This document shows positions 1 through 64,000 of a stretch of 64,000 nt of DNA, in pieces. The DNA lies in assembly GCA_020629835.1 (NCBI GenBank), contig JAHDCO010000016.1, forward strand, positions 1-64,000. Reading direction: 5' to 3'. Below the pieces are notes generated by a model, which saw only the letters and a program-made list of their open reading frames with translations, had not been told where the DNA came from and did no database searches. Both the position numbers and the translations under genes were made by a program. The DNA comes from Granulosicoccaceae bacterium. GTDB taxonomy: Bacteria; Pseudomonadota; Gammaproteobacteria; Granulosicoccales; Granulosicoccaceae. Numbering within the stretch: the first letter of the stretch is position 1; every line of letters begins with the position of its first letter.

Positions 1-857
1 CTCACAACGAAATGAACCTGGGTACCGGTGAAGTATTTCGTTTATTAGGCCAAGGTGTGTTTGATGTCGGCATGACCGTTGGCGATTATGCCGTAGCGGA
101 TGCGCCTGAGCTGGAAGGTTTGGATGTGCCTTTGATTGCAATGAGTGCGGACAAAGCCAAAGCCGCGGTGGATGCAGCACGCCCGATGGTTCAGGATATC
201 TTCAAAAATCGTTTTAACTCTGAACTCCTGGCAATCGCACCGTACCCGCCGCAGGTGGTGTTCTGCAATAAAGCCATTGCCAATCTCGACGACCTGCAAG
301 GCTTGAAGATTCGTGCATCTGGAAGAATGACTGCAAAGTTCCTTGAAGCCTTGGGCGCGGAAGGCGTTAATGTGTCTTTTTCAGAAGTACCCGGTGCGCT
401 GCAAAAAGGCGTGGTGGATTGTGCGGTTACCGGTGCAGGCTCTGGTTATAGCGCGGGCTGGTGGGAAGTGTCGACGCACTTACTGCCCATACCCCTCGGC
501 GGGTGGGATCCGGTTGTTACCGCCATGAATCTGGATAAATGGAACAGTTTGGACAGTGATACTCAAACGCTGATTAAAACCGAAGTGGCTACAAAGTTTG
601 AAGCGCCGGCTTGGGCTACGGCACAGGATGCGCTAACAAATGATATCGCCTGTTTAACCGGTAACGGAGCGTGCGCTTCCGGCGATGCACGATCAATGGA
701 ACTGGTGGAAGCCAGTGATGCCGACATAGAAAAAGCACGAGCCATTCTTGAATCGGAAGTCTTACCGGCATGGGCGGCACGAGCCGGTGCTGAATGGACA
801 CAGCGTTGGAACGAGTCGGTGGGCGCTGTGGTCGGCGTCACCATTACTGCACAATAA
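1..857 (+). CDS. TRAP transporter substrate-binding protein DctP, 5' truncated
   Basis: The reading frame enters from the left window edge, so the signal peptide and first part are missing. The visible part of about 280 residues is the C-terminal two thirds of a DctP-type periplasmic binding protein. The segment with DDLQGLKIRASG is the usual DctP 'l.DlkGlkiR' element, in which the arginine contacts the substrate carboxylate, and a GALQKGVVDC stretch follows. Small-subunit (from 885) and large-subunit (from 1421) permease genes follow on the same strand, so this is one TRAP operon that imports a carboxylate using a sodium or proton gradient. The substrate cannot be read from sequence. Confidence 0.85.
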   Translation, partial: HNEMNLGTGEVFRLLGQGVFDVGMTVGDYAVADAPELEGLDVPLIAMSADKAKAAVDAARPMVQDIFKNRFNSELLAIAPYPPQVVFCNKAIANLDDLQGLKIRASGRMTAKFLEALGAEGVNVSFSEVPGALQKGVVDCAVTGAGSGYSAGWWEVSTHLLPIPLGGWDPVVTAMNLDKWNSLDSDTQTLIKTEVATKFEAPAWATAQDALTNDIACLTGNGACASGDARSMELVEASDADIEKARAILESEVLPAWAARAGAEWTQRWNESVGAVVGVTITAQ

Positions 858-884
858 ACGCATACCCCAGGTTGCCGGCGGACA

Positions 885-1424
885 ATGATGCTCAACTTTC
901 TTCGAACGCTCAATCGCTATGTTGCCATGGCCGTCGGGCTGTTGTTCTTAGTGTGTGCAGGCATCGTGTTAGTTGACGTTATTCTTCGCCGACTAGGTTC
1001 CTCCTTGGGCGGTACCGATGAGATATCCGGCTATGTGATGGCCATCGGAACCGCTTGGGGGATGGCGTTTGCGCTGTTGGAATTAGCGCATGTACGAATC
1101 GACTTCTTACGAACCTATGCCACGCAAGCCATACGCGCCTGGCTTGATCTACTTGCCTTGTTTTCATTATCGGTTGTGGTAACGCTGGTCGCGTTTCAAA
1201 GCTGGCCAGTGTTGCGCACAACGCTTAAAAACGGGTCAACCGCCAATACACCATTAGAAACGCCATTGATGTTGGTGCAAATTCCCTGGTTTGCCGGTTG
1301 GGTCTGGTTTGCATTAATGGCCTGGCTACTGTTTATGGTCAGTACGTGGATGACTGTAAAAGGGGAGTTTCTGGAGACGGAAAAAGCCATCGGGGTTTTC
1401 GCTGAACACGAGTCGCTGAAATGA
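885..1424 (+). CDS. TRAP transporter small permease (DctQ)
   Basis: A 179-residue inner-membrane protein with four hydrophobic segments (about residues 12-32, 48-66, 90-110 and 131-151), as expected for DctQ, which links the binding protein to the large permease. It lies 27 bases after the binding-protein gene. Its end overlaps the DctM start by four bases (ATGA type), which implies translational coupling. Tandem ATG codons at 885 and 888 leave the exact start open by one residue. Confidence 0.85.
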   Translation: MMLNFLRTLNRYVAMAVGLLFLVCAGIVLVDVILRRLGSSLGGTDEISGYVMAIGTAWGMAFALLELAHVRIDFLRTYATQAIRAWLDLLALFSLSVVVTLVAFQSWPVLRTTLKNGSTANTPLETPLMLVQIPWFAGWVWFALMAWLLFMVSTWMTVKGEFLETEKAIGVFAEHESLK

Positions 1425-2707
1425 TTGCGTTTGTTGCCATCGGGCTGTTAGGGATGCTGACGTTATCGATTCCGGTTGGCATCGTACTGTTCTTACTCGG
1501 TATTGGCATTGATCAATTTTTCTCGGCGTTCCCATTACTTCGTGGGTTGGGCTCGATGATGTGGTCGACATCCAACAATGCAGCGTTAATTGCTATTCCG
1601 TTGTTTGTTTTGTTGGGTGAGATCCTGGTAAAAAGTGGTATTGCCGCTCGCACATACAGCGCGTTGGACCGCTGGGTGTCGTGGTTACCGGGAGGTTTAG
1701 TCCATGCAAACATCGCCACCGCTACGTTATTTTCAGCTACTTCAGGATCGTCGGTAGCAACAGCCGCCACGGTTGCCACCGTGGCGATGCCACAAGCCGA
1801 GAAACTGGGATACGATCCAAAGCTGTTCTCGGGCGCTATTGCCGCAGGCGGTACCTTAGGCATCATGATACCGCCGTCGATTAATTTAATCGTTTACGGG
1901 TTTTTGACACAGACTTCTATTCCCCAGCTGTTTTTGGCGGGTTTGGTGCCGGGGTTACTGCTCGCGGTATTGTTTATGATCATTGCCGCGATTATCTGCA
2001 CGGCTGCACCACGCCTGGGTGGGCAACGCCGTCCGTTCACAATGAGCGAACGCGTACGCGCCTTGATTCATTTATTTCCGATTGTGCTTTTGTTTACCGT
2101 GATCATCGGGTCAATTTATAAAGGTTGGGCTACACCAACCGAAGCCGCCTCTGTGGGTGTTGGTGGCGCATTGATCATTGCGGCGCTATTCGGCGGAATC
2201 AACCGATCCATGATCATGGAAAGTGCGGTGGGCACCGTGAAAATTACGTCCATGATCATGCTGGTGGTTCTGGGTGCGTCGTTCCTAAACTTTACGCTGT
2301 CAGCCGCAGGCTTATCTCAAGAGCTTCGAGCATTTTTGGAAGGCCTCGGGCTGGGCCCACTATCCATGTTGTTGGCGATTGTACTGTTGTACATCGTATT
2401 GGGATTTTTTATCGAAACCTTATCACTCATGGTGATCACGATTCCCATCGTTGTTCCCTTGGTGGTAAACCTCGGCTATGACCCGATCTGGTTTGGCATT
2501 TTGATGATCGTGCTCATTGAAATGGCCCTAATTACCCCACCGGTTGGCCTGAATTTATATGTCGTGCAATCGGCACGGAAGGGCGGTTCGTTAAATGAAG
2601 TCATGCTAGGAGCAATTCCTTTCGTGCTGACGATGCTTGCCATGGTGGCGGCACTAATTGCATTTCCCGGTCTTGCCTTGTACCTGCCCAGCGTTGTGCA
2701 GCCTTAG
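1421..2707 (+). CDS. TRAP transporter large permease (DctM)
   Basis: A 428-residue, highly hydrophobic protein of normal length for DctM (about 425-430). It shows DctM hallmarks: a GEILVKSGIA-type motif near residue 66, a glycine/serine-rich SATSGSSVATAA segment near 107, GTLGIMIPPS near 145 and an ITPPVGLNLYVV segment near 370. It forms the ion-coupled translocation channel of the 1-2707 TRAP system. Its start overlaps the DctQ stop. Confidence 0.9.
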   Translation: MIAFVAIGLLGMLTLSIPVGIVLFLLGIGIDQFFSAFPLLRGLGSMMWSTSNNAALIAIPLFVLLGEILVKSGIAARTYSALDRWVSWLPGGLVHANIATATLFSATSGSSVATAATVATVAMPQAEKLGYDPKLFSGAIAAGGTLGIMIPPSINLIVYGFLTQTSIPQLFLAGLVPGLLLAVLFMIIAAIICTAAPRLGGQRRPFTMSERVRALIHLFPIVLLFTVIIGSIYKGWATPTEAASVGVGGALIIAALFGGINRSMIMESAVGTVKITSMIMLVVLGASFLNFTLSAAGLSQELRAFLEGLGLGPLSMLLAIVLLYIVLGFFIETLSLMVITIPIVVPLVVNLGYDPIWFGILMIVLIEMALITPPVGLNLYVVQSARKGGSLNEVMLGAIPFVLTMLAMVAALIAFPGLALYLPSVVQP

Positions 2708-2838
2708 CGCCACTGAAAACGCCGCAGGTTGTAGAATCGTGGTCAGCGCTACCCGTTCTTGGTAGCCCCCAGGGACTGACCAGCATTAACACTTCTTCAA
2801 CAAGCACGCCCGCGCCTCAAACGCCGTCGGGAAAGACG

Positions 2839-3744
2839 GTGCAAACGCAGGAATCACGATTTACGAAACGGGACTTCGTGCTGTACGCGCTTACCGTATT
2901 TTCGTGGTCAGCCAGTTGGTATGTCCTAAAGATTAATTCGTCTTACGAAGTGTCCCCGCCGGTGACCATTTTGTGGCGGTTTATTCTGGCCGCCGTACTG
3001 ATGTTTGTTCTGGTAAAGCTCTCGGGTGGGCCATTGCGATTTTCATGGCGTTTGCATGTAAAGTTCGCGCTGCTCGGCGTATTGCTGTTCTCAACCAATT
3101 TTATATTTTTCTACTACGCGTCAACCATGCTGGTGTCCGGCTTGTTGGCGGTTGTTTTCTCCTTAGCTTCCGTTATTAATCTGGGAATCGCTGCCGTCAG
3201 AGGCGACCGGGCAGGACCGCGGCGTTGGTTTGGGGCGGCCTTGGGGGTCAGCGGTATCGTGCTGCTGTATTGGCCGTCGTTAATCGCTGGCGAGCAAACC
3301 GTTTCAACCAACGGGGCGTTGGGACTCTTTCTGTGTGTTTGCGGAACGCTGTGCTTTTGTTTGGGAAACCAAGTCAGTCAATCAATGAAATCCACTCAAG
3401 CCCCCATCCTATCTGCCTCCGCCTGGGGCATGATGTACGGCGCCATTTGGAGTGCCATCGTTTCAGCGGTCGCCGGTTTGCCGTTCGTATTCTCAACAGA
3501 ACCTGGTTACATCGGATCACTCGTATTTCTCACACTCGTATCCACCTTACTCGCATTTTGGGCTTACCTTAATTTGATTCAGAGTATTGGAGCAGGGCGT
3601 GCGTCTTACGCCACGGTGATGTTCCCGGTATTTGCCCTGTTATTCTCTACGGTTTTAGAAGGCTATGTTTGGACAGCGCTTGGAGTGACTGGCGTGGCAC
3701 TCGCGTTACTGGGGAATTTATTTGTGCTGCGCAAGATTGCTTGA
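2839..3744 (+). CDS. EamA/DMT-family transporter
   Basis: A 301-residue protein with about ten hydrophobic segments arranged as two EamA halves (roughly 10-145 and 158-298), typical of drug/metabolite exporters of the inner membrane. The GTG at 2839 is the first reasonable start, although the frame stays open upstream through the end of dctM. There is no strong ribosome binding site, so the start is uncertain. It follows the TRAP operon by 131 bases and may be co-transcribed. Substrate unknown. Confidence 0.8.
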   Translation: MQTQESRFTKRDFVLYALTVFSWSASWYVLKINSSYEVSPPVTILWRFILAAVLMFVLVKLSGGPLRFSWRLHVKFALLGVLLFSTNFIFFYYASTMLVSGLLAVVFSLASVINLGIAAVRGDRAGPRRWFGAALGVSGIVLLYWPSLIAGEQTVSTNGALGLFLCVCGTLCFCLGNQVSQSMKSTQAPILSASAWGMMYGAIWSAIVSAVAGLPFVFSTEPGYIGSLVFLTLVSTLLAFWAYLNLIQSIGAGRASYATVMFPVFALLFSTVLEGYVWTALGVTGVALALLGNLFVLRKIA

Positions 3745-3776
3745 TGAAATCAGCAGGCTTGCGCAGCCTCATTAAG

Positions 3777-3805
3777 CGTCAGCAAATTTTCCGTTATTGC
3801 TGACG
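3777..3805. terminator. inverted repeat at convergent gene ends
   Basis: A 9-bp perfect stem (CGTCAGCAA at 3777-3785 with TTGCTGACG at 3797-3805) lies between the convergent EamA gene and the serine hydrolase gene and overlaps the last codons of the latter. No clear T-run follows on either strand, so terminator function is only inferred from position. Confidence 0.4.
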
Positions 3806-4999
3806 GCGTTCCAAAACACTATCCAGTTGATTTATGTAATCCGCGTATAACCGGTCGTAGCGTCCAAACGATCCATTTACGATAGTGCCGAAACTCAATT
3901 TTTCTGCAGGGACATAGAGCATCCACGAATGCAGGCCAATACCCTTTCCCGCGTGCCCAAAATTTGTCCCGTTATCGGTTATAAATAATCCCAACCCATG
4001 CTCCGACGAGCCAGGGAAAGACTCTGTCATCATTTGCGTTTTTAATTCGGCAGACACCAACGTGTCAGTCTCAATCAGCGTGCGTATAAACGAGTTTAAA
4101 TCTTTGGCTGTTGATTGGACGGACGCATGCCCATCACCCTCAGAGTTTAGCCACGCGGTGGAATCAACATCTGTTCCATCCATGGTCAGATCTGCCGCTA
4201 TGTCCACATCAAATTGCTGAGTCAAATCGTCAAAGAATGGCTTTGGCACATAAGCGCGCATAGTCTCAGGCTGTCCAAGCGTTTCGTAAGGTCCAAACGT
4301 GTTTTCGAGTCCCGCAGGTTCAAACACCCACTGTCTCAACGCAGTCCCAATCGGCAGTCCAGTAACACGTTCAGCAATAATTCCAGCCAATAAAAAACTG
4401 GTATCGGTGTACCGATACTCTGCACCGGGCGCAAAGTGATTCGGTGTATTGTCGATATAGGTCAGGAGCTCTATAGGGTCCCAAATTTTTCCCGGCTCAG
4501 CGAGAAAATCAGCAAGGAACTCCGGATTCTCGAAATAATTTTGGATGCCATTTGTGTGGCTTAATAACATTCGCAATGTAATCTTGTCTGCGTTTGTAAT
4601 TAAAGCGCTCATGGCAGGATCAAGCCACTGGTCGATGGGATCTTCCAGTTGCAAAAATCCCATATCAACCAGACGCAGTATCATCGTGGTAGTAAAAGTC
4701 TTTCCAATACTGCCAGCGTGAGACAGACTGGCGGGCGTCATGGGTTCTGCCGTGTCTCGGTTTACTACACCAGCCACCACACTGATGTGCTCTTCACCAT
4801 TCTGCACATGCAGAGAAACACCAGGTAATCCACTTTCTACGGCGTTATCAACGACGACTTGAAGCTGATCACGAAAAGACAGGCTTGAGTCCACAGGTGG
4901 TAGGCGCGTAGAGTCTGAGGTGCATGCGCTCAGAGACAGGATAAAAAGTAATAAAACATTTGAACGGGTAAAACAACGGGTAGCTTTCAAGCTATTCAT
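3794..4999 (-). CDS. serine hydrolase lipoprotein (beta-lactamase class C/PBP fold)
   Basis: A 401-residue protein with a lipoprotein signal (lipobox LSAC, Cys26), so it is probably anchored in the outer membrane or periplasm. The catalytic Ser-x-x-Lys is SIGK (Ser97, Lys100), the second motif is Tyr-Thr-Asp (about 197-199) and the third motif is HAG near the C-terminus. This combination marks the D-alanyl-D-alanine carboxypeptidase/esterase group (EstB, LACTB-like) rather than a true beta-lactamase. It lies downstream of a TAP-like hydrolase and a two-component system on the same strand, with its own candidate regulator site at 5042-5060. Substrate unknown. Confidence 0.85.
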   Translation of the reverse strand: MNSLKATRCFTRSNVLLLFILSLSACTSDSTRLPPVDSSLSFRDQLQVVVDNAVESGLPGVSLHVQNGEEHISVVAGVVNRDTAEPMTPASLSHAGSIGKTFTTTMILRLVDMGFLQLEDPIDQWLDPAMSALITNADKITLRMLLSHTNGIQNYFENPEFLADFLAEPGKIWDPIELLTYIDNTPNHFAPGAEYRYTDTSFLLAGIIAERVTGLPIGTALRQWVFEPAGLENTFGPYETLGQPETMRAYVPKPFFDDLTQQFDVDIAADLTMDGTDVDSTAWLNSEGDGHASVQSTAKDLNSFIRTLIETDTLVSAELKTQMMTESFPGSSEHGLGLFITDNGTNFGHAGKGIGLHSWMLYVPAEKLSFGTIVNGSFGRYDRLYADYINQLDSVLERRQQ

Positions 5000-5041
5000 C
5001 CTTAGGTAAGAAGCGATTGAGTGGGTACTTTACTCAGGCTC

Positions 5042-5060
5042 TGGTTAACTCAAGGTAAAC
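5042..5060. promoter_or_regulatory. tandem 11-bp-spaced repeat upstream of the serine hydrolase
   Basis: TGGTTAAC at 5042-5049 and AGGTAAAC at 5053-5060 start 11 bases apart and lie 43 bases upstream of the hydrolase ATG at 4999. Nearly the same pair (AGGTAAAC twice, 11 bases apart) lies 49 bases upstream of the TAP-like hydrolase. Direct repeats with 11-bp spacing are typical OmpR-family regulator sites, so the response regulator at 8068-8769 is the likely binder. The regulator assignment is inference. Confidence 0.5.
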
Positions 5061-5070
5061 GCCTTTTAGA

Positions 5071-5099
5071 AACGATCCAGCGCATTACACTGGATCGTT
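5071..5099. other. 10-bp inverted repeat between hydrolase genes
   Basis: AACGATCCAG at 5071-5080 pairs perfectly with CTGGATCGTT at 5090-5099 across a 9-base loop. It lies just beyond the stop of the TAP-like hydrolase gene, the right place for a transcription terminator or mRNA 3' stabiliser. No T-run follows on the minus strand, so rho-independent termination is doubtful. Confidence 0.45.
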
Positions 5100-5107
5100 C
5101 CACTAAA

Positions 5108-6544
5108 TTAGTTACACTTTGTTCCTACGTCAGGCAAGTTACCCTCAAGCAGATAATCAAGCAGGATTGATTCAACACACGGATTCTCGCGCGTGAAAAC
5201 GGTTGTATGGCCCTGATGGTTCGATGACAGAAACAATCCGCCGACCGCATCGGCCATTTCAACAGCCCAGGTAATCGGCGTATTAACGTCTGAAGTACCG
5301 CCTATAACTAACGATACGGGCGCATTGTCTGCACGAATATTGGTAAGTGGCTGAATGGCATCGGGCCACGCAACACATTGTGCAGCCATAGGTAATAGGG
5401 CTTCTGCAAAGACATCTGAGGATTCGTTTAGAGTGTCCAGCTGACGCTTTAGTGAGGCCACGTCAGGTCGAGCTGCATCATCGGCACAGAGTATGGCTGT
5501 ATCGAGTGTTAGGCCGCTCTCTTCATCCGTGTTGTCCAGGTCGAGCTCTTCGATCAGGCTTAACATCTCTGCAGGGTCACCGTTAGTTGCAAAATCGATT
5601 AGTAATGGCGCCAGCAGATCACCAATATCGGGCTCTTCAACGGCTAATGAGAGCAGGGTAAAAAACGCCGTGAAGTTTTCTTGCTCCGCGTTTTCCAAAA
5701 GCGTGCGAACGCGAGCTACAAATACGTCTTCAATCACAGAACGGTCACATTCGGGCAGTTGCGTACCGCAGGCACTGAGCATCTGTTCAAAGCTCATCTG
5801 TTTAGCCTGCGCCGTATCGATCTGTAGCGACTCGATACTTGCCACGGGTGGCAGTGGTGCATCCAGCACCATTCGGCCTGTTGAATTTGGAAAGCGCTGC
5901 AGATACAGTGCGCTAACCCGAGTCCCAAAGCTCCCACTAATAAAGTTGAGTTTTGGGGCATTCAGTTTGGCGCGCAAAACCTCCAGATCTTGCACTACCG
6001 AGTTTGAACCTAGCCATTGCAACTGATCTCCATATCGGGCCGAACAGGTGTCGGCCGCTATAATGGAGTCGCTGACCAATGTAGTAATAGCTTGCTGATC
6101 CACGGGGTAGGCCTGCGTGTTTTCCGAACTGGCTGGATCACAATCTACTTGCGCTTCCCCAACCGAGCCCCGCTGGTTAATGCCAATGATGTCGTAACGA
6201 TCGAGAATTGCGGCTGGAATCGACTCCGACTCAACCAGATCTTGCAGTACGTCAATACCTGATCCTGGACTGTCGAGGTTCAACAACAACGGTTCGTTAG
6301 GACCATCACCGCGAGCCGGTAACCGCGCTACTTCGATAGACACAGTGCGACTATCGGTAGAATCATGAATTAACGGTACTTCGAAGGCACCACATTGCAT
6401 GGCGGGCATGTCGTGACAGGGTTCGAACGAAATCATGTTGTCAGTTGTAGCGCTAGTTTTTGTGGAGTCCGAAGAACACGCGGCGAGAATGATAGTGGAC
6501 ATCAACACTGATGTTATTGACGTAAAGTGACCGTGGGATTTCAT
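5108..6544 (-). CDS. alpha/beta hydrolase lipoprotein with TAP-like C-terminal domain
   Basis: A 478-residue exported lipoprotein (lipobox ILAAC, Cys23). The nucleophile elbow is GSFGTR near residue 205, the acid lies in GTSDVNTP near 415 and the catalytic His in HQGHTT near 440. This is the layout of the tripeptidyl-aminopeptidase/proline-iminopeptidase hydrolases (SlpD/E-like), so an aminopeptidase or esterase acting on extracytoplasmic substrates is likely. It follows the histidine kinase gene by about 210 bases with its own tandem repeat (6593-6611) upstream, and precedes the serine hydrolase gene. Confidence 0.8.
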   Translation of the reverse strand: MKSHGHFTSITSVLMSTIILAACSSDSTKTSATTDNMISFEPCHDMPAMQCGAFEVPLIHDSTDSRTVSIEVARLPARGDGPNEPLLLNLDSPGSGIDVLQDLVESESIPAAILDRYDIIGINQRGSVGEAQVDCDPASSENTQAYPVDQQAITTLVSDSIIAADTCSARYGDQLQWLGSNSVVQDLEVLRAKLNAPKLNFISGSFGTRVSALYLQRFPNSTGRMVLDAPLPPVASIESLQIDTAQAKQMSFEQMLSACGTQLPECDRSVIEDVFVARVRTLLENAEQENFTAFFTLLSLAVEEPDIGDLLAPLLIDFATNGDPAEMLSLIEELDLDNTDEESGLTLDTAILCADDAARPDVASLKRQLDTLNESSDVFAEALLPMAAQCVAWPDAIQPLTNIRADNAPVSLVIGGTSDVNTPITWAVEMADAVGGLFLSSNHQGHTTVFTRENPCVESILLDYLLEGNLPDVGTKCN

Positions 6545-6592
6545 GTCAGTCTTCCTTGTTAATAAGAGAAAGACTCGACCTTAATTCTTTAT

Positions 6593-6611
6593 AGGTAAAC
6601 CCCAGGTAAAC
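6593..6611. promoter_or_regulatory. tandem AGGTAAAC sites upstream of the TAP-like hydrolase
   Basis: AGGTAAAC occurs at 6593-6600 and again at 6604-6611, an 11-base period, 49 bases upstream of the hydrolase ATG (6544, minus strand). It matches the element at 5042-5060 in sequence, spacing and distance to the start codon. Proposed as the binding site of the adjacent OmpR-type regulator. Confidence 0.5.
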
Positions 6612-6754
6612 CTTAGTGCTAATCCTGCGGATTGACACCAAAAAATGTTGAAACGACACTGGGTCTCGAGCGCAAGGTAGTCAAGAATTCATGGATTAAT
6701 ACTCAATGGCTTATCAGAGTTGTTTTTATGATCATTACGAAGGATGAAAATAAA

Positions 6755-8050
6755 TTAGCTTTTAAAGAGTTGCACTCGGTGTTTGTGTTGCCGCTCACCG
6801 CCGTCTTCGTTCCAAACCCAACCGGCGCGCTCAACCACCCAGGCAACGAGCTGTAAGCCCAGTCCGTGCCCGCCACAACACACTTTGTGGCCAAGCTGAT
6901 CACCGCAATTTTCGACCTCAAAGGTATCGCTGCTCAACCGTATCGTCACTCGTCCGTCGCGGGTATAACGAATTGCATTGCCCACAAGGTTTGAACACAG
7001 AATGGATAACAAAACCTTTGGTTGAGTGGTGTAATTACTCGACGCGTGGATAACGTCGATGAGGACATTGTTTTTAATCGCCAACGCACGGTTAGCGTCG
7101 ATGACGGTATTCACCAAGCTGAGTAGGTCAACAGGCTCCGCCTGTGGCAAAGGAGCTTCGCCACGACCTAACCACAGCAGAGTGTCGGTCAGGCTATTCA
7201 TATTTTGCAGTGCATCGTCAAGTCGAGTCAGCGCATCCTGCGCATTTTCATCTACACCGTATCGCGCCAACAGTTCAGTATTCGCTGTTGCGATGGCGAG
7301 TGGAGTACGTAACTCGTGACTTGCCGATCGCAAGAACTTATGTCGATTTTCAATTGCGTCACGCTCCCGTTTTACCGTGGCAAGTGTGCCGGCCGCAATG
7401 CGCTGAATCTCCAGAAAAGGCAGCTTAGGTGGATCGTTTGGGAGTGAATGGATAGATAGATTTTCACACCACCGAATAAGTCGTGTGGTCGCACCCGACA
7501 TACGGCGACCGAAAAACAACACAACGATCAGGGTAATGAGAATAAATAAAAAACTTGAGAACAAGGCTCTTTTATAACCTAAGGCATCAAACTGCTGCAC
7601 ACGATCAATCTCGTGATCTGCCAGCATGAGTCGTTGCACCACGTGTAAACCTTCACCGTTGGGTAAAACACGATACAAATGCAGTAAATACCCGGGATCC
7701 AGTAACCCCAGCTCATCGGTTTTGATGACGGTAAATTGTCCTTCCGTCAGGGTGCTAGGTAACTGATTCAACACATCAATGGGCAAAAATTCTTGTCGTC
7801 GATACACAACGGGTGTCCCGTCAGCTGGAAGTACCGTCTTATCTAAACCTTGATGCCGTGCGCCAGGTGAATCGGTATTTGAGAGGTTTGACCTGGACCG
7901 AATCCACGAGTCTGCTGTTCTGTGTAAACGAATTTCAGAATTAAACAGAACGCCGGTGACCAAACTGGCTTCCATTAACACGGTGTAGCCGACAACCATG
8001 GTGAAGGTAATGCAGAGCAAGGTTAGCGCTAACGATTTACCCAGAGACAC
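6755..8050 (-). CDS. sensor histidine kinase
   Basis: A 431-residue membrane kinase. Transmembrane segments lie at about 8-30 and 164-180 and flank a periplasmic sensor region of about 130 residues. The H-box SASHELRTPL places the phosphorylated His at residue 245, an N-box SNLVGNAIRY lies further on, and a short ATP-binding G-box (GHGLGLQL) ends near the C-terminus. A typical HAMP motif is not obvious. It lies 17 bases downstream of its response regulator in one operon. It probably senses an envelope signal and controls the two lipoprotein hydrolases that follow. Confidence 0.85.
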   Translation of the reverse strand: MSLGKSLALTLLCITFTMVVGYTVLMEASLVTGVLFNSEIRLHRTADSWIRSRSNLSNTDSPGARHQGLDKTVLPADGTPVVYRRQEFLPIDVLNQLPSTLTEGQFTVIKTDELGLLDPGYLLHLYRVLPNGEGLHVVQRLMLADHEIDRVQQFDALGYKRALFSSFLFILITLIVVLFFGRRMSGATTRLIRWCENLSIHSLPNDPPKLPFLEIQRIAAGTLATVKRERDAIENRHKFLRSASHELRTPLAIATANTELLARYGVDENAQDALTRLDDALQNMNSLTDTLLWLGRGEAPLPQAEPVDLLSLVNTVIDANRALAIKNNVLIDVIHASSNYTTQPKVLLSILCSNLVGNAIRYTRDGRVTIRLSSDTFEVENCGDQLGHKVCCGGHGLGLQLVAWVVERAGWVWNEDGGERQHKHRVQLFKS

Positions 8051-8067
8051 GATACATCCCCGGCTGT

Positions 8068-8769
8068 CTAATCATGGGCAGCGTCTGCCGCCCGTAAGCG
8101 ATAACCGCGACCCTTAACCGTTTCGATCATCGATGTATTGAACGGCTTGTCAATTGCAGTTCGGAGCTTGAACATCTGCACCTTTAGGTTGTTCGACTCC
8201 GGCGGTTCGTCTCCCCAGGCCGCAAAACTTAAGGTTTCACGATCAACACACGCCGGGCTTGAGCGCGCAAGCGTTTCCAGCAGTCGCCAGCCAATCGGCG
8301 ATAACTCAACCTCCCGATCTTCTCTGAGTACCCGATGATCACTGACCCGCAGCTCGAGTGCTCCAACCGTCAGGCGCTGTACGTCACCGGTGCGACGTCT
8401 TGACAACACACGCACACGCGCAGCAACTTCAACCAGCGCAAAAGGTTTCACTACGTAATCGTCTGCACCTGCCTCCAGCCCAGTGACCCGATCTTCAATC
8501 GCATCACGCGCGGTGAGCATGAGGATAGGGGTACTATCGCCTGAGCGCCGGATCCGGCGAGCAACTTCAAGTCCGTCGACTCGAGGTAGCGTTATGTCCA
8601 GCAGAATGACATCAAAGTCGGTACACGCGAGCAGCGACAACGCATGTTGACCGTCCGCTGCAAAGTCACAGCAGTGTCCCTCGAGTTCAAACCACTCGCC
8701 CAAGGTTGCCGCCAGCGCAGCATCGTCCTCAACCACCAGCAGGCGTAACGGTATGGTGTGTTTTTCCAT
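8068..8769 (-). CDS. OmpR-family response regulator
   Basis: A receiver domain (acidic pair in VVEDD, phospho-acceptor Asp58 in the ILLDITLP strand, Lys in YVVKPF) is followed by a winged-helix DNA-binding domain ending in TVKGRGYRL. I chose the ATG at 8769 over the upstream ATG at 8802 because the receiver fold begins immediately after it. It forms a pair with the kinase at 6755-8050. The likely targets are the direct repeats at 6593-6611 and 5042-5060. Confidence 0.88.
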   Translation of the reverse strand: MEKHTIPLRLLVVEDDAALAATLGEWFELEGHCCDFAADGQHALSLLACTDFDVILLDITLPRVDGLEVARRIRRSGDSTPILMLTARDAIEDRVTGLEAGADDYVVKPFALVEVAARVRVLSRRRTGDVQRLTVGALELRVSDHRVLREDREVELSPIGWRLLETLARSSPACVDRETLSFAAWGDEPPESNNLKVQMFKLRTAIDKPFNTSMIETVKGRGYRLRAADAAHD

Positions 8770-8976
8770 AGGCGAATCGATCGGATAACGTGGTGTTATC
8801 AAGTAGCCGCCGTTAAAAAAAGTAGGTGGGCCTTCACCTCGGGTTCAGCGCAAGCGTTCTTGTCCAAAATCAAAACGGTTCATTGCTGGAAGTGACAGGC
8901 ATACTGACCAGTCTGCTGTAAAAGCACCAGTAACACTTCGTATCCGTGTTAGAGCACTCGGTTGGTACGGGAAAGC

Positions 8977-11421
8977 TCAGCCTCGCATCAACGCACCTTC
9001 AGGATCATAAAGCGCACCGGTTAGCACTTGAGCCTTACGCATCTCTCCGAGTATTTCCACCTCAAGTTCAGAACCGGCAACGGCGTGTTCCATGGACACA
9101 TAACCCATCGCCATCGAGCGCTGTACTCGATGCGCATAGCCTCCGGAACAGACATACCCAACCGCTTCTCCATCCTTAAGAATGGCCTCATCCAGCGTCA
9201 CGTCAATAGGCGTATCGATACTCAAGGTGACAAGCTTGCGCTGAACACCGTTATCGGCGAATTGTTGCGTGGCGGCCTTACCCACAAAGTCTTTGTTCCA
9301 ATCGATAAACACATCCAAACCAGACTCTATGGCGTTGAAGTCTGGCCTGAATTCCAGCCCCCAGGCGCCCCAGGCTTTCTCAAGTCTTAAGCTCATCAGT
9401 GCTCGGTTGCCATACCATCGGTAGTCATACGCCTTGCCCGCAGCTTCGATAGCTTCGGATAGCGCGATCAAATATTGGGGACGACAGTAAATCTCATAGC
9501 CCAGTTCGCCTGAGAAACTTAAGCGATTCAATAACACCGGTACACCACCAACAAACGTTTGCCGGGTATCCCGAAACTTAAACGCATCGTTGGAAACATC
9601 ATCTCGAGTAATACGCTGTAACAAGTCGCGAGAACGGGGTCCGGATAAAGCAACTCCATGCCAATCAGCGGTTTGATTTTCGTGCGTCACGTCTTCGGGT
9701 AAGGTTTTCGCAAACCAGCGGCTGTGTGCATCCTGCATTGCGCCTGAACCGAACAGCATGAAGTTCTCATCGTCGTAACACGCGATGGTGAGGTCCCCAT
9801 ACAAGCGACCTTTTTCGGTCAACATGGGCGTCAGCGCTATACGCCCAGGCGCCGGTACATGCCCCGCCATGGTTTTATCTAACCAGGCTCTGGCACCGGC
9901 ACCGGTAATCGCGTGCTTTGCAAAGTTAGCCAGCTCGATACCCGCAACCGACTCACTGACCGCTTTAACCTCACGTGCCACATAGTCGTGAGAACGGTTG
10001 CGCTCGAATGTGGGATCTTCCCAGGCATCCTCAGGGCTATCGGCAAACCATAAGGCATGCTCCAAGCCAAAGGCCTGACCCATTCTGGCACCTCCAGCAA
10101 TCAATCGATCATGCAAAGCCGTGGTTTGCTGCTTCCGACCGGCTGGCAAGGTTTCGTTAGGGAAGGTCATGACAAACCGTCGTTGGTAGTTTTCAGTGGA
10201 TTTAACCGTGCCCCAGTCCGGCGTTGCCCAACTGCCGTACCGAGCAACATCCATTGCCCATACGTCAATGGACGGTTCACCATCAATCATCCATTCCGCC
10301 ATGGTTAGCCCAACCCCACCGCCTTGACAAAACCCTGCCATGACACCGACGGCACACCAGTAGTTATGCATGCCCGGGACAGGGCCAATCATTGGATTGC
10401 CATCGGGACCAAACGTAAATGGCCCATTGATGGTTTGACGAATGCCGGCTTCGGCTAACGCCGGGATACGTTCAAAGCCCAACTCCAAGCGATCGGCAAT
10501 ATTCTCAAGTTTTGGATTCAACAACTCATGACCGAAATCCCACGGTGTGCCACCTACACTCCACGGGGTACCTTTCTCCTCGTAAGTACCCAACAACATG
10601 CCATCACGCTCCTGGCGAAAATAAATGTTGGCTTCGTAGTCGATGCCGCAGGGTAGGCGAGAGCCAAAGTTTTTAACTTCATCGATGGTATCGGTCAGTA
10701 AATAATGATGTTCCATCGGTTGTACGGGTAATTGCAGGCCGGACAAATGACCCACTTCTCTTGCCCACAAACCACCACAGTTCACGATGTACTCAGCATT
10801 TATAACGCCCTTGGGAGTCGTTACATCCCACGTCCCGTTTGCGCGTTGCTCGGTTTTGGTTGCGGGTGTATGCGTAAAGTATCGCCCACCGTAATGTCGG
10901 GCCGCTTTGGCAAACGCGTAGGTGGTACCTGAGGGGTCCAGGTCTCCATCCTGGTCATCCCAAAGGGCTGCGTAGTAGTGTTTTGGATCGATCAATGGAT
11001 GCCGTTCAGCGACTTCTTTGGGGGAAATAAATTCCTGACTTAACCCCATGTAACGCGCTTTAGAACGTTCACGCTTCAGATAGTCGTACCAGGTTTTGTT
11101 AGACGCTAAATAAAAGCCACCGGTTAAATGTAAGCCCAGTGATTGGCCAGACAGCTCTTCAATTTCTTTGTAAAGACTGATGGTGTAGCTTTGCAATCGA
11201 GAGATGTTTGGGTCGGAACTGATGGTATGTATCTGCCCCGCCGCATGCCAACTCGAGCCTGATGTCAGTTCGTCACGCTCAAGTAACACGGTATCTTTCC
11301 AACCGAATTTGGTTAGATGGTAAAGGATGGAACATCCCACAACACCGCCACCGATGATGACGACTTTTGCGTGTGATGGCAGTGCGTCTTTTACCGCACC
11401 TTCTTTGACAAATTCTGGCAT
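8977..11421 (-). CDS. dimethylglycine/sarcosine dehydrogenase-like FAD and GcvT-fold protein
   Basis: 814 residues. The N-terminal DAO-type FAD domain has GGGVVG in the dinucleotide-binding loop (about 24-29). The SGSSWHAAG motif places His59 where mitochondrial DMGDH and SARDH bind FAD covalently. The C-terminal half (about 440-810) is a GcvT-like folate domain with the GELGYEIY motif. Such enzymes oxidatively demethylate N-methylated glycines and hand the one-carbon unit to tetrahydrofolate. It lies 129 bases downstream of the MttB-family gene on the same strand, so the pair probably works on one methylated amine. It is one of three such paralogues here (also 22063-24474 and 42851-45283). 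The exact substrate is not readable. Confidence 0.88.
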   Translation of the reverse strand: MPEFVKEGAVKDALPSHAKVVIIGGGVVGCSILYHLTKFGWKDTVLLERDELTSGSSWHAAGQIHTISSDPNISRLQSYTISLYKEIEELSGQSLGLHLTGGFYLASNKTWYDYLKRERSKARYMGLSQEFISPKEVAERHPLIDPKHYYAALWDDQDGDLDPSGTTYAFAKAARHYGGRYFTHTPATKTEQRANGTWDVTTPKGVINAEYIVNCGGLWAREVGHLSGLQLPVQPMEHHYLLTDTIDEVKNFGSRLPCGIDYEANIYFRQERDGMLLGTYEEKGTPWSVGGTPWDFGHELLNPKLENIADRLELGFERIPALAEAGIRQTINGPFTFGPDGNPMIGPVPGMHNYWCAVGVMAGFCQGGGVGLTMAEWMIDGEPSIDVWAMDVARYGSWATPDWGTVKSTENYQRRFVMTFPNETLPAGRKQQTTALHDRLIAGGARMGQAFGLEHALWFADSPEDAWEDPTFERNRSHDYVAREVKAVSESVAGIELANFAKHAITGAGARAWLDKTMAGHVPAPGRIALTPMLTEKGRLYGDLTIACYDDENFMLFGSGAMQDAHSRWFAKTLPEDVTHENQTADWHGVALSGPRSRDLLQRITRDDVSNDAFKFRDTRQTFVGGVPVLLNRLSFSGELGYEIYCRPQYLIALSEAIEAAGKAYDYRWYGNRALMSLRLEKAWGAWGLEFRPDFNAIESGLDVFIDWNKDFVGKAATQQFADNGVQRKLVTLSIDTPIDVTLDEAILKDGEAVGYVCSGGYAHRVQRSMAMGYVSMEHAVAGSELEVEILGEMRKAQVLTGALYDPEGALMRG

Positions 11422-11506
11422 GACGTTTCTCGTGTGTACTGCGTCGATTCTGTTAAACCGCTCGGCATGTCACCTTTTAAGCGACAGGTGCTGCATAAAA
11501 ACTATC

Positions 11507-11518
11507 TGACTTAAGTCA
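11507..11518. other. 12-bp palindrome between mttB-like and dehydrogenase genes
   Basis: TGACTTAAGTCA is a perfect 12-bp palindrome in the 129-base spacer, 86 bases upstream of the dehydrogenase start. It could be an operator for an internal promoter. It is short and I saw no second copy, so support is weak. Confidence 0.25.
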
Positions 11519-11550
11519 TGTTCTGGAATCCGGTTTTCAGGGGCGCATCT

Positions 11551-13071
11551 TCAATACCAGGCATCCGGCAACTCCTGCTTTCGTTTGGCAACGTACTCAT
11601 CCAGCGCTTCACGCACGCCCACATCCAATGCGGGTGTCTCATACTGTTCTAACATCGCGTTCCAGCGGTGATAGGCTCGTTCACGCATATCCATACTGCC
11701 TTTTTCTTCCCAACTTTCTACATTCTCACTGTCACTGAGTGCAGCTTCGTAAAATGCGTTTTGATAATTTCGCATGGTGTGAGCAGAACCTAGAAAGTGC
11801 CCGCCGGGTTCAACTTCGCTATACGCATCACGCGCCAGTTGTTCATCGTCGAGTTGCAAACCATCCATGATTTTTTGATAACTGCCCAATCGATCTGCAT
11901 CCATCACCAGTTTTTCATAGCCGGTCGTTAACCCGCCTTCCAACCAACCGGCAGCGTGTAACGTAAAGTTCGAACCTGCAAGTACCGTGGAGTGCATGGA
12001 GTCTGCGCTTTCGTAAGCTGCTTGCGCGTCTTCAATCTTTGATGCGCTCAGTGACCCACCACACCGTAACGGCAATCCCACACGACGAGCCAACTGACCA
12101 ATCACGTAGTTAGACACAACCGGTTCTGGCATACCGAATGTAGGTGCACCGGATTTTAAGCTCATGGACGATAAAAAATTGCCCATAACAAACGGCGCAC
12201 CCGGTTTGACTAGCTGCACGAACGCGCAACAAATCATGGACTCAGCCATGGCTTGTGCCACCGCCGCTGCAGTGGATACTGGGCCCATCGCTCCTGTGAG
12301 TATGAACGGGGTAACCACCATTGCCTGGCCACGTGATGAGTACACCTGTATGGCTTCGGTCACCACTTTGTCGATCAGCAGGGGAGAGTTGGTATTTACG
12401 TTGGCCATGATCACCACGTTGTTGTCCATGGTTTCTCGCCCATGGAGAATTTCAGCCATGTCAACGCTGTCCTGCGCACGACTCTTTTCAGTAATCGCAC
12501 CTAAGTGCGGCTTGTCACTGAGCGTCATGTGCGCGTACACCATATCGAAATGCCGCTTGGAAACCGGCACATCGGTGGGTTCAGTAATCACTAACCCACC
12601 GTGATGCAGGTTAGGGTGCATGTAGGTGAGCTTTACGAAGTTCTCTAGATCTTTAATCGTGCCGTAGCGACGCCCACCCTTTAGGTCACGAACAAATGGC
12701 GCACCGTATATGGGTGCGAACACCTGATTGGTTCCGCCAATAACCACGGACCGTTCGGGGTTGCGGGCTAACTGAGTAAATTCCCGTGGAGCTTTGGCGC
12801 ATTGCTCTCGAACCCATTGCGCATCAGCGAAGACTTTATCCCCGTCCATTTTTACGCCGGCTTGTTTCCAGATGCGAAGGGCTTCCGGATCATCCCGAAA
12901 CGCCATGCCAACGTTTTCCAGCATCCAATCAACCTGCGATTCAATGCGGACGAGTTGCTCTTCATCCAGAGGATCAAAAAAAGGTAACTGGCGTTTTATG
13001 TACGGTACCGCTGCGACTGGCCCACCTCGGGCGCTAACACCGGCGCTTCCTCGTCTGGATCGTCGAGCCAT
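11551..13071 (-). CDS. trimethylamine methyltransferase (MttB) family protein, non-pyrrolysine
   Basis: 506 residues matching the MttB/COG5598 family along its length, including FAPIYGAPFV near 117, TGAMGPVSTAAAVAQ near 260 and PGGHFLGSAHTMRNYQ near 430. The frame is uninterrupted with no in-frame TAG, so this is a non-pyrrolysine member. Characterised non-Pyl homologues demethylate quaternary amines such as glycine betaine or carnitine onto a corrinoid protein. No corrinoid protein or reactivator gene is visible in this window, so the methyl acceptor is unknown. It is first in an operon with the dehydrogenase at 8977-11421 and divergent from a LysR gene. Confidence 0.85.
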   Translation of the reverse strand: MARRSRRGSAGVSARGGPVAAVPYIKRQLPFFDPLDEEQLVRIESQVDWMLENVGMAFRDDPEALRIWKQAGVKMDGDKVFADAQWVREQCAKAPREFTQLARNPERSVVIGGTNQVFAPIYGAPFVRDLKGGRRYGTIKDLENFVKLTYMHPNLHHGGLVITEPTDVPVSKRHFDMVYAHMTLSDKPHLGAITEKSRAQDSVDMAEILHGRETMDNNVVIMANVNTNSPLLIDKVVTEAIQVYSSRGQAMVVTPFILTGAMGPVSTAAAVAQAMAESMICCAFVQLVKPGAPFVMGNFLSSMSLKSGAPTFGMPEPVVSNYVIGQLARRVGLPLRCGGSLSASKIEDAQAAYESADSMHSTVLAGSNFTLHAAGWLEGGLTTGYEKLVMDADRLGSYQKIMDGLQLDDEQLARDAYSEVEPGGHFLGSAHTMRNYQNAFYEAALSDSENVESWEEKGSMDMRERAYHRWNAMLEQYETPALDVGVREALDEYVAKRKQELPDAWY

Positions 13072-13150
13072 CGTATTTCCTGAGCGTATATCTGCAATGA
13101 ATACTAGCTCTGAAAAACGACGCTGTAACCTTGGTAAAAATCAATTGATA

Positions 13151-13169
13151 GCATAGACTGAGGCTATGC
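13151..13169. promoter_or_regulatory. inverted repeat over the LysR start codon
   Basis: GCATAG at 13151-13156 and CTATGC at 13164-13169 form a 6-bp inverted repeat that covers the LysR ATG at 13166. It lies in the divergent promoter region with the MttB-family gene and could be an autoregulatory site or a start-codon hairpin. The arms are short, so this is tentative. Confidence 0.3.
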
Positions 13170-14086
13170 GAAATACGCTCAAACTCATTGCGTCACCCAG
13201 AAACCTGTTTATCTTTGAGGCGTCGGCAAGGCTCGGGTCATTCACCTTGGCCGCCAACGAATTGGGGATGCAGCAGCCATCTGTCAGTGCATCGATTAAA
13301 CAACTGGAAGGATCACTCGGTGTGCGCTTGTTTGATCGTGGTCACAGGCAGGTGAAATTGACGAACGCCGGTTTACGTTTTTTTGCCGATGTATCCCAGG
13401 CGCTGCACGGGATAGAGAGTGCGGCCGAAGCGGTACATAACATGGGCAGCACAGATCACGTCACGCTAAATTCATCGTCGGCTTTTTCGTTTTATTGGTT
13501 AATGCCACGTTTACACTTATTTCGAGAAGCCCACCCGGGCATTGACCTGCGCTTGCAAAACAGCATTCACGATCCAAATTTGGACGTTGAAAACATCAGC
13601 ATTGCCATTCGCATTGGCAGTGGGGATTGGGCTGATTGCTTTGCTGCAAAAATTGCCGATGAAATCATTTACCCGGTTGCAAGCCCTCACGTAATGAAGT
13701 CGGCACAGAAGTTAAGCGCTGTACCTAACTTATTAAACGAGCGCTTGATTCACCTTGAAGAGCCGGTTCGAATCAGGCCAACCTGGAAGCAATGGTTCGC
13801 CTTCCACGGCGTGCAAAACGCACCGTTATCCGAAGGCATGCGATTTAATGATTACGCGCTGGTGTTACAAGCTGCGCAGAATGGTGAAGGGATTGCGTTT
13901 GGCTGGCACCATATTGTTCAGGCGATGCTCGATAAACAACTGCTTGCGGCCCGTGAAGAATGGGCCTGGGAAACCGGACGCGGTGTGTACCTGGTGTGGT
14001 CAAAGTCGCGGCCCCTGACACCTGAGGCAGAAACCGTTCGCGATTGGATCCTAAGTCAGCTTGCGCTAAATCAGCCGGCACACTAG
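13166..14086 (+). CDS. LysR-family transcriptional regulator
   Basis: 306 residues. The N-terminal winged helix-turn-helix contains SFTLAANELGMQQPSVSASI (about 28-47), followed by the LysR effector-binding domain (about 95-300). Its closest type is the GcvA/AmpR-like group. It is divergent from the MttB/dehydrogenase operon across a 94-base spacer, the classic arrangement for a LysR activator of the neighbouring operon. Its last codons lie within the first copy of a 17-bp tandem repeat. Confidence 0.88.
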   Translation: MRNTLKLIASPRNLFIFEASARLGSFTLAANELGMQQPSVSASIKQLEGSLGVRLFDRGHRQVKLTNAGLRFFADVSQALHGIESAAEAVHNMGSTDHVTLNSSSAFSFYWLMPRLHLFREAHPGIDLRLQNSIHDPNLDVENISIAIRIGSGDWADCFAAKIADEIIYPVASPHVMKSAQKLSAVPNLLNERLIHLEEPVRIRPTWKQWFAFHGVQNAPLSEGMRFNDYALVLQAAQNGEGIAFGWHHIVQAMLDKQLLAAREEWAWETGRGVYLVWSKSRPLTPEAETVRDWILSQLALNQPAH

Positions 14087-14138
14087 GTTAGCGATCACAC
14101 TAGATCAGCGATCACACTAAGTCAGCAATCACACTAAT
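14071..14138. repeat. four-copy 17-bp tandem repeat
   Basis: Units start at 14071, 14088, 14105 and 14122. Each contains CACACTA at a fixed offset (14079, 14096, 14113 and 14130), an exact 17-base period. The consensus is TCAGCGATCACACTAGN. Copy 1 spans the LysR stop codon and the other three lie in the spacer before the convergent GntR gene. Confidence 0.8.
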
Positions 14139-14188
14139 TGTGTGTAATCCGCGCTTTCTAGGTTGCCGATCTTATGGAGTAATCGCAT

Positions 14189-14917
14189 TCACTTCCAGCG
14201 CGCAACATAACGTGTTGTGGCTGGGTTAAACCAGGTTTTGGAATACTCCACGCATTGGTTTTTTTGGTCATAGCTTTTGCGCTCCACAAACCCCCAAATG
14301 GGTTTGTCTACGTCACTTCGCAGCGTATCCGGTAGCCAGTCCGGTACCGCTGCCACACTGACACTGTCTTCCACTTGGGAAATCCAAAAACCCAACGTAT
14401 TTTTGTAAAACCAGTACAACGAATCGTGCAGGTCTGACTTTTTCAGGGTCGGTAGCCACCCGCCATCAATCCACACTTCCTCTATGGCGGAGTCCGTGTT
14501 GTTGAGCCGCCGTAATCGGCGGATGCAATAGGCATCGCTGGAGCTTCCGATGGGCGCAAGATCAGCAGGCTTTGGCAAACTGGAGACCGATAACACCTCA
14601 GCAGTGGGTAAGCCACCGCCGGCAATCTGTTCCAGTCGAAAAAAGTCGTACACCGTTTTGGTGTCGCTCGATTGTTCATTCGGCCGATTGCGTACATAGT
14701 TGCCGGAGCCATGCTTTCGTTCCAGCAAACCCTTATCAGCTAAATCTTGTAGTGCTTTGCGTAAGGTTCCAACCGCAACGCCCAATGATTCAGCCATGAC
14801 ACGCTCAGCCGGCAGACGAGTGCCTTCGGTCAAAATGCCGGCTCGAATCTCTCTGGCAAGGGTCTCTGCCAACGCCACGTGCAGCGGTAGTTTGTTCGAA
14901 TTTAGGTCAGATTTCAT
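14189..14917 (-). CDS. GntR-family regulator with UTRA domain (HutC subfamily)
   Basis: 242 residues. The N-terminal GntR winged helix has LAREIRAGILTEGTRLPAER (about 14-33) and then SLGVAVGTLRKALQDL. A UTRA ligand-binding domain follows from about residue 90. It is divergent from the monooxygenase/flavin reductase/TRAP operon at 15027-20139 and probably represses that operon until its substrate or a catabolite binds. The shared spacer holds a palindrome and a direct repeat at 14978-14995. Confidence 0.88.
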   Translation of the reverse strand: MKSDLNSNKLPLHVALAETLAREIRAGILTEGTRLPAERVMAESLGVAVGTLRKALQDLADKGLLERKHGSGNYVRNRPNEQSSDTKTVYDFFRLEQIAGGGLPTAEVLSVSSLPKPADLAPIGSSSDAYCIRRLRRLNNTDSAIEEVWIDGGWLPTLKKSDLHDSLYWFYKNTLGFWISQVEDSVSVAAVPDWLPDTLRSDVDKPIWGFVERKSYDQKNQCVEYSKTWFNPATTRYVARWK

Positions 14918-14977
14918 AAAAAGCTTGCACGCTTAAGCTTGTGTTCTGTGGCATATCCGTTACACTACCCACTAAAT

Positions 14978-14995
14978 TGATTCACTAGTGATTCA
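14978..14995. promoter_or_regulatory. candidate GntR operator
   Basis: TGATTCA at 14978-14984 is repeated at 14989-14995, an 11-base period, and the overlap creates the palindrome TCACTAGTGA at 14982-14991. It lies in the divergent spacer 32 bases before the monooxygenase ATG, a good position for a repressor site. Confidence 0.4.
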
Positions 14996-15026
14996 TCACG
15001 AAAAACTGAGATTGGGTTCGCGTCCT

Positions 15027-16184
15027 ATGTCCATTGTTCCCGTACGCTCCAGCGATATCAGCTCGGCTGAGGTGTCGTGGTTTGCGCCGCTTTGCTCCGA
15101 CGATTACCGCTACCTGGGTTACCCGCAAGGGGAACTGCGTTCCTCGTGGGCCAATACATCTCAAGTGCTGCAAACCGCTGACAAGCTGGGTTTTAGAAAC
15201 ATACTGTGCCCATCATCCTATCAGGTTGGTCAAGACACCCTGAGCTTTGTAGCCGGCAACGCACCCCTGACCGAAAACATCAACATGCTGGCCGCGGTTC
15301 GCTGCGGTGAGATGCAACCGATCATGCTGGCGCGAACCATTGCAACACTTGATCACATGCTGCAGGGCCGTCTGACGATAAACATCATCTCCTCCGATTT
15401 TCCTGGTCAAAAAGAAGACAGCGCCTACCGCTATCAGCGCTCTCGAGAAGTGGTTGAAATTCTCAAACAAGCCTGGACGCAGGACGAGATAAATCACAAG
15501 GGCGAGGTCTACCAATTTGAAGGACTGACTACCGATCCGGTACGTCCTTATCAACAAAACGGTGGGCCACTGTTGTACTTCGGTGGCTATTCACCACCGG
15601 CGTTGGACTTATGCGGGGAGCATTGCGATGTCTATCTCATGTGGCCTGAGAAAAAAGACCAGTTAGCTGAGCGTATGAAGGCTGTTAATGAACGCGCCGA
15701 AGCGCATGGGAGAGTCATTGACTACGGCCTTCGGGTGCATGTGATTGTTCGTGATACTGAGAATGAAGCGAAAGAGTACGCCAGAGAACTGGTCTCTAAG
15801 CTGGACGATGATCAGGGACGCTTGATTCGAGAGCGAGCTTTGGATGCCACATCTCTGGGTGTGTCACATCAAGCGAAAAACCGCGAATTAGCCGATTTAG
15901 AAGGCTATGTCGAACCGCATTTGTGGACCGGCGTTGGACGGGCGCGATCCGGATGTGGCGCCGCGTTAGTCGGTTCCACCGATCAGGTGTTATCAGAAAT
16001 TGAAGAATACAAAAAGATGGGTATGCGGGCGTTTATTTTTTCCGGTTACCCGCATGTGGACGAATGCGAATCGTTTGGACAACGTGTGCTGCCACAACTG
16101 GAAACCTGTTCTTTACCGGTCGTGCAAGGTCGCGTGCCTGAGTCGGTACCAGCAACGCCGTTGGGCGTTGGTGAACGAAAGTAA
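15027..16184 (+). CDS. FMNH2-dependent monooxygenase, SsuD-like (luciferase-like superfamily)
   Basis: 385 residues from the ATG at 15027; an in-frame GTG at 14988 is less likely because it adds a poorly conserved tail. The TIM-barrel luciferase fold shows conserved segments near QPIMLARTIATLDHMLQGRL and a terminal SGYPHVDECESFGQRV stretch very like alkanesulfonate monooxygenase. These two-component enzymes use reduced FMN and O2 to cleave C-S or C-N bonds of small organic acids. The flavin reductase follows 11 bases later and a full TRAP transporter comes next, so one imported carboxylated or sulfonated substrate is probably oxidised here. Which substrate is unknown. Confidence 0.85.
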   Translation: MSIVPVRSSDISSAEVSWFAPLCSDDYRYLGYPQGELRSSWANTSQVLQTADKLGFRNILCPSSYQVGQDTLSFVAGNAPLTENINMLAAVRCGEMQPIMLARTIATLDHMLQGRLTINIISSDFPGQKEDSAYRYQRSREVVEILKQAWTQDEINHKGEVYQFEGLTTDPVRPYQQNGGPLLYFGGYSPPALDLCGEHCDVYLMWPEKKDQLAERMKAVNERAEAHGRVIDYGLRVHVIVRDTENEAKEYARELVSKLDDDQGRLIRERALDATSLGVSHQAKNRELADLEGYVEPHLWTGVGRARSGCGAALVGSTDQVLSEIEEYKKMGMRAFIFSGYPHVDECESFGQRVLPQLETCSLPVVQGRVPESVPATPLGVGERK

Positions 16185-16195
16185 TTAAAGAGACT

Positions 16196-16795
16196 GTGAT
16201 TGTGCAAAACCCAACCCCTTTTATTGATGGAAACCTGGCGGCTGCTACGAGCGCTTGTGCGCACGCTGAGTCACAGCGTGAGGTGCATACGATTTACACC
16301 GGACCTCAAAATACCACGGTAGATCTGGAACGCCAGTACCGTGATGCTCTTGGCCGATTCGCCACCGGAGTAACGGTCATAACAGCTAACACAGCGCATG
16401 GCCCGGTAGGTATCACCGTCAGCTCGTTTGCGTCGGTGTCGCTAAACCCCGCGTTGGTACTTTGGTCCATCGGTAAACAGTCGAATCGTTACAACATCTT
16501 TCGCGATGCTTCGCATTTCGCAATTCACGTGTTAGCCGAAGATCGATTCAGTGACGCTATGCACTTTGTCAAAGACGCCACCACGTTTGACCCCGCCACC
16601 TGGTCAATGAACGATGACGGGGTACCGGTTGCACACAATGCGCTGGCGCGATTCGAATGTGCCCGTGAAGCCGTTCACGATGGTGGGGATCACAGCATTA
16701 TCGTGGGTCGCGTGTTGCGATTTTCTCAAGGTGAGGGCAAGCCGCTCATCTATACTTCTGGAAAATTTGGTGGCTTCCAACCCAGCACCGTGTAA
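16196..16795 (+). CDS. flavin reductase, HpaC/DIM6-like
   Basis: 199 residues from a GTG start at 16196. The flavin-reductase-like core begins near residue 50 with RDALGRFATGVTVITA and continues with the GITVSSFASVSLNPALVLWSI signature. It would supply reduced FMN to the adjacent monooxygenase. The first 45 residues are not conserved in type, so a later start is possible, but I see no strong internal alternative. Confidence 0.87.
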   Translation: MIVQNPTPFIDGNLAAATSACAHAESQREVHTIYTGPQNTTVDLERQYRDALGRFATGVTVITANTAHGPVGITVSSFASVSLNPALVLWSIGKQSNRYNIFRDASHFAIHVLAEDRFSDAMHFVKDATTFDPATWSMNDDGVPVAHNALARFECAREAVHDGGDHSIIVGRVLRFSQGEGKPLIYTSGKFGGFQPSTV

Positions 16796-16860
16796 TGATC
16801 ATGCAGTACCGGATCCGGTCAAAATCTGAGACACATCAGAAAGGACCGTTGGAGGAGATG

Positions 16861-17466
16861 ATGAAAATTACGGTTGCGTTCTTGAACGTGCTCAGCCGGG
16901 TCAACGATGTACTGTTGGCACTTGGCCGCCGCATTGGCGTGGTTGCCATGGTGTTGATGGTGGCCGTAATCCTGCTGCAGATCTTCTTCCGATACGCTCT
17001 GAATAACGCATTGCCATGGCCGGAAGAGGCGGCGCGTGGCTTGATGATTTGGATGATGGCGCTGGTCGTACCAACGGCTTATCGCTACGCTGGCTTCGTG
17101 TCCATTGAGACTGTGCCAGACCTCATGCCAGCAAAGGTTCGCGCGTGGTTACTCTTCATCATTTTACTGCTGTGCACCCTGGTGCTCTGCATCATGCTTA
17201 ACCACGCCTGGGCGCATTTTTCCGCACCCTTACTGTTTGATTCCTCCGGCCTTAACCGCTTACTGCAAGACAGCGGCATCAACCAACTGCTCGGGACTGA
17301 ACTGCAATTTCGAACGGCGTATATCTACCTGGCCATGAGCGTTATGCTTGTGATCATGTTGCTTGTATCACTGGAACTCATCATTCGGCAATTGGCTGGA
17401 TTGATTTGGTCGCCGGATGTTGCACCTATCCCTGCAAAACCCAGCTTTATGGGAGGAGCAGACTGA
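16861..17466 (+). CDS. TRAP transporter small permease (DctQ)
   Basis: 201 residues with four hydrophobic segments. The start is the ATG at 16861 (ATG also at 16858), preceded by a strong GGAGGAG ribosome site at 16851-16857; an upstream in-frame ATG at 16795 lacks this. The stop TGA overlaps the DctM ATG by one base. Second TRAP system of the window, in the monooxygenase operon. Confidence 0.88.
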   Translation: MKITVAFLNVLSRVNDVLLALGRRIGVVAMVLMVAVILLQIFFRYALNNALPWPEEAARGLMIWMMALVVPTAYRYAGFVSIETVPDLMPAKVRAWLLFIILLLCTLVLCIMLNHAWAHFSAPLLFDSSGLNRLLQDSGINQLLGTELQFRTAYIYLAMSVMLVIMLLVSLELIIRQLAGLIWSPDVAPIPAKPSFMGGAD

Positions 17467-19001
17467 TGCTTCCACTGTTTCTTCCGCTGTTTCTGCTGTT
17501 CTTACTGTTGGGTGTGCCAGTGTTTTTCGCCATGTTGGCAGCACCGGGGCTGATGCTGTATTTCAACGGGCAGGAACGCGATATCGCGTTGATGTACAGA
17601 AACATCTTCAGCGGTATCGATAACGGCGTCTTACTCGCCATACCGTTTTTCATGCTAGCCGGTGAATTGATGAACCGGGGCGGCATCACCGAACGCATCG
17701 TGGATCTGTCACAAGCCATCATCGGATCGGTGCGCGGTGGCTTGGCGCAAGTCAATATTGTTTCATCGATGTTGTTTGCCGGTATGTCAGGTTCTGCGGT
17801 AGCCGATACATCTGCCCTTGGAAGCATGCTTATTCCAGCGATGGAAAAAGAGGGCTACACGCGTAAGTTCTCAGCAGCGATTACCGCCGCGTCGTCAGTG
17901 ATCGGGCCGATCATCCCACCGTCGGGCATCATGATCATCTATGCCTACGTCATGGAAGTATCGGTGGCGGCGCTGTTTGCCGGGGGTATCATCCCCGGTT
18001 TGCTGGTGGGTTTAGGTCTTATGATAGTCACCCGCATTATGGCTAATCACTATGATTACCCGCCGGCTAAAAAAATCTCCATCGATGTTCCGCCCATTTC
18101 TGCGGGTGAGAACGCTGCGGCTCGTGTACTGATTCGTTTAGGTGTTGCCGCCATCCTGTACCCCTTATGGGCAAAGCTTCTCGGTGGTGCTGCGTCAGAC
18201 GTCGAACCCACTATGGCGTCAAGAGCACCGGCTATCGCGGCTGCTTTTATCAGCGGGGAAGCGTTTTTATGGGTTCAGCGCCGATTTATGTCGGATACAT
18301 TCAGAACCATTGCCAAGCGTGCGGTGCTGCCACTGCTCACTCCGGTCATCATCCTGGGCGGTATTCTGGGTGGCATTGCAACCCCGACCGAAGCGTCGGC
18401 GCTGGCAGTGGGTTATGCCGCACTGTTAAGTCTTGTCATACTTCGAACGCTCAAAGTCTCAGAACTGTCGGATGTCATCACGCGCTCTGCCATTACCACC
18501 GGTGTGGTGTTGTTGCTGGTGGGTGCGGCTATGGCGTTTAAAACGGTGGTGAGTTTGTCGCACGTTGCCGAGGACTTGGCACAGTACATCGTGACGCTGA
18601 GCAGTGACCCGCTGTTTTTACTGCTGCTAATCAATATATTACTGTTTGTGGTGGGCATGTTTTTGGATGCGGGGCCCGCCATCATTATCTTAGGGCCTAT
18701 ACTGGCGCCTATCTTCATCAACCTTGGTATTCACCCTGTTCATTTTGCGATGATCATGTCGGTGAATCTGACGGTGGGCCTTGCCACACCGCCGATGGGG
18801 TTGGTGTTGTTTGTTGCATCGTCCGTTTCGGGTGTTAAAGTCGAAGCGATTTCACGAGCAATACTGCCGTTCCTAGCCGTGGAAGTGTTTGTTATTTTCT
18901 TGATAACGTACTTTCCGATCATCTCACTTGGCATTCCAAGCTGGCTAGGGTTCGTCAAAGATGTCGACCTGATGGGGCCATTACTTGGAGCACTTTTTTA
19001 G
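17466..19001 (+). CDS. TRAP transporter large permease (DctM)
   Basis: 511 residues, longer than usual DctM because of an insertion of about 80 residues near the middle (about 205-290, including polar KKISIDVPPISAGENAA). The motifs GELMNRGGITERI, SSMLFAGMSGSAVADTSA, GPIIPPSGIMIIYA and TPPMGLVLFVASSV are canonical. I chose the ATG at 17466, which overlaps the DctQ stop. The longer in-frame extension upstream from 17406 lies inside dctQ. Confidence 0.9.
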   Translation: MLPLFLPLFLLFLLLGVPVFFAMLAAPGLMLYFNGQERDIALMYRNIFSGIDNGVLLAIPFFMLAGELMNRGGITERIVDLSQAIIGSVRGGLAQVNIVSSMLFAGMSGSAVADTSALGSMLIPAMEKEGYTRKFSAAITAASSVIGPIIPPSGIMIIYAYVMEVSVAALFAGGIIPGLLVGLGLMIVTRIMANHYDYPPAKKISIDVPPISAGENAAARVLIRLGVAAILYPLWAKLLGGAASDVEPTMASRAPAIAAAFISGEAFLWVQRRFMSDTFRTIAKRAVLPLLTPVIILGGILGGIATPTEASALAVGYAALLSLVILRTLKVSELSDVITRSAITTGVVLLLVGAAMAFKTVVSLSHVAEDLAQYIVTLSSDPLFLLLLINILLFVVGMFLDAGPAIIILGPILAPIFINLGIHPVHFAMIMSVNLTVGLATPPMGLVLFVASSVSGVKVEAISRAILPFLAVEVFVIFLITYFPIISLGIPSWLGFVKDVDLMGPLLGALF

Positions 19002-19080
19002 TACTCTGGTTAAGCCACTTACTGTGTCATAACAAAGCCGTTTATTATTTACCCGTACCACAAACTTGGAGAGTTACATT

Positions 19081-20139
19081 ATGTTCAAACGTTGGAAGTC
19101 ATTAGGCCTTGCGGCCGTTGGCGCTAGTCTTTTCGCTACCAGTGCAATGGCTGCAGACATCACCATTCGCGCTACCGCTAATTCAAACGAAAACGACGAA
19201 GACTATGACGGTCTGGTTGTTTTCAAGAACTACGTTGAAGCCGCCTCTAACGGTGCGGTAGAAGTCGAGTTGTTCATCGGTACACAGCTATGCTCAAACG
19301 GAGCCGAGTGCTTACAAGGTGTTGCTGATGGCACGATCGACGTGTACATCTCAACCTCTGGTGGCGCAGCAGGTGCGTTCCCATACGTACAGGTGCTCGA
19401 CTTACCTTACTTAATGGCTAACGACCGCGTGGCAGAAGCCGTACTGCAAAGCGATTTCACTCGTGAAATCCGGTCCATGGCACTGGCTGATTCTGGTGAC
19501 AAGATTCGTTTAATGACCATTGGTAACACTGGTGGTTGGAGAAACTTTGCTAACACGAAGCGTCGTGTTCAAGGTCCTGCCGATATGGAAGGTTTGAAGA
19601 TCCGTACTGTGGTTGCTGATCTGCCACAAGAACTGGTTCGAGCACTGGGTGCATCACCAACGCCAATTCCATGGCCTGAGCTGTTCACCTCATTCCAAAC
19701 CGGAGTTGTTGAAGGTTCTAAAAACGGTATCACCGACATCATGGGCATGAAATTCCCTGATGCTGGCCTGCAATACGTAACACTTGATGGTCACGCCTAC
19801 ATGGGTGCGCTGTGGTGGATGAACAACGATAAGTTCATGGGTATGTCTGAAGATATGCGTCAAGTGATTGTTGATGGCTTTTCAGCACTTCAGCAGGCGA
19901 CATTTGCTTCTCCTAAGCGCAAGTCTATCCAGGCCTATGAAGACTTCGTGGCCGGCGGTGGTGATTTGTATGTTCCAACACCAGCTGAAAAGGCGGCTTT
20001 CAAAGAAGCCTCTGAGCCTGTTTATGATTGGTTCAAAGCAAACGTGAAAGGTGGCGAAGCTGCATTTGACGCCTTAACGGCTGCAGTAGCCGAAGCAGAG
20101 GCCGCCATTGGCGCTGCCAACGCTAAAGACCTGAAATAA
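19081..20139 (+). CDS. TRAP transporter substrate-binding protein (DctP)
   Basis: 352 residues with a Sec signal peptide (cleavage after about residue 23, SAMAADI). DctP motifs include RVQGPADMEGLKIRT, where the arginine anchors the substrate carboxylate, and FTSFQTGVVEGSKNGI. I preferred the ATG at 19081 to the in-frame ATG at 19066 because GGAGAG lies just upstream and the signal peptide begins there. The gene order DctQ-DctM-DctP is inverted relative to the first TRAP operon. A strong terminator follows at 20174-20203. Confidence 0.9.
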   Translation: MFKRWKSLGLAAVGASLFATSAMAADITIRATANSNENDEDYDGLVVFKNYVEAASNGAVEVELFIGTQLCSNGAECLQGVADGTIDVYISTSGGAAGAFPYVQVLDLPYLMANDRVAEAVLQSDFTREIRSMALADSGDKIRLMTIGNTGGWRNFANTKRRVQGPADMEGLKIRTVVADLPQELVRALGASPTPIPWPELFTSFQTGVVEGSKNGITDIMGMKFPDAGLQYVTLDGHAYMGALWWMNNDKFMGMSEDMRQVIVDGFSALQQATFASPKRKSIQAYEDFVAGGGDLYVPTPAEKAAFKEASEPVYDWFKANVKGGEAAFDALTAAVAEAEAAIGAANAKDLK

Positions 20140-20173
20140 GTTTGTCTTAGTTTAGATCTCGTTCTCGATGTGG

Positions 20174-20203
20174 AAGGGCCGTGCTGTTGCGCGGCCCTTT
20201 TTT
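20174..20203 (+). terminator. rho-independent terminator of the TRAP operon
   Basis: An AAGGGCCG/CGGCCCTT stem with a 10-base loop is followed by a T-run ending at 20203, about 35 bases after the dctP stop codon. Confidence 0.85.
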
Positions 20204-20213
20204 ACTTATACAA

Positions 20214-20696
20214 TCAACGAAACGGATAAAGCCAGCTGCGGTAATCGTCAATTAAGATATGCGCCTTTTCAATCTCTTCAGTGGTCATTTTCTTAACCAC
20301 TTCTTCCAGACTTATCGCAGCATCCGGGTCACCACCAATGGCCGACAGCACGTACCACATGTAAGCCCGAACCAAATCCGGAGCCGGCATACCTCGACCC
20401 ACTTCGTAGTACCAACCGATGCCACTCTGAGCACCCGGATGACCCTTCATCGACGAGCGCAGGTACCACTCGAACGCGCGCACGTCGTCTCGCTCAACAC
20501 CCAGACCGAGTGCGTACATGACGCCAATCAATTCTTCGGCCTCAGCGTTACCCGACCGGGCGGCAGGCAGGAGCGCTTCCATCGCTTCTTCAAAACGGTT
20601 TTGCTCCATCAAGTCGCGCGCTGGTTCCAATTCAGCAAAGCTGGGCGCAGAGCACAGCATGAGCGCAGCCACACAACTTACGTTAAACCACTTCAT
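20214..20696 (-). CDS. exported Sel1-repeat protein
   Basis: 160 residues with a Sec signal peptide (about 1-21, cleavage near SFAEL). Residues 25-140 carry Sel1/TPR-like helical repeats (AEELIGVMYALGLGVERDDVR and AQSGIGWYYEVGRGM-type units), which usually mediate protein contacts. It is divergent from, and virtually abuts, the di-heme peroxidase gene. No specific partner can be named. Confidence 0.75.
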   Translation of the reverse strand: MKWFNVSCVAALMLCSAPSFAELEPARDLMEQNRFEEAMEALLPAARSGNAEAEELIGVMYALGLGVERDDVRAFEWYLRSSMKGHPGAQSGIGWYYEVGRGMPAPDLVRAYMWYVLSAIGGDPDAAISLEEVVKKMTTEEIEKAHILIDDYRSWLYPFR

Positions 20697-20699
20697 CGC

Positions 20700-22025
20700 C
20701 TGATTCTTACCTGTTGTTTGCTAGTCGGTAGCCAGTCTGTTTTGGCTGAGCGTTTAGGGTACGCGTTACCAGAACCCTTAACGGTAAATGATTTCTTAAC
20801 TTTTGACGCAAAGCAAGTTGAGTTGGGACAATTACTGTTTTATGACCGCATACTCTCGGGCAACCAGAACATTGCCTGTAGTACCTGCCATCATCCCAAC
20901 TTCGGTAGCACCGATGGTTTATCACTGGGGATCGGGGAAGGCGGTCATGGCCTTGGGCCGCAGCGCACACCGGGTGAGGGCGATAGCCAGATTCGTAAAC
21001 GCATTCCTCGTAATGCACCGGCACTGTGGAATTTAGCCGCGAAAGAGGTGCACGTGCTCTTCCACGATGGGCGCTTATCCGCCTCGAATGTATACGGCAA
21101 CGACTTCAATTCACCGGCGCAGGAATGGTTGCCTTCAGGCTTTAACAGCTTACTGGCCGCACAAGCTGTGCTACCGCTTACTGCACAGTTCGAAATGGCG
21201 GGCAACCCCAAAGAGAATCAAGTCGCTGGCGCCGCGCACGACCGTATCGATAACGTATGGCCCATTCTCGCGAAACGCGTACGCGTCAATCGCGAATACG
21301 GCCAACGATTTGTTGAAGCGTTCGACCATATTGAATCAGCAGAACAGGTCAATATCGTGGATGTGGCAAACGCGCTAGCCGCGTTTATGGGTACCGAATT
21401 TCGAAGTTTTGATTCACCGTTTGACCGTTACTTATCAGGTGATGCCTCGGCATTAAACACACAACAGAAGCACGGTATGGATTTGTTTTACGGCAAGGCT
21501 AACTGCGCCGAGTGTCATGCCGGTTCATTACTCACCGATCAGGATTTTCATGCACTTGCGGTTCCGCCTTTCGGCCCGGGTAGAACCCGGGTATGGGACC
21601 CATACGCACGCGATGTAGGACGCATGGGCGAGAGCAATCGACTCGAAGATGCGTATCGATTTCGAACCCCGGCACTACGAAACGTCGCGCTGACCGCCCC
21701 ATACGGACATAACGGTGCCTTCCAGACATTGGAGGGTATGATTCGGCATCATCTGGATCCACAAGCCTCTTTTGATCAATGGCAACCAGAAGACGCGCAG
21801 TTGATTCCGGTACCGTGGATCAAAGCCGTAGACTTTGTGGTGCGTAGTGACAAACGCGAAATGCAACGTGTGCGCAGCACGTTGGACATTGAACCCCAAG
21901 TGCTTCAGGACGAGGAAGTTGATGCCTTAGTGAGCTTTATGCACGCGTTAACCGGGAAAACAGCTTACGAATTACCGATGGGAATACCGGAGTCGGTGCC
22001 CAGCGGATTATTGGTTGATCGATGA
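20700..22025 (+). CDS. di-heme cytochrome c peroxidase family protein (MauG/CcpA-like), start uncertain
   Basis: About 440 residues with two heme-binding motifs, CSTCH near the N-terminus and CAECH in the middle, and the family pattern RTPALRNVALTAPYGHNGAF that follows the second heme. Exported: a signal-peptide-like stretch (LILTCCLLVGSQSVLA) sits right at the divergent gene start. No ATG precedes it nearby. In-frame options are CTG 20700, TTG 20601, or an ATG at 20259 that would read through the whole antisense Sel1 gene. I give the signal-peptide start. It likely reduces peroxide or modifies a protein in the periplasm using c-type cytochrome electrons. Confidence 0.78.
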   Translation: MILTCCLLVGSQSVLAERLGYALPEPLTVNDFLTFDAKQVELGQLLFYDRILSGNQNIACSTCHHPNFGSTDGLSLGIGEGGHGLGPQRTPGEGDSQIRKRIPRNAPALWNLAAKEVHVLFHDGRLSASNVYGNDFNSPAQEWLPSGFNSLLAAQAVLPLTAQFEMAGNPKENQVAGAAHDRIDNVWPILAKRVRVNREYGQRFVEAFDHIESAEQVNIVDVANALAAFMGTEFRSFDSPFDRYLSGDASALNTQQKHGMDLFYGKANCAECHAGSLLTDQDFHALAVPPFGPGRTRVWDPYARDVGRMGESNRLEDAYRFRTPALRNVALTAPYGHNGAFQTLEGMIRHHLDPQASFDQWQPEDAQLIPVPWIKAVDFVVRSDKREMQRVRSTLDIEPQVLQDEEVDALVSFMHALTGKTAYELPMGIPESVPSGLLVDR

Positions 22026-22062
22026 ACTTCACTAATTGCCTGACACCGTTCATTAACAGCGA

Positions 22063-24474
22063 CTAAGCGCGTACTCTACGGTTATCCGCATCGTATAAAC
22101 AAGGCTCCACCACCGTTGCCCGTGTCGGTTGCCCAATAACCTCAACGGCCAACTCACAGCCCAGTTGCGTCAACTCGGGCTCGACAAACGCGTAAGCCAA
22201 ATTCTTGTTCACGCGATAACCCCAACCGGCAGACGTGACTGTTCCGACCACACGATCCTGCAACACGACGCTGTCGCCAGGTTGAGCCGGGGCATGCGTA
22301 CAATCGAGCTCAAGCACCACAAAACGGTTCCGATGACAGGATTCAGCTAAGGCGTCTTTACCAATGAAGTTTGGCTTGTCGGTATCTACAAAACGCTCCA
22401 AGCCACATTGATAGGGGTTAAATTCAGTTACCAGGTCAGCTTTCCAATGCCGATAACCTTTTTCCAAGCGCATGGATTCAACAGCCATCGAGCCAAACAA
22501 CTGAAGTCCTAATGGCTCACCGGCTTTTTGAAGTGTTTGCCATGCAGACGTGAGCTGCGCGTTCGGCACATGAATCTCGTACGCAAGTTCTCCAGAGAAA
22601 CTAACAGACATAACAACCGCCGGTACGATGCCGATATAGATGCGCATTACACGAAGCCAGGGCAAGGCCTGCGCACTCAAATCACTGCGAGTTACCGAAG
22701 ACAATAACTGACGTGCATTCGGACCTGCAACCACAAGCGTTGTGTGCGTGTTCGTTAGCGATCGTATAGTCACCGAACCATCCGCAGGTAGATGCGTGTC
22801 TAACCAATCCTGATCGTGAAATTCAGATGCCGCCGCAGATCCGTACCAAAGCGTGTTGTCATCGAGTACCGCGACTGTGGCTTCGCTTTTGATATTCCCA
22901 TGGTGGTTCAGTAAATACGCCAATGACACCCGCCCAATCTGCGGGTTAATCCGCCCGCAGGCGAGCGTATCTAACCAGCTCATGGCGCCCGGACCTGTGA
23001 TTTCGAATCGGTTAAAACCATTGACTTCTGTGATGCCAACCGACGCAACCAAACCGCTAACTTCCTGCTTTATTACATCAAAGGTTTCGTTGAAGTAGTA
23101 ACCGTGAGTTTCAGTAAAGTCAGGGTGAGGCTTGAAGTAAGCCGCTCGTTCCCAACCATTGACCAGCCCAAATTCAGCGCCGGCATCGGCAAGCGGTTGA
23201 GTGAGTGGCGTTGTTTTCATCGGTCGCCCGGCCGGGCGATGTTCGTGCGGTAAATGAAAACGAAATTCGTTCTGGTAGTCCTCAATGGCTTTGAGTGAAC
23301 ATAACTCAACATTCGCGTGCGTAGTAAAGCGTCTCGGGTCGATCACCCAGGTATCGTATTGCGCTTCCCCGTGCACGATTTGCTGTGCCAGTAACCACCC
23401 ATGCCCACCACCTTCACCCACACCGGCTCGTAAGCCGATAATACAAAACGCATTGCGTTTACCGGGAATAGGGCCGACTAACGGTGCACCGTCAATGGTG
23501 TACGTTATCGGCCCGTTAATGATGGTGTGGATTCCCGCTTCCTCAATTACCGGCATGCGTTTAAACACATTTTCAAGTACCGGTAACACACGGTCTGTGT
23601 CTTCGGGGCACAGTGCATTAACGAAATGCGGATCGATACCGTCCATACCCCAGGTTCGGCAGTCTTGTTCATAGAAACCGATTAACAAGCCGTGCTTCTC
23701 CTGGCGCGAATAAAAGTCATCGGTGGCACACCGCAATAACGGCACACGATAATCCAGCGCCTCGATCTCCGGTACCGGTTCTGTCAAAAAGTATTGATGC
23801 TCCATGGACATGACCGGATGTTCAACACCCATCATGTTGCCCACTTCGTTAACGCGATAACCACAAGCGTTAACCACAATTTCGCAGGTGATATCACCGT
23901 TAGCGGTGTGAACTGTCCAGCTATCATCGGCGTGTTGAGTGAGCCCGGTGACCGGCGTATTGCGATACACCTCGGCACCGGCTTTTCGCGCACGTCTTGC
24001 CAACGCCTGGCACAACTGAGCGGGGTCAATATCGCCGTCCATTGGATCCCATAAACCACCCAACAAACCATCGGTAGTTATCAGTGGGTGACGCCGCGCG
24101 CACTCTTCAGCGTCGAGTACTTCGTAGTGAGCCCCCATGGCTTTAGCCATGCTGGCGAAGTGATGAAAACCGTCCATGACCGCTTGTGTACTGGCTAAAC
24201 GAATGCCGCCATCACCGTGGTGGTAATTAACCGGGTAATCCGGATCCGCGGCAAGTTCTTGATACAGTTTTATGGAATGGCTTTTCAGGGCAACCATGGT
24301 TTGCGTCATGCCGAAGTTAGTTACCTGCGCCGCAGAATGCCAGGTTGTACCCGAGGTCAGTTCATCGCGTTCCACCAATACAACGTCTGTCCAGCCTTCC
24401 TGAGTCAGATGGTAGATGGTTGAGCAACCGGCAATGCCGCCGCCAATAACAACGACTCGGGTGTGCTGTTTCAT
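22063..24474 (-). CDS. dimethylglycine/sarcosine dehydrogenase-like FAD and GcvT-fold protein
   Basis: 803 residues with the same two-part design as the paralogue at 8977-11421. The FAD loop is GGGIAG (about 11-16), SGTTWHSAAQ puts the flavin-linking His at residue 46, and the GcvT-like folate domain from about 430 includes GELAYEIHVP. It is transcribed alone; the facing upstream region (24475-24659) lacks obvious palindromes. A role in N-demethylation of sarcosine, dimethylglycine or related amines is likely, but which one is not visible. Confidence 0.87.
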   Translation of the reverse strand: MKQHTRVVVIGGGIAGCSTIYHLTQEGWTDVVLVERDELTSGTTWHSAAQVTNFGMTQTMVALKSHSIKLYQELAADPDYPVNYHHGDGGIRLASTQAVMDGFHHFASMAKAMGAHYEVLDAEECARRHPLITTDGLLGGLWDPMDGDIDPAQLCQALARRARKAGAEVYRNTPVTGLTQHADDSWTVHTANGDITCEIVVNACGYRVNEVGNMMGVEHPVMSMEHQYFLTEPVPEIEALDYRVPLLRCATDDFYSRQEKHGLLIGFYEQDCRTWGMDGIDPHFVNALCPEDTDRVLPVLENVFKRMPVIEEAGIHTIINGPITYTIDGAPLVGPIPGKRNAFCIIGLRAGVGEGGGHGWLLAQQIVHGEAQYDTWVIDPRRFTTHANVELCSLKAIEDYQNEFRFHLPHEHRPAGRPMKTTPLTQPLADAGAEFGLVNGWERAAYFKPHPDFTETHGYYFNETFDVIKQEVSGLVASVGITEVNGFNRFEITGPGAMSWLDTLACGRINPQIGRVSLAYLLNHHGNIKSEATVAVLDDNTLWYGSAAASEFHDQDWLDTHLPADGSVTIRSLTNTHTTLVVAGPNARQLLSSVTRSDLSAQALPWLRVMRIYIGIVPAVVMSVSFSGELAYEIHVPNAQLTSAWQTLQKAGEPLGLQLFGSMAVESMRLEKGYRHWKADLVTEFNPYQCGLERFVDTDKPNFIGKDALAESCHRNRFVVLELDCTHAPAQPGDSVVLQDRVVGTVTSAGWGYRVNKNLAYAFVEPELTQLGCELAVEVIGQPTRATVVEPCLYDADNRRVRA

Positions 24475-24659
24475 AGTTGGGTCTTCTTCTCACGCGAATA
24501 GAGTTTGTACGCATTTGCGTGCGCAGCGTTCAAATTTTAGTCAGTAAAGCGCACGAAAGCTTAGCGAGCAACGCCACTTACCGCCGATATTGCCCGAAAT
24601 ACGCTATGTTTAGCAGGCGCAGTGTCACGCTGCGATAACGACTACGAGGAGAGAACCCG

Positions 24660-24896
24660 ATGAAAACAATGACTTGCAAACAATTAGGCGGAGCCTGCGA
24701 CGAGACATTCAGCGCCAATACATTCGAAGAAATGGCTGAATTGAGTAAAGCGCATGGCATGGAGATGTTTCAAAAACAGGACGCTGCGCATCTTGCCATC
24801 ATGGCTGAAATGAAACACCTGATGGAAAAGCCGGGCGCTATGCAAGAGTACATGGACAAAAAGCGCGCTGAGTTCGACGCGACACCTGAAGACTAA
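24660..24896 (+). CDS. small DUF1059-like protein
   Basis: 78 residues beginning MKTMTCKQLGGACDETF, the pattern of DUF1059 proteins, with two conserved cysteines (6 and 14). The C-terminal half is helical and methionine-rich. A GAGGAGAG ribosome site lies just upstream. The GST-like gene follows 21 bases later on the same strand. Function unknown. Confidence 0.65.
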   Translation: MKTMTCKQLGGACDETFSANTFEEMAELSKAHGMEMFQKQDAAHLAIMAEMKHLMEKPGAMQEYMDKKRAEFDATPED

Positions 24897-24917
24897 CGCG
24901 CATAAAGCCTACTGAAC

Positions 24918-25862
24918 ATGACTCAATCTGTATCAGACGTTATTTTTCATAACTACCCGCAATCCCCGGTTGCAGAAAAAGTCCGAGTGGTTTTCGGTAT
25001 CAAGCAACTGAGCTGGAAATCGGTGGTCATCCCAAGACTTGCGCCCAAGCCGTTGCTGACTGTGCTGACCGGGGGGTATCGGCGAACACCCGTCATGCAA
25101 ATTGGCGCAGACATCTACTGCGACAGCCGATGCATTATTCAAGAGTTAGATCGCCGATTTCCTGAACGCGCGGTGTTACCGGTTGAACACTACGGGCTTT
25201 TCGATAGCTTGAACCAATGGGCTGACGGCGGGCTGTTCAGTTTATCTGTGAAGATAGTTTTGGGTGCCGCAGGGGAGTCACTGCCTGAAGATTTCGCACA
25301 AGACCGCGGGCGTTTATATTTTGGCTCTGATTGGAAGAACGGACTGACGCAAGCGAATGAATCACTGAGTCATTACGCCGCACAAATGCACGCAGCGTTG
25401 GATGGTATCGATCGTCACTTAGCCGATAACAGGCCATATGTTATGGGCGATCAACCGACCGCCCTGGATGCGCAAATTTATCATGTGGCGTGGTTTTTAC
25501 GAGGCCGCTGGAACGCGGGCCCTGAATTCCTGGACTCGTTTGACCACATTGCGCCATGGGAAAAGCGCGTGCAGGGCTTAGGCCATGGAACCTATGAAGA
25601 GTTAGACCCCGAAGCCGCTATCGAATTGGCGACAAGTTCTGTCACACGTTGTGAGAGCGGTGTCGTTGGGATTAACGTTCAGCAATTCACAGTAGGGCAG
25701 CGGGTTTCCATTTGCGCTGACGTTGATGGTGGAGAAACACCGGTCATTGGCCACATACATTACGCCGATAGCCAACGCATAGCGCTAACCGACGTTGAAA
25801 CGGCGAAAGCGTCGGTTTGCGTGCATTTTCCACGTGCTGGCTATCGGGTTGTCACGCTATAG
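24918..25862 (+). CDS. glutathione S-transferase family protein
   Basis: 314 residues. An N-terminal thioredoxin-like GST domain (about 5-85) has HNYPQSPVAEKVRVVF and a cis-Pro-like RRTPVMQIGADIYCDS element that binds glutathione. A helical C-terminal domain (about 100-220) is followed by an extra tail of about 90 residues not found in ordinary GSTs. Co-oriented with the DUF1059 gene. Substrate unknown; a stress or xenobiotic role is only a guess. Confidence 0.75.
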   Translation: MTQSVSDVIFHNYPQSPVAEKVRVVFGIKQLSWKSVVIPRLAPKPLLTVLTGGYRRTPVMQIGADIYCDSRCIIQELDRRFPERAVLPVEHYGLFDSLNQWADGGLFSLSVKIVLGAAGESLPEDFAQDRGRLYFGSDWKNGLTQANESLSHYAAQMHAALDGIDRHLADNRPYVMGDQPTALDAQIYHVAWFLRGRWNAGPEFLDSFDHIAPWEKRVQGLGHGTYEELDPEAAIELATSSVTRCESGVVGINVQQFTVGQRVSICADVDGGETPVIGHIHYADSQRIALTDVETAKASVCVHFPRAGYRVVTL

Positions 25863-25924
25863 CGTAGCGTTTTGCCTGGTGCACTTGATGCGAAGTGCAC
25901 CAATCGTCCAACGCGATTTTCCGC

Positions 25925-26905
25925 TCAATCACCACTCGGCGCCGCTATTACCCGAATAGGGCCCCCTTCGTAAAACGCTTTGAGTGCTTCAACCGTTTGA
26001 CTGTAAAACACATCAAACGTCTCCTGCGTGCAGTAGCCGATATGCGGTGTGGCCAACACCCGCGGGTGACTGACGAATTCATCCCCGGGTTGTGTTGGTT
26101 CCTGATCAAACACATCTAAGGCGGCGCCAGCAATCACGTCGTTGTCGAGTGCGTGTTTCAACGCCTCAGCTTGAACAATACCCGCTCTTGATGTATTCAC
26201 CAAATAACCCTTAGGGCCAAGTCTTTGCAGATCCTCAGCATTAATAAGCCCGTTGCTGCGTTCAGATAAACGCATATGGATCGACACCACATCGGCTCGT
26301 TCAAACAGCGCTTCTCTAGAGACTTTTTCCACGCCAAGTTCGGCGCAACGTTCTTCAGTCAGGTTCTCGCTCCATGCGATGACGTGCATACCCAACGCTT
26401 TCGCAAACGTGGCTAGCTGACCACCTAATCGACCGAGCCCCAGAACACCCAAGGTTTGACCACGAATATCTCTACCGAGTTGTTTCTGCCAAACAGATTC
26501 GTTTGATAAGTCATTGACCAGTGGCACCAATTGCCGCAGTAATGACATCACCAACAGCATGGCCAGTTCAGCGGTGGCATGCCCGGGTGATTCCGTACCG
26601 CACACCGTAATGCCGTGCTGCGCTGCAAACTGAGAATCGATGGAGGCGTTTTTCTTGCCCGTAGTCACGATCAATTCCAGGTTGGGAAGTTGCTCAATGA
26701 GTGTTGCTGGAAAAGGGGTTCTCTCCCGCATTAGACCCACAGCAGAGACATCGGCCAGCGCATCGATTAATGCTTGTTCTGTGGGAAAAGGCTTGGCAAA
26801 AAAACGCAGCTCGGCAAAACTTAGTTCATCCCAATTTGCACAATCCTTGGCTCGATGGTGATAATCATCCAGGATGGCAATCACGGGAGTTCGACTGGTA
26901 TTCAT
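25925..26905 (-). CDS. D-2-hydroxyacid dehydrogenase family protein
   Basis: 326 residues of the D-isomer-specific 2-hydroxyacid dehydrogenase family. The NAD site is GVLGLGRLGGQLA (about 154-166). The catalytic triad is visible as Arg in NTSRAGIV, Glu in DVFDQEP and His in TPHIGYC. It lies 10 bases after the TctE-like kinase gene on the same strand, so it may be co-expressed with the tricarboxylate regulatory system. The substrate may be a 2-oxo or 2-hydroxy acid. Confidence 0.85.
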   Translation of the reverse strand: MNTSRTPVIAILDDYHHRAKDCANWDELSFAELRFFAKPFPTEQALIDALADVSAVGLMRERTPFPATLIEQLPNLELIVTTGKKNASIDSQFAAQHGITVCGTESPGHATAELAMLLVMSLLRQLVPLVNDLSNESVWQKQLGRDIRGQTLGVLGLGRLGGQLATFAKALGMHVIAWSENLTEERCAELGVEKVSREALFERADVVSIHMRLSERSNGLINAEDLQRLGPKGYLVNTSRAGIVQAEALKHALDNDVIAGAALDVFDQEPTQPGDEFVSHPRVLATPHIGYCTQETFDVFYSQTVEALKAFYEGGPIRVIAAPSGD

Positions 26906-26915
26906 TACATGCCTG

Positions 26916-28322
26916 CTAATAACGGTGGATTGGAATAGTTAAAGTAAGGCTAGCACCAACCTGTGTTGGGTTTATTTTTAGAAGCCCGCCATGGCGTTTA
27001 GCAACCGCTGAAGCGATCGTAAGACCTAAGCCACTGCCGCTGGTTTCATTAAGCCGGCTAAAGCGTTCAAATGCCAATGGCTCGTCTTCCGGGGACAACC
27101 CACGCCCATTGTCACTTACGGTTATCAACGCATATTGATCGCTTTCACTCACATTGACAGCTAATTCTGTAATTTCAGAGCCGCCATGTTGAAGCGCGTT
27201 GTCTAACAAGTTTCTTATAGCTTCTTCAATAAACACACGATCCACAGTTACCCACAGTTCATCACCGGGCAGGGAGACGTTAAACTCCAAGCCCTGCGAT
27301 AGGATATTCGGACCTGCCTCCGCGCATACAGACTCTACGAGCTCGGTGAGGTTTAAGGTTTCCAACACGCTGGGTAGGTGCTGCTGTTGCAACCGATCTA
27401 ACGATAACAATTGATTAGCAACGCGCACCGCATCACGCGAAGCACCCACCAACTCAGAAACGCGCTCAGTTATAAGGTGAGACTGCTGACTATTGTGGGC
27501 CGATTCAGCCATCGATTGTATAGCTGCCAAATGATTGCGGAGTTGGTGAGCAGCATCGGAGATGAATACTTGTTGCGCATTCATACTGCCTTCAACCTGG
27601 CCGAACAGCCGGTTTAAGGTATTAACTATGCCTTGGGTTTCGATTGGAACAGCGCGCTTGATGGTGCTTAAATCATCCGATGTTCGAGTCGCAATGGCGT
27701 TTTGCAAATCGTTTAACGGGCGCAGACCCCAATGAACCCCGAACCAAACCACCACAACTAAGGTGAGCAACAACGCTCCAATGAGTAGCGCTGCCTGGCG
27801 CGCAAGCTCTGCGGCAAACACGCTTCTATCGGATAAGTTTTGCCAAACAGTTACGGTGGAATCTCCTGCAATCTTATCTACTGAGACGCGCTCGGTCACT
27901 TTCAATACCCGTACCGGTTCAGAGCGATAGGTCGCATTGAAATACACTGGTGCGGTACGAACCTTTTCTAATGCAGCAGCACTCACCGGCGGATAAGCAA
28001 AGCCCGTAACGTAATAACCGCTGGGCCCCGCCGCGTGATAGAACACCTGACCGCCAGCTGCGCCATTGATAAGGTCTCTTGTTGTAACCGACAACGCATC
28101 GCCGTCAGACATCACCACATCTCGGGAAATCGCAAGTGCAGCCGACAGCAGAGCTCGATCAAAGAGTTCGTCGGCCGTTGTCTGTGCTACGGCTAAACGC
28201 CAGTAACCCATCAGTGCGGCTACCGCCATGAGTGGTATTAACAACAAGAGGAGCAGGCGAACGCGCAACGAGTAGCGCTGAAGGCCTTGAGAACTGGGTG
28301 TTGTTTTTGCCGTGTTACTCAT
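26916..28322 (-). CDS. sensor histidine kinase, TctE-like
   Basis: 468 residues. Membrane segments lie at about 22-45 and 173-196 and flank a periplasmic domain, as in TctE/QseC-type sensors, followed by a HAMP-like linker. The phospho-acceptor His is residue 259, but the H-box reads AAHQLRNHLAA instead of the usual HQLRTPL, so the conserved Thr-Pro is Asn-His. The N-box (DNALQHGG) and G-box (GLGLTIAS) look normal. It overlaps the response regulator gene by 8 bases. It likely senses the carboxylate imported by the divergent Tct system. Confidence 0.85.
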   Translation of the reverse strand: MSNTAKTTPSSQGLQRYSLRVRLLLLLLIPLMAVAALMGYWRLAVAQTTADELFDRALLSAALAISRDVVMSDGDALSVTTRDLINGAAGGQVFYHAAGPSGYYVTGFAYPPVSAAALEKVRTAPVYFNATYRSEPVRVLKVTERVSVDKIAGDSTVTVWQNLSDRSVFAAELARQAALLIGALLLTLVVVVWFGVHWGLRPLNDLQNAIATRTSDDLSTIKRAVPIETQGIVNTLNRLFGQVEGSMNAQQVFISDAAHQLRNHLAAIQSMAESAHNSQQSHLITERVSELVGASRDAVRVANQLLSLDRLQQQHLPSVLETLNLTELVESVCAEAGPNILSQGLEFNVSLPGDELWVTVDRVFIEEAIRNLLDNALQHGGSEITELAVNVSESDQYALITVSDNGRGLSPEDEPLAFERFSRLNETSGSGLGLTIASAVAKRHGGLLKINPTQVGASLTLTIPIHRY

Positions 28323-28983
28323 CGGTGGTCAACATGTAGCCCAGGCCTCGAGCTGTTTTTATCCCTATTTGATAGTCACTGACGCGACGGCGTAATCGGG
28401 ACACATGCGGTTCGATTGCGGAGTCTTCAACGTTTGCGCCAACGCCATACACATGGTCAATTAATTGAGATTTTGGTACCAGACGACCCCGACGCTCAAT
28501 TAAACATTCAAGCACAGCAAGCTCACGTCTTGGTATGTCTAAAATTCGACCGTCCACGGTCACTTGTCTTGAGCTGCGGTTAAATTGTATGGCGCCTACC
28601 GTCTGAGTTTCACCAAACTCCAATTGCCTGCGCCGAGACAATGCCCGTATGCGAGCCTCTAATTCAGCCATGTCAAATGGCTTTGCCAGATAGTCGTCAG
28701 CGCCTGCATCTAAACCCGCCACACGGTCCTGGGTTTCATTCAGAGATGTCAGCAAAAGCACAGGGGTGCTGTCCTGCCGTTGACGCAAGGCACGCACAAT
28801 ATCCAAGCCGCTTCTGCCGGGCAGGTTGATGTCCAACACAATCAGATCAGCGCCCTCGCTTTTTAAAAAAGCGTGAGCCTCATCACCATCGTGCAACACG
28901 TCCGCAGCGTGACCTTTGTCGCGCAATCGATACGCAATGGCATTTGCGAGCGTTTGATTGTCTTCAATAATCACAATACGCAT
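28315..28983 (-). CDS. OmpR-family response regulator, TctD-like
   Basis: 222 residues. The receiver domain has IEDN, phospho-acceptor Asp51 in VLDINLPG and Lys in YLAKPF, followed by a winged helix ending TARGLGYML. It is divergent from tctC (172-base spacer) and precedes the kinase. By analogy with TctD it should activate the tripartite transporter. An 11-bp-period CAAGGT pair at 29004-29020 is a candidate site. Confidence 0.88.
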   Translation of the reverse strand: MRIVIIEDNQTLANAIAYRLRDKGHAADVLHDGDEAHAFLKSEGADLIVLDINLPGRSGLDIVRALRQRQDSTPVLLLTSLNETQDRVAGLDAGADDYLAKPFDMAELEARIRALSRRRQLEFGETQTVGAIQFNRSSRQVTVDGRILDIPRRELAVLECLIERRGRLVPKSQLIDHVYGVGANVEDSAIEPHVSRLRRRVSDYQIGIKTARGLGYMLTTDE

Positions 28984-29003
28984 GAGCCAATCCTAGGGCT
29001 ACA

Positions 29004-29020
29004 CAAGGTTCGCGCAAGGT
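29004..29020. promoter_or_regulatory. CAAGGT direct repeat, candidate TctD-type site
   Basis: CAAGGT at 29004-29009 and 29015-29020 start 11 bases apart, in the divergent spacer 21 bases upstream of the regulator gene. This spacing fits dimeric OmpR-family binding. The assignment is inferred from position. Confidence 0.4.
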
Positions 29021-29154
29021 ACACGGTGCATGGTGCGGAGCGAATGTGTGCAATGTAATCGAATTCCGGTGATAACGGAACGAGCTGTCGAGATATTACG
29101 CTTTTGCGCAGCTACCGAATGCAGACACTTTCAATTCATCACTGAGGAGAGAAA

Positions 29155-30240
29155 ATGAGTATCAAAACACTGGCCAGTGCGGCCATCATCGGCGCTGCCA
29201 CGGTCACCACAGGCCTTGCGAACGCCGCCGAAATGGATTTATCAGGCAAAACTGTCGAATGGATCATCCCGTTTTCAGAAACGGGCGGTTCAGCAAAATG
29301 GGCAAACTTCTTCGCGCCACTCTTGTCTGAAGAATTGCCAGGCAATCCCACTGTAGTCGTTAAATTCATGCCAGGCGCTGGTTCAACCAAAGGCGCGAAT
29401 TGGTTCCAGGAGCAAGAGCACAAAGACGGCACACTGTTGTTCGGTTCATCAGGTTCAACCCAGTTTCCTTACCTACTGAATGACCCACGTGTTCGTTATG
29501 AATACAACGACTGGCATGCCGTTATGGCATCCGGCACCGGTGGTGTTGCCTATTTGAATGCAGAAGACGGTGCCAAGTTTGACGGTTCTGCTAATCAGTT
29601 GAAAGACACTGATTTCATCTACGGTAGCCAGGGCGCGACCCGTCTTGACCTGGTTCCGTTACTCGCCTGGGAAATGTTGGGTATGAACGTTGAGCCCGTC
29701 TTCGGTATCAAAGGACGCGGCGACGGCCGTCTGATGTTTGAGCGTGGTGAAGCCACTATCGACTATCAAACGTCGTCATCGTACCTGTCAGGCTCTGCGC
29801 CATTGGTCGAAGCGGGCACCGCCGTACCGATGATGAGCTGGGGCGCACTGGATGATGCCGGTGAGATCGTTCGTGATCCTACATTCCCGGATATGCCTAC
29901 CTTCAAAGAAGTGTGTGAAGCATCAGACGGTTGTGAAACCTCAGGTGAAGCCTGGGATGCTTGGAAAGCCTTTTTCGTTGCTGGCTTCCCAGTGCAAAAG
30001 CTGGCATTCCTGCCCGCCGGTACTCCGCAAGACGTTATCGATACCTACAGTGCTGCATTCGAAGCCGTACGTTCGCGTGACGACTTTGGTGATATCGCTG
30101 CCAAGCGCGTCGGTAAATACCCGGTATTCATCGGTGACGGTGCAACCTCTGCATTGGGTACCGCTACACAGGTTCCTGAAGAAGCCAAAGCGTTTGTTAT
30201 CGGTTGGTTGAAAGACGCGTACGGCGTTGAATTGAAGTAA
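29155..30240 (+). CDS. tctC: tripartite tricarboxylate transporter substrate-binding protein (TctC/BugT family)
   Basis: 361 residues with a Sec signal peptide (about 1-24, ending ANA). The Bug fold is recognisable from VEWIIPFSETGGSAKWANF, PGAGSTKGANW and FLPAGTPQDVIDTY. A GAGGAGAG ribosome site lies just upstream. First gene of tctC-tctAB-prpF and divergent from the tctD/tctE-like regulators, which supports uptake of a di- or tricarboxylate. Confidence 0.85.
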   Translation: MSIKTLASAAIIGAATVTTGLANAAEMDLSGKTVEWIIPFSETGGSAKWANFFAPLLSEELPGNPTVVVKFMPGAGSTKGANWFQEQEHKDGTLLFGSSGSTQFPYLLNDPRVRYEYNDWHAVMASGTGGVAYLNAEDGAKFDGSANQLKDTDFIYGSQGATRLDLVPLLAWEMLGMNVEPVFGIKGRGDGRLMFERGEATIDYQTSSSYLSGSAPLVEAGTAVPMMSWGALDDAGEIVRDPTFPDMPTFKEVCEASDGCETSGEAWDAWKAFFVAGFPVQKLAFLPAGTPQDVIDTYSAAFEAVRSRDDFGDIAAKRVGKYPVFIGDGATSALGTATQVPEEAKAFVIGWLKDAYGVELK

Positions 30241-30329
30241 TTGCGACAAGCTCGTTACGCGCACGGGAGGTTTGTTTCCGTGCGCGTAACGTGTCATTTG
30301 ATTTGAGCTGGCTAAAGGCGGACCCCTAA

Positions 30330-32360
30330 ATGGATATGTTTGCAACGGCACTTCCCGCCTTTCTAAGTGCGTGGGAACTCATACTCCAGCCTACCGTCTT
30401 GTTCTATCTGGTCCTTGGCGTTGTCATGGGCCTCGCAGTCGGGGTCTTTCCCGGTCTCGGGGGCATTGCCGGTCTGTCTTTACTGCTGCCATTTATGTTC
30501 GGTATGGAGCCCATGTTAGGGCTCGCACTAATGATTGGTATGGTTGCCGTTGTCCCCACATCCGATACGTTCGCTTCCGTGCTCATGGGTATACCCGGAA
30601 GTTCTGCAAGTCAGGCCACGGTGTTGGATGGTTTTCCCATGGCGAAAAAAGGGGAGGCAGCACGCGCGCTGTCTGCTGCGTTTTCGTCTTCATTGTTTGG
30701 TGGCTTAGTCGGCGCGCTTTTCTTAACCCTATTTATCCTGATTGCACGGCCGATTGTACTGGCGTTCGGTTTACCCGAGATGTTGATGGTGACCATCCTG
30801 GGGCTTTCCATGGTTGCCGTGCTTGCCGGACGAGTGGCTTTAAAGGGGGTAGCTGCTGCAGGCCTTGGCATGATGATCGGCACCATTGGCGAGGCGGATG
30901 CCGGTGGCAACTTGCGCATGGCCTCCTACGATATTCCCTACTTAACTGATGGTCTGAAACTCGTCATTGTCGGTTTAGGCATTTTTGCAATTCCTGAAAT
31001 CGTGTCGCTGCTGCGTAAAGACCGCGCTATTTCAAGTGCAGCCAATTTAGGCGAAGGCTGGACACGAGGTGTGCGCGATTGGTTTGCCAATCGATGGTTG
31101 TCGGTGAGATGTTCCATCATCGGCGTGGTTGTGGGTGTGATACCCGGGCTGGGCGGATCAGTCGTGGACTGGATTGCCTACGGCCACTCTGTACAGAGCA
31201 CGAAAGACAAGTCCGGTTTCGGTAGTGGTGAGGTACGCGGCGTAATCGGACCAGAAAGCTCAAACAACGCAAAAGAGGGTGGGGGTTTAGTACCGACCTT
31301 GTTGTTCGGTATACCCGGTTCAGGCTCTATGGCCATTTTCATCGGGGCCGTTGCATTACTGGGTAGTGGGGATATCGAAGTCGGCCCCAACATGCTTAAA
31401 GATAACCTGGATATTACCTACTCAATCGTTTGGTTACTCGCACTTGCCAATGTCGTGGGCACCATTTTGTGCATCGCGGCCTCTGGCGGTATTGCCAAGT
31501 TGACTACCATCCGCTTTACCTATTTGGCACCGTTTTTATTCATGTTGATAAGCTTTGCCGCGTTCCAGTCTGGACAAAACTTTGAAGACCTGCTGGCCTT
31601 ATTCGTAATCGGACTTATCGGCATCTTTTTACGACGGTTTGATTGGTCACGTCCTGCGTTTTTAATCGGTTTTGTATTGTCTAACCCGGTTGAGAAATTC
31701 ACCAACCAGGCGTTTCAGATCGCGAACTTCCGATTTAGAAAAAGTTTTGAAGCCGGAATGGACTACGTATTCAGCCCCATCGTTATCGTGCTTTTGATTG
31801 TCACGCTCGTATCGATTTGGTTTGGTATCAAGCAAGCCAAAACCATCATGGCTGAAGGTGATGTGCAATCCGGTGCGAAACGAGCGCCGTTAATTTTTCT
31901 GTTAGTCATTGCCGGGTATTTGGCTTTAGCGCTATACAACGCTAACCTGATCCCTGATCGCAACATGACCGACAAGATTATTCCGCTGGTAATCGGTGGT
32001 GTCTCATTGACGTGTTGTTTGATCTTGCTAATTCAAATGATGCGCCGCCCCGAGGGCAATGAAATCTTTGCTGACAAAGAACTCAGTGGGGAAGACGCCG
32101 ATGCACCCTATGGCCTATGGAGTACCTTAGCCTGGTTTGCCGGGCTCATTGCCGCCACCAGTGTCGTGGGATTTATTCTGGCGTTAATCGGCTTTCTGGC
32201 ACTCTTTTTTAGGTTCAGAGCGGGCTGCAGTTGGGCAAAAACCTTCCTGCTAACAGGTTTTGGCATCGCCTTGATGTGTGCGATGGCCAGTGTATTGAAT
32301 CGAGATTTTCCACCAGGCTTACTGCAAAGCCTCGTTGAACTACCGTGGCCTCTACGCTAG
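30330..32360 (+). CDS. TctA-TctB fusion permease
   Basis: 676 residues. Residues 1 to about 505 form the TctA large permease, with the glycine-rich FPGLGGIAGLSLLLPF near 45, the MGIPGSSASQATVLDG motif near 90 and VPTLLFGIPGSGSMA near 325. Residues about 520-670 hold four further membrane segments resembling the small TctB subunit, normally a separate gene. No stand-alone tctB is present nearby, consistent with a real fusion. It would form the complete membrane part of the transporter with TctC. Confidence 0.85.
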   Translation: MDMFATALPAFLSAWELILQPTVLFYLVLGVVMGLAVGVFPGLGGIAGLSLLLPFMFGMEPMLGLALMIGMVAVVPTSDTFASVLMGIPGSSASQATVLDGFPMAKKGEAARALSAAFSSSLFGGLVGALFLTLFILIARPIVLAFGLPEMLMVTILGLSMVAVLAGRVALKGVAAAGLGMMIGTIGEADAGGNLRMASYDIPYLTDGLKLVIVGLGIFAIPEIVSLLRKDRAISSAANLGEGWTRGVRDWFANRWLSVRCSIIGVVVGVIPGLGGSVVDWIAYGHSVQSTKDKSGFGSGEVRGVIGPESSNNAKEGGGLVPTLLFGIPGSGSMAIFIGAVALLGSGDIEVGPNMLKDNLDITYSIVWLLALANVVGTILCIAASGGIAKLTTIRFTYLAPFLFMLISFAAFQSGQNFEDLLALFVIGLIGIFLRRFDWSRPAFLIGFVLSNPVEKFTNQAFQIANFRFRKSFEAGMDYVFSPIVIVLLIVTLVSIWFGIKQAKTIMAEGDVQSGAKRAPLIFLLVIAGYLALALYNANLIPDRNMTDKIIPLVIGGVSLTCCLILLIQMMRRPEGNEIFADKELSGEDADAPYGLWSTLAWFAGLIAATSVVGFILALIGFLALFFRFRAGCSWAKTFLLTGFGIALMCAMASVLNRDFPPGLLQSLVELPWPLR

Positions 32361-32373
32361 TGCGTATACGCTA

Positions 32374-33456
32374 ATGCAAACAGCAATACCTTATGTACAC
32401 ATGAGAGGGGGCACGTCCAAAGGCCCGTACTTTCGAAGAGAAGACCTACCGGAGGATTTGGACACGCTGGCCGAGGTGCTCGTTGCGGTATTAGGCTCGG
32501 GCCATTCGCTGAACATCGACGGTATCGGCGCCAGTGCAGCGGTAACCACCAAAGTCGCCATGCTATCAGTCTCAGATGATCCGTGGGCCGACATCGATTA
32601 CTTTTTCGCCCAGGTATCGGTAACCGATCGCCAAGTAGATTTCAAACCCACTTGTGGAAACATACTCTCCGGAGTTGCTCAAGCAGCGGTTGAACTGGGC
32701 TTGATAAAACCCACGGAAGATGAAACCACAGTCAAAATCCGAGCCGTTAATACCGGTGCTCAAATCGTCTCCGTTATTCAAACACCACAGGGGCAGGTGA
32801 CCTACGACGGTGACGAGCAGATTGACGGTGTGCCCGGGACTAGCGCCAAAACTCAGCTTACTTTTGAAGGGGTCGTAGGCTCTGCCACCGGTGCGTTTTT
32901 ACCCACAGGGAATTTACAAGACGAGATTGACGGTTTATCGGTGACGTGTATGGATGTTGCTATGCCCGTAGTCATAGCAAGAGCGACGGAATTAGGCATC
33001 ACAGGCTATGAATCCACCACTGAACTTGATAAAAACCGTCCGTTTTTCGAGCGAATAGAAGCCATACGACAAAAAGCCGGGGCTTTGATGGGTATTAAAG
33101 ACGTCGCTAACTCGGTAACACCGAAGTTTGGCGTGATTGCCCCGGCAAGAAATGGCGGTAGCATCACCGCACGTTATCTCATGCCGCACAACACGCACCC
33201 GAGCATGGCAGTCACTGGCGCGCAGTGTATAGCCGCGTGCGCGCTAACGCCGGGAACCGTTGCTGATACCTTATGGCAACCACCCGCAGTAAGCCCCGCC
33301 GTTATTACATTGGAACATCCTTCGGGCAGCTTGGATGTGTTGGTTACTTTTAGCGTTGATGGCGAATTCGAATTTAAAGCTGCAGGGCTCATGCGCACGG
33401 CCAGAAAACTTGCTGACGGTCATGTTTACGTGCCAACGTCTATTTGGAATGGATGA
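32374..33456 (+). CDS. PrpF-family isomerase
   Basis: 360 residues from the ATG at 32374, 13 bases after tct[14 protein letters not shown] is the PrpF/FldA motif with the start of the diaminopimelate-epimerase-like fold, and GTSAKTQLTFE and CGNILSGVA segments are present. Family members isomerise 2-methylaconitate (PrpF), aconitate, or 4-oxalomesaconate (GalD). Linkage to a tricarboxylate transporter suggests aconitate or a relative. A second homologue, galD, lies at 58437-59489 in a different pathway. Confidence 0.82.
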   Translation: MQTAIPYVHMRGGTSKGPYFRREDLPEDLDTLAEVLVAVLGSGHSLNIDGIGASAAVTTKVAMLSVSDDPWADIDYFFAQVSVTDRQVDFKPTCGNILSGVAQAAVELGLIKPTEDETTVKIRAVNTGAQIVSVIQTPQGQVTYDGDEQIDGVPGTSAKTQLTFEGVVGSATGAFLPTGNLQDEIDGLSVTCMDVAMPVVIARATELGITGYESTTELDKNRPFFERIEAIRQKAGALMGIKDVANSVTPKFGVIAPARNGGSITARYLMPHNTHPSMAVTGAQCIAACALTPGTVADTLWQPPAVSPAVITLEHPSGSLDVLVTFSVDGEFEFKAAGLMRTARKLADGHVYVPTSIWNG

Positions 33457-33700
33457 CACAACTAGGACCGAGCACTGAATATTTACAAAATACACAAGGC
33501 TTGGTTTACTTTGTTATCAACCTAAGCTAGTGACTGTCGAAACAACTTGATACATCTGCACACCTGCACGAAACAAAAGAGTGCCGATAACTTTCTACTA
33601 TTTTGCCTTGGGGTCGGTTTATCGCTGTATTGATTCTTATCGCTTTTCTCCACCGACGATAAAAAATACATCTATCCACGTGGTAGGTCAGGGCACAGCC

Positions 33701-34294
33701 ATGCAACTAAAACTTTCCGATTATGTCCTCTGGATTCTCCTGGCGCTGCCCGCCACGTTAATGCTGTTTCAATTTGTCAACGATACCGGCAATGCTCATA
33801 AGCTTTTACATCCATCTGGCGAATTTAGCGCTCGAATCCTGATTATCGCTATGATGGCGACACCGTTAAGATTACTGTTCAATTCAAGACGTTGGACTTT
33901 ATGGCTAGTGCGTAAACGACGCTACTTCGGTGTTGCGGCCTTCGGTTATGCGCTACTTCATACCGTGTTTTATATCGTTGATGTTAACTCGATGGCGGTT
34001 GTATTCAACGAATTGTGGACATTGGGTATCGGAACAGGCTGGTTAGCCTTTCTTATATTTTTACCCTTAGCGATAACCTCAAATAATTCAAGTCAACGAG
34101 TTTTGGGTAGACGATGGAAGGCTTTACAACGTTGGGTGTACCCGGCAGCCTTGCTGACGTTAATTCATTGGATTTTCGTACACAATAACCTGGGACCAGC
34201 ACTTGTACATTTCATACCCTTAGCGTTACTAGAAGGGTATCGAATTTATGCACAACGAAAGACAACGCCGGCAGCGTCTAAAACGGGAATTTAA
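33701..34294 (+). CDS. ferric reductase-like/MsrQ (YedZ) family membrane protein
   Basis: 197 residues with about six hydrophobic segments. Candidate heme-ligand histidines lie in YALLHTVFY and LTLIHWIFVHN. I use the ATG at 33701, where the first membrane helix begins; an upstream in-frame ATG at 33581 adds a non-conserved 40 residues. In MsrPQ such a protein feeds electrons to a periplasmic molybdoenzyme, but no msrP is visible here. Confidence 0.75.
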   Translation: MQLKLSDYVLWILLALPATLMLFQFVNDTGNAHKLLHPSGEFSARILIIAMMATPLRLLFNSRRWTLWLVRKRRYFGVAAFGYALLHTVFYIVDVNSMAVVFNELWTLGIGTGWLAFLIFLPLAITSNNSSQRVLGRRWKALQRWVYPAALLTLIHWIFVHNNLGPALVHFIPLALLEGYRIYAQRKTTPAASKTGI

Positions 34295-34469
34295 CGATTT
34301 TGAATGACGCTTCCCTTATCAGCCTATACCGCCATGCCAATGTCCTGAGTACAATGTACGAAAAATACTGGTGTTTATACGTTTATTTAAAAAAGATTAC
34401 TCGAATATTTCTATAAATCTGACTTCAATTCTTTACTAATGTAGTTTAAATACATACAGACTAAGCACC

Positions 34470-35279
34470 ATGACAGTAAAATATTCTCGTAGAAAAGCCT
34501 TACTTACAACACTGGGTGCGTCGTTATCAGCGCTAACTGGTACACGAAGTTTTGCCGATAGTTCCAGCACAGACGGAGTTGGTCCAAATCGAGGTATTCT
34601 CGATAAGACCATACGTGGCAAACAGACGTGTGATAACTCGGAAGTCGTCGTGTCTGATATGGCAACACGATTAGCTACACCACAAGACTTTTCAGGTGAT
34701 GTTTGCCAGGGGTTAAAAGATAGCTACGAAGGGCCATACTTCACTTGCTCGCCTTCAGTTGGTAAAGCCATCGCTCCGGGTGAACCTGGTCAGCCCTTAA
34801 CCGTAGCTGTACGATTAATTGACAGCGAGTGTCAGCCAATCGAAGGCGGGGTCGTCGATGTCTGGGCATGCAATGCACTCGGATATTACTCAGGCTATGG
34901 CAATAGTCCTGATGAACGGCCGCCCATGGTTAAGGCGATTCTGCTTGGGCACTTAAAACCCGATACTGAGCAGCGATTTTGCCGAGGTGCTTTAAAAACC
35001 GATGTCGATGGTATTGCAGAATTTGAAACGGTTTACCCGGGTTATTACTACGGCCAACCCATTCACTTGCACATGAAAGCTCACGTAGCGGGTAAAAACC
35101 TACTGACAACTCAGGCAAATTTTCCAGAAGACGTAAATCAACGAATCATGACGCAAGCCCCGTATTCAGCTCCGCGCCCAATTGAAAGATCAACCAAGAG
35201 CCAGGGGTTTCCGATATTCAATGTGTTAGAACGAGATGGAACACTACTAGCCACCATAGACCTAGTAGTACCCGCGTAG
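34470..35279 (+). CDS. exported intradiol ring-cleavage dioxygenase-like protein
   Basis: 269 residues. The N-terminus has twin arginines (YSRRKALL, residues 5-12) and a hydrophobic stretch, a probable Tat signal. The intradiol dioxygenase fold covers about 75-265. Tyr residues in LGYYSGY and in YPGYYYGQPIHLHMK, with His-x-His in the latter, match the two-Tyr/two-His Fe(III) site of protocatechuate 3,4-dioxygenase. The extracytoplasmic location and the extra N-terminal segment resemble secreted intradiol enzymes of unknown substrate rather than PcaGH. Confidence 0.8.
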   Translation: MTVKYSRRKALLTTLGASLSALTGTRSFADSSSTDGVGPNRGILDKTIRGKQTCDNSEVVVSDMATRLATPQDFSGDVCQGLKDSYEGPYFTCSPSVGKAIAPGEPGQPLTVAVRLIDSECQPIEGGVVDVWACNALGYYSGYGNSPDERPPMVKAILLGHLKPDTEQRFCRGALKTDVDGIAEFETVYPGYYYGQPIHLHMKAHVAGKNLLTTQANFPEDVNQRIMTQAPYSAPRPIERSTKSQGFPIFNVLERDGTLLATIDLVVPA

Positions 35280-35334
35280 TGCCCGATGCGGTATGCAAAG
35301 GTGTGTACAAAAACCACATTATCTTCCGGTTATT

Positions 35335-35367
35335 TGCACATTCCCTGCACACTCGGAGTCGATAGTC
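35335..35367 (+). promoter_or_regulatory. promoter element shared by the two EF-hand genes (copy 1)
   Basis: TGCACA at 35335-35340 and 35346-35351 (11-base period) is followed by GTCGATAGTC at 35358-35367, 67 bases before the EF-hand ATG. The same arrangement with identical spacings precedes the paralogue at 49312. It probably combines a response-regulator site and core promoter. Confidence 0.6.
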
Positions 35368-35433
35368 ATCCTGTAAGCAAAACAGATGCACAAGTCTGAT
35401 CTTTTTCATTTTTGATTATTAGGAAACACAACA

Positions 35434-35913
35434 ATGACTAACGCAGTAAAGACACTATCGATCTCTTCAATCGTTTTGAGCGCAACATTGGCGTTGAATG
35501 CCAGCGCAGCGGGCATGATCAACCTCGTGGATTCAGACGCAGATGGCGTTATCTCCGCCGCAGAAATTGAAACCGCACGCGCAGCTCAAATGGCAGAGGC
35601 TCTGAGCCTATATGATGCAGACGGCAACGGCGAACTATCGCGCGAAGAGCGTGAAGTAATGAAGCAAGCCCGCATGCAAGACCAGTTGCAGCAATTCGAC
35701 ACCGATGGTGATGGGGAACTGTCTCGTACCGAGCGACGAGCCGCTCGCGACGCGCATCGCGACGCCATGGATGCTCAGCTGGACGTTAACCAGGATGGAA
35801 TCGTGTCCGCAGAAGAGAGCGCGGGGCTGGAAGAAACTCGCCAGGATCGCAAAGGAAAAGGTGGCGGTGACCGCGGCGGGAAGGGCGGTAAAGTCGGCAG
35901 CCGCAATGGGTAA
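35434..35913 (+). CDS. secreted four-EF-hand protein (paralogue 1)
   Basis: 159 residues with a Sec signal peptide (about 1-26, NASAAG). Four EF-hand loops at 33-44 (DSDADG), 61-72 (DADGNG), 89-100 (DTDGDG) and 117-128 (DVNQDG) repeat every 28 residues. The tail is basic and glycine-rich (RKGKGGGDRGG). It probably binds Ca2+ in the periplasm or outside. A paralogue with loops in the same register lies at 49312-49833, and both share a promoter element. Confidence 0.85.
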   Translation: MTNAVKTLSISSIVLSATLALNASAAGMINLVDSDADGVISAAEIETARAAQMAEALSLYDADGNGELSREEREVMKQARMQDQLQQFDTDGDGELSRTERRAARDAHRDAMDAQLDVNQDGIVSAEESAGLEETRQDRKGKGGGDRGGKGGKVGSRNG

Positions 35914-36124
35914 ACCTTTACGGTTGACTCTCGCTTCCACTGCACAGTAAGAGACCATCTCATCTGACGGTCGAATAGGGCAACCGAGGCACCTGGGTCG
36001 TGAGGACTTAACCTCACGGCTCAGCCACGCGGGTACAAAGCCGTTGTAGCACTGCGTTCTCTGCGATATCTGCTCAAGCGTCGGAGTGGTATCATCTCAC
36101 GACATTTGAATACCGTACCGCGTT

Positions 36125-36436
36125 ATGAGTCACTTCCCCGTTGTCGATGCCGATCCTGGAGTCACCCGCCAAGTCCTGGCTGATCATCCCGATTTAATGG
36201 TTGTGGCCTTTCGATTCTCCGAAGTTGGAGCCTGCGGCCAGTTGCATCATCATCCTCATGTCCAGTCCACCTTTGTGGAATCCGGGCGCTTTACATTCAC
36301 AATCGGCGATGAGAAACGTGAAGTAGCTGCGGGGGATAGTTTCGTCATTCCAAGCGATGCTATCCATGGTTGTGTGTGCCTTGAGCCCGGTACGCTGATT
36401 GATAGCTTTACGCCACGTCGCGACGATTTTCTCTAA
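36125..36436 (+). CDS. small cupin-domain protein
   Basis: 103 residues forming a single cupin barrel. The metal-site pattern is visible as QLHHHPHVQSTFVESGRF (His-rich with Glu) and a later His in SDAIHGC. Proteins of this size include KdgF-like enzymes and sugar- or aromatic-pathway cupins. The context does not settle which. It converges with the membrane-protein gene at 36458. Confidence 0.72.
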   Translation: MSHFPVVDADPGVTRQVLADHPDLMVVAFRFSEVGACGQLHHHPHVQSTFVESGRFTFTIGDEKREVAAGDSFVIPSDAIHGCVCLEPGTLIDSFTPRRDDFL

Positions 36437-36457
36437 AGCCCAGCTTCGCCGACTGCT

Positions 36458-37204
36458 TCAGTTGATCGACGCCATCCAGTAGAACCCAACCAATCCATAG
36501 GCTGCGCCCGCTAACAGCAACAGCGCACGAACGAGCTTGCTTGGCCAACGAATCCATAGAACCAGGATCATTGCAAGGGCTAACGCAATTTCAATAACTG
36601 ACCACACACGACCGTGATGCGCTGGGTCCCAATAAGAGACGGGTGAACTAAAAATCCAATCACTAAAGGGCCAAAAATGTGGGTGTCCGTCGTTGTGATG
36701 TAGCGGAAGATCGGTAATCACATGCAACAACGCCGCTACGCTAAAGACAAAAAGCGGTCGTTGCAAATACTGGTGAGTACCTAATGGCATCCCGGATTGC
36801 ATCCGCGATTGCATCTGCGAATCAGCATGGATGTCACTCCGATAAGCGCTTCCATACTTGCGTTGACTCAATGCAATACCGACCGAGGCACAGGCTATCG
36901 CCAGGTACACAGGAATAGAATTACTGATCGCGCTAAGCTGCTGCCAAAAGTCCGAGTAATACCATTCACTCCAAATTAACTCATCGGCGACACCTTGCGC
37001 TTTGGCGATCCCCCACATAACAAACAGGGTTGCGTCTGGCGCTAACGCGCCGAAGATCGCAGCGACAGTCATCACCCATGTTGTTTTAGCTTGACTTTCA
37101 CCCACGGTCGAATCGGACTGTGCACGGTTACGTGATGCTGCAACCGACGTTGCTGCGGGCAGTAACGCAACACACGCGAGCAAGATATGAGTTTGAGTAT
37201 TCAT
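36458..37204 (-). CDS. membrane protein of the YdjM/DUF457-like metal-dependent hydrolase type
   Basis: 248 residues with about five hydrophobic segments. NTQTHILLACV at the N-terminus, GALAPDATLF near 55 and the His/Asp-rich HVITDLPLHHNDGHPHFWPFSDW near 170 resemble the conserved His and Asp positions of YdjM/DUF457 membrane hydrolases. The function of these proteins is poorly known. A short Met/Gln/Ser repeat (SQMQSRMQSGM) lies near residue 130. Confidence 0.6.
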   Translation of the reverse strand: MNTQTHILLACVALLPAATSVAASRNRAQSDSTVGESQAKTTWVMTVAAIFGALAPDATLFVMWGIAKAQGVADELIWSEWYYSDFWQQLSAISNSIPVYLAIACASVGIALSQRKYGSAYRSDIHADSQMQSRMQSGMPLGTHQYLQRPLFVFSVAALLHVITDLPLHHNDGHPHFWPFSDWIFSSPVSYWDPAHHGRVWSVIEIALALAMILVLWIRWPSKLVRALLLLAGAAYGLVGFYWMASIN

Positions 37205-37451
37205 GGCAAGAGTAACTCTTTACTGTATCAACCGATCAAAACGAAGCCAGGCAGAGTCCGAACATATTTACCTATAGCAGTAAGGCTATATTGCCTGTTA
37301 CGATTCAGAAATGGTACGCAGGTTTGTGCCCATCTTTCCAGTGCACTCCGTTTAAATAACAACACGTATTACGACGCGACGCTGTTCGGCTTAAGACCAG
37401 CCGCACAACGATTTTTGGGGAACAAGATTCCTCGGTTTAACGGAGAGTACA

Positions 37452-38372
37452 TTGAGCCTAAGTAAAAAAGACATCGAAGCTGCTATTGACGAAGAAGACT
37501 TGGAGATAGATCCGAGAATTTATAGCTTGTACGATCAGTACTGTCACGGCTTTATGAGCCGACGAGACTTCCTTAAAAAAGCCAGCGCAATAACCGTCGC
37601 CGGTGTTTCAGGGCTCACCATGGCCCAGGCACTGTTCCCACGCTATGCTGAGGCGCAAACGGTCTCGTTCACCGATGAACGCATCAAAGCAAACTACGTC
37701 ACCTACGACTCGCCGGGCGGCAACTCAGGTGAGATGAGCGGGTACCTGGTGCAACCCACAACCGATGGCCCACACCCAGCAGTTGTTGTTATTCATGAAA
37801 ACCGCGGATTGAATCCCTACATCGAAGATGTGGCACGTCGGTTAGCCACGGTGGGATTTCTGGCGTTAGCCCCAGACGGTTTACATCCCGTTGGTGGCTA
37901 CCCGGGAAACGATGACGACGGGCGTACCCTGCAAAAGGGTTTAGATCGCGCAAAGTTAATGATCGACATGCATAACAGCGCAAAGTATGTAAAAGGGCAC
38001 GAGTTATCAACCGGAGCCCTGGGCGCAGTCGGTTTCTGTTTTGGCGGTGGTGTCGTAAATTTCCTGGCCACCAAAATGGGTGATGATTTAAAAGCGGGTG
38101 TACCGTTTTATGGCAGCGCGCCACCTGCGGACGAAGTAGCCAATATCTCTGCACCTTTGATGATTCAAAACGCAGAAAACGACGATCGCATAAACGCTCA
38201 ATGGCCTGATTTTGAAACAGCGCTAAAGGCTAATAACATTGAACACGTACGCTATCTGTATGAAGGAACCGGGCACGGTTTCCATAATAACTCGACCCGC
38301 CGATACAACGAGGAAGCTGCAAATTTAGCCTGGGAGAGAACCACCAGTTTCTTTGCTGAAAAACTCAGCTAA
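37452..38372 (+). CDS. Tat-exported dienelactone hydrolase family protein
   Basis: 306 residues from a TTG start at 37452, which has GGAGAG four bases upstream; there is no ATG in a comparable position. The Tat motif MSRRDFLKKAS lies at 35-45 after a 34-residue acidic leader. The alpha/beta-hydrolase domain (about 75-300) has the dienelactone hydrolase Cys nucleophile in GAVGFCFGGG, Asp in NAENDDRIN and His in GTGHGFHN. Many such long Tat-DLH proteins have undefined substrates. Confidence 0.82.
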   Translation: MSLSKKDIEAAIDEEDLEIDPRIYSLYDQYCHGFMSRRDFLKKASAITVAGVSGLTMAQALFPRYAEAQTVSFTDERIKANYVTYDSPGGNSGEMSGYLVQPTTDGPHPAVVVIHENRGLNPYIEDVARRLATVGFLALAPDGLHPVGGYPGNDDDGRTLQKGLDRAKLMIDMHNSAKYVKGHELSTGALGAVGFCFGGGVVNFLATKMGDDLKAGVPFYGSAPPADEVANISAPLMIQNAENDDRINAQWPDFETALKANNIEHVRYLYEGTGHGFHNNSTRRYNEEAANLAWERTTSFFAEKLS

Positions 38373-38387
38373 TACCGAGGTATACAA

Positions 38388-38420
38388 AATCGGAGGAGCA
38401 TCCAATCTGCTCCTCCGATT
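38388..38420. terminator. bidirectional terminator hairpin
   Basis: A 13-bp perfect stem (AATCGGAGGAGCA with TGCTCCTCCGATT) and a 7-base loop lie between the convergent dienelactone hydrolase gene and the ABC ATPase gene. The T-tract is weak, but position and stem strength support termination for both. Confidence 0.7.
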
Positions 38421-38423
38421 CTA

Positions 38424-39179
38424 CTATAGAATTTGGCTCAAAAATTCTTGCGTTCGTGGGTCGTTCGCTTGTTCAAAAAACGTTGCCGGCGGTCCGTGCT
38501 CAACGATAACGCCTCTGTCGGTAAAATAGATGTGGTCGGCGATCTCTTTCGCAAAACCCATTTCGTGTGTGACCAGCATGCACGTCATCCCGTCTTCCGC
38601 TAAATCCTTAATGGTAACCAGCACCTCTTTAACCGTCTCGGGATCCAGCGCGGCGGTAACCTCATCAAACAGCATGATGTCAGGATTCATTGCCAACGAA
38701 CGTGCGATGGCCACGCGCTGCTGCTGGCCACCAGACAGCTCGCCGGGGTAGGCGTTTTCTTTGCCTTGCAGCCGCACTTTCTCTATTAACGATCGTGCGC
38801 GCTTTTCTACCTCCGCTTTATCCTGTTTCAGTACCTTAATTGGCGCCATCATGATGTTCTCCAGCGCGGTTTTATGCGGGAAGAGGTTGTACTGCTGAAA
38901 CACCATGCCGACTTTTTTGCGTAGTTCCAGCTTATCCAGCGCCTTATCATTAACTTCCTGGCCTTCCACCTGAATGGACCCCGATTGGATATCGTTGAGA
39001 GCATTCACACAGCGGATCAAGGTGGATTTACCCGAACCCGATGGGCCGATGATGCAGATTACCTCACCCTTCATAACGTCCATAGAAATGCCTTTCAGCA
39101 CCTCCAGATCTCCAAAGGACTTGTGTACGTCCTTGATGGATACGATGGGTTGATCCTCGGTCCAGGCAGGTTGTGACAT
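38424..39179 (-). CDS. polar amino acid ABC transporter ATP-binding protein
   Basis: 251 residues of the GlnQ/HisP/AapP group. Walker A is GPSGSGKST (about 43-51), the Q-loop lies in GMVFQQYNLFPH, the signature is LSGGQQQR and Walker B is IMLFDEVTAALD. It is the last gene of the four-gene transporter operon read from 41779 down. It powers import of an amino acid or amine. Confidence 0.92.
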   Translation of the reverse strand: MSQPAWTEDQPIVSIKDVHKSFGDLEVLKGISMDVMKGEVICIIGPSGSGKSTLIRCVNALNDIQSGSIQVEGQEVNDKALDKLELRKKVGMVFQQYNLFPHKTALENIMMAPIKVLKQDKAEVEKRARSLIEKVRLQGKENAYPGELSGGQQQRVAIARSLAMNPDIMLFDEVTAALDPETVKEVLVTIKDLAEDGMTCMLVTHEMGFAKEIADHIYFTDRGVIVEHGPPATFFEQANDPRTQEFLSQIL

Positions 39180-39188
39180 GGGTGGTCC

Positions 39189-40088
39189 TTATAGTTTGAC
39201 GGCGAACCGCCGTTCCAAAGCAATCGTTGCGCGCGCAATGGGGTAGCAGTAAGCAAAGAAGATGAGCAGGGCGAAGCCATAAAACGGAACCAGTAGTTCC
39301 GGCTTATTGTTTTCCGCTTCAATCGCTTGACGACTGAGTGTAATGATCTCTTCCACACCTAACAAAGAACACAGAGGTGTTGCCATCGTCAGAATGGCGT
39401 ACCAGTTCATCCACGGCGGAATCATGCGCTTAAAGCACTGCGGTAGGATGATCTGCCATAGTGTTTGCTGACGCGTGTACGCCAAAGACTCCGCGGCCTC
39501 CCATTGACCACTGGGCACCGAATTAATGGCCCCCCTGACAACCTCGGAGATGTTAGCCATTATGGGTAAACACAACCCAAACACCGCTTTCATCCAGTCC
39601 GGTATTCGAATGATGGTGTCACCAAATTCAATCTCATAAGGTAAGGCCAGCAACACGATAAACAGCAATACCAACCACGGGGAATTACGAAACACCTGGG
39701 TTATAACCTGCGCAGGAAAACGAATGACCCACAACGGAGAAATTTGCATCAAACCTAAGATAACGCCGAGTACGGTGCCAATAAGCATGGCAAAAAACGA
39801 AATCACGACATTGAAGAAAAAGCCACCCGTAACAATAAACGGAATCCATCGCCATAAGGCTTGAAACGCATCGCTCATTGTGTAAGTGCTGGATGCGTAG
39901 CTGGCCATGGGCCAAGCGCTTAAAGCCAGTGCAAAAACCAACCATGCCCAAAGCGGGGTAGAGACCAGCCACCGCGAAAACAACAAATCATCAGCGGCCC
40001 CTGCGGGAACGGCGGTGTAGGGTTTTAGTACGGCAAATTTGGTTAACGCCGGTTTATCTATACCGGGAATGGGGTGTTTGATCCACAT
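39189..40088 (-). CDS. polar amino acid ABC transporter permease
   Basis: 299 residues. The HisM/GlnP-type domain (about 90-295) has the EAA loop near LCLPIMANISEVVRGAINSVPSGQWEAA. An N-terminal extension of about 55 residues precedes the first helix. It pairs with the permease at 40092 and overlaps neither neighbour. Substrate not identifiable. Confidence 0.88.
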   Translation of the reverse strand: MWIKHPIPGIDKPALTKFAVLKPYTAVPAGAADDLLFSRWLVSTPLWAWLVFALALSAWPMASYASSTYTMSDAFQALWRWIPFIVTGGFFFNVVISFFAMLIGTVLGVILGLMQISPLWVIRFPAQVITQVFRNSPWLVLLFIVLLALPYEIEFGDTIIRIPDWMKAVFGLCLPIMANISEVVRGAINSVPSGQWEAAESLAYTRQQTLWQIILPQCFKRMIPPWMNWYAILTMATPLCSLLGVEEIITLSRQAIEAENNKPELLVPFYGFALLIFFAYCYPIARATIALERRFAVKL

Positions 40089-40091
40089 AGT

Positions 40092-40850
40092 CTATCCCCC
40101 GTACCCTGGAATTCGCATGGCTCTTTCCCAACGGCTCATTCCAAGCACCAGTATGCCCACCAAAAAGATAAAAGACAGGAATAATAAAATCATTGTGGGG
40201 TATTGCGCACTGGGGTAGTCGCTCCAAATACTCACCGATTGATATAAGAGTTCTGGCACTGCGATGGCAATGGCTTGTGTTGTGGTTTTGACTAAGTTGA
40301 CCAGATTATTGTTCAACGCAGGCAAGGACACACGAAATGCCAGTGGCAGAACCACATCCATGTAGGTTTGCAAGCGTGAAAAACCCAGAGCACTGGCCGC
40401 TTCTTGGGTTGACTCAGGCACCGCTTCAATGCCTGAACGAAAAATCTCTACATTGAACGCGCCGGCAAAGAACGACAAAGAAATTATGGCCCAACCAATA
40501 TTCGATACCAGAGGCACCTCGGTCCAGCCATCGGGGCCCGTGACTGTTGGTGTGAATTGGCCCAACGCAAAGTAGAAGAAAAGCAGTTGCACGAACGGTG
40601 GGGTGTTACGAAAAAACTGAATATAGCCTTGGACGATACGACGCACCCATTTCGAGGGTGAGCTTTGCATCCACGCGCCAACTACGCCGATAACCACGGA
40701 AAAAAACACACACGCAATGGACAGCACAATCGTGTGCTGAAACCCTTTGACAATGCGTGCCCACTGACGGGGTTCGTAAAAAAAGATGAAGTTCCAACGC
40801 GGATGATCTTCAGCGAGCGTCCGAAAAAACTCGGTGAAAGCTTCAAGCAT
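40092..40850 (-). CDS. polar amino acid ABC transporter permease
   Basis: 252 residues with about five hydrophobic segments and the conserved loop AGAFNVEIFRSGIEAVPESTQEAASALG, typical of HisQ/GlnP-type inner-membrane subunits. It lies 3 bases before the second permease and 90 bases after the binding-protein gene, with a hairpin in that gap. Confidence 0.88.
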   Translation of the reverse strand: MLEAFTEFFRTLAEDHPRWNFIFFYEPRQWARIVKGFQHTIVLSIACVFFSVVIGVVGAWMQSSPSKWVRRIVQGYIQFFRNTPPFVQLLFFYFALGQFTPTVTGPDGWTEVPLVSNIGWAIISLSFFAGAFNVEIFRSGIEAVPESTQEAASALGFSRLQTYMDVVLPLAFRVSLPALNNNLVNLVKTTTQAIAIAVPELLYQSVSIWSDYPSAQYPTMILLFLSFIFLVGILVLGMSRWERAMRIPGYGG

Positions 40851-40892
40851 GGCGATTATCCATGGGGCACCCTGGTTGCCGAGAAAACGAAA

Positions 40893-40924
40893 CGCCCGGA
40901 GATCAGAACAACAATCCCCGGGCG
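40893..40924 (-). terminator. partial terminator/attenuator between binding protein and permease genes
   Basis: CGCCCGG at 40893-40899 pairs with CCGGGCG at 40918-40924. On the minus strand the stem is followed by TTTCGTTTTC. Such hairpins commonly reduce read-through so that the binding protein is made in excess over the membrane subunits. Confidence 0.6.
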
Positions 40925-40939
40925 ATTACAGCACCGACT

Positions 40940-41779
40940 TTATTCAGCGAGCCAATCGCTATAGGCTGCATTTTTGTCCGCAAGGTATGCGGTGGGTTGA
41001 ATACCCCACTTTTCTTCCAGTTCGATCAACTTTCCCGACTGGTGTAAGTTAAATGTTAGACCCGACATGAAGTGACCAAACACACAGTCTTTCTCGGCCA
41101 GCGGGACTGCTAAACCCCATGGGTTGTCATCTTCCGAAGCTAATGGCATTTCAAATTCGTCGTAATCACCGGATGATAAATCAGAACCGATAGATGAATC
41201 GTCATATACCCAGGCGACACACTTCTTATCACGAAGCGCCTGCTTGGCTTCTGCATTGCCCGTAAACGCAACGATTTCTACGCCATAGCGTTCCGTAACC
41301 ACTTCGTTGTAGAAAGCACCTTGCTTGCCGCAGACTTTCTTACCACGTAAGTCTTCCCATTCAGTGAAGCCTAGCGCTTTGGGAGACATGATATTTGTGC
41401 CCGATGTGTAGTAGTTTGGCTGGGTAATGCCTACGATTTCACGCCGATCAGCACGATCAGACATGGTGGCAATCATCATATCGATTTTGCCTTGTTCCAG
41501 GAATTGCATTCGGTTAGACGACTGCACCGCTACTGTTTCCAGTTCAACACCCATAGCGTCCGCAGCTGCTTGAGCTAAATCGATTTCCATACCAACAATA
41601 CTGCCATCAGTACTTCGGTAACCCCAGGGTTTGTAGTCGGCTTTTACACCGACAACCACTTTCCCACGCTCCATGACTTTATTCCAGACATCGTTCGTGC
41701 AGGCCGCTTGTGCAGCTGACGACAGACTACCTAAGGTGGTGGCTACCACAGCGGCTAAGCCAATTTTTTTCATGTTCAA
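40940..41779 (-). CDS. amino acid ABC transporter substrate-binding protein
   Basis: 279 residues with a Sec signal peptide (about 1-25, AQAAC). The SBP_bac_3 fold shows GKVVVGVKADYKPWGYR, MEIDLAQAAADAMG and a mid-segment with four cysteines overall, two of which may form a disulfide. First gene of the operon downstream of the RpiR regulator. Proximity to a dimethylglycine dehydrogenase-like gene suggests a methylated amino acid, which is inference only. Confidence 0.87.
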   Translation of the reverse strand: MNMKKIGLAAVVATTLGSLSSAAQAACTNDVWNKVMERGKVVVGVKADYKPWGYRSTDGSIVGMEIDLAQAAADAMGVELETVAVQSSNRMQFLEQGKIDMMIATMSDRADRREIVGITQPNYYTSGTNIMSPKALGFTEWEDLRGKKVCGKQGAFYNEVVTERYGVEIVAFTGNAEAKQALRDKKCVAWVYDDSSIGSDLSSGDYDEFEMPLASEDDNPWGLAVPLAEKDCVFGHFMSGLTFNLHQSGKLIELEEKWGIQPTAYLADKNAAYSDWLAE

Positions 41780-41826
41780 GTTCTTCTCTCCGGTTTACGG
41801 CGCTTCACGCCATGTGAGGTAAGCGA

Positions 41827-41848
41827 TTCATCGCATCTTGGCGATGAA
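41827..41848. other. hairpin between rpiR-like and binding protein genes
   Basis: TTCATCGC at 41827-41834 pairs perfectly with GCGATGAA at 41841-41848 (6-base loop). It lies in the leader of the binding-protein gene, about 50 bases after the RpiR stop. It could be an mRNA leader structure or weak terminator; there is no T-run. Confidence 0.3.
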
Positions 41849-41893
41849 GTGCAACCACGACTAACTGCATACTACTGTAATACCCGTACTACA

Positions 41894-42766
41894 TTACAAA
41901 GCTTGCGCTATCGCGTCCAATCGATGGTTTTGCGCAACCGTATTCTGTATCTGTTCAACGGCCGAATCGCCCGCTCGAGCTACCAACATCGCAGTCAGTG
42001 TTTCGATTAATACCAAGGTTGATGCATACGATACAAAGAAATGAGGACTGTCAACTTTTTGAATGAAGACATGCTGCGCGTATTTGATCGCCGGAAATGC
42101 ATGACTATCTGTGATCAGAATTACCGAAGCACCGCGTTCTGCAGCCATTTGTGTGGCGAGTACAGCGCGTTTGGCGTAGGGCGATTTGGAAATAACTACA
42201 ACAGCATCATATGACGTTAGGCGGCTTACTGAGCTCGCTAAAGTCACCCCATTACTGCCTGCAACACTCCAGCGACCATCAAACCAACTTGTTAAGTAGG
42301 CAAAGTAATCGGCAAAGCTCGCCGAACTTAATGCACCAATTAAGATCACTCGATCGGCTTCAGCCAGAGAACTCACAGCGGATTCAAGCAGATCCTCATC
42401 CACGTCACTAAGCATAGATTCGATATTACTCACGCACGCCTGCACTTGGCGAGGCAACACCGGCTGACGTGCATCGTTACTGAGCTGCTGGGCTTTGTTG
42501 GCTAATTGATTGGATTGGCTCGCTAATTCATCTCGTGCACAGTCTCTCAATGACTCATAGTCTTCAAACCCAATGGCGCGAGCTAAACGCGAAAAACTGG
42601 AAGGCGAAAGGTTACTTTCCGCGGCAACAGATCTTAATGAGCGAGTCGCAATCGCAAAGCCGTTGTTAACAATAAAGTCCGCTGCCGATTTCAATGCACC
42701 ACTGAGTTCGTTGTAGTGATCGGCAATCAATGCCTGAACACTCAATTTTGTGTTGTTGACCACCAT
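41894..42766 (-). CDS. RpiR/MurR-family transcriptional regulator
   Basis: 290 residues from the ATG at 42766. The N-terminal RpiR helix-turn-helix domain (about 5-75) contains RSLRSVAAESNLSPSSFSRLARAIGF. The C-terminal SIS sugar-phosphate-type domain (about 125-260) has LIGALSSASFADYFAYL and VVVISKSPYAK. Upstream in-frame ATGs up to 42823 lie inside operator-like palindromes, so I reject them. It probably represses both its own operon (with the ABC transporter) and the divergent dehydrogenase gene. Confidence 0.87.
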   Translation of the reverse strand: MVVNNTKLSVQALIADHYNELSGALKSAADFIVNNGFAIATRSLRSVAAESNLSPSSFSRLARAIGFEDYESLRDCARDELASQSNQLANKAQQLSNDARQPVLPRQVQACVSNIESMLSDVDEDLLESAVSSLAEADRVILIGALSSASFADYFAYLTSWFDGRWSVAGSNGVTLASSVSRLTSYDAVVVISKSPYAKRAVLATQMAAERGASVILITDSHAFPAIKYAQHVFIQKVDSPHFFVSYASTLVLIETLTAMLVARAGDSAVEQIQNTVAQNHRLDAIAQAL

Positions 42767-42782
42767 GAAACGCAGTGTTTCA
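42766..42782. promoter_or_regulatory. RpiR operator candidate, site 1
   Basis: TGAAAC-GCAGT-GTTTCA forms a 17-bp inverted repeat with 6-bp arms, starting on the last base of the RpiR start codon. It has the same half-sites as the palindrome at 42806-42823, consistent with autoregulation. Confidence 0.6.
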
Positions 42783-42805
42783 AACGTATTATTAATTGTC
42801 AAGTT

Positions 42806-42823
42806 TTGAAACATATGTTTCAA
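42806..42823. promoter_or_regulatory. RpiR operator candidate, site 2 (18-bp perfect palindrome)
   Basis: TTGAAACATATGTTTCAA is a perfect palindrome 28 bases upstream of the dehydrogenase ATG. Together with site 1 it gives two TGAAAC/GTTTCA operators in one 84-base divergent spacer. Confidence 0.65.
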
Positions 42824-42850
42824 TCAATCAATATCGCATGGAGTCAGCCA

Positions 42851-45283
42851 ATGAACACTCAGCTTCCCACCCAAGCATCGGTTGTGGTTATCGGTGGGGG
42901 CATCATGGGGTGTTCAACGCTCTACCACTTAGCGCAGTTGGGGGTACGCGACGCCATCTTATTAGAGCGTAACGCATTAACCAGTGGTACCACGTGGCAC
43001 TCCGCTGCCCAGGTACGCGCGCTGCGCCATTCGCGTAACCTGACTCGAATGATTCAGTACTCGGTGGAGCTGTACAGCCAACTTGAGAAAGAAACGGGTC
43101 AATCCGTGGGTTGGATACAGGAGGGGTCGTTGTCTATCGCCACTCAGCCGGATCGACTTGTACACATAAAACGGCAACAGGCATTGGCTCGGGCTTATGG
43201 GGTTGATGCAACGTCTGTGTCTGCGGAGGAAGCAAAAGAGCGTTGGCCACTCATGAACGCCGAAGACGTCCTGGGCGCTGTATGGTCACCTGATGATGGA
43301 CGCGTTTCTCCCAGTGATGTGTGTGCTGCTTTAATAAAAGCGGCGAAGCACCTGGGAGCAAGCGTATTCGAACAGACAGCGGTTACCGGGGTCCTGACCG
43401 AGAACAATCGAATACGCGGTGTTGAAACGTCCAGCGGTACCGTTCGTTGCGATGCGATTGCCTTATGCGCTGGTCTGTGGTCACGTGACGTTGGTGCAAT
43501 GGCGGGGGCCGACGTTCCAGCGTTGGCTTGTGAACACTTTTACTTACTCACCAGACCCATCGAAGGTATTACCGGCAATACACCCACATTGTCCGACCAT
43601 GACAGTCATCTGTATATTCGCGACGATTCGGGTGGTTTATTGGTTGGTTGTTTCGAACCCATGGGAAAACCCATTAAGCCCGGGACCTTGGATGCCAATT
43701 TTGAATTCGGTTTGTTGGCTGAGGATTGGGACCACTTTGAGCCAATGATGCAAAACGCCCTGCACAGGCTGCCTGTGTTAGCAGATGCAGAAGTCAAGAT
43801 GCTTTTAAACGGTCCCGAAAGTTTCACACCGGACGGTACGTTTATGTTGGGTGAAACCGCAGAGACGCAAGGGCTCTTCCTCGGCTGCGGCATGAACTCT
43901 GTTGGCATGGCCTCCGGTGGTGGCGCTGGCATGAACCTAGCGCATAACATTGTGCACGGAGCACCCGCTTACGATCTTAGCGAAGCCGATGCAAAACGGT
44001 TTGCGCCAGTATTTAACTCGGTAGAACACCTAATGGCGAGGGCTCCTGAGATTTTAGGGACACACTACGACATTGCATACCCGGCAAAGCAACTGAAGAC
44101 AGCACGACATCTGCGCCGTTCGCCGTTGCAGGGGCGGTTCGATCAATTACGTGCTTTCTACGGGCAAGTCTTCGCCTGGGAACGGCCACTGTATTTCGGC
44201 GCTGGATCCTCTCCACGGCTAACCTTCAAGCAACCAGATTGGTTTGAACATGTACGCGAGGAAGTTTTAGCTTGTCATCAATCAGCTGCCGTGTTTGATT
44301 TATCAACCTTTGGAAAGATCGATGTGCAAGGTGAAGACGCTGAAGCGTTCTTAATGAAAACCTGCGCAGGTTATGTAAATCGCAAGCCCGGCTCAGTGAT
44401 CTACAGCGCTGTATTAAATCAACGCGGTACTTATGAAAGTGACATTACACTCCAACGCCTGAGCGAATCGCACTATCGTCTGTTTGTTGGTTCAAGCGCT
44501 ATCCGTAAAGACCTCGCGTGGTTTCAACGGGCGCTTCAGAAAACCGAATTCAAGGTTTCAATCACCGATGTTACAGAAAGCTTCGCATCGCTGGCGTTAA
44601 TGGGACCTGACGCATCAGCCATTTCCAAAACACTCGGAGCATCACTTGACGCACTGCCGTATTTCAAACACCAGCAGGATGTAATCGCTGGCGTTCCAGT
44701 TCTTGCTGCGCGAGTGTCTTATGTAGGAGAAGCAGGGTGGGAGCTTACGTGTGAGCTAACCAAGGTATGCACCTTATTTGATGCTCTGGTAAAAGCAGGT
44801 GCACGACCTGCAGGTCTGTTTGCACAAACGTCAATGCGTATTGAAAAAGGCTTTCGGGCTATGGGCCACGAGCTGGACTCAGACGTTACACCCTACGATG
44901 TGGGTTTGATGCAGTTCACACGAAAAGAGGGCGGTTTTGTCGGTTATGAGGCCCTACAAGAACAGACAAAAAAGCCGAATTCCAAACAACTGGTATCACT
45001 ACTATTCGACGATGTTACCGCGGTACCTCTGGGCCACGAACCACTGATTTACAATGACCATATCGTCGGTCAAACCACTTCGTGTGCTTTCGGCTATCGA
45101 GTCGGTCAACCGATCGCATTAGCGCATTCAAAGGAAGTGATATCTGCAGGTGCAACGGTGCATGTGGATATTGCGGGTAGCTTGTATAGATGCCGCGTTC
45201 AGACTGAACCTGTGTTCGACGCAGCAGGACACCACATGAAGCGCTTCACTAAAGCTGTTAGCCAGACGATGGGAAACAATTAG
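42851..45283 (+). CDS. dimethylglycine/sarcosine dehydrogenase-like FAD and GcvT-fold protein
   Basis: 810 residues from the ATG at 42851; a longer in-frame extension upstream reads through the operators and is rejected. The FAD loop is GGGIMG (about 15-20), the flavin-linking His is residue 50 in SGTTWHSAAQ, and the GcvT-like domain from about 420 has GEAGWELTCEL. It is controlled together with the RpiR/ABC operon by palindromic sites. This third paralogue is the only one linked to a transporter, which suggests uptake followed by demethylation of the same compound. Confidence 0.87.
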   Translation: MNTQLPTQASVVVIGGGIMGCSTLYHLAQLGVRDAILLERNALTSGTTWHSAAQVRALRHSRNLTRMIQYSVELYSQLEKETGQSVGWIQEGSLSIATQPDRLVHIKRQQALARAYGVDATSVSAEEAKERWPLMNAEDVLGAVWSPDDGRVSPSDVCAALIKAAKHLGASVFEQTAVTGVLTENNRIRGVETSSGTVRCDAIALCAGLWSRDVGAMAGADVPALACEHFYLLTRPIEGITGNTPTLSDHDSHLYIRDDSGGLLVGCFEPMGKPIKPGTLDANFEFGLLAEDWDHFEPMMQNALHRLPVLADAEVKMLLNGPESFTPDGTFMLGETAETQGLFLGCGMNSVGMASGGGAGMNLAHNIVHGAPAYDLSEADAKRFAPVFNSVEHLMARAPEILGTHYDIAYPAKQLKTARHLRRSPLQGRFDQLRAFYGQVFAWERPLYFGAGSSPRLTFKQPDWFEHVREEVLACHQSAAVFDLSTFGKIDVQGEDAEAFLMKTCAGYVNRKPGSVIYSAVLNQRGTYESDITLQRLSESHYRLFVGSSAIRKDLAWFQRALQKTEFKVSITDVTESFASLALMGPDASAISKTLGASLDALPYFKHQQDVIAGVPVLAARVSYVGEAGWELTCELTKVCTLFDALVKAGARPAGLFAQTSMRIEKGFRAMGHELDSDVTPYDVGLMQFTRKEGGFVGYEALQEQTKKPNSKQLVSLLFDDVTAVPLGHEPLIYNDHIVGQTTSCAFGYRVGQPIALAHSKEVISAGATVHVDIAGSLYRCRVQTEPVFDAAGHHMKRFTKAVSQTMGNN

Positions 45284-45355
45284 CCTGTCCCCATCTGTCT
45301 GGCAGAGAACCAAGCAATCACCACGAGGAGTTGCCCTTCGTCTGTAGCTGCAAAC

Positions 45356-45907
45356 TTACTGCAACGAGCTGCCCGGCACCGATAACAAGCTCTCTTCCAT
45401 GCGCAGCCGTTCACTGTTTCTGACCATGACGCTGCCGCGCTCCATTAATTGTCGGCCTTTACGAATGGCTTTTTGCGCATCGGATATGTCGTCGTTGCCT
45501 TTATCAATCAGTTTGTTGCCGTCTTTGATGGTGTCGATCGCGTCTTCCCATCGCTTACCTGCATTCTTTAACTTTTTTGCCTCGGAAGAAACCGTTTTAG
45601 GGTTGGTAGCATCGCCCATGGTACGCGCCAAGTCCCGGTATCCGAATCGTGCATTAGTAACCAACGTGCTTCCGTTGCTCACCATCGCTTCTCCATCTCT
45701 GACCCGCTTGCGGCCTTTGATTAAAAGCGCTTCACCATCTTTGACCATCTTGGCGCCCCGGCTATTCAGCTCAGCGCCTTCTTTAGCCATAGCAACCGGG
45801 TCGCCGGACACCGCTGCATCGGACACATCAGCACCACCCAGTGACGCACAGCCTGTTAGGAACAGTACTGTAAAGAGAATGGACACAACATTAGATTTAC
45901 GAATCAT
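45356..45907 (-). CDS. lipoprotein with glycine-heptad repeats
   Basis: 183 residues. Lipoprotein signal with lipobox LTGC (Cys20). Glycines recur exactly every seven residues at 44, 51, 58, 65, 72 and 79 (unit G-x-x-[LM]-[VL]-x-[DNK]) and again at 130, 137, 151 and 158 with Ala at 144, giving long amphipathic helices. A linker separates the two blocks. I do not recognise a family. A periplasmic or outer-membrane helical bundle or spacer protein is plausible. Confidence 0.7.
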   Translation of the reverse strand: MIRKSNVVSILFTVLFLTGCASLGGADVSDAAVSGDPVAMAKEGAELNSRGAKMVKDGEALLIKGRKRVRDGEAMVSNGSTLVTNARFGYRDLARTMGDATNPKTVSSEAKKLKNAGKRWEDAIDTIKDGNKLIDKGNDDISDAQKAIRKGRQLMERGSVMVRNSERLRMEESLLSVPGSSLQ

Positions 45908-46172
45908 GAGGTTCTCCAGAACACGTCAATATTGACCAACCCCCGGAAGGCCGGCGTAGCCGAGCACTGACCGGTTGGAACTCAGGCTAGTATCGACGCC
46001 ATTAATTAATAAATAAAACGATATATTTTTGCTTATTTGATAGATTTTACTATTCATAAGTTGAACGCGTGTTGCGGTATCAATTGTCTGTAGCAAACGC
46101 GATACATGCCACGCACTTGCTACACTCTGCGCACCCGCCTGTCGCTGGTATTAATTGTCTAAAGGTCTTTCC

Positions 46173-47003
46173 ATGGGTACCACTTTGTACACCGCCCCGG
46201 TGTTAATCAGCCTGGCTGTGGGTTTGCTATGCACAGGCGCAGTTGCTGGCGTGTTGGCCGGTCTATTGGGCGTGGGCGGGGGCATCGTGATTGTTCCTGT
46301 GCTGTTCTGGCTTTTGGAATACCTGGAGTTTCCAGGCAGCGTTGCCATGCATATGGCTGTAGGAACATCGTTGGCGACCATCATTCCCACCTCCATTTCG
46401 TCAGCGCGGTTACACCACTCACGCGGTGCGATCGATACTGACTTGCTGAAGCAATGGGCACCTTTTGTCGCGCTAGGTGCTGCCCTGGGTGGATGGAGTG
46501 CTCTGTACATCAGCTCGCAAGCTCTGACCGCAGTTTTTGCGGTAATTGCATTTTTGGTGGCGGTGAACATGTTGTTGCCAAAACAAATTGTTTTAGCGAA
46601 GCAATTGCCTCGGTCTCAACTAGCAAACACTGGCATCGGGTCGGTTATTGGGTTTTTCTCATCACTCATGGGTATTGGAGGGGGCACCTTGTCAGTGCCA
46701 ACCCTGGCGATGTTCTCTTTCCCCGTACATCGCGCCGTAGGTACGGCATCCGCCTTTGGCTTTGTTATCGCCTTGCCTGCGGTACTGGGGTTTATCAACG
46801 CCGGCTTGGGCGTTGATGACAGGCCACCATGGTCCATTGGTTATGTCAGCATCCCGGCGGCTGTCCTACTGTTTTCTGCCAGTGTGTTCACCGCGCCGAT
46901 TGGCGGGAAGATTGCGCATCGATTGGATGCAAAAAAATTACGTTGGGCATTCGCGTTGTTTTTAATGCTTAGCGCATTAAAAATGGCCTCCACGATCTGG
47001 TAG
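46173..47003 (+). CDS. TauE/SafE-family (DUF81) membrane transporter
   Basis: 276 residues from the ATG at 46173 (an in-frame TTG at 46155 is possible). About eight hydrophobic segments form two repeated halves with the family glycine motifs LLGVGGGIVIVPVLF (about 30-44) and SLMGIGGGTLSVPTL near 165. Such proteins export or import sulfite, sulfoacetate or other organic anions. Single gene; a link to the sulfonate-type monooxygenase at 15027 is possible but not shown. Confidence 0.82.
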   Translation: MGTTLYTAPVLISLAVGLLCTGAVAGVLAGLLGVGGGIVIVPVLFWLLEYLEFPGSVAMHMAVGTSLATIIPTSISSARLHHSRGAIDTDLLKQWAPFVALGAALGGWSALYISSQALTAVFAVIAFLVAVNMLLPKQIVLAKQLPRSQLANTGIGSVIGFFSSLMGIGGGTLSVPTLAMFSFPVHRAVGTASAFGFVIALPAVLGFINAGLGVDDRPPWSIGYVSIPAAVLLFSASVFTAPIGGKIAHRLDAKKLRWAFALFLMLSALKMASTIW

Positions 47004-47112
47004 AAACACCGGTGGCGTGGCGCGTGTTTGTGCAAAAAATGAGGAGATTAAACCCTTCGGGTGAAGTTCGGCAGTTTTAAGCCGTAAACTTAGCTTAGGG
47101 TACACCCGACTT

Positions 47113-48504
47113 ATGCGCTTAAAATACCAACTATTCATTACGCTGCTCCTGTCCAGCATCGCGCTTTTAGCGATGATGGCAGTGCTGAACAGTGTGAGTT
47201 TCGATCGCGGCTTCGCGCAGTACTTCGTTAAAAATGAACTGACCAGAATCTCCCCGCTAATTGACGAGCTCACCGAACGCTACGCAGCCGAAGGTAATTG
47301 GGACTGGCTAACCGCTACCCCGGATGCCAAGCGGATTGTCGATCACTATTACGATCGGCCAAGGCCCCAAAAGTCTAACAATCGGGATTCAAACCAACGC
47401 GGAGGACCAAACCGTAGAACGGTTCGTCAGAAACCGTACTTAGTGGATGAAAATCGCGAGCTTCTGCTCGGCCGTGAAATACCGCGCAACCATGTGTTTT
47501 GGCAACCTATCGTTCTGGAGTCACGCACCATCGGTTATTTGGGAATTCGGGAGCCCAAGGCGTTGCCCGGTGAATTGGAAGAGGCTTTCGTTGCACAACA
47601 GCTCAGAAACTACATGCTGGCCGCGGGTGGGCTCGTGGTGCTGTCGGCACTGATGGCGTTCGGGCTCGCTTATCGAATGGTAAAGCCTATTGAAAAGCTT
47701 AACGCTGCGGTGAGCCACATCACCGCCGGTGAATACAAACAGCGCATAGAGACCAAAGCCCAGGATGAAATAGGGGATTTGTCTCGTAGCATCAATCAAA
47801 TGGCGAACACACTGGATAAAAACCGCTCCGCTCGTCAGCAATGGATGGCGGAGATGTCGCACGAACTCAGAACGCCAGTTGCCGTGTTACAAGGTGAACT
47901 TGAAGCCATTCAGGATGGCGTTAACGACCTCGATGAAAATGCCATTCACTCGTTGCACACCGAAACACTGCGTTTAGCTCGCTTAATTAACGATCTTCAT
48001 GACTTAACCTTATCTGATCTAGGGGCCATGGACTTTAAAATGGTGACGGTCGATTTTGCCGAGTTGATTCGTGAGCGACTGGACGTTGGAAAACTTGCTT
48101 TAAATCAAGCCAACTTATCGGTGATTGTGGAGGGTATCGATACTGAAGTTTTGATTCAGGCAGATGCGCAGCGCTTGTCTCAACTGATTGATAACCTGTT
48201 GCAAAACTCAATACGCTACACCGATGATCCTGGAACCTTGCGAATTCAGTTAACACAGCAAAAAGATGCAACGACTTTGAGCTGGAATGATTCCGCTCCC
48301 GGTGTCAATACTGATCAACTTCCCAAACTTTTTGAGCCGCTGTTTCGTGGGGAACTCTCACGTAATAGAGCGTCAGGCGGTTCAGGACTCGGGCTTGCAA
48401 TTGCACAGAAAGTGGCTGAAGCTCATCAGGGATCCATTGTTGCCAAACATTCCGACCTGGGCGGTTTGTCTATCCAGTTAACACTGCCCCTTCAGCACCA
48501 CTAA
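47113..48504 (+). CDS. sensor histidine kinase, BaeS-like
   Basis: 463 residues. Transmembrane segments lie at about 8-28 and 168-188 around a periplasmic domain that contains a basic, Asn/Arg-rich stretch (about 82-106). A HAMP domain (about 189-240) is followed by the H-box MAEMSHELRTPVAVLQGELEAI with His250 and a normal N-box and GSGLGLAIA. The motif set is that of BaeS, an envelope-stress sensor. The response regulator follows 13 bases later. Confidence 0.87.
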   Translation: MRLKYQLFITLLLSSIALLAMMAVLNSVSFDRGFAQYFVKNELTRISPLIDELTERYAAEGNWDWLTATPDAKRIVDHYYDRPRPQKSNNRDSNQRGGPNRRTVRQKPYLVDENRELLLGREIPRNHVFWQPIVLESRTIGYLGIREPKALPGELEEAFVAQQLRNYMLAAGGLVVLSALMAFGLAYRMVKPIEKLNAAVSHITAGEYKQRIETKAQDEIGDLSRSINQMANTLDKNRSARQQWMAEMSHELRTPVAVLQGELEAIQDGVNDLDENAIHSLHTETLRLARLINDLHDLTLSDLGAMDFKMVTVDFAELIRERLDVGKLALNQANLSVIVEGIDTEVLIQADAQRLSQLIDNLLQNSIRYTDDPGTLRIQLTQQKDATTLSWNDSAPGVNTDQLPKLFEPLFRGELSRNRASGGSGLGLAIAQKVAEAHQGSIVAKHSDLGGLSIQLTLPLQHH

Positions 48505-48517
48505 CGGAGCTACCACC

Positions 48518-49195
48518 ATGCAAATTGCCATCGTTGAGGATGAACCAAAACTGGTTGCTCTGTTAGAGGGATATTTAAAAAAAGCCGATTTTGATACCCG
48601 CGTGTATACCCAGGGTGATGTTGCGCTTGATGGGTTGATCAAGGACCCGCCTGACTTGGTATTGCTGGATTTGATGTTGCCCGGTTTAGACGGCTTAAGC
48701 CTGTGTCGAGAATTTCGGAAACATTCATCGGTGCCCATCATCATGCTGACCGCAAGAGTGGAAGAGATTGATCGGCTGCTTGGTCTGGAGGTCGGGGCCG
48801 ATGATTACATGTGCAAGCCATACAGCCCGCGAGAGGTTGTTGCTCGGGTTAAGGCTGTGCTCAGAAGAACGGCACCAGAAGCTGACTCATCCAGCAATCA
48901 AATTATTGTATTGGATGAGTCCACCGCGAACGTGACGGTCGATGGTCAAGCGTGCGCGTTAACGGCGGTAGAACTTCGGCTGTTGAAAGTGATGTTGAAT
49001 AAACCAGGGCAAATATTCAACCGCACACAACTCATGAATCGAATTTACCCTGATGGGCGCATCGTTAGCGACCGAACAATTGATAGCCACATCAAAAAAC
49101 TACGGCAGAAATTACACGCCATGAGTAACACCTACACGTTTGTGCATTCGGTGTATGGAATCGGGTACAAATTTGAACTCACGCCATCTTCATAA
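48518..49195 (+). CDS. OmpR-family response regulator, BaeR-like
   Basis: 225 residues. The receiver has Asp51 in LLDLMLPG and Lys in YMCKPYSPRE, followed by a winged helix ending SVYGIGYKF. Operon partner of the BaeS-like kinase. The EF-hand gene begins 116 bases downstream and has 11-bp-period repeats in its promoter, so it is a likely target. Confidence 0.88.
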   Translation: MQIAIVEDEPKLVALLEGYLKKADFDTRVYTQGDVALDGLIKDPPDLVLLDLMLPGLDGLSLCREFRKHSSVPIIMLTARVEEIDRLLGLEVGADDYMCKPYSPREVVARVKAVLRRTAPEADSSSNQIIVLDESTANVTVDGQACALTAVELRLLKVMLNKPGQIFNRTQLMNRIYPDGRIVSDRTIDSHIKKLRQKLHAMSNTYTFVHSVYGIGYKFELTPSS

Positions 49196-49210
49196 TGTGT
49201 CCTGAGTTCT

Positions 49211-49243
49211 TCCACATTCGTTGCACGATTGAGGTCGATAGTC
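49211..49243 (+). promoter_or_regulatory. promoter element shared by the two EF-hand genes (copy 2)
   Basis: TCCACA at 49211-49216 and TGCACG at 49222-49227 (11-base period) precede GTCGATAGTC at 49234-49243. The 12-base distance from the second repeat to GTCGATAGTC equals that at 35346-35367. The element lies 69 bases before the EF-hand ATG. Confidence 0.6.
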
Positions 49244-49311
49244 TTTAGGCAAGGGAACAAGAAGGTACTTCGCCTTTTTGATCTATCAATAACCAACTTA
49301 AGGACTACACC

Positions 49312-49833
49312 ATGTTCAAACTAAATCAAAAATCTAAACTTATTGCCATTGTATTAGGCAGCGCTATGACGCTCAGCGCCACAGCAGCCAGTTATCAAAA
49401 CCTTGTCGACGCCGATGGCGATGGCCTGATCTCCGCTGAGGAAGTCGCCACAGCCCGTGCTGAGAGTAAAGCAGAGAATCTCGTTTTATTCGACGCCAAT
49501 GGTGACGATGAGTTATCAAAGGATGAGCGCAAAGCGATGCGTGAAGTTCGAAAGCAGGAAATGCTCACACAATTCGACAGTGACGGTGATGGCACGCTGT
49601 CGCGCGCCGAGCGACGTGCGGCACAGGATGCCCGAAATGATGCCATTGACGCGCAATTGGACTTAAACCAGGACGGAGTGGTGTCTGCGGAAGAAAGTGC
49701 CGGGTGGGACGCTGATCGTGAAGCGCGTAAGGACAAGAAGGGTAAAAAAGGTAAGGGCAAAGGAAAGGGTAAGGGAAAGAGTCGTGATGCGGGCTCGGCA
49801 GACACTTCCGAAAGCACCGGCGAATCTGTTTAA
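49312..49833 (+). CDS. secreted four-EF-hand protein (paralogue 2)
   Basis: 173 residues with a Sec signal peptide (about 1-26, ATAAS). EF-hand loops at 33-44 (DADGDG), 61-72 (DANGDD, lacking the usual Gly at position 6), 89-100 (DSDGDG) and 117-128 (DLNQDG) are in the same register as in the protein at 35434-35913. The C-terminus is a lysine/glycine tract (KGKGKGKGKGK) and then a Ser/Thr/Glu tail. It lies directly downstream of BaeSR-like genes and is probably a regulated periplasmic Ca2+-binding protein. Confidence 0.85.
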   Translation: MFKLNQKSKLIAIVLGSAMTLSATAASYQNLVDADGDGLISAEEVATARAESKAENLVLFDANGDDELSKDERKAMREVRKQEMLTQFDSDGDGTLSRAERRAAQDARNDAIDAQLDLNQDGVVSAEESAGWDADREARKDKKGKKGKGKGKGKGKSRDAGSADTSESTGESV

Positions 49834-49933
49834 CAGATAGTGATCCGCCAGGATTCCGTGCGTACGTTTCGTCCCGTACGTTTCGCTCCGCAGGTTTCAT
49901 TTCATATGATTCATTGTTTGGGAACGATAACAG

Positions 49934-49966
49934 CAGCCGTCTTGCTCCACATGAGCAAGACGGCTG
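49934..49966. terminator. 14-bp perfect hairpin at convergent gene ends
   Basis: CAGCCGTCTTGCTC (49934-49947) pairs perfectly with GAGCAAGACGGCTG (49953-49966) around a 5-base loop, between the EF-hand gene and the convergent creatinase gene. There is no T-run on either side, so it may work as an RNA 3' barrier or a termination signal. A 14-bp tandem duplication (CGTACGTTTCG at 49861 and 49875) lies nearby. Confidence 0.6.
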
Positions 49967-49971
49967 TAGCG

Positions 49972-51186
49972 TTATACCGCCACGATATTATGGTTCGGCC
50001 CATAGCCAAAGCCCGTAATATTGTCGGCCCTGTCATCACCCACCACCAAAATATCGTGCTCGCGATAACCGCCCGCCCCAGGCGTACCTTGGGGCACCCA
50101 CAGCATCGGTTCCATTGATACCACCATGTTGCTCGTTAACATCGTATCGATGTCCTCACGCAGCTCCAGACCAGCCTCACGCCCATAGTAATGACTTAAC
50201 ACCCCGAACGAATGGCCGTAACCGAACGAACGATACTGAAGCAAGCTTTTTGCATCAAAAAACTCATTTAACTGCTCACAAATATCCGCGCACGTGGTGC
50301 CCGGCCGAATGAGTGATAACCCCAGCTCGTGCGCTTCAACATTAGCTTCCCAAATCGCCAGGCTATCCTTGTCAGGCTCACCCACAAACAAGGTGCGCTC
50401 CAACGCTGTGTAGTAACCTGAAATCATCGGAAAACAGTTCATGCTGAGAATATCGCCGTGTTCAAGTTTGCGGGTGGTTACCGGGTTATGCGCCCCATCC
50501 GTATTAATGCCTGACTGAAACCAAACCCAGGTATCGCGCTGCTCGGCATCGGGGTGCGATGACGCAATTTCCAGCTCCATCGCATCACGCGCTGCCATAG
50601 CCACATCAATTTCGCGCGTTCCTACCTTGATCGCATCGCGTATGGCCTCGCCGCCTATATCCGCGATACGTGCACCTTCACGAATCAACGCAATTTCTTC
50701 ATCCGATTTCACCATACGGGCGTGCATGGTCTGAGTAGCCATATCAATAAGCTCAATCTCCCCCAAATGCGTACGCAGTGCGTTGTGGAGAGAAAGCGTT
50801 AAATGATCGAACTCAATACCAAGTCGAGTGGTTTGTCCAATCAAGGGTTTAAGCGCACGCCAAAAATTGTCGCGACGCCAATCCGTGTAAATCACGCACT
50901 CAGATACTGAGCGACGCCAGGGTTGGCTGGCATCAATGTTCGCAGACACAACCGTACACGCTTCCTGAGTAACGACACAGCCATACGGTCGTCCAAAAGC
51001 GCAATAGAGAAATCCCGAGTAATACGCGACATTGTGCATGGAGGTAAGCAACACAACCGGAATGTCGTGTTCAGCCATAATGGAGCGCAACTGCGTTAGC
51101 CTGCGAGCGTATTCCTCGGTGGAGAATGGAAGAGTTTTACTGCCATCGTGGCGAGTGAAAAAATCGGGGCGAGTAGTTTGTGACAT
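49972..51186 (-). CDS. creatinase (creatine amidinohydrolase)
   Basis: 404 residues, the usual creatinase length, of the pita-bread M24 fold. It matches Pseudomonas creatinase closely along its length, including FQSGINTDGAHNPVTTRK, CFPMISGYYTALERTLF, FGYGHSFG and YYGREAGLELREDIDT. Catalytic residues align one position later than in P. putida: His233 (His232), Glu263 (Glu262) and Glu359 (Glu358). It hydrolyses creatine to sarcosine and urea in the cytoplasm. Sarcosine could be consumed by one of the three dehydrogenase paralogues in the window. It is divergent from a VOC gene, with a palindrome just upstream of its start. Confidence 0.9.
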   Translation of the reverse strand: MSQTTRPDFFTRHDGSKTLPFSTEEYARRLTQLRSIMAEHDIPVVLLTSMHNVAYYSGFLYCAFGRPYGCVVTQEACTVVSANIDASQPWRRSVSECVIYTDWRRDNFWRALKPLIGQTTRLGIEFDHLTLSLHNALRTHLGEIELIDMATQTMHARMVKSDEEIALIREGARIADIGGEAIRDAIKVGTREIDVAMAARDAMELEIASSHPDAEQRDTWVWFQSGINTDGAHNPVTTRKLEHGDILSMNCFPMISGYYTALERTLFVGEPDKDSLAIWEANVEAHELGLSLIRPGTTCADICEQLNEFFDAKSLLQYRSFGYGHSFGVLSHYYGREAGLELREDIDTMLTSNMVVSMEPMLWVPQGTPGAGGYREHDILVVGDDRADNITGFGYGPNHNIVAV

Positions 51187-51200
51187 GAAACGATCCTGAT

Positions 51201-51218
51201 CAAAACCGGGCGGTTTTG
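51201..51218. promoter_or_regulatory. 18-bp inverted repeat in the creatinase leader
   Basis: CAAAACCG-GG-CGGTTTTG lies 15 bases upstream of the creatinase ATG on the minus strand. It could be an operator or a leader hairpin that affects translation. No second copy was seen. Confidence 0.4.
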
Positions 51219-51480
51219 TTCACCCGGTGTTTATCCGGGCGTACAGGACGAAAAAATTCGCTAGTGTGCGAATGAACTGGGGTGGTTCTACATCTGGACG
51301 ACGCCATCGCCCAGCACCCGCGGTGGAATTTAATGTGAATCACGGTTGGCGTCAAGTAAGAACACAGTCCTGGCAAAAGAAACTTTGCTGCAATCCACGC
51401 GTATGTTGCTTGCCGAGCATTCCCCACAGTGGTTTACACTCAGCCCAGGTAAACGTTGCTACGGTAGTTAAGGAAAGTTC

Positions 51481-51915
51481 ATGGTCACCATTCATCACGT
51501 TAACTTACCCGCCAACGACGTGCGTGCCTCAGCTCGGTTTTACGCTGAGATCATAGGCATGTCAGAGGGTAGCTGGGTTTTTCCACCACCAGAGCAGGTG
51601 GGGCATATCAGCGCCGATCCCGATAAGCTCACGCTTTTTCCCGCCACCACAGTAAGCCAAGGGGCTAATGCCGGTTTGCACTTAATACGACCCGATCCGG
51701 AATTTGCACGAAAAAACCATCTTGACCATAACCCGTCAATTGGTGGTCATGTTGCGTTGCAAGTGGACGATTTGGATGGGGTTATTGAAAGGTTAAAAGC
51801 GGCTGGTATTCCGTACTCTCTAACGGGCACGTTTGCCATTCCGGGTATGCGCCATTTGTACTGTTACGACCCATCGATGAATTTACTCGAAATTAACGAA
51901 ATGATTTCATCCTAA
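51481..51915 (+). CDS. VOC-family (glyoxalase/bleomycin-resistance fold) protein
   Basis: 144 residues: one vicinal-oxygen-chelate module pair with HHVNLPANDVRASARFYAEIIGM at the start, a central GGHVALQVDDLDGVIERLKAAG and the terminal YCYDPSMNLLEINE, with His, His and Glu metal-ligand candidates. Small lyase, isomerase or dioxygenase-type enzymes use this fold. It faces creatinase in a divergent arrangement and converges on the carnitine-dehydrogenase-like gene. Exact function unknown. Confidence 0.8.
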   Translation: MVTIHHVNLPANDVRASARFYAEIIGMSEGSWVFPPPEQVGHISADPDKLTLFPATTVSQGANAGLHLIRPDPEFARKNHLDHNPSIGGHVALQVDDLDGVIERLKAAGIPYSLTGTFAIPGMRHLYCYDPSMNLLEINEMISS

Positions 51916-51934
51916 TGACGGTTGCCGATTAACA

Positions 51935-52867
51935 TCAACGGCGATGCGGTTTAGCCGCAATCTGCATGGCGGTAATCATCGCATCCCGCCGTTCGGATAA
52001 TTCAGCTTGTGTTTGAGTGCTGGCTTCTTCGGCCACACCCGCTACCAACAACGCAGCCGTTTCTTCGTCTAAATGCAGCTCACCTAAATCGTCCCACCAT
52101 CGATTAAAACTGTCACTGTACCGTTCGCAAAATGCTTCTAAGCCGCCCGTACCGGCACCGAGATGGAAGAGCAGGGTGGGGCCCATAGCGGCCCAGCGTA
52201 GCCCCGGTCCTGCCCACATCGCGGTATCGATATCTTCCACACTGGCCACGCCTTCCTTCATAAGATGAATGGCTTCACGCCAAACTGCAGCTTGCAATCG
52301 GTTCGCGACATGCCCCGGCTTTTCTTTATTGACCCGAATGGTGACCTTGCCAACCGATTCATAAAACGTTTGAGCTGCTTCAACCACACCCGCTTCGGTT
52401 TTGTCGTTTCCCATGACCTCTACCAACGGTATAAGGTGCGGTGGATTAAACGGATGGCCGAGCACAAAACGCCTAGGGTTGTTCCAACCCGACTGCATCT
52501 CGGTGAGCGTTAGCCCAGAGGCCGATGACGCCACGATGGCATTGGGCAGTAGCGCCTCTTCAATTGTTCGATACAGGCGTTGTTTCAGCGGCAGTTGTTC
52601 CGAAACGCTTTCTTGCACAAACGTCGCGTTTGCTACCGCCTCAGAGGGTGAGGTAAAAAACGTTAACTTATCAGTAGAACTTGCATCACTCACCAGCCCC
52701 AACCTACTCAGTGTGGGCCAGGCTGTATTGATGTAATCCCTGACGTTCTGTTCCACGGATTTGTTGGGGTCATACACGGTAACTGAATGACCGGCTGCTA
52801 AAAACAGAGACGCCCAGCTGGCGCCGATAACACCCGCCCCAAGTACCGCTGTGGTTTGATCGCTCAT
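51935..52867 (-). CDS. L-carnitine dehydrogenase-like 3-hydroxyacyl-CoA dehydrogenase family protein
   Basis: 310 residues. The NAD site is LGAGVIGASWA (about 9-19) and the catalytic region is GHPFNPPHLIPLVEVMG with His and Asn. APGLRWAAMGPTLLFHLGAG-like sequence near 220 is characteristic of carnitine dehydrogenase and lambda-crystallin relatives rather than fatty acid FadB. Carnitine dehydrogenase oxidises L-carnitine to 3-dehydrocarnitine, which a BKACE enzyme then cleaves. The BKACE gene of this cluster (53750-54419) is broken. Last gene of the operon, 2 bases after an SDR gene. Confidence 0.82.
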   Translation of the reverse strand: MSDQTTAVLGAGVIGASWASLFLAAGHSVTVYDPNKSVEQNVRDYINTAWPTLSRLGLVSDASSTDKLTFFTSPSEAVANATFVQESVSEQLPLKQRLYRTIEEALLPNAIVASSASGLTLTEMQSGWNNPRRFVLGHPFNPPHLIPLVEVMGNDKTEAGVVEAAQTFYESVGKVTIRVNKEKPGHVANRLQAAVWREAIHLMKEGVASVEDIDTAMWAGPGLRWAAMGPTLLFHLGAGTGGLEAFCERYSDSFNRWWDDLGELHLDEETAALLVAGVAEEASTQTQAELSERRDAMITAMQIAAKPHRR

Positions 52868-52869
52868 CG

Positions 52870-53628
52870 TTAGTCTAACCCTGGACGCAATGGAGAAGCG
52901 GCGGTCATGCCGCCATCAACGGTGAAACACTGACCCGATACAAATTGCGCCTGGTCGGACACTAAATAGCTCACCATGTTGGCAATATCATCCGGTTGCC
53001 CAAAACGCCCAACGGGATGACGCTGCAACGCGCTGCGCATCGCGGCGTCCGGATCATCCGCTAGAGCGAACGCATCAGATGCCATCTCAGTCATGATCCA
53101 ACCCGGTTGTATGGCATTACAGCGCACCGCAGGGCCGTGGTCTAGTGCAATGGATCGCGTTAAGCCGTGCACAAACGCTTTTGATGCGTTGTACAACGCC
53201 ATGGTTTCATCAGCGACATTGCCAGATATCGAACCGATGTTGACGATGTTGCCACCGGTAGTAGCCATACGCTGTAAACAGGCTCGGCTCATATTAAAAA
53301 CGCCTTTGCAGTTCACACCCACTACCGCGTCCCAGTCTGCATCCGTGCTCTGCAATAGACTTTTCTCAACTTGCACGCCGGCGTTATTAACCAGCACCTC
53401 TACCGAACCGAACGTCTCTTCGGCGTACATCACTAACGCGTCTGCTTGTTCAGTCATAGCAACGTCGGTTTTTTTCCAATGCACACTGGCTGGCAAATCT
53501 TTCGGCTGCTCGCCGCGACCACAGGTCACCACGTTATAACCGTCTAGTATCAAACGCTGAACAATGGCTGCACCGATTCCACGGCTGCCACCGGTGACAA
53601 TGGCGGTGGCTTGTGCTTTATTTCCCAT
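52870..53628 (-). CDS. short-chain dehydrogenase/reductase
   Basis: 252 residues from the ATG at 53628 (a TTG at 53634 is in frame). The NAD(P) loop is TGGSRGIGAA, the NNAG motif is present, and the catalytic Ser, Tyr-x-x-x-Lys appear as GSISG and YNASK. The C-terminus GQCFTVDGGMTA is typical of classical SDRs. It would oxidise or reduce a hydroxyl group on a catabolite. Its first bases overlap the end of an aldehyde dehydrogenase remnant, which suggests that it was brought next to it by deletion. Confidence 0.85.
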   Translation of the reverse strand: MGNKAQATAIVTGGSRGIGAAIVQRLILDGYNVVTCGRGEQPKDLPASVHWKKTDVAMTEQADALVMYAEETFGSVEVLVNNAGVQVEKSLLQSTDADWDAVVGVNCKGVFNMSRACLQRMATTGGNIVNIGSISGNVADETMALYNASKAFVHGLTRSIALDHGPAVRCNAIQPGWIMTEMASDAFALADDPDAAMRSALQRHPVGRFGQPDDIANMVSYLVSDQAQFVSGQCFTVDGGMTAASPLRPGLD

Positions 53629-53698
53629 GTGCAATCATCACATCGCCATCACCAGCGACAGATTCCCCATGGATCAATAGCGTTGTTGAAATATTCAC
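53618..53698 (-). pseudogene. aldehyde dehydrogenase N-terminal remnant (about 24 codons)
   Basis: An AGGAGG ribosome site (53706-53711) precedes a GTG at 53698 that opens a 26-codon frame containing NISTTLLIHGESVAGDGDVM. This closely resembles the start of NAD-dependent aldehyde dehydrogenases of the betaine/aminobutyraldehyde type (LLINGELVAG-x-G). The usual next segment (NPATGE and the whole catalytic body with Cys and Glu) is absent, and the frame ends inside the start of the SDR gene. Read as the 5' stub of a gene removed by a deletion. The ALDH match is from memory of the family, not a search. Confidence 0.6.
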
Positions 53699-53749
53699 CA
53701 GCAAACCTCCTGTCAAACACAATTAAAATTTAACTGCGTCCAACCCTTT

Positions 53750-54419
53750 TTAATTAAGTCGCTCACGTGCTTCAGTTGGGGTGGCAACAGTCAGCCCCAT
53801 AGATTCGATAATGGTGCGAATTTTTCGTACTTGATCTGCATTGGATTTAGCCAATTCACCAGGACCAATGTATAAACTGTCTTCCAAGCCTACGCGCAGG
53901 TTTCCACCCAATATGTTCGAAACGTGTTCCGTGCCCTTCGCCCAGAGTTTGCAGCGCGTACTCGATGGTTTTAAAGGTGTTTGGGAAGACAAAATCTTTG
54001 GTCATGGCCAAAAATTCGGGTTCCCAGTCATGCTGCCAGCTCTCATGCTTTTGCAGTAACGGGAAAATACCGAAGTTCATGGAACCCATATTTAATGAAA
54101 CCATCTCAGGGCTTGCAGTAGTGGCAGCGAGCAGGCGTTCATCCATGCTCATACCCAAACCACCACCGGTTGAGATGTTTACAACGGCGTCGGTGGCCTG
54201 TTTGATCACTGGCAAAAACTGCATAAACGTTTCAGGTCGCGGATCCGGTTTACCGGTTTCAGGGTCACGTGCGTGCAGGTGAATAATGGAGGCGCCGGCC
54301 TCAGCCGCTTCAATGGAGGCCGTCCATATCTGCTGCGGTGTGATGGGTAAATGCGGGGACATGGTAGGCGTGTGAATGCCACCGGTCGGCGCACACGTAA
54401 TAATCACGGATTTAGCCAT
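53750..54419 (-). pseudogene. BKACE (DUF849) beta-keto acid cleavage enzyme, internally deleted and frameshifted
   Basis: From the ATG at 54419 the first 168 codons match BKACE: the Zn-binding HLHARDP, STGGG, SLNMGSMNFG and the TRFE glutamate. At about 53915 the frame jumps straight to GGNLRVGLEDSLYIGPGE in another frame, and the C-terminus ends TEARERLN at 53750. The roughly 75-80 residues normally between TRFE and RVGLED (the region with the GLLGGIG and GAGRNQ segments) are missing, and the net loss is not a multiple of three. No functional protein is expected. Intact relatives cleave 3-dehydrocarnitine and similar beta-keto acids with acetyl-CoA. Confidence 0.8.
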
Positions 54420-54424
54420 AGCGC

Positions 54425-55219
54425 TTACAACTTCATCTGTTGAACTTGTGCAGACAAACCGCCATCCAGTACCCATAACTGACCACTTGCATAACGAGCC
54501 TCGTCACCAGCCAACCAATTGACTAGATTGGCAATATCCTCAGGTGTGCCGTAGGTACGCATCGGGTGCACCTCGCGCACAGCCTGCTGCAGCGATTCAA
54601 TGTTTCCGCCTTGACCGCCGGAACCTTCACCTTCAAAGAAACTTTGCAACATCGGGGTATCGATATACCCGGGGCACACCGCATTAACCCGAACCCCTTC
54701 GGGCCCATGGTCACAGGCCATCGCACGAGTAAGCGCGTGCACCGCGCCTTTTGTGGCGCAGTAAGCCGCTAATCCCGGATCAGCAATGAACCCATCGTAA
54801 CTACCAAAGTTAATTAAACTGGAGGTGCCTCCTTGTTTGGCGGCAGTGCGCAACAACGGCATTAAGTGCTTAGACGTTAAAAACGTGCCGGTAACGTTCA
54901 CGGCAAACGACTGGTTCCATTCGTCTAACGAGGTTTCTTCAATCGTTTTCTCAATTTCAATACCTGCCGCATTCACCAGGATGTGTAAGGCACCGTGTTC
55001 CTGATGCAACATTTCATACAACGCTTTCGAATCAGACTCAGCGGTTACGTCCAGTTTGACGTATCGACTGCCGTCATCATCGTGATGGTTTAGCGATCCG
55101 TTTTCAGACAAGTCGGCTGCGTATACGGTTGCGCCTTCTTTCAAAAATCGTTTAACAATGGCGCGACCAATACCGCCCCGACCACCGGTTACTAGCGCAA
55201 CTTTTCCTGTTAGATTCAT
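54425..55219 (-). CDS. short-chain dehydrogenase/reductase
   Basis: 264 residues. NAD(P) loop TGGRGGIGRA, NAAG, catalytic YCATK with a preceding Ser (SLINFGSYD region), and the C-terminal ASGQLWVLDGGLS. Its start overlaps the end of the Rieske gene by 4 bases, and it sits 5 bases before the BKACE start, so it belongs to the same transcript. A role in oxidation of a hydroxylated or amino-alcohol intermediate is plausible; the substrate is not known. Confidence 0.85.
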   Translation of the reverse strand: MNLTGKVALVTGGRGGIGRAIVKRFLKEGATVYAADLSENGSLNHHDDDGSRYVKLDVTAESDSKALYEMLHQEHGALHILVNAAGIEIEKTIEETSLDEWNQSFAVNVTGTFLTSKHLMPLLRTAAKQGGTSSLINFGSYDGFIADPGLAAYCATKGAVHALTRAMACDHGPEGVRVNAVCPGYIDTPMLQSFFEGEGSGGQGGNIESLQQAVREVHPMRTYGTPEDIANLVNWLAGDEARYASGQLWVLDGGLSAQVQQMKL

Positions 55220-56337
55220 GCGTGCTCCGCCGCATAAGCGTCCAGTACCAAGCCATGAAAATGGTGCAGGGCGTGTTCTGATTTTCCCGAACCTTCCGGG
55301 TCGTGAACGATGCGACCTTGTGTGAAAGCTGGGGATTCCATGCCTCGCTGAACGCTTTCAATTAACGCAATATCCTCAACCTGCAGCACTTCATCGAGGT
55401 ACCGGATGGCATCCTGTTCCATGGCATTAGGATCAGGTGTTTCCAGAAAGAAATCGTAAGTTTCCAAAGTACGGTCCTTGCCTACGGGGATGATATTTAA
55501 AACAATCATGCTGGAGCGACCCGGATAGCGCATCAAACACGTCGTAGGCCATAGCCACCAAACCGCATGGGTTTTCACCGTCGCATCGGCTACGTCATAC
55601 GCGCTGTTGGCTGAATTGCCCGCATCCGCCATGTGACTGGAGTAGATGCCGTGTGTGGTCACTTTATAGGTATCCATATCCACCAAATCACAAAAATCTT
55701 TGTGTGCCGTGGGGCAGTGATAACACTCCAAAAAGTTGTCCACCACGTTTTTCCAATTGGTCTTTATGTCGTATTGCAATCGATGGGCAAAGGTCAAATC
55801 GGCCACATCCGGAGCCCAATGCATAACTTCGGATTTCAGGTCACCCGATTGCGTTGCTAACGAAGGAGCGTTTGGGTCAAGATTAACGAATACGAACCCA
55901 CAGAATTCCTCCACTTGAATTTCATCAAGGCAAATATCGGATTTATTAAAGTCAACCAGGTGTTTCGTGTGTGGCGCACCGTGTAAGCGGCCATCCAATT
56001 TATAGGTCCACGCGTGATAAGGGCACACGATTAACGACGTATTACCTTCACCGGTTAATAAATGATGCGCGCGGTGTTTGCACACATTGTAAAAGGCGCG
56101 TAGTTCACCTTTGTAGTCGCGCACCACAGCGATCCGCTGGCCACCCACCTCTGCGGTGGTGTAGGAGCCGGGCTCGCGGGTTTTCTCCACATGACAAACC
56201 CATTGCCACGATCGTTTGATGATGGCCTGGGTATCCACATCAAACCACTGATCGTGGGTATACGCATCCGCATGTAACGATGCGGAGCGCGCTGGATTTA
56301 CATCATAGCCAGCACTAATGGGGGGGCGCTCTGACAT
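55216..56337 (-). CDS. Rieske non-heme iron oxygenase, quaternary-amine demethylase type (CntA/GbcA-like)
   Basis: 373 residues from the ATG at 56337; the in-frame ATG at 56409 adds a weak leader. The Rieske [2Fe-2S] motif is CKHRAHHL ... CPYHAW. The mononuclear iron site is DNFLECYHCPTAH, with a Glu before the first His in place of the bridging Asp, as in carnitine oxygenase CntA and betaine demethylase relatives. These enzymes oxidatively remove or cleave methylated amines and need a separate reductase, which is not in this window. Divergent from the AraC/GlxA-type regulator and followed by SDR, BKACE and carnitine-dehydrogenase-like genes. Confidence 0.85.
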   Translation of the reverse strand: MSERPPISAGYDVNPARSASLHADAYTHDQWFDVDTQAIIKRSWQWVCHVEKTREPGSYTTAEVGGQRIAVVRDYKGELRAFYNVCKHRAHHLLTGEGNTSLIVCPYHAWTYKLDGRLHGAPHTKHLVDFNKSDICLDEIQVEEFCGFVFVNLDPNAPSLATQSGDLKSEVMHWAPDVADLTFAHRLQYDIKTNWKNVVDNFLECYHCPTAHKDFCDLVDMDTYKVTTHGIYSSHMADAGNSANSAYDVADATVKTHAVWWLWPTTCLMRYPGRSSMIVLNIIPVGKDRTLETYDFFLETPDPNAMEQDAIRYLDEVLQVEDIALIESVQRGMESPAFTQGRIVHDPEGSGKSEHALHHFHGLVLDAYAAEHA

Positions 56338-56423
56338 GTTCCAACTCCGAATTAAAGCCGCGCACGGGCGTACCGCCGTCTTAATCTTTACTGTGTCGTG
56401 TTTTTTCACGCGTTATGAGACAA

Positions 56424-56454
56424 TTTTCGCCATGATATATACTTTTTTCGCCAT
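56424..56454. promoter_or_regulatory. TTTTCGCCAT direct repeat at 21-bp spacing, candidate AraC-type operator
   Basis: TTTTCGCCAT occurs at 56424-56433 and 56445-56454, exactly 21 bases apart (two helical turns), in the divergent spacer between the Rieske gene and the AraC-family gene. This arrangement is typical of AraC-type activator half-sites. Confidence 0.6.
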
Positions 56455-56499
56455 CGGTATCACCCGGCAACCCCACATCTCGGAGTGCAAACGAGTTCT

Positions 56500-57495
56500 G
56501 TGACCGAGCAAGCGACAAACCGGTCCTTAACCCTCGCGATGATCCTGTTGCCATCATTCAACATGCACGCGACCACGTCATTTATTGATCCGTTGAGAGC
56601 TGCAAATTATCTGGTCGGCGAACACCGCTTTCAGTGGGTATTTTTAAGTGTCGCGGGTGGCAAAGTCAGCGCCAGTAACGGCATGGAGTTGCATACACAA
56701 CGCCTAGTCGACTTTGATCGACTGCCGCAGTGGTCGGTTGTGTCTGCCAGTTGGACACCCGAACAACATCAAGATAAGCAACTGCTCAGAGTGTTAAAGC
56801 AACACGCTCGGCGAAATTCAACGCTGTGTGGTTTAGACACGGGTGCGTTTATATTAGGTTACGCCGGTCTTCTGGACGGGCGTAAGGCCACGGTTCACTA
56901 TGAACACCTGAACGCGTTTAAAGAACTGTTTAACCAGGTTCACGTCAGCGATGCTCGCTACGAATGGAGCGAACGCATCGTCACCTGCGGCGGAGGACAA
57001 GCCGCTACCGATGTATCGCTGCAACTGGTGCAGCAAGAACTGGGCGTTGTGATAGCAAACTCAGCAGCGCAATACATCTATCAACCTGGCGCAGCAAACG
57101 ACCAGTCAAACGGATCTTTGCCTTGGCACAGGTCAACCGAACACGCTTTTCCCAGCAACTTAAAGCAGGCCATTCAGCTTATGCAGTTGAACTTAGAGCA
57201 AACGCTTAGCATTCCAGAGATTGCCACTAGCCTCAACATTTCTCAACGACAGCTGGAGCGATTGTTTAATCAGTACCTTGGACAAACAGCCACCCATCAC
57301 TACCTTAACCTACGCCTCGACAGAGCCCGCGGCTTAATCACCCAAACCGACATGCAAATTGTTGATGTGGCAGTAGCGTGTGGCTTTGTTTCGGCTGTGC
57401 ATTTTTCCCGCGTCTATAAAAAGCGATTCGCGATTACGCCTAAGCAAGATCGTGTGTCTGGCCGTGTGCCTTTTGAGTTTCGAGATGTTCGCTGA
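56500..57495 (+). CDS. GlxA/CdhR-like AraC-family regulator
   Basis: 331 residues from the GTG at 56500 (a GTG at 56485 is also in frame). A GATase1/DJ-1-like sensor domain (about 10-190, with STLCGLDTGAFILGYAGLLDGRKATVHYEH) is joined to an AraC helix-turn-helix pair (about 225-325, with ISQRQLERLFNQYLG and VAVACGFVSAVHFSRVYKKRF). GbdR, CdhR and SouR, which control glycine betaine, carnitine and sarcosine genes, have this layout. It likely activates the divergent Rieske operon. Confidence 0.85.
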   Translation: MTEQATNRSLTLAMILLPSFNMHATTSFIDPLRAANYLVGEHRFQWVFLSVAGGKVSASNGMELHTQRLVDFDRLPQWSVVSASWTPEQHQDKQLLRVLKQHARRNSTLCGLDTGAFILGYAGLLDGRKATVHYEHLNAFKELFNQVHVSDARYEWSERIVTCGGGQAATDVSLQLVQQELGVVIANSAAQYIYQPGAANDQSNGSLPWHRSTEHAFPSNLKQAIQLMQLNLEQTLSIPEIATSLNISQRQLERLFNQYLGQTATHHYLNLRLDRARGLITQTDMQIVDVAVACGFVSAVHFSRVYKKRFAITPKQDRVSGRVPFEFRDVR

Positions 57496-57528
57496 AAGTT
57501 GGGGTTTCGCCAGTTGGGGTATGCCGTT

Positions 57529-58422
57529 TTAGTCAATCAATTCAGGCCAATACAAACGCATTGGATTATCCACTAATAGTTTTTGCTGCTTGAGGGAGGA
57601 ATCAGCGATCAGCGGAATCATCTCAACTAATTGACCGTCGTCTGGCATGTGACTTTTCATATTCGGATGTGGCCAATCGGTACCCCACAGTACCCGATCA
57701 GGGAACGCATCCACAAGGTGCTTCATAAAAGGCACCACGTCAGAATAGTTTTGATGACTACCGCCCTGTTTTGTCAGGCGTTCAGGACATGAAACTTTGG
57801 TCCAGTATTTCTCATTGTTCATCAAATCAACGAACTGAATGAAGTCTGGGTGGTGGATACCTTTGCTTACATCCGGACGCGCCATGTGATCGAAGACCAC
57901 GTCTACCGGCAAGCTGTTGAGAAAGGGTACGTAATGCGCAAAATCCGCCGCTTCGATGTACACAATGACATGCCAACCTAACGGGGATATTTTATCAATA
58001 ATTCGCTCGTAATATGGATGAGGTTTGGGATCAACCAGTCGTCTAACAAAGTTAAACCGCACACCACGCACACCGGCTAGGTGCATGTGCTGAAGTTCGT
58101 CATCGGTAATATCGTCAGCTACCACCGCAATACCCCGAGCCTTATTCTCAGACGCCTGTAGGCCATCCAACAAAGCCGCATTGTCGGTGCCGTGGCAAGA
58201 GGCTTGTACAATCACATTGCGAGAAAAACTTAAGTGATCGCGCAATGAAAACAGCTGTTCTTTCGATCCTGTGCAAGGCGTGTACTTGCGCTCCGGCGCG
58301 TAAGGAAACACATCCTCCGGTCCGAATATGTGGCAATGCGCGTCAACCGCACCATCGGGCAGCTTAAAGCGCGGTTTACGCGGGTTTTGATGCCAGTGCA
58401 TCCAATCAGCATCCATAGGCAT
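57529..58422 (-). CDS. ligI: 2-pyrone-4,6-dicarboxylate hydrolase (LigI-type amidohydrolase)
   Basis: 297 residues of the amidohydrolase superfamily (COG3618). The metal-binding His pair is in VDAHCHIFGP (His29, His31) and a catalytic Asp in WGTDWPHPN. It opens the lactone of 2-pyrone-4,6-dicarboxylate to 4-oxalomesaconate, the third step of the protocatechuate 4,5-cleavage pathway. Last gene of the lig/gal operon, 14 bases after galD. Confidence 0.86.
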   Translation of the reverse strand: MPMDADWMHWHQNPRKPRFKLPDGAVDAHCHIFGPEDVFPYAPERKYTPCTGSKEQLFSLRDHLSFSRNVIVQASCHGTDNAALLDGLQASENKARGIAVVADDITDDELQHMHLAGVRGVRFNFVRRLVDPKPHPYYERIIDKISPLGWHVIVYIEAADFAHYVPFLNSLPVDVVFDHMARPDVSKGIHHPDFIQFVDLMNNEKYWTKVSCPERLTKQGGSHQNYSDVVPFMKHLVDAFPDRVLWGTDWPHPNMKSHMPDDGQLVEMIPLIADSSLKQQKLLVDNPMRLYWPELID

Positions 58423-58436
58423 GGTGAGCGCTCCTC

Positions 58437-59489
58437 CTAGTCAAACACTGTGCCATCAAATAGTTTTCTTGCGGTACGAACGATGGCGGTGCTCTCAACG
58501 CGTCCGTCATCAGCCACCTTGGCATCAATGGCCGTAGCTCCGGTCGGATGTTCAATCAATAAACGTTTTTTACCGCCCGCCGGAAGGTCAGCCAAATCAG
58601 TGGCTACGCTTCCTGCAACCAGACAAGCCGTGGCGACACTGACCGCACCCAGCACACCAATACTGGCGTGACACCGATGTGGAATAAACGTGCGTGTAGA
58701 CACGCAACCTCCGTTCATCGGCGCGCTAAGTAACGTCATTTTCGGTACGGTCTTGTTGCTTACATCACCTAAGTTCATCAAAGGCCCGCTCGCAAGACGT
58801 ATTGACTCCAGGCGGCTTTTTAATTGGCTATCGTTATCTAACTCTGCACGAGACTCGCTACCTTGAATGCCAAAATCAGCGGCACGGAGTAACACGACGG
58901 GCATACCGTTATCGATGAGCGTTGCAGACAATCCATCCACCACATCAACGGCATTGCCTGTCGGCAAAAGCGCGCCGCAGCTTGAACCGGCAATGTCCTT
59001 GAACGCCATGGATATCGCCGCCGCGGTTCCAGGAACGCCATCGATTGCGGTATGGCCTTCGTAAACGGGTTTTCCGTTTTTTACGCTAACACTCACCACC
59101 GCCAATTCTTGCGAATTTTCCATGAAGACGGTTACCTTTGATAACCCGTCGCCTGCGTTAACTAAACCACGTTCGATGGCAAAGGGCCCCACGGCAGCCA
59201 GCAAATTACCGCAGTTTTGCGCATCGCTGACTAAGGCTTCATTAACAGCGACTTGTAAAAATAAATAATCAACATCTACCCCCGGGCGTTCGGAAAGTTT
59301 GACGACAGCAACTTTTGATGTCAGCGGGTCTGCACCACCGATGCCATCAATCTGCCGATCATCAGGTGAACCGAGAACGCGTAGCAAGAAAGTGTCTCGC
59401 TCTGCGGGTAGATCCTCAGCGATGAAAAACGCGCCTTTGGATGTGCCGCCGCGCATCCACATGCACCGTACGCCATCAGTCATACACAA
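58437..59489 (-). CDS. galD: 4-oxalomesaconate tautomerase (GalD-type PrpF family)
   Basis: 350 residues. The PrpF-fold motif [13 protein letters not shown] near 11-23 and the [13 protein letters not shown] segment are clear. GalD interconverts the keto and enol forms of 4-oxalomesaconate so that the hydratase GalB can use it. Its start overlaps the aldolase gene by 14 bases (ATG at 59489; also 59483). The other PrpF paralogue (32374-33456) is tied to a transporter and probably has a different job. Confidence 0.86.
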
Positions 59490-60150
59490 GCCCGGCGTCT
59501 TTCAAACGCCCTCTCATGTTGTACATATCAAGGCCTAATTCACCGGAGGCTAATCGCTGACGCTTTGAGTCCTCATTACTCAGTCGGGTTTGTGCTTTTT
59601 CCAACACGAGTTCAGCCTCAGATCGCTTGACCACGCACACACCGTCATCATCGGCCACAACAACATCGCCCGCGTCCAGCGCTGCACCCGCACAGACAAT
59701 CGGCACATTGACCGAACCTAACGTCTCTTTAACGGTTCCTTGCGCACAGATGGCCTTGGACCATACCGGGAACTGCATTTTTGTAAGGTCTTGAACATCC
59801 CTGACTCCCGCATCAATGATTAACCCCTGGCAGCCGCGTGTTTGTGCAGATGTAGCGAGTAGGTCGCCGAAGTAACCCGCATCCGATGGCGATGTGGTAG
59901 CGAGCACCAAAACATCTCCCGCTTGTAGCTGTTCAATCGCCACATGCACCATCCAGTTGTCTGCTGGGGGTGCCAGTATGGTCACTGCGGATCCGGCAAT
60001 CGCGGCACCCGAATAGATCGGTCGCATATAACTGGCCAGTAAGCCCGTTCTGTCTTGAGATTCATGCACGGTGGCGACGCCGCAGGCGGCTAAACCCGCG
60101 ACGATGGCTTTATCTGCGCGTTCGATACGCTGGCGTACGATGCCCATCAT
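59476..60150 (-). CDS. ligK: 4-carboxy-4-hydroxy-2-oxoadipate aldolase (LigK/GalC-type)
   Basis: 224 residues of the RraA-like class II aldolase family. [25 protein letters not shown] contains the family G-x-D-x-x-F-type region, and [11 protein letters not shown] carries the metal-binding Asp and Arg of RraA-like aldolases. It cleaves 4-carboxy-4-hydroxy-2-oxoadipate to pyruvate and oxaloacetate, the last step of the pathway. The ATG (60150) directly follows the GalB stop codon. Confidence 0.86.
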
Positions 60151-60882
60151 TTACAGTTCGTCCACGCAGCGTGGGTACACTGACTCAAACCCTTCCGCGT
60201 ACTGTGCGGCACGTCCACCGGACTGCCCACCGGAGTTTCTACGAAAGTGATTACCGCGGTTTTCAGCCACGTTGGTGTAGAAATTCCACAGATGATGCTG
60301 GCCTTCCATACACTCAATGGCGGCGCGCTTTTGCTCCCATACATCGGTGATGTCGAGAAACGTATCCGGTTTCCAACCCATCTGTTCGGTCTGATGTGGC
60401 TCAAACAAATACAGTTGCGGAGCGCCCAGTACTTTCTCTCCCGGGTTATGACCCCAGGCTTGGGCGATCATGCGAACCTCCATGGCAACATTGGTCGTAT
60501 ACATGTGATCCGTATTGTATGGGTCATACTTCGAGTGACTCATCATGAATGCGGGTTGCACTGAGCGGATCAGGTCCACTAATCGAAACTTAGCGTCATT
60601 ATCGAGTTGCAGCGGGTAATCACCCAGATCAAAACATTGAAGGTCGTGAACATTCAATGCACTCGCTGCGTTTTCAGCTTCTTTGCGCCGAATGGATTTC
60701 ACTTCATTCAGCGTTTTTCCTTCCTTCCATAACCGCGCACTTTCGCCGCGCTCTCCAAAGGATAAACACGCAACGGTCACTTCGTAACCCAGCTTTTGAT
60801 GCAGAGCAATGGCGCCCCCACAACGCCAGACGAAATCAGCCGCGTGCGCAGAAATAACAAGAGCGGTTTTTTTGTTGGACAC
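60151..60882 (-). CDS. galB: 4-oxalomesaconate hydratase (GalB-type, PIG-L fold)
   Basis: 243 residues of the PIG-L/LmbE deacetylase fold: ALVISAHAADFVWRCGG at the start stands where deacetylases have AHPDD, and SHSKYDPYNTDH contains the second His cluster. Members linked to lig/gal genes are the Zn-dependent hydratases GalB, unrelated to LigJ. It hydrates the enol form of 4-oxalomesaconate. Placed between ligC and the aldolase gene. Confidence 0.85.
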   Translation of the reverse strand: MSNKKTALVISAHAADFVWRCGGAIALHQKLGYEVTVACLSFGERGESARLWKEGKTLNEVKSIRRKEAENAASALNVHDLQCFDLGDYPLQLDNDAKFRLVDLIRSVQPAFMMSHSKYDPYNTDHMYTTNVAMEVRMIAQAWGHNPGEKVLGAPQLYLFEPHQTEQMGWKPDTFLDITDVWEQKRAAIECMEGQHHLWNFYTNVAENRGNHFRRNSGGQSGGRAAQYAEGFESVYPRCVDEL

Positions 60883-60944
60883 GAATCTGCCTTTTGTTTA
60901 GTTTGAGAGTGGGGGAGCTGTCATACCGATGTTGATAGGTGGTG

Positions 60945-61901
60945 TCAGACCTTCAAAACACCCATCTGATCTTCGAGTTGCTGCATGACACGCATGACCG
61001 CTAAGCCTTGTGCAAAACTTGAATTAGGCTCGCGTTTTTCCATGATAGCGGAGATAAATTCTCTATCAATGAGTTCAATTCCGTTATTGGATACGGCGAC
61101 ACTGGTTAAATCAATCGGATTTTCGTTGCCGTCCATCAAATCATCGTAGCGTGCGATGTAGGTGCCGCTGTCACCGATGTATCGAAAGAATGAACCGAAA
61201 GGGCCATCGTTATTGAACGATAACGACAAGGTGCAAAGTTTACCCGAAGCTGTTTTTAAGCCAATAGTCATATCCATCGCAATACCCAACTCCGGATGAG
61301 CCGGGCCTTGAAAACCGAAAATTTCACTTGGAATCTCACCGGTTTGGTAAATAAAGAGATCAATGGTGTGACACGCATGATGCCACAGCAAATGATCTGT
61401 CCAACTGCGCGGCTCACCCTTGGCGTTCGTGTTGGTACGGCGAAAAAAGTACGTTTGGGCGTCCATCTGTTGAAGGGTAAAGGCACCCTCATCAATCCGT
61501 TGCTTCACCCATTGGTGTGAGGGGTTAAAGCGCCTGACGTGGCCGACCATGCCCACGACACCCGTTTCTTTTTGAACCGCAGCCATCTGTTCAGCATCAT
61601 TCAAACTATCGGCCATAGGAATTTCTGCGAACGTATGCTTTCCTGCGCGCATGGCCTGAATCGACTGCGCACAATGCAATTGCGTTGGCGTGGACAGAAT
61701 CACCGCATCCACATCCTGGCTTAAAAAATCCTCATAGTCAGAACATGCATGAGCGATGTTCCTTTCAGAGGCTAACGCGGTGATCTTGTCTTTATTGGGC
61801 CCGAATACAGTCGTAACGTCCGCGTGCTCAATGTTAGCCAAGGCATCCAGATGCTTTAGACCAAAGGCGCCGTAGGCACCGGCAACACCAATCTTCAACA
61901 T
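60945..61901 (-). CDS. ligC: 4-carboxy-2-hydroxymuconate-6-semialdehyde dehydrogenase (LigC-type)
   Basis: 318 residues, close to the size of LigC (about 315), of the Gfo/Idh/MocA family. The NAD(P) loop is GVAGAYGAFGLKH, EIPMADS near 93 stands in for the usual EKP motif, and WHHACHTIDLFIYQTG near 178 holds the conserved His residues of LigC. It oxidises the ring-cleavage product, in its cyclic hemiacetal form, to 2-pyrone-4,6-dicarboxylate. It is 1 base from ligB. Confidence 0.88.
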   Translation of the reverse strand: MLKIGVAGAYGAFGLKHLDALANIEHADVTTVFGPNKDKITALASERNIAHACSDYEDFLSQDVDAVILSTPTQLHCAQSIQAMRAGKHTFAEIPMADSLNDAEQMAAVQKETGVVGMVGHVRRFNPSHQWVKQRIDEGAFTLQQMDAQTYFFRRTNTNAKGEPRSWTDHLLWHHACHTIDLFIYQTGEIPSEIFGFQGPAHPELGIAMDMTIGLKTASGKLCTLSLSFNNDGPFGSFFRYIGDSGTYIARYDDLMDGNENPIDLTSVAVSNNGIELIDREFISAIMEKREPNSSFAQGLAVMRVMQQLEDQMGVLKV

Positions 61902-61902
61902 G

Positions 61903-63137
<1,235 letters not shown>

Positions 63138-63167
63138 CGAGTACCTCTGGGCAGTTGAATCATTTTA

Positions 63168-63179
63168 TTTGCATGCAAA
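63168..63179. promoter_or_regulatory. lig operon operator candidate, site 1
   Basis: TTTGCATGCAAA is a perfect 12-bp palindrome 30 bases upstream of ligA. The centre lies 51 bases from that of site 2, which shares the same core. Confidence 0.6.
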
Positions 63180-63214
63180 ATAATCAATAGTCGCAAATTA
63201 TACCTATACATTTT

Positions 63215-63234
63215 TATTTTTGCATGCAAAAATA
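63215..63234. promoter_or_regulatory. lig operon operator candidate, site 2 (20-bp perfect palindrome)
   Basis: TATTTTTGCATGCAAAAATA is a perfect palindrome ending 5 bases before the GntR start codon. A TGCATGCA core between A/T tracts fits FadR-subfamily GntR operators. It suggests that the GntR protein represses itself as well as ligA. Confidence 0.65.
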
Positions 63235-63239
63235 GATGT

Positions 63240-63941
63240 ATGAGTGAACTTCAATGGAAATCGGCGCTGTATCATTTGCGCAGTCAGATCGTCTCGGGCG
63301 AGCTAATTGGCGGCACGAAACTTCGCGCAAGCCACTTGTCGGAAACCATGGGTATCTCAAGAACGCCCATCAGCGAAGCGTTAATAAAGTTAGAAGCCGA
63401 AGGGCTGCTGATCAAAGATAAATCCGGCTATACCGTCAGAAGCTTTGCACTGAACGATGTGTTTGACGCTATTGATCTGAGAGGCTTACTGGAAGGTGCT
63501 GCCGTTCAGAGAGCGGCGCAAATTGGTATCAGTGACACAGCGCTGACTGATCTTGAAACGCTGCTTGCCGACATTGATTCGGTGATAGAAAGTGGCAGCG
63601 TTGCAGACTACGACCAACTAAATATCGCCCTGCATAAGCAATTAACGTCACTGTGTGAGAGTGAAATTTTAATTGCTGAAGTAAATCGCTCGTACCGGTT
63701 TCCGTTCGCAAGCCCATCAGCCTTTCCGACCAGAAATAGCGACAACAAACGCTTCCTTGCGTCTCTGTACGTCGGGCAAGCGCAACATCGGCAACTCGTA
63801 TCAGCAATCGCTAATCGAGAAGGATCCAGAGCCTTTGCTATTGCCGTGGAGCATGCACGGCTCGCGCATGCGAATGTACACGCGGCCGTATCAGCACGAG
63901 AATCGTCACCGCAGCTGGCGTTGGTAAACGCGGCACCATGA
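63240..63941 (+). CDS. GntR-family regulator, FadR subfamily (FCD domain)
   Basis: 233 residues. The N-terminal winged helix has LRSQIVSGELIGGTKLRASHLSETMGISRTPISEALIKLEAEGLL. The FCD ligand domain starts near residue 75 (FDAIDLRGLLEGAAVQRAA), with the histidines expected to hold a metal. Divergent from the lig operon and overlapping the following pobA-like gene by 4 bases, so it probably controls both in response to an aromatic or its ring-cleavage product. Confidence 0.88.
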   Translation: MSELQWKSALYHLRSQIVSGELIGGTKLRASHLSETMGISRTPISEALIKLEAEGLLIKDKSGYTVRSFALNDVFDAIDLRGLLEGAAVQRAAQIGISDTALTDLETLLADIDSVIESGSVADYDQLNIALHKQLTSLCESEILIAEVNRSYRFPFASPSAFPTRNSDNKRFLASLYVGQAQHRQLVSAIANREGSRAFAIAVEHARLAHANVHAAVSARESSPQLALVNAAP

Positions 63942-64000
63942 GAAAAACAATCGACACCACCGTTGCGATTCTCGGCGCGGGCCCTTCGGGTTTGATGCTG
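63938..64000 (+). CDS. pobA: FAD-dependent monooxygenase, likely 4-hydroxybenzoate 3-monooxygenase, 3' truncated
   Basis: Only 21 residues lie in the window. The start ATG overlaps the GntR stop (ATGA). VAILGAGPSGLML is the FAD-binding loop, and its GAGPSGL form is that of p-hydroxybenzoate hydroxylase. The product would be protocatechuate, the substrate of the adjacent LigAB, which supports the call. Other flavin hydroxylases cannot be excluded from so short a piece. Confidence 0.6.
   Translation, partial: MRKTIDTTVAILGAGPSGLML

Follow-up and report, generated by a model that had tools for sequence, protein, structure and literature searches.

Does the minus-strand gene for a beta-keto acid cleavage enzyme (BKACE) on contig JAHDCO010000016.1 of a Granulosicoccaceae bacterium (assembly GCA_020629835.1) still encode a working enzyme, and what has become of the same gene in related genomes? 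We addressed this question in the first 64,000 nucleotides of the contig, referred to here as the window, and in genomes of its genus, order and phylum. The gene is very probably a real and recent pseudogene in an otherwise intact-looking catabolic operon, from which the family seems to have lost BKACE repeatedly; the window would hold one such loss part-way.

A BKACE gene with two lesions

The gene lies on the minus strand, starting at 54419 and closing with an ancestral-type stop at 53723; it is disrupted by a deletion in its interior and by a premature stop (Table 1). Frame 1 follows the family for 168 codons to ...GHGTRFE and continues with 19 unrelated residues to a stop. After this stretch comes LGGNLRVGLEDSLYIG... 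in frame 2, and the family sequence starts again in this other frame at LGGNLRVGLED. Relative to L024, an orthologue of 310 aa, the gene lacks 236 nt at 53915/53916, where E168 meets L249 in the wrong frame; the two residues are spaced by 240 nt in L024 (310 codons) and by 4 nt in the window. Since 236 is not a multiple of 3, the frame is shifted. The preliminary description of this DNA had read 168 codons up to the TRFE glutamate, then a jump at about 53915 into another frame, with some 230 bases and the frame lost. Translation of the frames, two matches to the Pfam profile PF05853 and alignment to the BKACE family, with L024 as reference, all bear this out.

PF05853 matches the first open frame over profile positions 2–145 (E = 3.4e-48, 164.8 bits) and the second over positions 219–273 of 274 (E = 6.1e-19, 68.8 bits), against a cut-off of 24.8 bits in both cases; matches this strong exclude chance. 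No complete TIM barrel is encoded, with profile positions between 145 and 219 of 274 unmatched, and by the structural model of an orthologue the gene would have lost strands 6 and 7. The HLH and R-x3-E-D residues, invariant in 16 aligned orthologues, are kept across the two pieces, as had been described for the well-preserved ends of the gene.

The second lesion was overlooked in the preliminary description, which took 53750 for the end of the gene. Positions 53750–53752 are a premature TAA at the place of Leu302 (L024 numbering), a leucine invariant in the 16 aligned orthologues, and the usual family ending, KGLDAVKF followed by a stop at 53723–53725, is readable behind it. We compared the gene with orthologues from contigs of other genomes, keeping the best 80 of 385. 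Among these, 77 of 80 end in LKGxxxVxF; the exceptions are L054, with another last residue, L079, which runs off its contig, and L077, which has an early stop of its own. A stop is reached at 296–313 aa in 79 of the 80, L079 ending with its contig at 304 aa, and an internal deletion is found in none of them. L077 (439–1329) is an orthologous BKACE on a proteobacterial contig; its frame closes after 296 aa, and the family tail can still be read beyond.

Both lesions, the deletion with loss of frame and the stop at Leu302, are present in the window and absent from the examined orthologues, and we class the gene as a pseudogene on this comparison. The stop alone may be mild rather than lethal to the enzyme, because L077 also stops early and because the last ten residues form neither helix nor strand in the AlphaFold model of an orthologue (mean pLDDT 76). 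The predicted product of 187 aa would lack the end of barrel strand 5, strands 6 and 7 and their helices, and the C-terminal R, E and D residues, being out of frame, would be missing from it.

Table 1 Features of the broken BKACE gene and of the surrounding operon (window positions)
Feature	Position	Strand	Basis and remarks
BKACE pseudogene, first piece	53916..54419	-	Codons 1–168 to the TRFE glutamate; HLH pair; PF05853 2–145; 90% aa identity to L024
Deletion junction	53915..53916	-	236 nt absent relative to 310-aa L024; frame lost
BKACE pseudogene, second piece	53750..53911	-	53 codons LGGNLRVGLED...RERLN up to TAA; R254, E258, D259 (L024 numbering); PF05853 219–273
Second lesion, premature TAA	53750..53752	-	Place of Leu302; 77/80 orthologues end LKGxxxVxF
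Untranslated old C-terminus KGLDAVKF and ancestral-type stop	53723..53749	-	Translation; family ending
Open frame of the broken gene	53856..54419	-	187 aa: 168 of the family and 19 out of frame
Rieske oxygenase alpha subunit, GbcA-like	55216..56409	-	148.1 bits, a long way short of the GbcA cut-off (670); CxH..CxxH motif
SDR1, short-chain dehydrogenase directly before BKACE, full length	54425..55219	-	Domain match, motifs
SDR2, short-chain dehydrogenase after BKACE, full length	52870..53634	-	Domain match, motifs
HCDH, 3-hydroxyacyl-CoA/carnitine-dehydrogenase-like NAD enzyme, full length	51935..52867	-	Profile match, motifs
AraC/GbdR-like regulator, divergent from the operon	56485..57495	+	247.6 bits; GbdR cut-off 480

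Age of the decay

The two pieces are 90% (168 codons) and 77% (53 codons) identical to L024; for the neighbouring genes, identity to the L024 locus is 75% (SDR1), 67% (SDR2), 67% (HCDH) and 75% (Rieske). In relative-rate counts, changes confined to the window and to L024 number 10 to 6 in the first piece and 5 to 4 in the second; with L074 in place of L024 they become 11 to 22 and 8 to 4. Of the columns invariant among 16 intact orthologues, 86 in the first piece and 28 in the second, the window departs from 2 and 1; intact orthologues left out singly break 0–4 and 0–3 of the respective columns. The dN/dS ratio was of no use here, synonymous sites being saturated (pS 0.74–0.92). These values fit a recent loss, possibly with some acceleration of change in the second piece. 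The earlier view of a dead gene in recent decay thus agrees with both the identities and the column breaks, which lie within the range of intact genes.

BKACE is missing from the same operon in several relatives

We searched 48 genomes of the order and found SDR1 orthologues (E <= 1e-70) in 17, then mapped the operon genes in larger stretches from the 16 other SDR1-bearing genomes, most of which are draft assemblies. BKACE lies inside the operon in 5 of the 17 (G021, G030, G033, G039 and G044), and SDR1 adjoins SDR2 with no BKACE between them in 7 (G042, G022, G029, G031, G010, G032 and G023). Remnants are present in two, this genome and G040, and the state is undecidable in three: G003, where the contig ends, and G019 and G008, which have SDR1 without the operon. 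The preliminary description had proposed a check of sister strains; it made no mention of relatives that also lack the operon gene.

In G040 a stretch of 150 nt in the space between SDR1 and SDR2 is made up of the start and the end of the gene, at 78% and 77% identity to its 933-nt counterpart in G044 (E = 6e-8 and 3e-12), with about 780 nt missing and an internal frame change. This lesion is unlike that of the window, so the two decayed independently. A search for remnants in the SDR1–SDR2 gaps of eight operons without intact BKACE detected only that of G040 (L151, E = 8e-9); in the remaining seven no match was better than 0.03. Truncated BKACE genes in G008 (contig 118) and G002 (contig 306) run into contig ends and were dropped as cases of decay.

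Other features of these gaps were recorded separately. At 8080–8125 of L159 and 340–420 of L162 the first SDR2 codons, just after SDR1, resemble a BKACE start and are possible fusion scars of a clean BKACE deletion; these starts (MTKSV and MKPVI) are plausible for an SDR too and were left uncounted as remnants. The SDR1–SDR2 gap of the G022 operon, which has no BKACE, contains what by eye resembles a run of degenerate short repeats (L154, 7210–7495). In a phylum-wide sample of 398 genomes SDR1 was found only in this genome among the matches listed, with at most six candidates scored per genome, and the sample therefore says nothing firm on alphaproteobacteria.

We built an operon tree from Rieske, SDR1, SDR2 and HCDH (34 rows, 1189 columns), nine rows of which have the lost state. 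With outgroups, the lost state requires 8 changes (6 forced by starred branches; bootstrap range 7–8), the outgroup rows all having come from the BKACE search and so having BKACE by selection. Within the family alone it requires 5, the maximum possible from five rows with BKACE present, and in 296 of 500 shuffles of the labels the count was as low, so the lost state shows no excess of clustering. Starred sisters pair the remnant of G040 with the intact gene of G044, and G029, which lacks the gene, with G030, which has it intact. The direction, loss or gain, is fixed on this tree only by the two remnants. In the BKACE gene tree the window pieces join G021 (90/88, not starred), and together with G021 and the other four family members they form one starred clade (97/94), which fits inheritance of BKACE together with the operon.

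The absence of the same gene from the same operon in several relatives makes the loss look like a recurrent and fairly ordinary one, caught part-way in the window. BKACE appears to have been lost from the operon several times in the family, and therefore seems dispensable to the remaining genes. What is new here is the pattern across the 17 genomes (5 with BKACE in the operon, 7 without it there, 2 with remnants and 3 undecidable), by which BKACE looks like a component that the operon has given up more than once.

Alternative explanations

An assembly or binning fault would mean that the contig is collapsed or chimeric at 53915 and that the living organism has an intact BKACE. The genome is a draft of 149 contigs, the gene of the closest relative (L024, from G021) is intact, and the junction rests on one draft assembly, which would also suit a rare variant or a chimeric contig. 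The junction, searched as 21 bases with up to 2 mismatches allowed, is nevertheless confined to this genome among the 27 of the genus, and for a 161-nt stretch across it the best matches elsewhere in the genome are 16 exact bases and 24 bases at 83%; short-read assembly would thus have met no evident repeat on which to collapse. Comparison with the orthologues suggests that the joined ends share little microhomology, if any. None of the other contigs carries the missing segment (80 residues of L024), the only match to it in the genome being a 35%-identical paralogue on contig 19. The stop at Leu302, which lies about 160 bp from the junction and arose separately from it, also speaks against a fault, and G040 carries a different remnant of the same gene. 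We consider an assembly fault, which the preliminary description had listed among its explanations, to be unlikely, with only a small chance of being correct. A functional shortened or split protein, that is, a frameshifted or two-chain enzyme, is more improbable still: metal- and substrate-binding residues do survive in the two pieces, but none of the 80 orthologues kept of 385 is shortened likewise, strands 6 and 7 of the model would be lost and the tail is cut off too.

Takeover by another BKACE, which would have made the loss tolerable, is compatible with a pseudogene, and both can hold. The candidates are the enzyme on contig 19 and, in some relatives, a second and more distant BKACE. We found one other BKACE in the genome, intact and beside a carnitine dehydrogenase–thioesterase fusion on contig 19; the thioesterase part is our reading of a full-length match to a 495-position model. 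It scores 214.7 bits on NF053538 (cut-off 430), which places it in a different subfamily. The suggested search for an intact paralogue thus succeeded in finding a gene, of another subfamily than the orthologue of the window gene, and the proposed rescue by another copy loses ground accordingly. Six of the nine genomes in which the operon gene was lost, and one of the five in which it was kept, have a further BKACE at least 53% identical to L024 at another locus; the association is non-significant (one-sided Fisher p = 0.13, uncorrected for kinship) and serves as a lead only. The genome of the window has no copy at that threshold. G000, G022 and G042 lack such a second copy at E <= 1e-80, and G021 has kept its operon BKACE despite a 36%-identical BKACE elsewhere. 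Takeover is a doubtful explanation on this evidence, though a better one than an assembly fault.

The operon and its likely pathway

The operon has the order Rieske oxygenase, SDR1, BKACE, SDR2, HCDH. The neighbours of BKACE are full-length open frames with SDR, Rieske-cluster and nucleotide-binding motifs kept; a motif for the Rieske mononuclear iron site had no match in the Rieske gene and was given no weight. Among the best 80 of 385 orthologue loci, all four partners (Rieske, SDR1, SDR2 and HCDH at 50–60% identity or more) lie near BKACE in 42; among the 50 loci that span at least 10 kb, 40 have this arrangement. None of the four is present in 8 of these 50, and BKACE of the NF053538 type therefore occurs outside the operon too. 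A choline-sulfatase-like gene is found in 41 of the 80 loci and an aldehyde dehydrogenase in 39, at 50% identity or more. The two choline-sulfatases scored, located within or next to the operons of relatives, both pass the cut-off of 433 bits (669 and 699 bits), and an OpuAC transport protein adjoins the operon in Paracoccus sp. MKU1. The genome of the window has its own choline-sulfatase on another contig (C9) and no close match to the aldehyde dehydrogenase of the relatives' operons (best 36% identity).

Two further regions of the window were recorded. Positions 49972–51186 encode an M24-family enzyme, which we take to resemble creatinase, with a 67% homologue near the same operon in G042 (L148, 2512–3708). 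The consecutive genes at 57529–62757 carry LigB, GFO/IDH-type oxidoreductase, PIG-L, RraA, PrpF and amidohydrolase domains and presumably form a protocatechuate/gallate 4,5-cleavage pathway cluster.

We infer the enzyme step and the substrate of the operon from gene content. The substrate is likely to be quaternary-amine-like, given the choline-sulfatases in the loci and OpuAC beside the operon. Judging from the neighbours only, HCDH in intact relatives would oxidise the 3-hydroxy acid of such a substrate to a beta-keto acid, and BKACE would cleave this with acetyl-CoA to acetoacetate and an acyl-CoA. In this strain the cleavage step would be missing, or another route would stand in its stead. 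Among the titles listed from the literature, none concerned loss of the operon BKACE, and the accessible part of a Roseobacter choline paper (PMC4744692) mentions neither 'Rieske' nor 'keto acid'.

Taken by itself, the window gene is a pseudogene of an ordinary kind, from an environmental genome, and a warning that the strain should not be read as able to finish the pathway. Relatives with and without BKACE offer a natural experiment on the substrate of the operon and on the need for the cleavage step. More tentatively, a Rieske–SDR–SDR–HCDH operon for a quaternary-amine-like compound, widespread and apparently uncharacterised, could contain BKACE as an optional module. If Granulosicoccaceae have dropped this module at least five times, a second, BKACE-independent exit for the beta-keto intermediate would follow; we regard this reading as possible, with the balance somewhat against it.

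Comparison with known systems

Both window pieces match the BKACE family (PF05853, DUF849, Kce-like), from which the gene differs in that its middle (about profile positions 146–218) is gone and its frame broken. On sequence grounds we assign it as the pseudogene of a putative zinc-dependent beta-keto acid cleavage enzyme with orthologues in subfamily NF053538, named '3,5-dioxohexanoate:acetyl-CoA acetone transferase'; the score that passes this model (515.4 bits, cut-off 430) is that of intact L024 and not of the broken gene. The best solved relatives of L024 are 3e02 (425 bits, nearly full length), 3e49 and BKACE15 of Paracoccus denitrificans (8rio/8rip). In the part of the BKACE15 study available (PMC11961710), its authors describe the enzyme as having no known physiological role and propose, from context, a link to aromatic degradation, a setting unlike the operon of the window.

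The GbcA-like Rieske oxygenase and GbdR-like regulator recall glycine betaine and choline-O-sulfate catabolism (GbcA, GbdR, BetC), although both proteins of the window score far below the respective cut-offs. CdhC-type BKACE, as described in the accessible part of PMC12482172, cleaves 3-dehydrocarnitine in L-carnitine catabolism; it belongs to the same enzyme family, and the window gene likewise lies beside a carnitine-dehydrogenase-like enzyme. The preliminary description had called this neighbour carnitine dehydrogenase, but HCDH reaches only 253.8 and 223.6 bits on models that require 414 and 592, and the 'carnitine' label for the window cluster is weak. The BKACE on contig 19 fits the CdhC-type role better, since its partner enzyme passes the carnitine 3-dehydrogenase model (672 bits, cut-off 592).
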